Assembly (NCBI GenBank): GCA_016841005.1
Contig: JAEORG010000264.1
Location: 1 to 34,899, forward strand
Length of the DNA stretch: 34,899 nt
Reading direction: 5' to 3'
Source of the DNA: Candidatus Thorarchaeota archaeon
Lineage (GTDB): Archaea; Asgardarchaeota; Thorarchaeia; Thorarchaeales; Thorarchaeaceae
The translations under genes were made by a program, and so were the position numbers. Positions within the stretch are counted from its first letter, which is position 1, and the number at the start of each line of letters is the position of its first letter. Below are positions 1 through 34,899 of the stretch, in pieces. Below the pieces are notes generated by a model, which worked only from the letters and a program-made list of their open reading frames with translations, was not told where the DNA came from and did not search any database.

Positions 1-290
1 AGAAGCTGGAATTCGAAGCTGATAATCAGTTGGCTGTTAAAGAGCTTCAGCAAATTCGTGAAGAGGCAATAGAAAAATTCGATGTTACTGATGTTTCGAT
101 AGTACATAGGACTGGTGTCCTACTACCTAGTGAGAATATTGTGATTATAGCTGTTGGTGCAGCTCACAGAAATCAGGCCTTCAATGGATGTCGATATGCT
201 ATTGAAGAATTGAAAAAACGGGCAATGATTTGGAAGAAAGAACACCTTGAAGACAAGAGCTACTGGGTAGGTGAACAGACGAATGAGTGA
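1..290 (+). CDS. moaE: Molybdopterin synthase catalytic subunit MoaE (5' truncated)
   Basis: The reading frame is open from base 3, so the gene begins upstream of the window. About 95 C-terminal residues are present. MoaE is the large subunit of molybdopterin synthase: with thiocarboxylated MoaD it puts the dithiolene sulfurs onto cyclic pyranopterin monophosphate. Visible family motifs are VHRTG, VGAAHR, the CRYAIEELK helix and the conserved IWKKEH lysine region, ending with the usual YWVG. It overlaps the next gene (moaC) by 8 bases and so is the first visible gene of a cofactor operon. A TTG at 30 is not the start, because the conserved KLEFEA stretch precedes it. Confidence 0.93.
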   Translation, partial: KLEFEADNQLAVKELQQIREEAIEKFDVTDVSIVHRTGVLLPSENIVIIAVGAAHRNQAFNGCRYAIEELKKRAMIWKKEHLEDKSYWVGEQTNE

Positions 291-735
291 AGATCCAATA
301 CGTATGGTGGATGTAACTTCAAAGCCAATTTCAAGCAGAAAAGCAGAAGCTACTGGTGAAGTCATCCTACAACCATCAACAATCAAAATGATTCGAGATG
401 GTACAACAAAGAAGGGAAGTGTCTTAGCTGTATCAGAAATTGCTGGTATTCAAGCCGCAAAAAAGACAGCGGATATCATCCCCTTATGTCATCAGATACC
501 TCTCTCTTCAGTTCAACTGACCTATAATTTTCTAGAGGATCGTGTTCGTGCTACATGTGAAGTAAGTGCTAACTATACTACAGGTGTTGAGATGGAAGCA
601 CTTGTTGGAGTCACCGCGGCATTGTTGTCAATATGGGACATGGTCAAATATCTGGAGAAAGATTCTGAAGGTCAATATCAAGTGGCAAGATTAGAAGGCA
701 TACGCGTCACAAGGAAGGTAAAGGAGTCGCTCTAA
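283..735 (+). CDS. moaC: Cyclic pyranopterin monophosphate synthase accessory protein MoaC
   Basis: MoaC converts the MoaA product (3',8-cyclo-7,8-dihydro-GTP) to cyclic pyranopterin monophosphate, the first stable intermediate of molybdenum and tungsten cofactor synthesis. The protein has the family landmarks in order: MVDVTSKP at the N-terminus, SEIAGIQAAKKTADIIPLCH (active-site His) near residue 60, and TGVEMEALVGV near residue 110. At about 150 residues it is normal length. I chose the ATG at 283, which has GGTAGGTG about 10 bases upstream; a GTG at 271 in the same frame would add four residues. The start overlaps moaE, and the stop overlaps the moaB start in TAATG. Confidence 0.95.
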   Translation: MSEDPIRMVDVTSKPISSRKAEATGEVILQPSTIKMIRDGTTKKGSVLAVSEIAGIQAAKKTADIIPLCHQIPLSSVQLTYNFLEDRVRATCEVSANYTTGVEMEALVGVTAALLSIWDMVKYLEKDSEGQYQVARLEGIRVTRKVKESL

Positions 736-1235
736 TGCCAGAAGAACATAGACGTGACCAGAAAATAAAGGTAGGTTTTGCAATTCTCACAACAAGCGAT
801 AGTCGGACAATGGAAGATGATGAAACTGGTAAGATTGCCAAGACTCTAATCACATCAGAAGGCCATGAGATTGTTGAGTATGACATTGTAAAGAATAAGA
901 AAGAAGATATCTCAGAAAGAATTGATACATACGTCAAGAATTCAGACATCAGAGTGATTATCACAAGTGGAGGTACTGGTGTAGGTTCCAGAGACTTAAC
1001 TGTGAAGACACTGATTCCCAGATTTGAGAAACTTCTTGTGGGCTTTGGAGAGCTTTTTCGTAGAATCAGTTATGACGAAATAGGAATTGCTGGAATCTAT
1101 AGTCAAGCATCTGCAGGATTGATTGGAAATACAGTAGTTTTTTGCCTTCCAGGTTCAAAGAATGCAGTGAAGACAGCTCTCAATGAGATTGTACTTCCTG
1201 GAATTGGACACCTTATTTGGGAGATAGACCGATGA
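735..1235 (+). CDS. moaB: MoaB/Mog-type molybdopterin-binding protein
   Basis: A MoaB/Mog family protein, the G-domain protein that binds molybdopterin and, in archaea, adenylates it before metal insertion. The signature IITSGGTGVGSRDLT lies near residue 75 and the FCLPGSKNAVKTAL loop near residue 135, both typical of molybdopterin-binding folds. Length (166 residues) is normal. Its ATG shares a base with the moaC stop, and its own stop overlaps the moeA start in ATGA, so translational coupling is likely. MoaB and MogA are hard to tell apart by sequence; MoaB is the usual archaeal form. Confidence 0.93.
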   Translation: MPEEHRRDQKIKVGFAILTTSDSRTMEDDETGKIAKTLITSEGHEIVEYDIVKNKKEDISERIDTYVKNSDIRVIITSGGTGVGSRDLTVKTLIPRFEKLLVGFGELFRRISYDEIGIAGIYSQASAGLIGNTVVFCLPGSKNAVKTALNEIVLPGIGHLIWEIDR

Positions 1236-2446
1236 AGAAAATGGACCCGTTCAAACTTCTTGTATCACAAGAGGAAGCAGAAAGTCTGCTTCTGGATAAT
1301 TGTACTCCAACGGAGAAAACACAACACATTGATCTCAGTGATGCATCTGGTCGAGTGTTAGCTGTGGATATTAAAGCTGATAGAAACGTCCCTCCCTTTG
1401 ATAGGTCTGCAATGGATGGTTATGCTGTAATTGCTGAGGATACCGTTGAAGCTCAGGATGCTGAGGTTTCTCTAACACTGAGTGGTGTAATTCATGCAGG
1501 AGAGGTTGCAGAAATTCCTGTGACAAGAGGTAATTGCCTACAGATTGCTACAGGGTCTCCGATGCCTGATGGCGCCGACGCTGTAGTAATGGTTGAATAT
1601 ACTGAAGAGAGAAATAATAAGATCTTGATTACTCGACCTGTCTATCCTGGAGCAAATGTATCCAAAGCAGGCGAAGATATCAAAATAGATGAAGTTGTCC
1701 TATCACAAGGAAGTTTATTGACTCCTGCAAGAGTAGGAACTATTGCTGCTCTTGGGATGACTCATGTCGAAGTCTATAATAGACCACAGATTGCAGTAAT
1801 CCCAACAGGTAGAGAAGTAGTATCCCCAGGTGAGTCTCTAAAGCCCGGTCATATATATGATGTGAACTCATTCACTCTAGAATCTATTCTGAATGCAAAT
1901 GGAGGAAAAGTAACGCGGTTATCTGTAGTTACTGATGAAAAAGAAGCCCTTACCCAGGCAATTGAATCGAGTTTGGATTATGATATGATTGTTCTCTCGG
2001 GAGGAAGCTCAGTTGGTGAGAAAGATCTATTGGCTGGAATTCTTGAGAAAATGGGTGAAGTTCTCTTTCATGGTGTTCAAATCAAACCAGGAAAGCCAAC
2101 GCTCTTTGGAGTTGTTCAAGGAACACCTGTTATAGGAATGCCTGGGTATCCCACGTCATGCCTAAGTAATGCCTATGTCTTCCTCATCCCAGCTGTGCGA
2201 AAGATGGCAAGACTTCCCACACTTACAGAACGAACTGTTTCTGCAAAATTGGGTAAAAGAATAGTATCATCTTCAGGTAGGAAACAATTTCTCACAGTTC
2301 GCATTGAAAACGGGATAGCCTATCCTGTCTACAAACATTCTGGTGCTATCACAAGTATGGCAAACGCTGATGGCTACATTATCCTTCCAATAAACCTTGA
2401 TGTAATTGAGGAAGGTGAAACAGTTCAAGTGACCATGTTCGAATAA
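1232..2446 (+). CDS. moeA: Molybdopterin molybdenumtransferase MoeA
   Basis: MoeA inserts molybdate (or tungstate) into adenylated molybdopterin. Key blocks are PPFDRSAMDGYAV near residue 50, the GSPMPDGADAVVMVE block near 110, LSGGSSVGEKD (molybdopterin-binding loop) near 255, IKPGKPTLFG, and GMPGYPTSCLSNAYVF near 305. A C-terminal beta-barrel domain IV follows. Length (404 residues) is normal for a stand-alone MoeA without the PBP-like fusion seen in some archaea. The ATG at 1232 gives the ATGA overlap with moaB and has GGGAG seven to eight bases upstream; an in-frame TTG at 1217 is less likely. Confidence 0.95.
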   Translation: MKKMDPFKLLVSQEEAESLLLDNCTPTEKTQHIDLSDASGRVLAVDIKADRNVPPFDRSAMDGYAVIAEDTVEAQDAEVSLTLSGVIHAGEVAEIPVTRGNCLQIATGSPMPDGADAVVMVEYTEERNNKILITRPVYPGANVSKAGEDIKIDEVVLSQGSLLTPARVGTIAALGMTHVEVYNRPQIAVIPTGREVVSPGESLKPGHIYDVNSFTLESILNANGGKVTRLSVVTDEKEALTQAIESSLDYDMIVLSGGSSVGEKDLLAGILEKMGEVLFHGVQIKPGKPTLFGVVQGTPVIGMPGYPTSCLSNAYVFLIPAVRKMARLPTLTERTVSAKLGKRIVSSSGRKQFLTVRIENGIAYPVYKHSGAITSMANADGYIILPINLDVIEEGETVQVTMFE

Positions 2447-2463
2447 TAATGAGGTTCTGACAA

Positions 2464-3492
2464 ATGATGAAGGATTCCAAGTTTCCTGAAAGGTATTCGC
2501 GAATGTTAGCTCTCCGCGATTTTGATGAAGATGACTTGGATGATATTAGGAATACGACAATTTCCGTAGTAGGTGCTGGAGGTCTAGGAAGTCCAATTCT
2601 TATCCTTCTCACATCAATTGGATTTGGAAGGATACGCATCATAGATCGAGATATTGTTGACCTTTCGAACCTTCAACGCCAAACAATCTATAACACTCAA
2701 GATATTGGAAAACCGAAGGTTGATGCAGCTGTAGAGAACTTATCTAAATTGAACCCTGAGGTTATCCTTGACCCAATTGCAGCAACCCTTCGGTATGATA
2801 ATGCCATAGACCTATTGAAAGGATCTGATATTGTAATTGACGGTCTTGATTCTATGGAAGCGAGACGTGCAGTGAATGCTGCATGTCAGAAACTGGGTAT
2901 TCCATACATCTATGCTGGTGCGTTGGAATATTATGGAAATGTTTCAACGTTTATTCCCAATCAAACTGGGTGCCTTCATTGTTTAGTGGGCGATATGCAA
3001 GATGACCCAGAGGCTACATGTGCAAATGTGGGAGTGTCCTCCCCAATTCTTTCAATGGTGGCATCGGTTGAAGTTCGAGAAGCTGTATTATTGGCTACGA
3101 AAAAACCACCTCGTCTTGCTGGAAAATTAATGTATCTCGATATCGATACCCTGAGTTTCGAAACTTTCGAGATCAGTAGAATGGAAGATTGTCCTATTTG
3201 TGGGAAACATAAGCAACCAGATGTCAACAGAATAAGTGAGATTAATGTAACAATGGTCTGTTCAGGAAGTTTTAGTATATCCCCTCCAGATTTTCTCTCA
3301 TTGGATTTTGATAAAATTGAGGTTAAATTTGCGAATAAGTATCACATTACTCGTAGGCTTCGATCACTGATTCTTGAAAATGGTGAAGGTGTCAAAATAA
3401 CTCTGATGAGTAGAGGGAATGCAGTTGTTGAAGGTGTGCAAACAGCAGAAGATGCTACTTCTTATTACACAGAAATAGTATCAATCATGTAA
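2464..3492 (+). CDS. ThiF/MoeB/HesA-family E1-like adenylyltransferase with extra C-terminal domain
   Basis: An E1-like enzyme. By its place in the operon it should adenylate the MoaD C-terminus for sulfur transfer. Visible are the nucleotide loop VGAGGLGSPI near residue 36, the ERYSRM entry motif, DIVDLSNLQRQ, DGLDSMEARR, and a zinc site made of CLHC (near 170) and CPIC (near 243). ATCANVGV resembles the region around the conserved cysteine. About 90 residues follow the zinc site; their ITLMSRGNAVVEGVQTAEDA pattern resembles a small beta-rich domain found at the end of some prokaryotic MoeB/HesA proteins. There is no rhodanese domain. GAGG lies eight bases before the ATG. The 3' end overlaps the convergent regulator by 8 bases. 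An E1 for another ubiquitin-like protein cannot be excluded. Confidence 0.9.
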   Translation: MMKDSKFPERYSRMLALRDFDEDDLDDIRNTTISVVGAGGLGSPILILLTSIGFGRIRIIDRDIVDLSNLQRQTIYNTQDIGKPKVDAAVENLSKLNPEVILDPIAATLRYDNAIDLLKGSDIVIDGLDSMEARRAVNAACQKLGIPYIYAGALEYYGNVSTFIPNQTGCLHCLVGDMQDDPEATCANVGVSSPILSMVASVEVREAVLLATKKPPRLAGKLMYLDIDTLSFETFEISRMEDCPICGKHKQPDVNRISEINVTMVCSGSFSISPPDFLSLDFDKIEVKFANKYHITRRLRSLILENGEGVKITLMSRGNAVVEGVQTAEDATSYYTEIVSIM

Positions 3493-4150
3493 GGAGTCGT
3501 TTCACGTCTTTTTGAAAATCTGGTAGATCCAAAAGCACTCCAAGATGTCCGAGAAAACTAGCAATACTCTTGAATTCATTCATCCCAATCTTTACCATAT
3601 ATTCTGCAAGCTTCTCATCTTTTGCCAATTTCTGAAGTAGTTGCTTTACAGTCTTATCTCGTGTCGAGTAGTACTTGGTCATTAGTTCTTTAAATTCTTC
3701 CATTCTTTCCTCAGGGATTTCAAAAAATCTTAATACAAGACGGGACGTATCATGAATATCTTCTTTTCCTTCCTTTGTTTCATACCATCTCGGTCCTTTA
3801 TCCTCTTCTTCTTGAGTAAAGACCATTGCTGTGCGGCAATACAATTTCTCAGTCATACGACTGTCTGTAGGCTTTCTATGTCCCGCAACTTTAACTAGCC
3901 CCGCATCCTCCAATGCATCCATGTATCTATAGATAGTCTTGATAGTTTTTGTATAATCTTTCTTTGGGGTATCCCAGAAGAGAGAATGGATTTCTTTTAC
4001 AGTCAGATTCTTTGTGGTGAGTTCTCGAAGAATGTCAATGTGTTCTATCGCTAATTTCATCTGCTCTTTTGTTAGAATCTTCACCAGATCGGGTTTCATT
4101 GTCACAAAGTCTTCATATTCTGGGTTTCCTGACTCACTCACAATTACCAC
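3485..4150 (-). CDS. Winged-helix transcriptional regulator
   Basis: A probable DNA-binding regulator of 221 residues. Residues of about 38 to 95 form a winged helix: IDILRELTTKNLTVKEIHSL, a recognition helix around TIKTIYRYMDALEDAGLVKV, then a wing. The C-terminal half is charged and helical (RMEEFKELMTKYYSTRDK) and may be a dimerisation domain. I cannot assign a named subfamily. The proposed start is GTG with AAGGTCAG upstream; an in-frame ATG 17 codons in (4099) is the alternative. It is divergent from the esterase gene and may control it, because related TGTCAA motifs sit at both promoters. Confidence 0.75.
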   Translation of the reverse strand: MVIVSESGNPEYEDFVTMKPDLVKILTKEQMKLAIEHIDILRELTTKNLTVKEIHSLFWDTPKKDYTKTIKTIYRYMDALEDAGLVKVAGHRKPTDSRMTEKLYCRTAMVFTQEEEDKGPRWYETKEGKEDIHDTSRLVLRFFEIPEERMEEFKELMTKYYSTRDKTVKQLLQKLAKDEKLAEYMVKIGMNEFKSIASFLGHLGVLLDLPDFQKDVKRLLT

Positions 4151-4170
4151 CTTCTGACCTTGTATTTAGT

Positions 4171-4263
4171 TTGTCAAGTATGCTATATCAAGTTAGTCTT
4201 ACCAATGACGCTAACAGTAATTTTAATATCATAATATGTCAACTATTCTCATTAGATGTCAAC
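4171..4263. promoter_or_regulatory. Divergent promoter region with repeated TGTCAA motifs
   Basis: Candidate TATA boxes are TTTTAATA at 4221-4228 for the rightward esterase and, on the minus strand, GATATAGC near 4182-4189 for the leftward regulator. The octamer ATGTCAAC occurs twice, at 4236-4243 and 4256-4263. These are exactly 20 bp apart, about two helical turns, and flank the expected start of the esterase transcript. A related TTGTCAAG at 4171-4178 lies between the minus-strand TATA and the regulator start. A shared operator is an inference from position and repetition. Confidence 0.4.
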
Positions 4264-4277
4264 GGTGGACATTTAAA

Positions 4278-5360
4278 ATGAATGATTGTATAATAAAATG
4301 TGAGAAACTAACTATCTCAAGTACACATCTTGACGATGACCGGAAGTACGTCGTATATTTACCATATGGATATGAACAATCAGAAGAAAGGTACTCTATA
4401 CTACTTGTAGTCAATGCAAATTACGATGCATATTTTGCACACGCAGCATCAGTTGTCCAGCTTCTCTCATCAAGTGGGCGAATTCCTCCCATGATTGTTG
4501 TTGGAATTCATACAGATGATCATGCAATTGACTTCTTCCCAGTTCCTCATCCAAGGATTCCAAACAGTGGACAAGCAGACAATTTTCTGAGGTTTGTAAC
4601 AGATGAATTTCTACCTTTAATCAATCGAACCTATAGAACCAACGATTTTAGAATTCTGTACGGTCAATCAAATGGTGGTATGTTTACTGTATACTCTCTC
4701 TTGAAGAATCCTGATTCCTTCAATGCTTACATTGCAGGAAGTCCCATGCTTGGATGGTGTGCAGAAGTATTCATGGATATGGGGAAGGAATTGTTCTCTT
4801 CAGGAAAAACATTGAATCATTTCCTATACATGGAGTATGGAGAAAATGATTACGAAAAAGTCATCACAACTGTTCCGGACTTTGCAAGACTATTAGGAGA
4901 ATCTAGATCCGAAAATTTTGTTTGGGCTTTTCGTAATATTATTAGTGAATCTCACGCTCCTATAACTACTCTCTACAACGGTCTTTCATTGATATTTCCT
5001 GAATGGCAGATTACAACAGAGCGAGGAATGATTGAAGGTCTAGAGGGCGTGGAACAATTCTACAAAGGTCTTTCAGAGAAATACGGTATTGATACAAGAA
5101 TTCCAGAAGAAGTCCTTTCAGATATTGGTGTGTCTTGGATCCTAAAAGAAAATCCGGAGAATGGTCGACCCTTTCTCGAAAAAATGATTGACATGTATCC
5201 CTTTTCAGAGGGAGGATATTATCTACTGGGCGTAGTCGAAGAAAGAGCGGAGCAGTATGATTTAGCCGCTGTGCTCTATAGAAAGAGTCTGGAGATAAAT
5301 CCAGAATTTCCCTCAGCAAGAGAGAAACTAAAGCACTTAGAGAATGAAGGCAAGATTTGA
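4278..5360 (+). CDS. Esterase D/Fes-type alpha/beta hydrolase with C-terminal TPR
   Basis: The first 270 residues match the putative esterase family (Pfam Esterase type: esterase D, Fes, mycolyltransferase). The nucleophile elbow is GQSNGG near residue 130, a likely acid lies in YGENDYEK near 188, and the likely catalytic histidine is in SESHAP near 225. The oxyanion strand region is YSILLVVNANYDAY. About 50 C-terminal residues form one or two TPR-like helical hairpins (EGGYYLLGVVEERAEQYDLA, LYRKSLEINPEFPSAREKLK). No signal peptide is visible, so it is probably cytoplasmic. I chose the ATG at 4278, preceded by GGTGG; an upstream in-frame ATG at 4236 lacks a ribosome site. The substrate is unknown. 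Confidence 0.85.
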   Translation: MNDCIIKCEKLTISSTHLDDDRKYVVYLPYGYEQSEERYSILLVVNANYDAYFAHAASVVQLLSSSGRIPPMIVVGIHTDDHAIDFFPVPHPRIPNSGQADNFLRFVTDEFLPLINRTYRTNDFRILYGQSNGGMFTVYSLLKNPDSFNAYIAGSPMLGWCAEVFMDMGKELFSSGKTLNHFLYMEYGENDYEKVITTVPDFARLLGESRSENFVWAFRNIISESHAPITTLYNGLSLIFPEWQITTERGMIEGLEGVEQFYKGLSEKYGIDTRIPEEVLSDIGVSWILKENPENGRPFLEKMIDMYPFSEGGYYLLGVVEERAEQYDLAAVLYRKSLEINPEFPSAREKLKHLENEGKI

Positions 5361-5393
5361 TACACTACTTGCAAGTAAGCGTTTAGGGTAATC

Positions 5394-5831
5394 CTACTCA
5401 TCTGCCCTTTCAAGATTTGTGAGAAGTCGTTGCAGGTAGGTTTCTAACTCATCAATCTCATCTGATGAAAATCCCTCATAGAATAAATCTGTCATCTCCC
5501 TTGAGACCCGATTGTATTTATCATGCATATTCTTAGCAGTGTCTGTAAGCCATACAAGAGTAACTCTTCGGTCTGAAGGATGGTTCTCTCGCATTACAAG
5601 TCCTATATCTTCGAGTCTATCAATGAGATCTGTTAAGGTTGATTTTCCAAGAGCTGTGCGTTTTGCTAGCTCTGATATCGGAATTCCATCTTCTTGCCAT
5701 AACGAGAAAATCACTCGACCCTGTCCTGGACCTATCTCAATATCATACTCTTTGAGTTTCATTGAGAATACTCTTGCGCTGAGATGGTGGATTTTTGCAA
5801 TTAGGAAACCACCTTGCCTTTGTTCACTCAT
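5394..5831 (-). CDS. MarR family transcriptional regulator
   Basis: A MarR-type winged helix of about 145 residues. The core is IGPGQGRVIFSLWQEDGIPI, then ELAKRTALGKSTLTDLIDRLE as the helix-turn-helix, then the wing VMRENHPSDRRVTLVWLTD, where the DRR is the family hallmark. Flanking helices form the dimer. I chose the ATG with GGAGAAG just upstream; an upstream extension of 15 codons reaches into the neighbour. Its start overlaps the stop of the PNPOx-fold gene in ATGA, so the two are co-transcribed. It probably represses its own operon through the inverted repeat ahead of the first gene. The ligand is unknown. Confidence 0.93.
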   Translation of the reverse strand: MSEQRQGGFLIAKIHHLSARVFSMKLKEYDIEIGPGQGRVIFSLWQEDGIPISELAKRTALGKSTLTDLIDRLEDIGLVMRENHPSDRRVTLVWLTDTAKNMHDKYNRVSREMTDLFYEGFSSDEIDELETYLQRLLTNLERADE

Positions 5832-6292
5832 TGTTCTTCTCCTATATCGAAACGATACGTATGATTTTGATTCCATCCTCTACCTATTTTCGGATACAAT
5901 CGAAGTACAGTATGATCTGGGTCATTATACCCGCTTGGATAATACCTCTCCCATCCATCATGCCATAGAAATTTCTTGAGTTCGTCATCATCAACAATCT
6001 CTATTTTGCCTCCCAACATAAGCCCCAGTGATTCCTCAGGAATTGTGTAGTAAACCGAAACATTGTGGTTTTGTCTGATATCGGCGACCTTGGTTGAGGA
6101 TGTATTAGTTGTGAATAAAACCATGAAGTCATTGCGATGTTCTTCGAACATAGGAATATACTTCGGATATTTTTCCCTATTTCTCAGATTAAACATACCC
6201 CTAGTCTGAGGTATACCCTCTTCATCTATCGTGGTCAGAATTGCAGCTTTTGCCCGCTCCATTAAGTTTAGCGCTATTACTTCGTCGTCCAA
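5828..6292 (-). CDS. Pyridoxamine 5'-phosphate oxidase-fold (general stress FMN-binding) protein
   Basis: A split beta-barrel protein of 154 residues resembling the general stress protein 26 / PNPOx-like family, whose members bind FMN or F420. Visible are AAILTTIDEEGIPQTRGMF at the N-terminus, FMVLFTTNTSSTKVADIRQN (cofactor phosphate region), and VSVYYTIPEESLGLMLGG. The substrate cannot be told from sequence. The start appears to be TTG, because GAGGT lies five bases upstream; an in-frame ATG ten codons later would remove the first helix. It leads the two-gene operon with MarR, which suggests a redox or drug-responsive role. Confidence 0.85.
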   Translation of the reverse strand: MDDEVIALNLMERAKAAILTTIDEEGIPQTRGMFNLRNREKYPKYIPMFEEHRNDFMVLFTTNTSSTKVADIRQNHNVSVYYTIPEESLGLMLGGKIEIVDDDELKKFLWHDGWERYYPSGYNDPDHTVLRLYPKIGRGWNQNHTYRFDIGEEQ

Positions 6293-6306
6293 TCATAGAC
6301 CTCAAT

Positions 6307-6346
6307 TAGTTCGTATATGAATATTTCGAATACGAACTATTTAATG
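6307..6346 (-). promoter_or_regulatory. Promoter with perfect 10-bp inverted-repeat operator for the PNPOx-marR operon
   Basis: TAGTTCGTAT at 6307-6316 and its exact reverse complement ATACGAACTA at 6330-6339 are separated by 13 bases. On the minus strand a TATA-like TTAAATA (6339-6345) abuts the upstream arm. The expected transcription start, about 25 bases on, falls near 6316 inside the dyad, and the TTG start is at 6292. A protein bound here would block TBP/TFB or polymerase. Dyads of this size are usual MarR targets, so autorepression by the downstream MarR is the simplest reading. Confidence 0.65.
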
Positions 6347-6386
6347 ATTCGCATAGACGCATTAATCAGGTAATTATAGCTGCGGA

Positions 6387-7604
6387 TTACATATACAGGG
6401 AGAGAGCGTCACGAGGTGTCGTTTTCATCATACGTAATGTCATCTTTCTCTTCACAGCCTTTTGCGTTAATAGACCACCAAGTGCAGCAGCAATAAGATA
6501 TCTAGCATAAGGATCATCTCTGAAGAAACGACAAATGGTTTCCATGTTCCTCCTACTTTTGTAAAAGAGGGAGGCAAGTGATTGGGTCACTTTGAGTTCA
6601 CTAATAATTTTCCTCTTACACTCCTTTTCGTACTCTTTGAGTAAAAGTGGATTTGTCTTCTCCACAGCCGACTGTATCGCTGATGCTGCAAGAATTCCTG
6701 ATTGAATTGCTTCAGGAATTCCCTCTCCTGTAAATGCATCAACGAGACCTGCTGCATCTCCTATCAAAAGCGCTCTGCCTTTCACGATTGTATCAGCCTG
6801 ATGTACAGGAAACCGAGCTGAAGTATCAGATAGAATCTTCGGATCTATCTCATATTCATCCTTGAATTTTGAATACCAGTTTGTATAGCCCGTTCTGATA
6901 TTGCTCACTTTGTCTAGTCTACAACAAGCTCCCAAGCTTAATACTGACTTCTTTGGGAAAGCCCAACAATATCCATGAGAAAATTCACCGAAGTATAGCA
7001 ATAGTAAGTCAGCATCATACCCACTAGGCTCTCCACAGATCTCTCGAACCCTGTTCTCCCCTACTTCTGCTTCTATTTCTATTGCTACACTTGCGGAACT
7101 AGGTTCCCATTTCTTGTAGAATCCCAACTGTCTTGCAACAAGACTATTGATACCATCTGCACCGATAACGTACCTGGAAGTGTAAGTACTCCCATCTATT
7201 GAGGTAACCGTGACAGATGATGTTTGTTCCTGAACATCGATTACTTCAACATTCTCTTTTACATCTGCACCTGCTTCTGCCGCTTTCTGCAATAGGAGTT
7301 GATCGAATCCTTCGCGCATTACAGTATGACCAGGTTTTGATCTATCTTCAGGTACACAGTCAACCCTATATCCTGCAGGAGCAAAAATGGAGAGGCCACT
7401 TATTTTACGATGATTAACTGAGGATAAATCAAAATCCAATAATTCCGAAACAGCAAAGCGGATTCCTCCCGCACACGGTTTTGTTCTTGGAAATTCATCC
7501 TTATCGAGAAGTAGTACATTCAATCCTACTTGTGCAATTCTTCTAGCTGCTGTAGATCCTGCTGGACCACCACCAACAATAATGACATCATATTCTACCA
7601 TCAT
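6387..7604 (-). CDS. Geranylgeranyl reductase family FAD-dependent oxidoreductase
   Basis: A 405-residue flavoprotein of the geranylgeranyl reductase family, which in archaea saturates the isoprenoid chains of membrane ether lipids. It has the N-terminal dinucleotide fold VIIVGGGPAGSTAA (residues 7-20), the family motif KPCAGG near 42, GADGINSLVA near 150, and GDAAGLVDAFTGEGIPEAI near 275, the second FAD-binding block. No membrane segment is evident. The first ATG shares a base with the stop of the upstream permease gene (TAATGATG), so translation is coupled. The family also includes reductases of other prenyl or quinone substrates, so the exact substrate is inferred. Confidence 0.9.
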   Translation of the reverse strand: MMVEYDVIIVGGGPAGSTAARRIAQVGLNVLLLDKDEFPRTKPCAGGIRFAVSELLDFDLSSVNHRKISGLSIFAPAGYRVDCVPEDRSKPGHTVMREGFDQLLLQKAAEAGADVKENVEVIDVQEQTSSVTVTSIDGSTYTSRYVIGADGINSLVARQLGFYKKWEPSSASVAIEIEAEVGENRVREICGEPSGYDADLLLLYFGEFSHGYCWAFPKKSVLSLGACCRLDKVSNIRTGYTNWYSKFKDEYEIDPKILSDTSARFPVHQADTIVKGRALLIGDAAGLVDAFTGEGIPEAIQSGILAASAIQSAVEKTNPLLLKEYEKECKRKIISELKVTQSLASLFYKSRRNMETICRFFRDDPYARYLIAAALGGLLTQKAVKRKMTLRMMKTTPRDALSLYM

Positions 7605-8635
7605 TATTCAGCGGTAGGACCATTATCCTTCGGTCCCGATAAATGGTCTGGTTTTCTGTTATTATTCAGTCTTCTAGCTTGAATGACTTGAACAGCGAGG
7701 GCGCTTAGTGCGATTAACACTAATCCAATCCAGTCAAGTACTGTCGGTAGCTCTCCAAGGAAAAATATGGATAAAATCACAATCTGAGGAAGCATTGTTC
7801 CATTTATGAGGGTGATATCCACTGCTCTTAAGGTCTGCATTGCTCGATTCCACAATGTGAACGCAAAAGCAGTGTTTACAACACTAAGCCAAATGATATA
7901 GAGCCAAGAGAGTGGACTTATACTAACAGCTGTTTCAAAAACAAAGGCCGCTGCCAACATTACCACAGATCCAAACAGCATACTCAAGCTAGTAATCAAT
8001 AATGGCGTAAGTTCTTTCTTTTTGTTAATAGCTCTTCCAATGATTGATGAGAATGCATTTGCAATTACGCCTACTAAAACAACAATCACTCCTACAACCT
8101 GCAAAGCTCCTAAATCCAATGGATAGAAGTAGATTAACACTCCTGCTATACCAATTAGAATCCATCCAAATTGACCATAAGTCGGTATTTCCCGAAGAAT
8201 GGCGATTCCTAAGAGTAGGACCAGCAATGGTGTCATATTGAGAAGCAACGAAACAGAGATTGCTGGTAATAAGTCCAGACCTACAAACTGTGCTGCTTGT
8301 GTTATAGTAACGAAGACAAGTCCATAGCCCGTAAGAGATAGTAGTTGTCTTCGATTAACATGAGTAAGTTCATGACGAGAATCTCTTCTTACTATCACTA
8401 TCAGCATTAGCAGTGCCGCAGCAATTATGTATCTGAACCCTGCAAATGTAAGTGGAGGCATCTCTTCGAGACCGAATTTAATAATGACCCATGAAGAAGA
8501 CCATAATACTGTTACAAAAAGAGCAATCCCTACAGCACGGTAATGGTGATCTGTAGTTACGCTTCGAGAGGATGAAGTTGGGTGAGAGGTTTCTGAGTTC
8601 AAGATAAGATTCTCCAAGAAAATCGAAGGATTCAT
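7604..8635 (-). CDS. DMT superfamily (EamA) permease
   Basis: An integral membrane protein with about ten transmembrane helices arranged as two EamA repeats. The first repeat starts near residue 35 (VGIALFVTVLWSSSWVIIKF) and contains PPLTFAGFRY, typical of drug/metabolite transporters. The second begins near residue 180 and ends with FFLGELPTVLDWIGLVLIAL, the usual EamA closing motif. A polar N-terminal tail of about 34 residues precedes the first helix. The substrate cannot be predicted. It is the first gene of the operon with the geranylgeranyl reductase and is divergent, over about 40 bp, from the HTH-bat regulator. Confidence 0.9.
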   Translation of the reverse strand: MNPSIFLENLILNSETSHPTSSSRSVTTDHHYRAVGIALFVTVLWSSSWVIIKFGLEEMPPLTFAGFRYIIAAALLMLIVIVRRDSRHELTHVNRRQLLSLTGYGLVFVTITQAAQFVGLDLLPAISVSLLLNMTPLLVLLLGIAILREIPTYGQFGWILIGIAGVLIYFYPLDLGALQVVGVIVVLVGVIANAFSSIIGRAINKKKELTPLLITSLSMLFGSVVMLAAAFVFETAVSISPLSWLYIIWLSVVNTAFAFTLWNRAMQTLRAVDITLINGTMLPQIVILSIFFLGELPTVLDWIGLVLIALSALAVQVIQARRLNNNRKPDHLSGPKDNGPTAE

Positions 8636-8652
8636 CTGTCAATTAGCTTAGT

Positions 8653-8668
8653 CCCGTCATAGGACGGG
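8653..8668. promoter_or_regulatory. Inverted repeat in the short divergent spacer
   Basis: CCCGTC (8653-8658) and GACGGG (8663-8668) form a perfect 6-bp stem with a 4-base loop. They lie eight bases before the ATG of the HTH-bat gene and overlap the only Shine-Dalgarno-like sequence there. It could be a DNA operator serving both divergent genes or an RNA hairpin that masks the ribosome site. Confidence 0.4.
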
Positions 8669-8676
8669 TGTATATA

Positions 8677-9324
8677 ATGGTCGTACAGAGTCTTCTTGAA
8701 ATCAGTTCTGAACATTACTATTCATGCGAACTCACACGAAGAATTCCCGTACGTGTAAGTATTGTAGCAATCAATGGCGATACAGGTCTTGGGATTCTTG
8801 AACCGCTTGAGGGTGGCGAAGATAATCTTCTGAAGTATGTGCAAGAACTTAGTGCTTCACCAAACACTCGCAATGTAACTATAACACACCGTTCGCCGGA
8901 TGCTTATTGGACTCATGTCGTGCATTACACTGAAAGTCCCTCTATCTATGAAACAGTTCTTCAGAGCGGGTGTATGACCTTTCTACCAATAATAGTTGAA
9001 CGAGGAGTTCAGAAACATACTATCCTAGCACCAACACGAGAAGTACTTCGAGAGTTGCTACATTTGCTACGTAAACGATTTACTTCTGTACGTGTTCTTA
9101 GAATGCGCCCCTCTCCTGTTGGTCTTACACGCGAGATTCTGACGCCAAAACAAAAAGAAGCATTTGTTCTAGCGTATGATTCTGGATACTATACTATTCC
9201 AAGATCAATAACGCTCGAAAACCTTGCATCAAAGATTGGTATCAAGAGAGTTGCAATGCAGGAGAGGTTACGAAGAGCAGAGTTTCGCATCCTCTCCCAT
9301 TATAAAGAAGGTTATACATCCTAG
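8677..9324 (+). CDS. HTH-bat domain transcriptional regulator
   Basis: The C-terminal 55 residues match the archaeal HTH-bat (bacterio-opsin activator, HTH_10) type. LTPKQKEAFVLAYDSGYYTI leads into SITLENLASKIGIKRVAMQE and a final helix, RLRRAEFRIL. The N-terminal 150 residues are a sensor-like region of mixed alpha/beta character (RIPVRVSIVAINGD, HRSPDAYWTHVVHY) without a cofactor motif I can name. The ATG at 8677 is preceded by GGGTG; a GTG at 8668 is an alternative. It faces the DMT/geranylgeranyl reductase operon and is a candidate regulator of it. Its last four bases overlap the convergent flavin reductase gene. Confidence 0.85.
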   Translation: MVVQSLLEISSEHYYSCELTRRIPVRVSIVAINGDTGLGILEPLEGGEDNLLKYVQELSASPNTRNVTITHRSPDAYWTHVVHYTESPSIYETVLQSGCMTFLPIIVERGVQKHTILAPTREVLRELLHLLRKRFTSVRVLRMRPSPVGLTREILTPKQKEAFVLAYDSGYYTIPRSITLENLASKIGIKRVAMQERLRRAEFRILSHYKEGYTS

Positions 9325-10190
9325 TTGTTCTTCTCTTTATTCCTCTTATCTCTGACTTTATCCACGAATTCAGGAGTAATCACAGTGATTCCTTCTTCTT
9401 TTGCTGCATCAACGATTCCTGCGAATACTTTCTTCAGGAATATTCGAGGAACTTTCACAAGTTTTGCACATGCTTCTTCAGTCCAAGTATAGTCAGGATT
9501 GAATCTTTGTGCGCCATACATGACAGCATTGACATCGACATCCTTGCATGATGGCATTTGTACTTCATATGGTTTTGAGCTCTTTGTGAACCAAAATCCT
9601 ACGTTGTCTCTAAAGCCATAATCAATTGGTAATGGTGGAAATGATTTAGGGTTCACACCATCAACAATTGCAGTGTGATACTTTTTCTTGAGGAGTATTT
9701 TCTCGATTCTAAGAACAAAGCAATCTCCATTTTCCATTAATCTCGGTTCAATGGTTTCGTCCCATGTGCATTCATAAACTTGTACCGCTTCAGATACAAT
9801 ATCTGGATATTTGCCATTTGGATTACCATTGTTGCGATGAGATGGTTCAAGGGTGAATATGCTTTCTTTCATCTTTTCCTCTGTCTTTTCACCAGGAAAA
9901 CCAAGCATCACGCAGTTTTCCAAGAATTTTTTCTCATCAGGGATAAAGTTAATCGCACAAATTTTTGAGCGTCTGATATTTTCAGCTGTATTGCTGTTTC
10001 CTCGAGCAACTAACATCATTGCATGTTTGTTTTCTCCTACAATTATGTAGGGAAACACAAGTGAATATGGTCCTAAGTTGGTCTGTCCGGACTCTGAAAG
10101 AGTGCTAATCAGAACAACAGGCATGGGGTAGAATGAACTTGTTTGATAGAAGTTATCTAAGATTGTAATTGATTCGAACAGGTCTGCCAT
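9321..10190 (-). CDS. Flavin reductase-like FMN-binding protein with C-terminal PCP_red-like domain
   Basis: Residues of about 10-200 form a flavin reductase-like (DIM6/NTAB, flavoredoxin) split barrel: SFYPMPVVLISTLSESGQTN with the following LGPYSLVF, then MMLVARGNSNTAENIRRSK, the usual FMN phosphate-binding stretch. Residues 235-285 (YTWTEEACAKLVKVPRIFLK onward to VITPEFVDKVRDKR) resemble the small PCP_red domain found at the end of dark protochlorophyllide reductase subunit B and on assorted redox proteins. No chlorophyll-pathway gene is nearby, so the tail is probably a generic interaction or redox-partner module. The ATG is near a GAGGG with short spacing. Confidence 0.85.
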   Translation of the reverse strand: MADLFESITILDNFYQTSSFYPMPVVLISTLSESGQTNLGPYSLVFPYIIVGENKHAMMLVARGNSNTAENIRRSKICAINFIPDEKKFLENCVMLGFPGEKTEEKMKESIFTLEPSHRNNGNPNGKYPDIVSEAVQVYECTWDETIEPRLMENGDCFVLRIEKILLKKKYHTAIVDGVNPKSFPPLPIDYGFRDNVGFWFTKSSKPYEVQMPSCKDVDVNAVMYGAQRFNPDYTWTEEACAKLVKVPRIFLKKVFAGIVDAAKEEGITVITPEFVDKVRDKRNKEKNN

Positions 10191-10228
10191 GGCCCTCTAT
10201 TTTTGGAGTGACTAATAATTGATGTGCT

Positions 10229-10236
10229 GATATATT
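10229..10236 (-). promoter_or_regulatory. TATA box for the flavin reductase gene
   Basis: The minus strand reads AATATATC here, about 39 bases upstream of the ATG. A start 25 bases downstream would leave a leader of about 15 bases, which would contain the GAGGG ribosome site. Confidence 0.5.
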
Positions 10237-10282
10237 CCATCATCCTCTAATAGAACAATTACTCATCTGATATGAAGACTAA

Positions 10283-11050
10283 TTAGAATGCTAGCCAGCC
10301 ACCATCAACTGCGAGAGTATGACCCGTTATGTACCTTGCCTCATCGCTAGCAAGGAAACAGACTGCTCCTCGAATCCACTCATTTTCTGCAAACATTGGC
10401 AATGCAGTTCTTGGTTCAATCATCTTAGTTCGTATCTCATCATCATTAAACGCGTCTTTTGATTGGTCTGTTGGGAAGAATCCTGGGGCAATTGCATTTA
10501 CTCGTATGTTATACTGCCCAAGCTCAATTGCAAGCGCTTTAGTCATGGATACTATTCCGCCCTTCGCTGTATAATATCCAACCTCTGGGAACTTCGTTGC
10601 GCCAAAACCAAATGTAGATGAGATATTGATTATCGATCCACTTTTCTTGGGAATCATTATCTTTGCAGCCTCTCTTGATGCTAGAAAGGCAGAAGTAAGA
10701 TTCACATCGATAACTGTGTGCCAATCCTCCAAGGTCTGTTCTATCAACGGTTTGACAATATACATGCCAACATTATTGACCAAGATATCGATTGTACCAA
10801 ATTCTTGCACTGTATTTTCTATCATTCGAATGATATCATTCTCCTCTCTGACATCAGTTTGGAGAGGTATTGCTTTCACTCCATAATCATCTTCAATTTT
10901 ATCAGATATATTTTCCAAGAGTTTTATTCTTCGGGCAGCAATAACGACATTTGCTCCAGACTCAGCCAATCCATATGCAAATTGTTCTCCAAGACCTGCG
11001 GAGGCCCCAGTTATTACAGCTATTTTACCATGAAGGTTGTACTTCACCAT
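10283..11050 (-). CDS. Short-chain dehydrogenase/reductase (SDR)
   Basis: A classical SDR of about 255 residues, an NAD(P)-dependent alcohol/ketone oxidoreductase. It has the cofactor loop TGASAGLG near residue 13, a structural NNVG (usually NNAG) near 90, the catalytic serine in NISSTFGFG, the YTAKGG Tyr-Lys pair near 157, and APGFFPTDQS after the active site. ARYITGHTLAVDGGW closes the fold, as in FabG-like enzymes. I chose the ATG at 11050, which places the glycine loop at the usual distance; a TTG at 11080 extends it by ten residues without a ribosome site. It lies 88 bp downstream of transketolase on the same strand. The substrate is unknown. Confidence 0.9.
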   Translation of the reverse strand: MVKYNLHGKIAVITGASAGLGEQFAYGLAESGANVVIAARRIKLLENISDKIEDDYGVKAIPLQTDVREENDIIRMIENTVQEFGTIDILVNNVGMYIVKPLIEQTLEDWHTVIDVNLTSAFLASREAAKIMIPKKSGSIINISSTFGFGATKFPEVGYYTAKGGIVSMTKALAIELGQYNIRVNAIAPGFFPTDQSKDAFNDDEIRTKMIEPRTALPMFAENEWIRGAVCFLASDEARYITGHTLAVDGGWLAF

Positions 11051-11138
11051 AGAAACCAGCTCAACCACTATCTCGCCCAATAATCAGACACACATTCAGA
11101 TAAGGGTGATTGAATATCTTCTGAGTCTTATGTTATGC

Positions 11139-13148
11139 TCATTTTGGATTTAGTATATCTTTAGCCTTATTTACTACATTTTCAACTGTGAATCCAAATT
11201 TCTCGAAGACGACCACACTTGGTGCAGATGATCCAAATCGTTCAATGGAGATTGCATTACATTCAGGACCTATCCATTGTCCCCATCCCTGTTTAACGCC
11301 TGCCTCTACAACCAGCCGTGTCTTACAGCTTGGCGGTAAGACAGAATCTTGGTATTTTTTCGTCTGAGCTGCAAAGAGTTTCCAGCTTGGAAATGAAACA
11401 ACTCTTGCATTGATTCCCTCTTCAGCTAAGGTCTTTGCCGCATCAACGATTAGTGCCACTTCAGAACCCGATGCCATAAGGATTAGATCTGGATTTCCAT
11501 CTGAATAATCAATAAGCACATATGCACCACGAGAAACTCCATCTGCACTATTGAATTGGTTGCGGTCTAGGATTGGAATCTTCTGTCTTGTTAGGGTTAT
11601 TGCTGTAGGGCCATGTCTCCTGTTAATCGCAACCTTCCATGCTTCTACGACTTCGTTTGCATCTGCAGGTCTAATAACCACCAGATTTGGTATTGCTCGA
11701 AGCGCTGCTAGATGTTCAATTGGTTGGTGTGTAGGGCCATCTTCCCCAACTCCAATACTATCATGAGTGAACACCCAGATACTAGGATGTCCCGATAGAG
11801 CTGATAGTCTAATTGCTGGTCGCATATAGTCCGAAAACATGAAGAAAGTTCCTGAAAAAGGTATAATTCCACCATGAACTGCAAGGCCATTCACAATAGC
11901 TCCCATAGAATGTTCTCGGACACCAAAGTAGATGTTTCTTCCTTCTGGTGTATCTTTTTGAAATGACGCACTACTGTCAATCCATGTTTTATTAGAACCA
12001 GTAAGGTCTGCAGAACCCCCCATTAGTTCGGGCATTTTCTTTGCTAAGGCATTAATCGTCTTTCCAGAAGCCACCCTTGTCGCTAAATCGCCATCATGGA
12101 CGTCAAACGTGGGTAAATCAGAGTCCCAGTCTTCAGGTAGTCTACCAGATAGTCTTCTCTTAAGCTCAGTATAATTTTCAGGATACTGATTCCTGTATTC
12201 ATCAAAATTATGATTCCATTGATCCTCAAGTTGTTCTCCGCGCGTTATGGCTTCCCTGAAATGTTCAAGAACATCATCTGGAATCAGATATCGAGGTTCC
12301 AGAGGCCACCCCAAATTCTTCTTTGCACCATTCAGCTCTTCCTCCCCTGCAGGTTCTCCATGTGCCTTTGCAGTATCTTGTTTGTTCGGTAGGCCAAAAC
12401 CAATGTTAGTTCTGCACATTATTAGTGATGGTCTTGAATCCAACTTGGCTGTTGTAATCGCTTTATCAATCGCATCAACATCATTACCATCGACTTTTTG
12501 AACATGCCAGTGAAGTGCCTCATACTTTGCCTTTGTGTCCTCAGTAAAAGTAAGATTTGTACTTCCATCGATTGAGATTCTATTGTCGTCATATAGGAGG
12601 ATTAACTTACCTAATCCAAGGTGTCCAGCAAGCGAAGAGGCTTCCGATGCAATACCTTCCATTAAGTCTCCATCAGTAACAATAGCATATGTGTAATGAT
12701 TAACAACCTCTCTGTCAGGTCGATTATATACTGCAGCAAGGTGTTTTTCTGCAATGGCCAGACCAACACAGTTTCCCAGCCCCTGTCCTAAGGGTCCTGT
12801 AGTGACCTCAACTCCTGGGGTACAAAATGATTCAGGATGTCCCGGAGTCTTACTGTGCCATTGACGGAAATTCTTGATCTCCTCAATCGGGAGGTCGTAG
12901 CCAGTCAAATGTAGTAAAGAATAGAGGAGCATCGACCCATGGCCTCCAGATAATACAAACCTGTCTCTATCTGGCCATTCGGGATTACGTGGATTATATC
13001 TGAGATGTCTAGTCCACAATGTATATGCCATCGGTGCTGCACCCATAGGCATTCCAGGGTGTCCTGATTTTGCATCTTCAACTGCATCTGCGGAGAGAAA
13101 TCTTATGGTATTGATTGCTCTTTCTTGGAGTGAGGATTGGGGTGTCAT
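11139..13148 (-). CDS. tkt: Transketolase, full-length
   Basis: A one-piece transketolase of 669 residues. It transfers two-carbon ketol units between sugar phosphates in the non-oxidative pentose phosphate pathway, using thiamine diphosphate. Visible are [15 protein letters not shown] near 28, [14 protein letters not shown] near 117, the TPP/metal motif [20 protein letters not shown] near 158 ending in DDNRISIDG, the catalytic glutamate in [13 protein letters not shown] near 410, and [20 protein letters not shown]. Many archaea that have transketolase encode it as two half-length proteins; this single-chain form is the bacterial and eukaryotic arrangement. GGAGAGAT lies nine bases before the ATG. 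Confidence 0.96.
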
Positions 13149-13329
13149 TAGGTTTCTATCTCTCCGAGGAACTTCGACAGGGCATAATCGAATTTTATCA
13201 ATTTGGGCTGACCAATCCAGACCCTTCCCCTTTTTGGTTGTTACGCTTTGAACTCCACTTATTAGTTTAGCCTAACGTAAAAAAGATTCAAATTATTAAA
13301 AACAGTGATTGGAATCGAAAAAGAGCGAA

Positions 13330-13354
13330 TGGAGGTAGAAAATTCCTACCTCCA
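13330..13354 (-). terminator. Hairpin terminator after the surface-protein gene
   Basis: TGGAGGTAG and CTACCTCCA form a perfect 9-bp stem around a 7-base loop, eight bases beyond the stop of the minus-strand gene. Further along the minus strand lies a CTTTTT run. The position and structure fit a transcription terminator. Confidence 0.6.
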
Positions 13355-13361
13355 CATGATT

Positions 13362-14309
13362 CTACTTCCTTAACTTCCACAGAACGAGAACTACAACTAG
13401 TACAACTATAGCTCCTCCAGCTATGAGAAGCAGGGGGTCGTATGAGATTGCATCAGAGGAAGTAATTCCTATCACAGGGTCGTACACGAGAGTTTCGTTT
13501 CCGAAATTCTCGAATGCAAGATAGACATTTTCTCCTGCTTCCATACCAGTGCCCTCGCCATAGCTAGCTCTCACCTGTAAGGTATTCTGTGCAGCAAGTG
13601 CTGTTTCTTCGTATTGCATGTATCCATTAGAAAATTCAAACTGAGTTCCGGTGTGCTGGAAACCAGAAGGAGTATCATCTCCTGGTTCCTGTTGACCATG
13701 AGCGCTCTCTGTGATGGTGAATTGCATCACAAGAATCGAATCGTCATAGGTCCACTTCCATCCATCAATGATGACATCGAACTTGAATTCACCAGGACTC
13801 GTCATATCAAGATGAACACGGATTTCGATATAGACTTCGAACTCATCCAAATCAGGAATGTTCCCATATTGACCTGCAGTTTCTCCACCGCGAGGGTCAA
13901 AGTTTGATGTAGTTGTGAAGTTAAAGTGAATAGCAGTAGTATTCTCTCCATCAGTTTCAATATCAAATCCACTAAAGTCCCAGTCAATAGTTGGGAGTGC
14001 AAAGGGAGCTCCTATCATATTGTCAGTACCAAGATCGAACACACCATTTCCGTTTGTGTCATTTGCTTCGAACATCTTTGGAAACATTACGTGGTAATCT
14101 ACCGTTGGATTATTCGGATCCCACCAATGAAAGTGTGGAGCTTGACTGACACCAGTAATTCGAATATCAATATCTTCAGTTGTCAATGTAACAATTCCAG
14201 CTGAATGCTGATATTGTACGCCATTGCCTTGGGCTGCAACCAAAGGTACAGCCAAGCCAAGTAGTAAAACTGCGAATGTTGCAATCAGATAATTTCTGTT
14301 GGCGTTCAT
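13362..14309 (-). CDS. Secreted, membrane-anchored surface protein
   Basis: About 315 residues. The N-terminus is a signal peptide (basic start, LIATFAVLLLGLAVPLVAAQ) and the C-terminus a single transmembrane anchor (LLLIAGGAIVVLVVVLVLWK) with a short basic tail, so the body is outside the cell. The body is beta-rich and acidic, with several N-glycosylation sequons (NTT, NFT, NET) and an EF-hand/dockerin-like calcium loop, DTNGNGVFD, near residue 85. I do not recognise the domain. I chose the start with GGTGAT upstream; the open frame continues 31 codons further but would run through the TATA box. Confidence 0.8.
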   Translation of the reverse strand: MNANRNYLIATFAVLLLGLAVPLVAAQGNGVQYQHSAGIVTLTTEDIDIRITGVSQAPHFHWWDPNNPTVDYHVMFPKMFEANDTNGNGVFDLGTDNMIGAPFALPTIDWDFSGFDIETDGENTTAIHFNFTTTSNFDPRGGETAGQYGNIPDLDEFEVYIEIRVHLDMTSPGEFKFDVIIDGWKWTYDDSILVMQFTITESAHGQQEPGDDTPSGFQHTGTQFEFSNGYMQYEETALAAQNTLQVRASYGEGTGMEAGENVYLAFENFGNETLVYDPVIGITSSDAISYDPLLLIAGGAIVVLVVVLVLWKLRK

Positions 14310-14338
14310 TTCATCACCAAGAGAAATCGAACAAGTAG

Positions 14339-14346
14339 TATATATA
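14339..14346 (-). promoter_or_regulatory. TATA box for the surface-protein gene
   Basis: A run of alternating T and A (TATATATA) sits 30 to 37 bases upstream of the chosen ATG. This predicts a leader of only a few bases and rules out the longer upstream start. Confidence 0.65.
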
Positions 14347-14447
14347 ATGACCATTAGAAAGAATGTGAATATTCGCAAAACTTTCAGTTCTATGAAGCCC
14401 ATTTTCAGTATTATACGCTTTATGAATGCTTAAAATCTATTACAGGG

Positions 14448-15302
14448 CTATTTCTCTTTTCTAGCCCAGAATACAACAAGGCCTGGAAATAGGTCTAATG
14501 CACCGCAATCTGGAAACACAGCCTCAAGAATGGTTCCGACATCATCTCCATCTGCCATACCTAGATCTGGAAACAACTGAATAGCAGTAACTCTTACAAA
14601 TTCTCCAAGATCGGGTTGATCTGGTTTATCAAAGAATACGAAAGGAGCCAATATCCTGAGTATGCCCTCCTTCACAAGCACTCTCTTGAATTCTGTCATT
14701 GCATTGTGCAGTTGACGACGGTCAGGGATTCCGCTAAGCCATATTTGTGAGTACCTCTCATTAGGCGCTGGAATATCAGAAATTTCACCTTTGAGAACTC
14801 TATGTTTGATTCCCATAGTTGTAAGAATAGTCGAGTCCCCAAGAATATCAAGCCCACTTGACCCGTTGTTATTTTGTGTAAGGTGTTCAATTGTACTGAG
14901 GTCAAACTCTCTAACTCTTGGTACAGCTGCAAAAAGAACTCTCCCATTTGGCGCTTTTAGTTCAGCCTCCATCAACTGGTGCATACTTCCTGTGATTGAA
15001 TGTCTATATGCATCATAAAAATGCATTATGACTTCGATAGAGTCTTTCAGCATCTCTCTCAGTCGATTCTCGCCGCGAGCTCCAAGTCTGTATACTCTTC
15101 TATCCGGCCCATGAGGTCCCGGTTGTACTATGCTCTCAACAAGACCTTCTGCCTCCATCGCATGTAACCAACGATAGAGAGTTGTCAACCTAAGATTTGA
15201 AACGTGTTCATTAAGAGAACGGAGGATATCGTATCCATGACATGGTCCAGTATCCAGTACTAATAGAATCCTGTTGCGTATCCATTCTCTACTGTTTTTC
15301 AA
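14448..15302 (-). CDS. PadR-type winged helix fused to a methyltransferase-like domain
   Basis: Residues 8-85 are a PadR-like winged helix: ILLVLDTGPCHGYDILRSLN, then LTTLYRWLHAMEAEGLVESI and the wing GPDRRVYRLGARGENRLRE. Residues 115-284 resemble a class I methyltransferase that has drifted. GRVLFAAVPRVREFDLSTIE stands where the SAM glycine-rich motif should be but lacks it. The later IWLSGIPDRRQLHNAMTEFK with RVLVKEGILRILAPF matches the motif IV to VI region of ubiE-type enzymes. The second domain may therefore bind a ligand rather than catalyse. A possible minus-strand TATA (AAAATAA) lies about 35 bases upstream of the ATG. Confidence 0.8.
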   Translation of the reverse strand: MKNSREWIRNRILLVLDTGPCHGYDILRSLNEHVSNLRLTTLYRWLHAMEAEGLVESIVQPGPHGPDRRVYRLGARGENRLREMLKDSIEVIMHFYDAYRHSITGSMHQLMEAELKAPNGRVLFAAVPRVREFDLSTIEHLTQNNNGSSGLDILGDSTILTTMGIKHRVLKGEISDIPAPNERYSQIWLSGIPDRRQLHNAMTEFKRVLVKEGILRILAPFVFFDKPDQPDLGEFVRVTAIQLFPDLGMADGDDVGTILEAVFPDCGALDLFPGLVVFWARKEK

Positions 15303-15710
15303 TCGACAGTGGTCTCCACAAATATTCGCGTTATTTTATGCTAAAAGCAGTAGGTTCTGCGTAATGCTCTACTCCGTTTCTATATACACTCTCACGCATA
15401 GCTATTTGTGGACTGGTGCTTAATAGTGACTGATTCTTCTACTATCTAGGTTGGGGATTACGATAACTCCCCTCCTCTCTATCTCTTTTGTTGGAGGTAG
15501 GATACCCCCCTGCCTCCAATTCCGATTATCCTGTTGAGTCTAAGTACTATATGTAATTGTCCTCCTAAAGAGCTACTCTCTATTTCTATAACCAATCTCA
15601 CTGTTAGTGAGCTGTGCATTGTCTCTTATCTTACGTTCTGACTCTATATCGCCTAATTCCGACGCGAACTTTGTTCGTCTTTTCGACTCGGAGATGGAGA
15701 CAGAAGAGAA
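15303..15710. other. Hairpin-rich 408-bp intergenic region
   Basis: No convincing coding frame. Rightward TATA-like sites are CTATATAC (15380-15387), CTATATG (15547-15553) and CTATATC (15644-15650). Inverted repeats are GGGGA/TCCCC around 15453-15472, the strong stem at 15491-15519, CTCACT/AGTGAG (15597-15602 and 15606-15611), and CGAAC/GTTCG followed by TCTTTT near 15664-15682. The region may be a long structured leader of the solute-binding protein gene, or it may hide a small RNA with its own promoter and terminator. Confidence 0.5.
15491..15519. other. Strong 11-bp hairpin, possible terminator or leader element
   Basis: TTGGAGGTAGG and CCTGCCTCCAA pair over 11 bp with one G-T wobble around a 7-base loop. 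It resembles the hairpins after the surface-protein gene and after the gene ending at 23365, but no T-run follows on either strand and no known gene ends nearby. Confidence 0.5.
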
Positions 15711-17537
15711 TTGAATAATACAACAACTAAGAGAACGATAGCTATCTCTCTAGTTGCCGTTTTCTTGATGATGGCTGTGTCTCCTGCTTTTGCTCAGGCA
15801 CAGACCACTGTAGGACATTTCAAGACTGGCCCATTCGTGGATAAAATTGTCTTTGATGTCATTACACAAGAAGACCAGCAAGTCATTGCACTGCAAGATA
15901 GTGAGATTGATCTTATCGACCAACAACTTGATCCTACTTATCTGGAAACTCTTCAAGAAGCTGATAATATCGAGATTGCGAATATATTGAGAAATGGATA
16001 TGGATATGTAACAATTAACTGTGCAAAGTATCCATTCAATATAACCGCATTTCGAAGAGCACTTGCATTTGCTACAGATAAGGAAGCAATATCCGATGAT
16101 GTCTGGGACGGATTATCTCAGCCACTCGATAGTATGGTTCCTGCTACAAATCCCTTCTCAATTGAAGGTCAACTACCCTATACTTACTATGAGGCAAATA
16201 TTGCACTCGGAAATCAGATGCTAGATGATGCAGGATTTCTAGATATAGATGAGGACGGATTTAGAGAAGCTCCCAATGGACAAGACTTTGACGTCCTTGT
16301 TGAATGCGCCCAATCATCCAACATCGCCATCGAAGTTGGTGTTGTGATTGCAGATGCTCTCACAGCATTGCATGTTGATGCAACTTCCATTCCAACAGAC
16401 TTCTACGAGTATCTCAATAGGCTTTACTTGCACGGAGACTATGACATTGTCTTCCTCGGTGGAGGGTTCAGCAGCTTTGATGTTGATTGGATTGCCTATG
16501 AGTTTTGGTCCGAATATGCTGATGAACCATATTGGAACTTCCCGAACTTCCAGAATGCGTCTTACGATTCCTGGCGAGATCAACTGCTTCATGCTACCGA
16601 ATATGAAGATGTTCTCGAAGCAGCTCAAGAGATGCAGAAGATTTGGGTCTATGAAAGTCCTATGATCATCTGTTATGAGAATCTGGTGTTGTCAGCTTAC
16701 AGAACCGACCGTTTTGATGGTTGGATTAACTCTGTTGTTGATGGCGTTCCAGGCTTTTGGACTAATATCAAAGCTCATCTAAAGGATGAACTAGGAGGAC
16801 CCTTTGGAGGTACACTTCGCTGGAGTAACTCCTTGGATATTGACACGTTCAACTGGATGGCCAGCACATCAGCATATGCAAACAATGTCAATCAAATGAT
16901 GTGGGATAGTCTCATTATCGTTGCTCCAGATGGTACTGATGTTAATTGGTTAGCTGAGTCTTACACGACAGAAACACACACGGACAATCCTAGTGTGCCT
17001 GATGGTCATACAAGATTTACCTTCCAAATGATTCAAAATGCCACTTGGACTGATGGAATGCCATTGACTGCTGAGGATGCAGCTTTTACGCTCAACTATC
17101 TAAAAGAGGCTCCTGGAAACCAATACGGGTCTGATCTCACTGACTTAGTTGCAGCATATGCACCAACAACTTACACTCTAGTTGTTGAGTTCGATACAGA
17201 ATCATTCTGGCACTTACATACAGTTGCATACAAACCAATAATTCCCAAACATGTGTTTGAGGAAATAGGTGCGGCGAATTGGAACCTCTGGAATCCTGAT
17301 CCACCAAATGAGGCGATGGTCACCTCTGGTCCATTCAATGTGTCTGAGTATGTTGCAGGTGAATTCACTGAACTGACCTACAATCCTAACTACTTCTTTG
17401 GTCCCGATAGAACAACTAGTCCAACTACACCTACTGGAAGTACTGGTCCTGACTTTACACTTGCTATCGTTGCAGGTGCAGTTGGGGCTGCAGTAGTCAT
17501 TCTTGTTGGTGGATTTGTTCTAATGCGTCAGAGATAG
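15711..17537 (+). CDS. Oligopeptide-type ABC solute-binding protein (SBP_bac_5), apparently circularly permuted
   Basis: A 608-residue extracytoplasmic protein: signal peptide (RTIAISLVAVFLMMAVSPAF, cut near AQAQ), a large SBP family 5 body, a Thr/Pro/Gly linker near 568-581, and a C-terminal membrane anchor (FTLAIVAGAVGAAVVILVGG). The body order is unusual. Residues 33-360 look like the usual C-terminal half: FVDKIVFDVITQEDQQVIAL, FRRALAFATDKEAI near 114, AYRTDRFDGW near 330. Residues 365-567 look like the usual N-terminal half: GGTLRW, WDSLIIVAPDGTDVNWLAES, TWTDGMPLTAEDAAFTLNYL, PIIPKHVFEE, TSGPFNVSEY, YNPNYF. The start is TTG, the only candidate before the signal peptide; a GGAG is 11 bases away. 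No permease or ATPase genes are adjacent. Confidence 0.88.
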   Translation: MNNTTTKRTIAISLVAVFLMMAVSPAFAQAQTTVGHFKTGPFVDKIVFDVITQEDQQVIALQDSEIDLIDQQLDPTYLETLQEADNIEIANILRNGYGYVTINCAKYPFNITAFRRALAFATDKEAISDDVWDGLSQPLDSMVPATNPFSIEGQLPYTYYEANIALGNQMLDDAGFLDIDEDGFREAPNGQDFDVLVECAQSSNIAIEVGVVIADALTALHVDATSIPTDFYEYLNRLYLHGDYDIVFLGGGFSSFDVDWIAYEFWSEYADEPYWNFPNFQNASYDSWRDQLLHATEYEDVLEAAQEMQKIWVYESPMIICYENLVLSAYRTDRFDGWINSVVDGVPGFWTNIKAHLKDELGGPFGGTLRWSNSLDIDTFNWMASTSAYANNVNQMMWDSLIIVAPDGTDVNWLAESYTTETHTDNPSVPDGHTRFTFQMIQNATWTDGMPLTAEDAAFTLNYLKEAPGNQYGSDLTDLVAAYAPTTYTLVVEFDTESFWHLHTVAYKPIIPKHVFEEIGAANWNLWNPDPPNEAMVTSGPFNVSEYVAGEFTELTYNPNYFFGPDRTTSPTTPTGSTGPDFTLAIVAGAVGAAVVILVGGFVLMRQR

Positions 17538-17554
17538 TCTAGGTACAATTTATT

Positions 17555-17586
17555 GGGGGCTATTGTCCCCCTCCCTCCTTTTTTTT
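17555..17586 (+). terminator. Intrinsic-type terminator after the solute-binding protein gene
   Basis: GGGGG (17555-17559) and CCCCC (17567-17571) flank a 7-base loop, then a pyrimidine stretch ends in eight Ts (17579-17586). This is the clearest terminator in the window. It lies between convergent genes, and the T-run abuts the stop of the acetyltransferase gene. Confidence 0.8.
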
Positions 17587-18156
17587 CTAAGGCGTACCTG
17601 ACAGAGTTCCTGGAGGATATCGTTCCAAAAACTCACTCCTTAAGATATCCATCGCAATATGGTCGTGGAATTTTCCCATTGAGAAAACCATCTCTCTGTA
17701 CACACCTATTTTCTTGAATCCAACCTTTTCATAGACTCGTTGAGCTCTTGTGTTCTCTCCATGTACATACAGGTAGATATTATTCATGCCTAAAACATGG
17801 AATCCTACCCAGAGCATTGTTGTGGTAGCATCAGTTCCAAATCCTCTATCTTGCGCTTCGGAGTTCCAAATAGCGATACCGAATTCTGCATGCCTGTTCT
17901 GTTTTGATATATTGAACAAGCTAATTGTACCAAGGAACTCTCCAGATTTCTTATCTTCAACTGCTAGAACAAGTTGTCCGTCCTTCCAAGGATCTGCTAT
18001 TGTGACTTTTTCTAACCATTCTTGTTCAGATTTTCTTGAATTAGGTAGCAGACCTCCGAGATATTGCCTGGTTTCAATATTGTTCACAAATTTCATCAAT
18101 ATATCGAGATCATCAACTTCTATTGGCCTGAGTTTCACCAAGTTTCCGTAGTACAT
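17587..18156 (-). CDS. GNAT family N-acetyltransferase (RimJ/RimL-like)
   Basis: A GNAT acetyltransferase of about 189 residues that uses acetyl-CoA to acetylate an amine, here of unknown identity. LVKLRPIEVDDLDILMKFVN opens the domain. The acetyl-CoA loop is in AIWNSEAQDRGFGTDATTTM near residue 110, a RGFGT form of the Q/RxxGxG/A motif. YLYVHGENTRAQRVYEKVGF closes it as in RimJ/RimL-type enzymes. I chose the ATG; a TTG six codons upstream (18174) has AAGGT about 12 bases before it and is a real alternative. It is convergent with the solute-binding protein gene. Confidence 0.9.
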   Translation of the reverse strand: MYYGNLVKLRPIEVDDLDILMKFVNNIETRQYLGGLLPNSRKSEQEWLEKVTIADPWKDGQLVLAVEDKKSGEFLGTISLFNISKQNRHAEFGIAIWNSEAQDRGFGTDATTTMLWVGFHVLGMNNIYLYVHGENTRAQRVYEKVGFKKIGVYREMVFSMGKFHDHIAMDILRSEFLERYPPGTLSGTP

Positions 18157-18312
18157 GAATTCTATCAGTAGCAAGGTTTCAGATAACCTTCATGGTTTAC
18201 AAAATATCTTCCCTCTGGATTCAACGAATTTAGATTAGTAAATTGTCGTTATCCTTTTATTGAGCTTAACTCTCTGATGAGTTGACTTCCTTTAAAGGAG
18301 GAGACTGGAGAA

Positions 18313-18654
18313 ATGCAGTTCGAATTTATTCTAGCAAGTCTAGGCACGATATTCATACTGATGATAATAATTGGTTTGATTATCAATGCACTATTCCTTG
18401 GAATCGCTCTAGGTTTCGTAAATGGCGAGAATAGAGAACTCGGAACAACTTTCGTCACAGCACTTGGAATGGGTCTTTTAGGCTGGATTCCAGTACTAGG
18501 TTGTATAATTTCATGGTATCTTATTAAGACCCGACATGAAGTTGGTTGGGGTGGAGCAATAGTTGCATGGCTACTTACATTCATCATTGAAGCAATAGTC
18601 TTAGCCCTACTAATCTTTGGAGGCATTCTTGCCCTTCTAGCACTACCCTTCTAA
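18313..18654 (+). CDS. Small integral membrane protein
   Basis: A 113-residue hydrophobic protein with three to four predicted membrane helices: LGTIFILMIIIGLIINALFL, then TALGMGLLGWIPVLGCIISW, then GAIVAWLLTFIIEAIVLALL. A short charged loop (NGENREL) follows the first helix. The translation signals are strong: AAAGGAGGAG and a second GGAG before the ATG. A TTTTATTG near 18257 may be its TATA element. I do not recognise the family. Confidence 0.8.
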   Translation: MQFEFILASLGTIFILMIIIGLIINALFLGIALGFVNGENRELGTTFVTALGMGLLGWIPVLGCIISWYLIKTRHEVGWGGAIVAWLLTFIIEAIVLALLIFGGILALLALPF

Positions 18655-18698
18655 TACAAGTATACTAGAGTTATCCAACGGATGATTGAGTGAAGGTA

Positions 18699-19373
18699 AT
18701 GGAAAGGACTGATGAAGAAATAACCGAACGACCATGCGATAAGGTTCTCTCTGATCCAAATAGAGGGAAACTCGTTGTGGATTTCGGACAGGTTGCTAGG
18801 CGACCACTTCGGTTCTTGAAACTCTTGAGTCCATTCCTTACCTCTCATCATCCTCTTTGTTCTCAATTTGAAGGTCATACTATCTATCTAAGACAAAGAA
18901 AATTCTGCGTTGGTTGCTTGTTCAATTCCCTCTCATTTTTCATAGCTTTTCCAAGCCTACTTCTTCTTTGGTTCATGTTTCCTCTTCTACTTACAAACAG
19001 AATTCTATTCTGGAGTGGTGCAATAGGAGTAGCAATATCATTGGTGAGTAGTGCTCTCGGATTTAATGAGAATATGAGAGTGAAAGTGGTTTCGAAATTA
19101 CTTCTTGGATCTGGATTCGCTGCAGTGTGTCTATCCATACTAGTATCTGGTAATGATATCTTATTCATGTTTGATGTCAAGATTATCATTATTTTGATAC
19201 TTTATTTTCCTATCATGGCCATTATGAATGCAAAACGGATGTTGGAGATTGAGAAAGAATGCACCGCTTGCGAATTCAATATGAGATGGAGCAAGTGTCC
19301 TGGATTCAGAGATATTGTGTGTGACGCAGTTGATGAAGGCTTTGTTCGTCCTAAAGCTAAACCACCGAATTAG
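18699..19373 (+). CDS. Cysteine-rich membrane protein of unknown function
   Basis: About 224 residues with a soluble N-terminal section, four to five membrane helices in the middle (for example FIAFPSLLLLWFMFPLLLTN) and a soluble tail. Two cysteine clusters flank the membrane part: HPLCSQFEGHTIYL with KFCVGC near residue 60-73, and ECTACEFNMRWSKCPGF near 190. Together they could bind a metal on the same membrane face. The ATG at 18699 has GAAGG close upstream; a GTG at 18690 adds three residues. Not recognised. It follows the preceding small membrane gene by 44 bp. Confidence 0.75.
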   Translation: MERTDEEITERPCDKVLSDPNRGKLVVDFGQVARRPLRFLKLLSPFLTSHHPLCSQFEGHTIYLRQRKFCVGCLFNSLSFFIAFPSLLLLWFMFPLLLTNRILFWSGAIGVAISLVSSALGFNENMRVKVVSKLLLGSGFAAVCLSILVSGNDILFMFDVKIIIILILYFPIMAIMNAKRMLEIEKECTACEFNMRWSKCPGFRDIVCDAVDEGFVRPKAKPPN

Positions 19374-19432
19374 AAAATACGCCTTTCGACAGACTAATTA
19401 TAGAAAACATAATGGACTCTTAGGCGGTAGGT

Positions 19433-20029
19433 ATGACTCCACGGAAAGAAGTCTTCAAAGATCCACTTATCCGAATACCTGTCGAAAGGATTCGCTTTCC
19501 AGATATTTGTCCAATATGTGGGACTAAAGCATCACGACCTGCGAGAATTGCAGCAACCCCAGGGAAGAACAGATTCCTACGTCCTGAGTGGGATCCATCA
19601 TTCTACCCCTCTGTGCGCAGGAGATATAATCTTACACAACCAGAAACCAGAACACTTCTTCTTCACGTGTGTGATTACCATTACAAATCAGATGAAGGTG
19701 ATACAAACTACAAGGTCTTTTGTATTGTTGGCAATGGGCTTCTCGCTGCAGCATTCATATTCTCCCTTTTTTCCATAGGTGGTGACCTCTGGATGGGTAT
19801 GACTCCTGATGCAATACCCCTGATGATTTTAGGATTCTTTCCTCTATCACTTTTAATTACAATATTTGCATTCAGAGCAGGGCCGCTGGCTTCTTCTGTA
19901 AAGATTATAGGATTCGACTCTGGCTTCCAGAATGTCTGGCTTCAATTCAAGAGGGCTGATTATCGAGAAGCATTCATGGAAGAAAATGCTATGAGTGCAG
20001 AGCTAGTTAGTTGGATTGTACGTTCATAA
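19433..20029 (+). CDS. Membrane protein with an N-terminal zinc-finger-like motif
   Basis: A 198-residue protein. Near residue 26 it has CPICGTKASRP and near 77 LHVCDYHYK, which together could make a zinc site of three cysteines and a histidine. Two membrane helices follow (VFCIVGNGLLAAAFIFSLFS and AIPLMILGFFPLSLLITIFA). The C-terminal 45 residues look like a small soluble domain (IIGFDSGFQNVWLQFKRADY). GGCGGTAGGT lies immediately upstream of the ATG. No family is recognised. Its position next to another cysteine-rich membrane protein suggests a shared role. Confidence 0.75.
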   Translation: MTPRKEVFKDPLIRIPVERIRFPDICPICGTKASRPARIAATPGKNRFLRPEWDPSFYPSVRRRYNLTQPETRTLLLHVCDYHYKSDEGDTNYKVFCIVGNGLLAAAFIFSLFSIGGDLWMGMTPDAIPLMILGFFPLSLLITIFAFRAGPLASSVKIIGFDSGFQNVWLQFKRADYREAFMEENAMSAELVSWIVRS

Positions 20030-20110
20030 GAATCTATGATTAAGGGTGAGTTATATCATCTATCAACGTATTGTATTGTGAGTGTACTCTGAAATGGAGA
20101 AGTGTTTAGA

Positions 20111-20347
20111 ATGAATGATGGACTAGAGGATATCGAGGTAAGAGGTCTTATTTCTAAAGTACTTAATCGATACGTCGTAATCACCGAAGAGGGAGGAGAA
20201 TATGAACTATCGGCAATAATGCCTTGGGAAGCCGTGTCCCCAGATTTTGATAGTGGACGTTTCGCTAAAGAGCTTGGTCATACTATGATTGTATCTGGAA
20301 AATCTGATGGTAGCACAATTTGGGGTGCTAGACTACATACTCCTTGA
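20111..20347 (+). CDS. Small OB-like protein of unknown function
   Basis: A 78-residue protein whose pattern (VRGLISKVLNRYVVITEEGG, then MIVSGKSDGSTIWGARLH) fits a small five-stranded beta barrel like the stand-alone OB-like domains that handle nucleic acid or metal sites. No catalytic motif is visible. The ATG has GGAG 11 bases upstream; a GTG at 20102 is closer to that site and would add three residues. Confidence 0.65.
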   Translation: MNDGLEDIEVRGLISKVLNRYVVITEEGGEYELSAIMPWEAVSPDFDSGRFAKELGHTMIVSGKSDGSTIWGARLHTP

Positions 20348-20373
20348 GGACTCGTCACTTTCGGTGTTTGAAA

Positions 20374-20748
20374 ATGATTACAGGAATTGATGTTGTTTTT
20401 ATTCATGTTCAGGATCCTGTTAAGATGGCATCATGGTATCAAGAGGTACTAGGGGTAGATATAGGATTTCAGACTCCTAATCTTCATTGGCAGGAGTTGA
20501 ACTTGAACGATAATCGTCCACCCACTCGTTTTGGGCTTGATCATATCGGAGATATACCATCTCCAACCGAACAACAACGTATCATGATTTCTTTTGGAGT
20601 AGAAGATATACACCTAATTGTTGAAACGCTCGAAAAACGAGGTATTGTGTTCTATGGCACTCCAAAAATTGTAGATGCGGGACCTACATTATTTGCAACT
20701 ACAAAGGACCCTGAAGGAAATTGGTTACAATTCTCCCAGAAAAAATAA
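20374..20748 (+). CDS. VOC (glyoxalase/bleomycin resistance) family protein
   Basis: A 124-residue vicinal-oxygen-chelate protein with two beta-alpha-beta-beta-beta repeats: MITGIDVVFIHVQDPVKMAS with WYQEVLGVDIGF in the first, and ISFGVEDIHLIVETLEKRGI with FATTKDPEGNWLQFSQ in the second. Potential metal ligands are H16 or neighbours in repeat one, H53 in GLDHIG, and the glutamate of DPEGN. Members range from glyoxalase I to dioxygenases and resistance proteins, so no substrate is proposed. I chose the ATG with GGTG upstream; the frame extends to a TTG at 20344. Confidence 0.88.
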   Translation: MITGIDVVFIHVQDPVKMASWYQEVLGVDIGFQTPNLHWQELNLNDNRPPTRFGLDHIGDIPSPTEQQRIMISFGVEDIHLIVETLEKRGIVFYGTPKIVDAGPTLFATTKDPEGNWLQFSQKK

Positions 20749-20763
20749 GAAAAAGAAGTGACA

Positions 20764-20794
20764 GGAGCTTGACCTGCCTTCACAGGCGAGCTCC
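20764..20794. terminator. Hairpin between convergent genes
   Basis: GGAGCT (20764-20769) and AGCTCC (20789-20794) pair, with an inner CCTG/CAGG stem, in the short spacer between the VOC gene and the superoxide reductase gene. It may terminate both transcripts, though no long T-run follows. Confidence 0.5.
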
Positions 20795-20814
20795 AATTGG
20801 GTCATGGGATTGTA

Positions 20815-21192
20815 CTAGACAAGCTCAGTTTCGTTTTTCCAAAGGCCATGAATATTGCAATAAGAAGTAGCCATGATTGTTCCTTTTTTCATTGTCTTGA
20901 AAGCAAAGACTGCATATGGCTCAGAATACATCTCACTTGTATCAGCTCCTTGAGCTGATTCTCCATGATGATCAAATGTGCAATATCCAATTTCAATTGG
21001 GAATTTTTCTCCTTCTGGCAAGAAGAAAGCATCACACCACTTGATGTGATGTGCGGTTGTATTAGGATGAGGTATCTCCTTTCCAACGGAAACGGTGATA
21101 TGATAATAACCATCACCTTTCTTCTCAATTTCAATTACAGGGACATGCTTTTCGCTTTTCCAGTCTGCTGTCTGAATCCATTTCTGGGACAT
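20815..21192 (-). CDS. sor: Superoxide reductase (neelaredoxin type)
   Basis: A 125-residue class II superoxide reductase, which reduces superoxide to peroxide at a Fe(His)4Cys centre and is typical of anaerobes and microaerophiles. All expected residues are present: the catalytic E14-K15 next to ligand H16 (EKHVP), H42 in HPN, H48 in HHIKW, and C112 and H115 in CNIHGLW. There is no N-terminal desulforedoxin domain, so it has a single iron. The ATG has GAGGT nine bases upstream; the frame extends three codons to a TTG. Confidence 0.95.
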   Translation of the reverse strand: MSQKWIQTADWKSEKHVPVIEIEKKGDGYYHITVSVGKEIPHPNTTAHHIKWCDAFFLPEGEKFPIEIGYCTFDHHGESAQGADTSEMYSEPYAVFAFKTMKKGTIMATSYCNIHGLWKNETELV

Positions 21193-21333
21193 TCTTCTCA
21201 AACCTCAAGTATCTGTCATTAGACAGAAAATTCTGCCTACGCATAGGTCATTGCTATCCTCTGTTAAAATCCCTTCGACATGGCATAATAATCCAGTAAT
21301 TCCTGAATGATTGAATAACATAGGTCAGCAAGA

Positions 21334-21340
21334 TTATATA
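21334..21340 (+). promoter_or_regulatory. TATA box for the ECF S-component gene
   Basis: TTATATA, predicting a transcript start near 21362 and a leader of about 30 bases that contains the AAGGTGA ribosome site. Confidence 0.55.
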
Positions 21341-21392
21341 GAGACCCTTCAGCGAAAGCTTGTAGGTATTACACAGTTCGAAGGTGAACGTT

Positions 21393-21986
21393 GTGATAGA
21401 AGGTCAGGATAATTCTACTGATTCAGAAATTGAAGAGAGAATGATCAGAATTACAGGACCAATGTCCCCGACGGTCTATATTGTCCTCCTTGCACTAATG
21501 ACTGCCCTTACAACTGTCGCAACAATTGTGTTTGTTATCCCATTTCCATCAACAGCTGGCTACTTCAATCTAGGCGATGCAATGGTAATGATTAGTGGTT
21601 TATTACTTGGTCCAGTTGGAGGTCTAATTGCAGGAGGAGTAGGTTCAGCTATGGGTGATGTAGCACTTAACTATCTTCCATATGCACCAATTACACTTGT
21701 AGTAAAAGGTGGAGAGGGTCTAGTGGTAGGTACAATAAGCAGATACGCGATGAGCGATAGGAACTTTAGTTTCTGGGACATTCTAGCAGTCATTTTGGGG
21801 TCTGTCATCATGCTAGCAGGATATTTTGTATGTGAAGTCCTAATTCTAGGTATAAGTTCTGGATTTGCTCTACTTGAACTGATTACCATCAATTCAATAC
21901 AAGTTATCATGGGAAGCATTATCGCGTTAATTGTTGGTCCAATACTGAGGTACTTTCTACAAGGATATACTTCTTCACAGGAATGA
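21393..21986 (+). CDS. ECF transporter S component (vitamin uptake)
   Basis: A substrate-binding membrane subunit of an energy-coupling-factor transporter, about 197 residues with five to six helices. The region GYFNLGDAMVMISGLLLGPV followed by GGLIAGGVGSAMGD is the conserved S-component core, and PITLVVKGGEGLVVGTIS follows it as in thiamine-, riboflavin- or pyridoxine-type members. No A (ATPase) or T subunits lie nearby, so it presumably shares a common ECF module. I chose the GTG at 21393, which has AAGGTGA five bases upstream; an overlapping GTG at 21384 is possible. The vitamin cannot be decided. Confidence 0.87.
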   Translation: MIEGQDNSTDSEIEERMIRITGPMSPTVYIVLLALMTALTTVATIVFVIPFPSTAGYFNLGDAMVMISGLLLGPVGGLIAGGVGSAMGDVALNYLPYAPITLVVKGGEGLVVGTISRYAMSDRNFSFWDILAVILGSVIMLAGYFVCEVLILGISSGFALLELITINSIQVIMGSIIALIVGPILRYFLQGYTSSQE

Positions 21987-22084
21987 TATTGCTCATCGGT
22001 GGAATCCCTTTTTAGGAGATTACCATCCAAAAGAGAACGAGTCTATTCAAGATTTCATCTGAAATCTTATCGAGGTTTTCAGAA

Positions 22085-23365
22085 ATGACTGATCGAAGTA
22101 AACTGAGAATTGATGTCGAACGTCTGAATGAAATTAACGAGTTTCTCTTGAAGGATGACAATCCACTGATCAATGGTATTATCGACGTCATTGAGAAATA
22201 TGGTGGGGTTGAGGAGATTAATAGTAAGGCCAACGAAGCACGAAAACTCGAGAATCTTCTTGTCATGCTGGAATCGAAAAATTCCCCTTTTGTCAAGGAC
22301 CTTCAGTGGTTACAGGAACAGCGCGATAATGATGCCTTTGTTAGCATTCCTGAATATCGCAAATCCATTCTTGGTGATAAGGCGGATTCCATGACCTTCG
22401 ATGAGTCTTTCGCAGTCACACTTGAAATCAGTGCCTGTCAGTATTTTCCATGGATTATTGAAGAAGCCAAGCAAGCAATTGAGAAACGCAATCTGATGCC
22501 TGGGAGATTCATTCGTGTGCGTAACATGAAAGAGCAAAGTGAGGACAATCAGGTTATTGCATTTGCTGCCGCAATGCAAATTGTAGATGCGTCTTATGTA
22601 GAAACTCTTGATACAAAAGGAACATATCCCGGACCGGATGGTGCCCCTGTGAATGTACATCTTGGGGGTCCTGATACAATAACAGGGTATTTTGGGGGAG
22701 TTGGGATGCCCAACGAATTCCCATTAAAATGGGCTGATGAATATCTTCACCATTATACAACATACGGAGTAAAACAAGTACTCAATATTAACCCTGGAAG
22801 TGTTCTACTGGGATATATGATGCATAAACTTGGGATTGATATGGAGTTCAAGATTTCTGTGTTCATGGGAAATGATAATCCATTCGCAAGTCTGTGGACT
22901 CTTCTTACAGCTAAATTATTCAGTCGCGATGATGGGTCTTCACCTCTGATTGGATACAATCTATCAAACAGTGTGAATAACGAAACTATTGAGCTATCAG
23001 CATATGTACGTGGAAGCTTTGGCTTTGAGGATGTTGTTCGAATCGAACATCATATCACTGAAACGTACAAGAGCATTGTTCGGCAGCCCTATGACCGTAC
23101 CGCTGAACTTGTTGAACTAGCAAATCGTGTGAAGAATATCAGTGCTAAACATGAGGGAGGCATCCCAGAGATTGACGCTAAACGAGAACATCCGAGTGAT
23201 ATCTTAGACTACTTCAGAGCTAAAGTTGAGATTAATGATGCAGGAGATATGCCGCATCTGCTACGTAACTATCTTGACAAACATCATGCATTGAATAGGA
23301 CTGCTGAGGCTTTAACCAAGAATGGACTTGCATTCATTGCCGCAGGTAATCTGCATAAGAACTGA
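22085..23365 (+). CDS. Conserved 426-residue protein of unknown function
   Basis: I do not recognise the family. The first 110 residues are helical and charged. Residues 115-330 look like an alpha/beta barrel with highly patterned motifs: PGRFIRVRNMKEQ, VHLGGPDTITGYFGGVG, YGVKQVLNINPGSVLLGYMM, KISVFMGNDNPFASLWTL and GYNLSNSVNNETIELSAYV. The many Gly/Pro/Asn motifs in loops are typical of an active site, so an enzyme is likely. The C-terminal 100 residues are helical. No signal or membrane segment. GAGGT lies about eight bases before the ATG and a strong hairpin terminator follows, so it is a monocistronic gene. Confidence 0.85.
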   Translation: MTDRSKLRIDVERLNEINEFLLKDDNPLINGIIDVIEKYGGVEEINSKANEARKLENLLVMLESKNSPFVKDLQWLQEQRDNDAFVSIPEYRKSILGDKADSMTFDESFAVTLEISACQYFPWIIEEAKQAIEKRNLMPGRFIRVRNMKEQSEDNQVIAFAAAMQIVDASYVETLDTKGTYPGPDGAPVNVHLGGPDTITGYFGGVGMPNEFPLKWADEYLHHYTTYGVKQVLNINPGSVLLGYMMHKLGIDMEFKISVFMGNDNPFASLWTLLTAKLFSRDDGSSPLIGYNLSNSVNNETIELSAYVRGSFGFEDVVRIEHHITETYKSIVRQPYDRTAELVELANRVKNISAKHEGGIPEIDAKREHPSDILDYFRAKVEINDAGDMPHLLRNYLDKHHALNRTAEALTKNGLAFIAAGNLHKN

Positions 23366-23378
23366 TTAGGATACAGAA

Positions 23379-23399
23379 GAGGAGGGATTTACCCTCCTC
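23379..23399 (+). terminator. Hairpin terminator after the 426-residue protein gene
   Basis: GAGGAGGG and CCCTCCTC form a perfect 8-bp stem with a 5-base loop, 14 bases after the stop and between convergent genes. The stem begins with a purine-rich arm, as in the hairpin at 13330-13354. Confidence 0.65.
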
Positions 23400-23412
23400 A
23401 TACTAAACCAGA

Positions 23413-23886
23413 TTAGTTATCTGGTTGGAATATGTCATCGTATAATCCTTCAAGAATTTCTTTGTGTTTTTGTTCTTCTTTTGCTAGAGTTTCGAACACA
23501 GTCCGATGAGCTGCAACACCAGTTAGCTCAGAGAGTGTTTTGTAGAATGAGTTTGCTCCGTCCTCTCGTTTGATAGCCACGACCAGGATCTCTTGTGGTG
23601 TTGAATCAGGTGCAAGCGGAATGTCGATAAGGTACTTGCTCAGACCTGTATCTTCAACCTCGGCAATAGTCTTACATGTGAATGTATCACAGACATCAGT
23701 CTTCAAAGCCTCCATCAGCTTCTCCTTGTGTCCAATTTCTTGTTTTGCAAGTTCTTGAAGAAGTTTACCCGAAGCTTTCAGTGTTGCTTCCTCAGAAGCT
23801 TTGGTGTAAAACTCGTAAGCCTCATCTTCCCTTTGAATCGCAAGGGAGATTAATTGTTCAAATGATTGCTGAACCGACATAGCCAT
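23413..23886 (-). CDS. Rubrerythrin-like ferritin-fold diiron protein
   Basis: A four-helix ferritin-like protein of about 158 residues without a rubredoxin domain. Candidate diiron ligands are in IQREDEAYEFY near residue 20, KQEIGHKEKL near 55, IKREDGANSFY near 110, and EEQKHKEIL near 142, the E/ExxH pattern of rubrerythrins. The likely role is peroxide reduction or iron handling. CDTFTC between helices two and three is an added cysteine pair. A minus-strand TATA-like CTTAAATC (23913-23920) places the transcript start almost at the ATG, so the message may be leaderless; an ATG at 23880 is equally possible. Confidence 0.88.
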   Translation of the reverse strand: MAMSVQQSFEQLISLAIQREDEAYEFYTKASEEATLKASGKLLQELAKQEIGHKEKLMEALKTDVCDTFTCKTIAEVEDTGLSKYLIDIPLAPDSTPQEILVVAIKREDGANSFYKTLSELTGVAAHRTVFETLAKEEQKHKEILEGLYDDIFQPDN

Positions 23887-24000
23887 TACCGCGCATATGA
23901 ACATTATGCCCTGATTTAAGCCTGATGTTAAGACACTCACATTTTCGAGTACCGAATCTTTTTTTCTTTCAAAAAACGTTGCTCGTAAGGTTGTTAAATT

Positions 24001-25290
24001 TTATTTTGGAAGGATTTCTTTCATCTCAGATGGTAGGTACTTGTGTAATGCTTTTGGAATCTGAACACTACCATCTTCTCGTTGAAAGTTTTCCAAAATA
24101 GCAACTATGGCTCTGGGATTTGCCATCATTGTACTATTTAGTGTGTGAGGGTATCCCTTTTCCGTTCCACCTTTCTTCAGTCTATATTTGATATTTAATC
24201 GAGTCGCCTGATATGATGTACAATTACTGCACGATCCAGCTTCTCTGTATTGACCCTGTCCTGGCATCCATGCTTCTAAATCGTATTTCTTCGCTGCAAC
24301 TATTCCAATATCTCCAGTACACACATTGACCACTCTATAGGGTATGCCAAGCTTCTGGAAGAATTCTTCAATATTCCCGTTTAGTTCCTCATGGATTTTC
24401 CATGACTCATCAGGATGACTGAACACAAATTGTTCAACCTTATTGAACTGATGAACTCGGAATATTCCTTTTGTGTCCTTGCCATGTGTTCCAGCCTCTT
24501 TTCTGAAGCATGCGCTTATTCCTGCGAATTTTAAGGGGAAATCTGTAGGCTCAAAGACTTCATTCATGTGCATAGCACCGAGTGGGTGTTCTGATGTAGC
24601 AATAAGATAGAGGTCTTCATTCTCAATCTTATACATCACATTCTCAAAATCTGCAAGATCAGTGACTCCTTCATATGGCTCTCGTCTCATCATGAATGGC
24701 GGGTAGATGGGAATAAAGTCCTTCTTTATCAGCATCTCAAGTGCAAGTCTTTGCATAGCTAGGTCAAGTAAGACAAGTTCATTCTTCAAGTAATAGAATC
24801 TTGCCCCTGCAACCTTTGATGCTCTCGGGATATCAGCTAGGTCAAGGCTCTCAAGTAAATCTACATGACTCTTGACATCGAAGGTATGAACCGGTTTTCC
24901 ACCCCACTCACTTACAACTTCATTGTCTTCATCACTCTCACCATAAGGAACAGAGTCGTGGAGGATATTTGGTATACTCATCTGAATGGTCTTAAGCTCA
25001 GTTTCAAGTCGGTCCTTTTCCTCTTCTGTATTCTTGATGTTTGCATTAACTTCGTTTACTTGATTGATAATTTCAGTTGCGTCTTCTCCTTTCTTCTTAA
25101 GTTCTCCAACCTTCCTTGAGAATGCATTTCGTTTAGTTCTAAGCTCCTGAATCTCTTTCATAAGAGATCTGACTTTTTCGTCCAAGACGAGGAGCTGCTC
25201 AAACTCCTTTAGTTTCTCCTCGTTTCTCCTTCTTTTGAGGTTATTACGAATAAGATCAATATTCTCGCGAATGAATCTGATATCAAGCAC
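24001..25290 (-). CDS. serS: Seryl-tRNA synthetase
   Basis: A class II seryl-tRNA synthetase of the common (not the methanogen) type, 429 residues. The N-terminal 110 residues form the two-helix coiled coil that grips the long variable arm of tRNA-Ser. The catalytic core has motif 2 in CFRKEAGTHGKDTKGIFRVH with FNKVEQF, the serine-binding ATSEHPLG (TSE loop), and motif 3 in NPRAIVAILENFQREDGSV. I chose the GTG that gives MLDIRFIREN, the normal SerRS start, with AGGTGA five bases upstream; the frame continues three codons to another GTG. Confidence 0.96.
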   Translation of the reverse strand: MLDIRFIRENIDLIRNNLKRRRNEEKLKEFEQLLVLDEKVRSLMKEIQELRTKRNAFSRKVGELKKKGEDATEIINQVNEVNANIKNTEEEKDRLETELKTIQMSIPNILHDSVPYGESDEDNEVVSEWGGKPVHTFDVKSHVDLLESLDLADIPRASKVAGARFYYLKNELVLLDLAMQRLALEMLIKKDFIPIYPPFMMRREPYEGVTDLADFENVMYKIENEDLYLIATSEHPLGAMHMNEVFEPTDFPLKFAGISACFRKEAGTHGKDTKGIFRVHQFNKVEQFVFSHPDESWKIHEELNGNIEEFFQKLGIPYRVVNVCTGDIGIVAAKKYDLEAWMPGQGQYREAGSCSNCTSYQATRLNIKYRLKKGGTEKGYPHTLNSTMMANPRAIVAILENFQREDGSVQIPKALHKYLPSEMKEILPK

Positions 25291-25332
25291 CGAAATCACC
25301 TAGTGTTATGAGATTAATTCTTGATTTCCTTT

Positions 25333-26442
25333 TCAGTTCATTGGATTTGCAATAGCTCGTTCATATGATTTCTCCAGACTTACTATCTGCGTGTCCCATG
25401 AATAGTCTTTTTCAATCCTTTTTCTACAGTTCTCTCCCATCAACCTTCTTAATTCTGGATCATTTCCAAGTTTCCGCATTCCATCAAGTACAGCATCCTT
25501 ACTATCCGGTTTGACTAGCACTCCTTCATTCTCGGATAATAGATGGATTGTTTCACCAATCGCAGTGGTAATCACAGGTAATCCACAACTCATTGCCTCC
25601 ATTACACTAAGTCCAAGTCCTCCAATATTTTGAGGAATGACAAATGCATCCATCTGGCTCAAGATTCTCGGTACCTGGTGATGGGGAAGAGTTCCTAGCC
25701 ATTTAATTGAATCATCATCTACAGCATTTGCAATCTGTGATTTGAGCATCCCATCTCCAATCAGAGTTAACCTTGACGATGGATTTTCCTTATGATAATC
25801 GCCAAATGCTCGAAGCAATAGATGTACTCCTTTGTCATAGCTTAAGCGGCCAACGTAGACAAAATCCACAATATCACCATCTTGTTTCTTTGTCGGAGGT
25901 CGAAATCTGTTAATTTCAATTCCATTTCTCACGACACTAATCCTCTCTTCTGGAATACCATATCTAAGGAAGTATGGTTTTTGAGAGGGATCCACAAGTA
26001 TGACTTCATCATATCGCTTGGCGGCAAAGAGAGATGCTTTCCAAGCAATCCCAAATATGGTAGTGTAAGCCGATCCGCCTTGAGCATATGCCAAGTGATA
26101 TGTAACTGCTAAAGGTGGTAATGACTTCTTGAAGAATGGCAAGACGAATTCTGTACTACCTGAATTCATCTGAACATGCAAAATGTCAATCTGATTCTTT
26201 TGACATTCTCGTGCAATCATCCGAACAGCGCTTACGGAATCTATTGAGAAATGAGGATTAAGTTGTACCGCAGGAAATCTGTGTATATTGCCTTCAGGAA
26301 GTCCACCAACCGTTTCGGACTGTGTAAACGCATGGACCTCATGACCTCTTTCAATCAATCCCTTGAGCACACTATTTGCCCGGATGCAGAGTCCATCTGC
26401 TGCATGAAATTTGCTGACCATGCCAATCCTCATAGGAACCAT
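25333..26442 (-). CDS. GT4-family glycosyltransferase
   Basis: A GT-B fold glycosyltransferase of about 369 residues. The N-terminal domain starts MRIGMVSKFH and contains IDILHVQMNSGS. The C-terminal nucleotide-sugar domain has VDFVYVGRLSYDKGVHLLLR, LTLIGDGMLK, VIPQNIGGLGLSVMEAMSCG (the EX7E region) and GLPVITTAIGE. It likely adds a sugar to a lipid or protein acceptor at the inner membrane face. The open frame runs back into the endonuclease gene, but a TATA-like CTTAAAG at 26463-26469 puts the transcript start at about 26441, so a leaderless start at 26442 (or the ATG at 26433) is likely. Confidence 0.88.
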   Translation of the reverse strand: MVPMRIGMVSKFHAADGLCIRANSVLKGLIERGHEVHAFTQSETVGGLPEGNIHRFPAVQLNPHFSIDSVSAVRMIARECQKNQIDILHVQMNSGSTEFVLPFFKKSLPPLAVTYHLAYAQGGSAYTTIFGIAWKASLFAAKRYDEVILVDPSQKPYFLRYGIPEERISVVRNGIEINRFRPPTKKQDGDIVDFVYVGRLSYDKGVHLLLRAFGDYHKENPSSRLTLIGDGMLKSQIANAVDDDSIKWLGTLPHHQVPRILSQMDAFVIPQNIGGLGLSVMEAMSCGLPVITTAIGETIHLLSENEGVLVKPDSKDAVLDGMRKLGNDPELRRLMGENCRKRIEKDYSWDTQIVSLEKSYERAIANPMN

Positions 26443-26462
26443 AGTCGTGCAGTTTCTACTCC

Positions 26463-26469
26463 CTTTAAG
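26463..26469 (-). promoter_or_regulatory. TATA-like element for the glycosyltransferase gene
   Basis: The minus strand reads CTTAAAG, centred about 25 bases before the chosen ATG. No Shine-Dalgarno sequence is present, which fits a leaderless message. Confidence 0.45.
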
Positions 26470-26489
26470 CGCTTTCGATGAGTAATTTC

Positions 26490-27128
26490 TTACAGCACTG
26501 CAGATGGGCAAATTTTGTTCAGGTTGCATTCAACACATTTAGGATTCTTGGCATTACAGGTCTTCCTTCCATGAGCACCAGCCAGCCGTGCATATTCATA
26601 CCAATCTTTTTGGGGAATTAATTCCATTAAATCTCTCTCAATCTTTTCTGGATTTTTTTCATCAGATAGACCAAGTCGCTGTGTTACTCGTCCAATATGT
26701 GTATCAACCACTACGCCTTCATTGATTCCAAAGACGACAGAAAGAACAACATTAGCAGTCTTTCTACTCACGCCTGGTAGTATCTTTAGCTCGTCAATTG
26801 ATTTTGGAATTTCCCCACCATACTGGTCAACAAGAATCTGTGAAGCCTTTTTGATATATTCAGACTTCCTATTGTATGTTCCCACGCTCCTGATAATCGA
26901 TACCAAGTCATTCATATCAGCTTTAGCCATTTTCTTTGGTGTAGGGTATTTCTTGAAAAGTTCTGGTGTGACTTTGTTTACCGATGCATCAGTTGTGTGA
27001 GCAGACAATAGCGTCGAGATTAGCATCTCAAAGGCATTGGTATGATTTAGGTAGGTTGCCGGAGCATCAGAATGAGCCTTTGTAAGTAGTTTCAGTATAT
27101 TTCTTATATCCGTCGTAGAGCCACCCAT
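26490..27128 (-). CDS. nth: Endonuclease III (Nth-type DNA glycosylase/AP lyase)
   Basis: A base-excision repair enzyme that removes oxidised pyrimidines and cuts the abasic site. The helix-hairpin-helix is LPGVSRKTANVVLS with catalytic lysine K123, and the catalytic aspartate is D142 in VDTHIGRV. The C-terminal iron-sulfur loop has C-X6-C-X2-C-X5-C spacing (CNAKNPKCVECNLNKIC). Length (212 residues) is normal. The N-terminal block is LLSAHTTDASVN, where most family members have SAQTTD, so a base-flipping glutamine is replaced by histidine. A minus-strand ATTAAATT near 27169-27176 may be its TATA element. Confidence 0.95.
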   Translation of the reverse strand: MGGSTTDIRNILKLLTKAHSDAPATYLNHTNAFEMLISTLLSAHTTDASVNKVTPELFKKYPTPKKMAKADMNDLVSIIRSVGTYNRKSEYIKKASQILVDQYGGEIPKSIDELKILPGVSRKTANVVLSVVFGINEGVVVDTHIGRVTQRLGLSDEKNPEKIERDLMELIPQKDWYEYARLAGAHGRKTCNAKNPKCVECNLNKICPSAVL

Positions 27129-27171
27129 TATGTTTTGAACCCCTCACTCTGATGTTGTCATACACTGCAAT

Positions 27172-28614
27172 TTAATCATATTCATTAATTTCGCTTTTTT
27201 CAACAGAATTAGTGTTGTCGTTTCCAAATGGTCCTTTTGCGATTGCGATAAGGATTAACAAATTCATGACTAACACAACAAGAAAAACAAGTGAAGGAAC
27301 AAGAAAGGTGTAGATTGCACCAGCTATCACAGGCCCCACTGATGATAGTATATACACAACAACCCAGAAAATTGAGAGAATCTTTGCTGTATCAGTCTGT
27401 GGAAGTCTTTTTCGAATCAAAATCAGAACAAGTGCAGCCCACAAAGAATCATTTACATATTTCATTACTATTGCAACAAATGGTGTAGTAAAGATGACTC
27501 CCAAACTTGGGAACAGCAGATTTGCTGCATTAATCACTTCAAGTGGAGCAATCACTGGAAATATAGGTGCAAAGTAAAGTAACGCTGCACTGATTGGCAT
27601 GACACTATAGACAACAATTGCTGCGCTCTTGACCCCTCTACGATCAGAAACACGTCCCATCTTCAGTAAAAGTGGAACTGAAATCAGGAGTTGAAACACG
27701 AGTATCAGATTAATTCCAGCAATATCAATTGCGAGAACCTCATTGGCATAGATGAGAGCAACAGTCTTGAAGAGCGAATCACTAATTGTATCAAGCACAA
27801 CAATGGATATCAATCCAGGTATGGCAGTGAGAAGTAATCCAACCGCTTTACGATTTTGATAGTAAAATTCTCTAAACAGCGGCCTCTGTGATTTTTCCTG
27901 TCGTTGGATACTAGGATCTAAGAAGTATGCCCTTACAGCGGATGAGATGAATAAAGACACTCCAGCAACTATGTACAAGACTCTGAATGTTTCTGGGAAT
28001 CCTATTATAGGTTCGAGAAATCCAAATACAACTAGTGAGATTATACTCAACCCTCTTCCAGCTGTGAACAGAGAGAGAGCAAAACCTCCGTGTTCTTTGG
28101 GCACATTTTCCATTATATACGCTGATGACCCACTTCGAAATAGGTCATGAACTGAATAGAAGAGCAGAGTCATAACAAGAATCCAAAAGTCCAAGAATAT
28201 GCCAATAAGAATGTAGTAAATCGATAGCACAAAAAATGCGCTCACTGCAATCTTCTTTCTATCCACAATGTCCCCAAGATACCCTCCTGATAATCTGAAA
28301 ATACTACTAAAAACCGAAACAACTGATAGAACTACGCCAATGACGAATACTTCCCATCCAATAGCTCTTAGATAGAGATTGAAATATGATGAGAGATAGT
28401 TGAACGTGCTTAATACCCATGCGGTAGCTAAGAATGTTCTATAGTTCTTGTTTGCAAAAATAGTTTGCAGAGATGCTCGCAAGCTTTGTTCTGGGGTCGT
28501 GGTATCTCCCTCGTCTGCTGGTTCCAATTTATTAGTCACTTGAAAGAGTTTCTGTATCTGCTCGTTGTCTGCTTTTCTTGATTCTGATTCTTCTTCTTGG
28601 AACAGCTCGGTCAC
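27172..28614 (-). CDS. MFS transporter
   Basis: A major facilitator superfamily permease of about 480 residues with 11 to 12 membrane helices. The polar N-terminal tail of about 55 residues is acidic. The loop after the second helix is GGYLGDIVDRKKIAVSAFFV, the MFS motif A form (GxLaDrxgRk), and it recurs in the second half as GRVSDRRGVKSAAIVVYS. The substrate is unknown. I chose the GTG at 28614 with GGGATG five bases upstream; the open frame runs eight codons further to a TTG. It precedes endonuclease III by 43 bp on the same strand. Confidence 0.9.
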   Translation of the reverse strand: MTELFQEEESESRKADNEQIQKLFQVTNKLEPADEGDTTTPEQSLRASLQTIFANKNYRTFLATAWVLSTFNYLSSYFNLYLRAIGWEVFVIGVVLSVVSVFSSIFRLSGGYLGDIVDRKKIAVSAFFVLSIYYILIGIFLDFWILVMTLLFYSVHDLFRSGSSAYIMENVPKEHGGFALSLFTAGRGLSIISLVVFGFLEPIIGFPETFRVLYIVAGVSLFISSAVRAYFLDPSIQRQEKSQRPLFREFYYQNRKAVGLLLTAIPGLISIVVLDTISDSLFKTVALIYANEVLAIDIAGINLILVFQLLISVPLLLKMGRVSDRRGVKSAAIVVYSVMPISAALLYFAPIFPVIAPLEVINAANLLFPSLGVIFTTPFVAIVMKYVNDSLWAALVLILIRKRLPQTDTAKILSIFWVVVYILSSVGPVIAGAIYTFLVPSLVFLVVLVMNLLILIAIAKGPFGNDNTNSVEKSEINEYD

Positions 28615-28682
28615 AATACATCCCAGAACATATGTCAATACGAGAATAATGATTCTCGTCTACACTATGTCACTATGGTTAG

Positions 28683-28688
28683 TATATA
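28683..28688 (-). promoter_or_regulatory. TATA box for the MFS gene
   Basis: TATATA (minus-strand context GTCTATATACTAA) lies about 70 bases upstream of the GTG start and predicts a leader of about 44 bases. Confidence 0.5.
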
Positions 28689-28772
28689 GACTCCTGTCTC
28701 TTTTGGTCAGGACGATATTCCCGAGAGTACGATGCCTCGAGAATCATCCACGTCTTCTTAGAGCATTGTCCA

Positions 28773-29024
28773 TTAGTCATCAAATACAAGCACACTAACA
28801 TCACCATCCGAAGTTGGCATGGCGACAAGTCGGTGTGTGCATATATCTGCAGTAAGAACAATGCACTCTGGTGGAGTCGCCGATCCTACAAGATTTCGTA
28901 CTGCCAGCTCTAAATTCAAAGCGACGAGTCTGACTATCTCTGGATCATTGAACGGGTCCACCTCACGTCCTGCTTCAGGACCGATTACGTTTGCAAATGT
29001 TGTATCTAATCCGCTTCGTATCAT
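28773..29024 (-). CDS. Small hypothetical protein (83 residues)
   Basis: An ATG frame with balanced codon use and a plausible fold: DPEIVRLVALNLELAVRNLV as an amphipathic helix, then ECIVLTADICTHRLVAMPTS and DGDVSVLVFDD as strand-like segments. AAAGGA lies 12 bases upstream. The pattern is compatible with a small alpha/beta regulatory domain, but I cannot name it. A longer frame on the opposite strand (28819-29235) has poorer protein character. It stands alone in front of the MFS gene, which has its own TATA. Confidence 0.5.
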   Translation of the reverse strand: MIRSGLDTTFANVIGPEAGREVDPFNDPEIVRLVALNLELAVRNLVGSATPPECIVLTADICTHRLVAMPTSDGDVSVLVFDD

Positions 29025-29514
29025 TTTATTTCATTTCCTTTCTTTTTCTACGGCTTTCACCGCGGGATTCTCTCTTAGAATGGTTCATCACAATCGAACG
29101 GGTTCATTGTATTCTCTCTCCTCTGTAGTTACCTACAAAATTATTCCAGAACCCGATAAGCCACAACTAAGAGGTGCTCCTGCAGATCAACCTCACAGCG
29201 AGTCCCCTAGCGCTTGCAGTAATGCAATTGGCTAGAATGGTTCTGGGCATTCGCAGGGTGGTTGTACTACAGATGAGATACCGTTGACTATGCCAATTGA
29301 CAATAATTCTAGAGCCACACGATTGTGAGTCATACTCTCGTAAATAGCTCTTTCACGGTCTACGTTAATCCCTTTCACCTCCAATTTAGCTATATCTCTG
29401 GAACATTCACTGGTGGCGCAGAACTAACTAGACTAATTGACTATAACTAACCAACTAGCTCTCTCTAGCCAGTTTTTATGCTCGGATTCATCCTTTTGAA
29501 TCCTACTACCAGTG

Positions 29515-29647
29515 TTTCGTAAGAAATTTTCACCTTCCCTGCATAATAATAGGGTTTGTTTCTAGAAACAGGCTGGAAACGTCGTAAGCTTATAATATAA
29601 TGGACTCTTACGAGGTGTTCTGTGAGGAGAAATAGGTTTCTTGGAAA
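29515..29647. promoter_or_regulatory. Cluster of dyad elements upstream of the tandem regulators
   Basis: TTTCGTAAGAAA (29515-29526), the perfect 14-bp palindrome TGTTTCTAGAAACA (29557-29570) and TTTCTTGGAAA (29637-29647) share the form TTTC-N-GAAA with spacers of 4, 2 and 3 bases. Separately, TCGTAAG (29582-29588) and CTTACGA (29607-29613) flank an AT-rich TATA-like stretch over 18 bases. These are candidate operators, most simply for the downstream Lrp-like proteins. Confidence 0.45.
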
Positions 29648-29687
29648 ATAAGTCAAAAGAGTGTTTGATATCTAAACATTCGGACAA

Positions 29688-29710
29688 GATATATACCTAG
29701 ATGCTATATA
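29688..29710 (+). promoter_or_regulatory. TATA elements for the first tandem regulator
   Basis: TATATA near 29688-29694 and CTATATAG near 29703-29710. The second is about 25 bases before the ATG at 29731, which predicts a leaderless message and argues against the in-frame ATG at 29701. Confidence 0.5.
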
Positions 29711-29730
29711 GTTCACATACGTGTGTTCGA

Positions 29731-30816
29731 ATGGCATCATTAGGTACTGGGGTTGCCAAGCTTCTTGGAAGGCTATCAATAAATCCTGCAACCCGTCAAT
29801 CCCAACTGGCTCAAGACCTTAATGTTACTCGATCAGCTGTAAATCAATTATGGAAAAAGTTGGAACAAGAAAACAATCTTAGAATTCTGAGTAACTTGGA
29901 CTACAAAGCAATTGGATTTCATCTTGTATATGGTTGGGTTGCAACAAGAACTGATAAAGATACATTATCAAAATTCCAGAAATGGATTGAGAATCATGAA
30001 TACACCATTAGTGTTGCGCGATCCAAATTGACATCTTTCATGGATGACCGTATTATATTCGAGTCGCTAGTACCTGAAGGTAATGATGTCAGATCTTTTT
30101 TGCAAACTGTGGAACGCTTCAGAAAGAAACCATACTCTCTGAATGTGACTTATGATTTCGCATCAAACATAGCGAATCACTTCAATTTTGGGTATTTCGA
30201 TGGTTCAACATGGAACTTTCAGACTGATTTTAGACTTGAGGCTGCAATTGATGCCGCAAAAAAATACGCAGACATCTTACCAGTAGGCCAATCAAAAAGA
30301 CAGGGAACAATTCGTAGAGTTTCTCTTCAGGATATTACAATAGCAGCAGCTCTAGAGTCAAATTACTTCGTCACTTCCTCTGAACTGTCCAATATCTTAA
30401 GCAGAGTGGGTCTTGATGTACCTTCAGAGAGAACTCTGCGAAGGCGAATCAATAAATTTAGAGAATTAACTGCACAGCCATATATCTCACTGGAGAATAT
30501 TGGCTTGTCAAGGACGTTCGCAGTTACACTCGAAGCCTCTGAGCAATCTAATGTTTCTAAGCTGTTACGTTCACAAGCTGTCACAATGCCAAAAGCTAGA
30601 GTGCTTTCTGGATCAGATTCTATGTTGCTGGTCTTAAACCTCCCCGCAGATACAGACTTGTTCTACATCTCTAATGCAATGACCCATATTGTAAGTTCCC
30701 CAACAGAGACGTGTACATTTATAGCAGAGCAAGTGCGAGAACGTAGATGGCTTGAAAACATCGTCCATAAAATGACTGTTAGAGTTCGAAGCAAGAAAGA
30801 AAAACCAGGAGAATAA
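29731..30816 (+). CDS. Two-module Lrp/AsnC-like transcriptional regulator A
   Basis: About 361 residues with two winged-helix plus ligand-domain units. The first helix-turn-helix (residues 17-50) is ATRQSQLAQDLNVTRSAVNQ with LWKKLEQENNLRIL, followed by a beta-alpha domain resembling the RAM/AsnC sensor (DYKAIGFHLVYGWVATRTD). The second unit starts near 205 (ITIAAALESNYFVTSSELSN, then PSERTLRRRINKFREL) with a second sensor-like part (FAVTLEASEQSNVSKLLRSQ). The C-terminus is basic. I chose the ATG at 29731 on promoter position. It is followed closely by a second regulator of similar layout, so the two probably act together. Confidence 0.82.
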   Translation: MASLGTGVAKLLGRLSINPATRQSQLAQDLNVTRSAVNQLWKKLEQENNLRILSNLDYKAIGFHLVYGWVATRTDKDTLSKFQKWIENHEYTISVARSKLTSFMDDRIIFESLVPEGNDVRSFLQTVERFRKKPYSLNVTYDFASNIANHFNFGYFDGSTWNFQTDFRLEAAIDAAKKYADILPVGQSKRQGTIRRVSLQDITIAAALESNYFVTSSELSNILSRVGLDVPSERTLRRRINKFRELTAQPYISLENIGLSRTFAVTLEASEQSNVSKLLRSQAVTMPKARVLSGSDSMLLVLNLPADTDLFYISNAMTHIVSSPTETCTFIAEQVRERRWLENIVHKMTVRVRSKKEKPGE

Positions 30817-30843
30817 AAACAACCTTTGAGGAATGGAACGAAA

Positions 30844-32265
30844 TTGGTATCGTCTAAAATCTTGTCACAGATACACACTCCATTCGATGATATTCTTCCT
30901 AAGGTTGAAGACCCAGTAGCGCAATTTTATCTAGATACTATGAGAATCTATCTGGCACTTAGTTCAGGTACTTTGACATATGATGACGCAATGGATGCTG
31001 TAGATTTACTAAAGAAGAATCCAGAATTTGCGAGGTCTCCAATCAATCCTGTACGACTTCCGATTAACAAATACTTTACAGATCGTATTGTCGACAATTT
31101 GGGTACACTACGAAAATTCAATCTAGTAACAAAGGATTCGATTAAATCGGCATGCAGTTTTGCCTTTTTGCTTCAGGATAATCCCATTAGTCATGTTGAT
31201 TTCACTACGCTGTCGTACTTGATAGACCACCCACGCGCATCATTCACACAAATTGCGGAAGCAACAAATCTTGCCCCACGAACAGTATCAAGATCTATTA
31301 CTCGCTTGAGAAATAGGCATACTACTAGATATAGGGCACTTGTTGATTATTCTGCTTGGGGAGTCAATACCTTCATGGTTTTTTTCACACCTCGAGAAGG
31401 AATCGATTGGCAAATGTTCGAGGATGAACTAACATCTTACCCTTTTCTCAAAGCCATGTTGAAGACCACCATGACCGACCTAGGATACATATCTGTTAAT
31501 ATTCCCGGAAACGAGGATAATGAGAAGGTCTTCCTTCGAAGTATCAATGAACTATCAAAGTCAGTATTCGATTATGTCAGTATACATAGACAAGATGCAA
31601 GTAGCGTCGAAAGAAATCTTTCCTTATTCAAAAACAACAATTGGACCTTCCCTGAGGAACTTAAACTTCTGTTGGAAAATCCGGAACTTCCTGCTCCAGA
31701 TATTCCCACGAGAATTCTTGCCTGTGGAGGTCATCAGAAGGGTCTTACTGAAGATGAGTTTATTATCGCATCTCTGGCAAACTTGAGTGCACGTGCCGCC
31801 CCAGCTGAATTTGCAGAAGAAATGAAACGTAGAAACTTCGATGTTACACCGAAACGAGTCACGACCACTATCAGGAAGTTAATCAATCGGAATATTATGA
31901 TGCCCTATGTAGGATACCAACTTGGACAAACAACTGACTTCTGCTTTGAGATTGTCTGTGATTCTGACTGGACTAAGAAAATTGAGTCAGTTCTTCCACT
32001 ATTTCCATATGTCATCTCGTTTATTTCTCCTAGAGGTATTATCCTCTGGCCCACTGTTCCTGGATCTCATCAGGTTGAATATTATCAGATGCTACGCTCC
32101 CTCGAAGAACAATCTGGAGTAAAGTCAGTTCAATCAATAATGACAATCATACTGAAAGGGTCCCGATCCATTCTGGATTTAGCCGCTTCGTGGAAATATA
32201 CTAGAAATGGTTACACCGTTCAACCAGATGCTTTGGACCTGACAAATTACATTTCGGACTATTAA
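30844..32265 (+). CDS. Two-module Lrp/AsnC-like transcriptional regulator B
   Basis: About 473 residues. A helical N-terminal region of 120 residues has no clear domain. The first winged helix is near 130-165 (LSYLIDHPRASFTQIAEATN, then APRTVSRSITRLRNRHTTRY) with a sensor-like domain (WGVNTFMVFFTPREGIDWQM). The second is near 315-355 (EFIIASLANLSARAAPAEFA, then TPKRVTTTIRKLINRNIMMP) with a second sensor-like part. It follows regulator A by 27 bases and is probably in one operon with it. I chose the TTG at 30844 with GAGGAA about nine bases upstream; a TTG at 30826 is the alternative. The 3' end overlaps the convergent oxidoreductase by 4 bases. Confidence 0.8.
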   Translation: MVSSKILSQIHTPFDDILPKVEDPVAQFYLDTMRIYLALSSGTLTYDDAMDAVDLLKKNPEFARSPINPVRLPINKYFTDRIVDNLGTLRKFNLVTKDSIKSACSFAFLLQDNPISHVDFTTLSYLIDHPRASFTQIAEATNLAPRTVSRSITRLRNRHTTRYRALVDYSAWGVNTFMVFFTPREGIDWQMFEDELTSYPFLKAMLKTTMTDLGYISVNIPGNEDNEKVFLRSINELSKSVFDYVSIHRQDASSVERNLSLFKNNNWTFPEELKLLLENPELPAPDIPTRILACGGHQKGLTEDEFIIASLANLSARAAPAEFAEEMKRRNFDVTPKRVTTTIRKLINRNIMMPYVGYQLGQTTDFCFEIVCDSDWTKKIESVLPLFPYVISFISPRGIILWPTVPGSHQVEYYQMLRSLEEQSGVKSVQSIMTIILKGSRSILDLAASWKYTRNGYTVQPDALDLTNYISDY

Positions 32266-33185
32266 TGGTCATCTTTGAATTGGTGGAAAGCATCTAGTAG
32301 AAGTTTAGTTGATGATTTTGAGTGGCTTACGGGTGGGCCAAAAATGATTGTATCCACACCACTTTTTTTTAAGGGGTCAATTGCCTCGACAAGATTCCCA
32401 GGTGTGGAGTAGAAGCCCCACCTTAGAAGATGGTCAATTCCAATTTTTTCTAGAATCTTGGGTGAGAGTTCTTTCTGTTCAGAAAACATTCTGCGAGCAG
32501 ATTCGATTGAATCTTTAATATCAAATCTATCCATGAGAGCTCTAGATGCACCTAAAGCAACTATAGCTGCCGAAAACAGAAAATCGTTAGGAGGAACTGC
32601 GGAATAAGACTCGGTTATTTTAGTAGGACTGAAGATGCCGATCCTAAATTTGGAATCTCTATCTCCAAGAATTTCTAAAGCCCATTTCACCATCGAAACA
32701 TCCGTAAGGTTCAGAAGAACACCATCTACCTTCTTTGACTCAACAATCATTCTAGGTCCCTGTGCAGCTACCCAGACAGGGCAACTGATGCCTAGTTCAT
32801 TTAATGTGTGCTTGATAGATTGTGCTCCACCTATCGTTTCAGTAACTATCTTACTGGGAACCCATTGTTTCTTGCCCACGGAACTAAGAGCATCCTTATC
32901 TCCTGGTCCTATCAGTATGTCAAAACGGTCACCAAATTCATTGGTCAAGGTTTCCACAAATCTCACAATGTATTCTGGGCTATATATCACAGAAGGAAGC
33001 AACCCAATTCCAATTCTCGACCTAGATGTCATTGAAGCAATTTTTACTGCAATACTAGGTGCAAACCGAGGAGCTGGAAAATCTACAACCCAGATGTAAT
33101 CAATCTCTGCAATATCACTTTGAGCTGATATCGAAATAGTCTGTTCATACTTCTCATGAACGTTAAGAGCTATCCCCCACTTCAT
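32262..33185 (-). CDS. LLM-class F420-dependent oxidoreductase-like protein (diverged)
   Basis: A 307-residue bacterial-luciferase-like (LLM) TIM barrel, the fold of methylenetetrahydromethanopterin reductase and other F420- or FMN-dependent enzymes. Visible are MKWGIALNVHEKY at the N-terminus, SRIGIGLLPSVIYSPEYIVR (the strand and loop typical of the family), FGDRFDILIGPGDKDALSSV near 85, and CPVWVAAQGPRMI near 135. It is shorter and more diverged than its upstream partner, lacking part of the insertion region, so it may be a non-catalytic or specialised subunit. Its ATG overlaps the stop of the upstream gene in ATGA. Confidence 0.83.
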   Translation of the reverse strand: MKWGIALNVHEKYEQTISISAQSDIAEIDYIWVVDFPAPRFAPSIAVKIASMTSRSRIGIGLLPSVIYSPEYIVRFVETLTNEFGDRFDILIGPGDKDALSSVGKKQWVPSKIVTETIGGAQSIKHTLNELGISCPVWVAAQGPRMIVESKKVDGVLLNLTDVSMVKWALEILGDRDSKFRIGIFSPTKITESYSAVPPNDFLFSAAIVALGASRALMDRFDIKDSIESARRMFSEQKELSPKILEKIGIDHLLRWGFYSTPGNLVEAIDPLKKSGVDTIIFGPPVSHSKSSTKLLLDAFHQFKDDH

Positions 33186-34177
33186 TGAGCATCTCTCCTG
33201 GATTTAATCTCTTGAAAGATGTCTATCATTGCTCCTCTCCAATCACCTGAGAATGGTGGTCCGAGAACAACTTCAGTTATTCCATGTCTTACAATAGTTT
33301 CAAACATATCCACCATATGATTGCAGTCACCACTGATTGTGAAAGTGTCCATCATTTCCTGATTCACAATGGGTATTCCTGCCTTTGGTCCTCCTTTTGC
33401 TACAGCTTGTCGGAGTTTAGCAATCTTCTCTGTATCTATACTAAGCATATCGATAACTTGTTCAGGCATGTCTGCTACGACGATTGCCACGACTTTCTTA
33501 GCCAGTCGTTCACTTCCTCCCTTGAATGTGGGAATCGTTGGCAACCATGCAACCTTTTCAACTGCCTTTGGATTTCGACCGACCTTTTTCGCTGAACGAT
33601 CAATCTCATCTACTGCATATTTCAAATACTTCGGGGGACCGGAAAGAATCACTCCATCAGCGACCTGCCCGGAAAGACGAAGCATCTGAGGTCCCCTAAC
33701 ACCTAGAAAAATTGGGATTTGGACACCTTCTGTACTCCTCAAATTGAATCCCTCTAACTGGAAAAGTTGATTTTCTACTGTTACCGTTTCACCAACCCAA
33801 AGCCTCCGAAATGCATCCACTGCATCACGAAGAGATGTGACTGGTTTTGTCAGATTGATTCCAAGCCGGTTTAGGTCCTGTAAGCCACCGATTCCTGTAC
33901 CAAGCACAAACCGTCCATGTGCAATTTCATGCAAACTCAATGCTGCACGAGCAAGTGTGGAAATATTATGGACACTCATCGGAACAATCCCAGTTCCAAC
34001 TCTCACGTTTGAAGTATTCAAAAGAGTTGAAGCGGTCAGAGTAAAGATTTCTTGTCCAATACCTATGTCTTCTCCTATCCAAATTGATGTTGCACCCAGC
34101 TCATCAGATTTCTGTGCAATCCAACTTGTTGAATCCAGTTTCATATTCGTAGTGATACCAATACTCGCTTTGTACAC
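33182..34177 (-). CDS. LLM-class F420-dependent oxidoreductase, Mer-like
   Basis: A 331-residue LLM-class enzyme resembling 5,10-methylenetetrahydromethanopterin reductase (Mer). Motifs: MYKASIGITTNMKLDSTSWI, IWIGEDIGIGQEIFTLTAST, VRVGTGIVPMSVHNISTLAR (family hallmark), HGRFVLGTGIGGLQDLNRLG, and IPIFLGVRGPQMLRLSGQVA followed by DGVIL. It likely uses reduced F420; whether the substrate is a pterin C1 unit or something else cannot be decided. The start is GTG with AGGGATG six bases upstream. It is the first gene of a two-gene overlapping operon and is divergent from the AfpA-like gene. Confidence 0.87.
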   Translation of the reverse strand: MYKASIGITTNMKLDSTSWIAQKSDELGATSIWIGEDIGIGQEIFTLTASTLLNTSNVRVGTGIVPMSVHNISTLARAALSLHEIAHGRFVLGTGIGGLQDLNRLGINLTKPVTSLRDAVDAFRRLWVGETVTVENQLFQLEGFNLRSTEGVQIPIFLGVRGPQMLRLSGQVADGVILSGPPKYLKYAVDEIDRSAKKVGRNPKAVEKVAWLPTIPTFKGGSERLAKKVVAIVVADMPEQVIDMLSIDTEKIAKLRQAVAKGGPKAGIPIVNQEMMDTFTISGDCNHMVDMFETIVRHGITEVVLGPPFSGDWRGAMIDIFQEIKSRRDAQ

Positions 34178-34289
34178 AGAAACATCCCTGTGCTAGCAAA
34201 CAAACACAACTAAAGAATGATTTCCAATGAACATTTCAACAAAAGATTAGATATTTCTGTAGATGACAACATCGAATGAATGACATAAA

Positions 34290-34841
34290 TTGAAGCGTAT
34301 TCTGTGGGGTATCACTGGGTCTGGAGATCTGCTTGATGAAACACTCAATGCAATGACAACGTTGAATGAAACTGAAGGTTTCAAAGTGTCCGTGGTACTG
34401 TCCAAAGCTGCGGAACAGGTCTGGCGACGGTATGGTCTGTGGGATGAATTGAGTTTACGATTTAAAAAAGTCACTCGAGAAACAAATTCCAATGTACCTT
34501 TTGTTGCAGGTGCTCTGCAGATAGGACACTATGATATCTTTGTGGTTGCCCCATTGACTGCTAACTCAACTGCAAAAATAGCGTATGGCATTGCAGATAC
34601 ACTAATCACTAATGCAGTAGCACAGACTCTGAAAGGATCCACACCTGTTGTACTTTTTCCAGTTGACCAAAAACATGGGCAGGTCGAAACCAAAGCTCCT
34701 GATGGAACAGCTTTCACAATTCGAACTCGTCAAATTGACATCGAAAATGCTGAGAAACTTCGTAACATGCAAGGTATCACTGTTGTCTCATCTCCAGGGG
34801 AGATACCTGAGGTTGTCAAACAAATTCTTGAAATAAGCTAA
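34290..34841 (+). CDS. Archaeoflavoprotein AfpA-like / DmrX-like flavoprotein
   Basis: A 183-residue flavoprotein of the UbiX/PPC-decarboxylase fold. RILWGITGSGDLLDET at the N-terminus is the FMN-binding opening, FVAGALQIGHYDIFVVAPLT with ANSTAKIAYGIADTLITNA is the conserved core, and PVVLFPVDQ follows. This pattern fits archaeoflavoprotein AfpA and the related dihydromethanopterin-reductase acceptor protein, which take electrons from ferredoxin or a ferredoxin-linked donor. The start is TTG; no strong ribosome site is visible. Next to the Mer-like pair it points to flavin/F420/pterin redox chemistry. Confidence 0.85.
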   Translation: MKRILWGITGSGDLLDETLNAMTTLNETEGFKVSVVLSKAAEQVWRRYGLWDELSLRFKKVTRETNSNVPFVAGALQIGHYDIFVVAPLTANSTAKIAYGIADTLITNAVAQTLKGSTPVVLFPVDQKHGQVETKAPDGTAFTIRTRQIDIENAEKLRNMQGITVVSSPGEIPEVVKQILEIS

Positions 34842-34855
34842 GCTGGTCGGTGTCA

Positions 34856-34899
34856 ATGACATCAGAGATCACTCAAGACCTATTATCCCAAATCAGGAA
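34856..34899 (+). CDS. Start of a further gene (3' truncated, hypothetical)
   Basis: An ATG 15 bases after the AfpA-like stop opens a frame reading MTSEITQDLLSQIR to the window edge, with GGTCGGTG just upstream. Too short to identify. It would be in one operon with the flavoprotein gene. Confidence 0.4.
   Translation, partial: MTSEITQDLLSQIR

Follow-up and report, generated by a model that had tools for sequence, protein, structure and literature searches.

A probably membrane-tethered family 5 solute-binding protein of a Thorarchaeote, in which the two halves have changed places, and permuted relatives in other Asgard archaea

Does the open reading frame at 15711..17537 of the window, by which we mean the whole stretch of 34,899 nucleotides of Thorarchaeote DNA that was analysed, encode an ordinary solute-binding protein (SBP) of family 5, or one whose two halves have exchanged their places along the chain? 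The question comes from a sequence-only reading of this DNA, which noticed an unusual order of family 5 motifs and explained it by a circular permutation, with the old termini joined and new ones opened at the natural junction that follows the YNPNYW-type motif. The frame is present in the ORF list, and its translation (P0001) bears all of the motifs in the order thus claimed: DKIVF (residues 44-48), TDKEAI (122-127) and YRTDRFDGW (330-338) in the first half; GGTLRW (366-371), WLAES (413-417), DGMPLTAED (448-456), PIIPKH (509-514), SGPF (539-542) and YNPNYF (557-562) in the second half, with a hydrophobic segment (579-607) downstream of YNPNYF. The parts of the gene are given below, where A (as far as NPDYW), B (as far as the AGY helix) and C (the rest) are segments of the ordinary protein, as defined by profiles built from 91 proteins of a third search (best 120 of 1919 proteins); these 91 proteins are all in the ABC order and the organism-named ones are bacterial.

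15711..17537, + strand: whole open reading frame, permuted SBP_bac_5 protein of 608 amino acids with a TTG start; the orthologue P0002 is 96% identical and of equal length
15711..15797, + strand: predicted signal peptide, residues about 1-29 (hydrophobic segment 8-30; cleavage site placed by eye)
15810..16787, + strand: the part that comes last in ordinary family members (segments B and C), residues 34-359
16788..16805, + strand: new linker bridging the former C- and N-termini, residues 360-365, after the last aligned residue of the C-half (359) and before GGTLRW
16806..17414, + strand: the part that comes first in ordinary family members (segment A), residues 366-568, with YNPNYF and six further residues at its end (Pfam 3-141, E 5e-21; 5isu 68-203 aligned with residues 429-565)
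17415..17444, + strand: short linker rich in Pro, Thr, Ser and Gly, residues 569-578 (from the sequence; pLDDT below 50 at 570-581)
17445..17531, + strand: C-terminal membrane anchor, residues 579-607 (hydrophobic segment; model helix 583-606)

The following lines of evidence support the circular permutation of one family 5 protein. First, SBP_bac_5 (PF00496) was the sole Pfam family matched by P0001 at E values up to 1, and the whole protein matched it in two stretches (E 1.9e-51, 175.8 bits; gathering cut-off 32.4 bits), the best of which aligns residues 41-269 with profile positions 146-364. When the halves were scanned alone, residues 32-363 matched the C-terminal part of the profile (145-364; E 3.9e-31, 108.9 bits) and residues 364-568 its N-terminal part (3-141; 75.7 bits), each above the gathering cut-off. 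The break is located at the junction where the sequence-only reading had put it, and the single collinear full-length match on which that reading would have fallen was returned neither by the whole-protein nor by the half-by-half Pfam scans. Second, phmmer found both halves, in swapped order, within the same PDB chains, for example 7ebm (query 113-357 aligned with 270-522, and query 427-564 with 59-190), and the first half of P0001 runs to the last residue (520) of 1xoc. Third, P0001 is related in the same manner to a conventional Asgard SBP (locus L159), BLASTP aligning residues 376-574 with 43-230 and residues 41-340 with 230-524. P0001 therefore contains one copy of each half, with their order exchanged, the former termini connected and the new termini at a single break. 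Fourth, the order is retained in relatives, as described below.

The AlphaFold2 model of P0001 (88-row alignment; pLDDT 90.0, pTM 0.82) gave no sign of two separate complete domains, the other outcome that would have spoken against a permutation, and the new junction was predicted with block means of pLDDT of 94 (residues 351-360) and 93 (361-370). Using VIA-align, model residues 34-358 were superposed on DppA (1dpp) from residue 202 to its last residue, 507, i.e., on its last 306 residues, and the 50 entries listed were all of the family 5 type by title or family. The superposition on a DppA-type fold proposed by the sequence-only reading was obtained for the first half, and essentially for that half only: the VIA-align ranges are confined to it, a few running on to residues 395, 412 or 414, and the listed Foldseek rows align about 260-340 of 608 columns. 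Structure searches that keep chain order see about half of a permuted protein. With only a few residues joining the halves, the sequence is also compatible with an exchange between molecules, in which the C-half of one molecule would pair with the N-half of the next one to form dimers or filaments at the cell surface, and the model itself was computed for a single molecule. We regard such swapping as very improbable, as the model is a compact monomer with a confidently placed junction, and the permuted bacterial protein TpMglB-2 was found to be monomeric (PMC4990184).

The order of P0001, for which the sequence-only reading had proposed to search related archaeal genomes, is widespread in the relatives. 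In a first search, of which the best 120 of 997 proteins were taken, the C-half precedes the N-half in all 121 proteins (P0001 included), the N-half being reported in two pieces in one of them. Adding 76 proteins from a second search that started from more distant relatives gave a set of 197, P0001 included, of which 192 have the order of P0001. The other five (P0193-P0197) are remote and of conventional order, the single organism-named one being bacterial; P0194 was scored N-C-N, its extra N match being weak (9.3 bits) and overlapping the C-half. The source names among the permuted proteins are Thorarchaeota, Hodarchaeota/Hodarchaeales, Hermodarchaeota, Kariarchaeaceae, Heimdallarchaeota and Promethearchaeota, and the source annotations call them ordinary substrate-binding or hypothetical proteins. 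At the DNA level, 107 loci, which overlap in part, contain 137 SBP-like ORFs, of which 126 are permuted, the remainder being nine single halves and two conventional-order matches. The alignment was matched at E 0.001 or better by 118 of 195 genomes of the phylum, 44 of them at E <1e-100 (counted from the table), and in 16 of the 74 weaker-matching genomes that were searched again the best-match locus is permuted in 12 and conventional in four. Permuted and conventional SBPs occur together in four genomes (G002, G003, G127 and G177).

A mis-assembly, or two adjoining genes read as one, would also place the halves in an unusual order. Since the order is conserved across relatives, chance or assembly error is excluded, and we give this explanation practically no weight: P0001 is one open frame with hydrophobic segments at both ends, and its order recurs on very long contigs (3.16 Mb in G127, 4.94 Mb in G177). 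A real case of adjoining copies was recognised as such, namely the Rhizobium plasmid CP087973.1 (L228:2494-5593, H15). This candidate for a permuted bacterial SBP, which matched in one piece and in the order of P0001, was rejected, as it consists of two conventional copies in tandem, the first copy and part of the second lying in one open frame that is followed by a frame change; PLSDB lists no gene there. It came from plasmid searches that gave 558 and 3313 records with a match, four of which were opened, and the three others are of conventional order. No permuted family 5 SBP from outside the Asgard archaea was present among the best 120 of 997, the 76 of 76 and the best 120 of 1919 proteins of the three protein searches.

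Three further observations concern individual genes. A Thorarchaeote gene of the P0001 type (hereafter type 1; JAFGAR010000121.1) is interrupted by an in-frame TGA located precisely in the linker that joins the halves (L072:10081-10083), which splits it into the two old halves and may be a sequencing error, a mark of a pseudogene or the sign of a two-chain protein. Permuted SBP genes adjoin each other in pairs or threes at L166, L167, L177, L215, L216 and L226, with an identical order within each group where all segments were found. Two very divergent SBP_bac_5 genes of G177 (L161:10651-12855 and L178) also have Pfam matches with the C-terminal part first.

Besides type 1, cut after YNPNYW, we found genes cut after the AGY helix (type 2) or before the RRA helix (type 3), as well as fused copies:

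L162:3271-5046, P0198-P0226, L214-L217, L221-L223 and L226: second breakpoint, order C-A-B, in Hodarchaeales/Heimdallarchaeota and other genomes of the phylum
L224:2756-4915 (G182:C401): type 3, order B'CAB', one gene, which starts, and the SBP part of which ends, just before the RRA helix
L219:1423-4389 and L220:1488-6941: fused ABCABC, by segment profiles; L219 is cut by the contig end
L212:3693-6806: fused ABCA, then a B-like stretch, the remaining residues being too few for another C (parts masked; second B read by eye, last C taken as absent from this length)
L213:3-3089: fused CABC, beginning at the contig start

The CAB order is that of 27 of the 29 closest relatives, among the matches listed, of a G177 protein, itself included (P0198-P0226), the other two reading AB and CA; the eight organism-named ones come from Hodarchaeales, Hodarchaeota or Heimdallarchaeota. 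P0198 and the bacterial protein P0229 align in swapped order, with identities of 42% for A-B and 52% for C. More distant type-2 genes occur in G051 and G107. The 11 longer matched ORFs of G051 all stop at profile positions 279-300, so that the end of the profile is not reached in conventional order by any of them, seven of them with a C segment upstream and an eighth with one recognised through its match to L162, and no conventional-order match was found among the G051 matches, which lie on one 3.33-Mb contig. Nine permuted proteins were checked for hydrophobic segments: all nine have one in front and eight have one at the end, the type-2 score at the end being three of four (none called in L221). 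The four fused genes, L212, L213, L219 and L220, are each one open frame, and none has a called hydrophobic segment separating its copies.

These orders were also examined by scoring a bacterial conventional-order profile against rotated sequences. Type 2 L162 gained clearly when rotated at the place expected for it (372 to 599 bits), as did type 3 (90 to 135 bits), with smaller gains for L214 (106 to 131 bits) and L109 (21 to 53 bits), and two conventional controls scored 131 to 134 and 124 to 124 bits. P0001 showed a mild preference for the rotated form (73 to 84 bits), which we attribute to its distance from the bacterial proteins.

How often, and from what, did such proteins arise? An SBP tree was built from sequences put in canonical order, with 450 canonical sequences cut to 90 representatives and 36 of 484 sequences with a segment match (including the conventional L121, L122 and L123) left out for missing segments. 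Type 1 (45 representatives) forms one side of a single branch (SH-aLRT 99), and L119 and L159 are among the conventional rows nearest to it. The 15 type-2 rows are distributed over three places, with several long branches, the starred branches forcing two origins only; a single type-2 clade was rejected by the AU test (p 0.00065), a test that was run after the tree had been seen and that involves these long branches. We thus count at least four permutation events, firmly one for type 1, at least two for type 2, and one for type 3 that depends on a single gene. For the lineage of P0001, the best reading is that the permutation arose once, either before the Thorarchaeal and the Heimdall/Hodarchaeal copies separated or early in that split.

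In the OppB tree of the permeases, the OppBs encoded beside type-1 genes form one group together with three that lack an assigned SBP, and the permeases of L171, L173 and L170, which have conventional SBPs, branch next to it. The SBPs of L170-L173 have the top conventional scores against the permuted C-half profile (129-134 bits; next, 72). Type 1 requires three label changes on this tree, not one, with long branches flagged by the tool and with L171 and L173 labelled 'none' despite conventional SBPs 1.6 and 3.2 kb away. The grouping is what one would expect of an SBP that became permuted within a transporter lineage already in place, and the simplest reading is that this lineage stayed unchanged while its binding protein was re-cut.

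The tandem-duplicated intermediates for which the sequence-only reading proposed to search do exist in relatives as fused ABCABC genes, and none was seen on the lineage of P0001. The fused copies, including the form without the last segment, are the states predicted by a route of duplication, fusion and trimming. Because those found lie off the type-1 branch of the SBP tree, this route only suggests itself for P0001 by extension. Taking together the three or more cut places, at least one of them used repeatedly, and the persistence of fused copies, we think it likely that circular permutation has a natural hot spot in the family 5 SBPs of Asgard archaea.

Two features that the sequence-only reading had added as oddities turned out to be of another kind. 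The C-terminal anchor is present and ordinary, a C-terminal hydrophobic segment being found as well in the three conventional-order Asgard SBPs that were checked (L159, L170 and L168). Permease genes are indeed missing from the window, in which 35 ORFs besides the SBP were scanned, and this absence is local. Among 77 relative loci of public genomes, 18 have an OppB/OppC permease on the same strand within 1.5 kb, and 59 do not, partly because many contigs are short; a general loss of permeases was thus rejected. At L006 (and at L138, which is the same place) homologues of OppC, OppB and OppC (PF12911, PF00528) are followed by the permuted gene, with two oligo_HPY ATPases upstream on the opposite strand, and similar clusters, with parts missing or rearranged in some, occur at seven more places (L139, L145, L146, L149, L152, L157 and L160). 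P0001, which has no such co-encoded partners within the window, is a stand-alone copy, the surroundings of which are partly conserved in L001 and L002.

The two OppC permeases of L006 (L006:3637-5199 and L006:7242-8813; 520 and 523 amino acids) have about 275 residues between their OppC_N and permease domains, where no Pfam family matched, and the permuted gene is adjoined by a frame for a 292-amino-acid protein (L006:10975-11853) that matches Presenilin weakly (E 3.2e-4) and does not reach the cut-off. The type-1 paralogues P0079, P0104 and P0113 are extended at the C-terminus by a stretch with Ig/PKD-like matches, which pass the Pfam cut-off in P0113 only (PF22352, E 5.8e-12), and L175 has long open frames of 1906 (L175:3-5720) and 1260 amino acids.

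Could such proteins be surface receptors or adhesins, which would act independently of permeases and use the SBP fold solely for binding? The window and the 59 loci without a nearby permease, the stalk domains of the paralogues and the long frames of L175 are in keeping with this possibility. We nevertheless consider it unlikely, as close full-length relatives lie directly in opp-type operons in several genomes, and several SBPs are known to serve one importer in bacteria, as do DppA1-A5 with DppBCDF in Pseudomonas (PMC4206461).

From the order of the halves, its conservation, the operon linkage of the relatives and the predicted structure, we conclude that P0001 is very probably a membrane-tethered SBP of the DppA/OppA kind (cluster C, family 5), permuted after YNPNYW and belonging to an Opp/Dpp-type importer. 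We infer its ligand, delivery, permease sharing and origin from these data, as follows. The chain would consist of the signal peptide, the old C-half, a short linker spanning the old termini, the old N-half and the anchor, and is predicted to fold into the usual two-lobed protein. Judging from the transporter type, its ligands, most likely oligopeptides, would be bound in the cleft between the lobes and handed to an Opp/Dpp-type ABC importer; as a copy located away from permease genes, P0001 probably serves an importer encoded elsewhere in the genome. The permutation most likely occurred through tandem duplication, fusion and trimming of both ends. In the Escherichia coli importer, DppA caps DppB and DppC, and the scoop motif of DppB enters the inter-lobe cleft (PMC12136057). 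As the new C-terminus of P0001 is the loop after YNPNYW, the permutation would change the point at which the tether leaves the body of the protein, and the usual handover to the importer would otherwise be kept.

Among ABC binding proteins, structural cluster B provides a known case of natural permutation. TpMglB-2 (Tp0684) and its relatives form the naturally permuted 'Type Ic / Cluster Bc' ligand-binding proteins, and the authors who described TpMglB-2 suggested that permutation may be an adaptation to anchoring (PMC4990184). Similarly to P0001, TpMglB-2 is a membrane-tethered binding protein of an ABC importer, the natural permutation of which is conserved in a clade; unlike P0001, it is a bacterial protein of cluster B that binds glucose and has a different breakpoint (PMC4990184). 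With its Pfam and VIA-align matches of the family 5 type, P0001 does not have the cluster B (MglB-like) fold, and TpMglB-2 is a precedent for the idea, not a relative of the present case. For family 5 we found no such permutation reported: neither a permuted family 5 SBP nor permuted Asgard SBPs appeared in the literature searched, which comprised a minority of the subscription papers and no bioRxiv preprints, as judged by titles and the beginnings of abstracts. As regards the proposed adaptation, anchoring alone would not be a sufficient reason for the permutation, because three conventional Asgard SBPs also have the C-terminal hydrophobic segment.

Circular permutation belongs to the few processes that change the order of a chain and nevertheless preserve the shape of its fold, and, to our knowledge, natural series that show the before, the between and the after of a permutation are rare. 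Here, one family in one phylum presents conventional proteins, fused tandem copies, an apparently part-trimmed duplicate and three or more permuted forms, some of them sharing a genome, thereby making both the duplication-fusion-trimming route and the tether-adaptation proposal made for TpMglB-2 directly testable. Compared with the SBP_bac_5/cluster C proteins (DppA, OppA, AppA and NikA), P0001 has the order of its halves swapped and its new termini in the loop after YNPNYW. The conventional Asgard SBPs (L119/L170, L159 and L168) belong to the same phylum and have hydrophobic segments at both ends, but retain the A-B-C order, whereas the type-2 Asgard SBPs (P0198-P0226, L162, L214-L217 and L221) share with P0001 the family, the phylum and a permuted order, but lie outside the type-1 clade.
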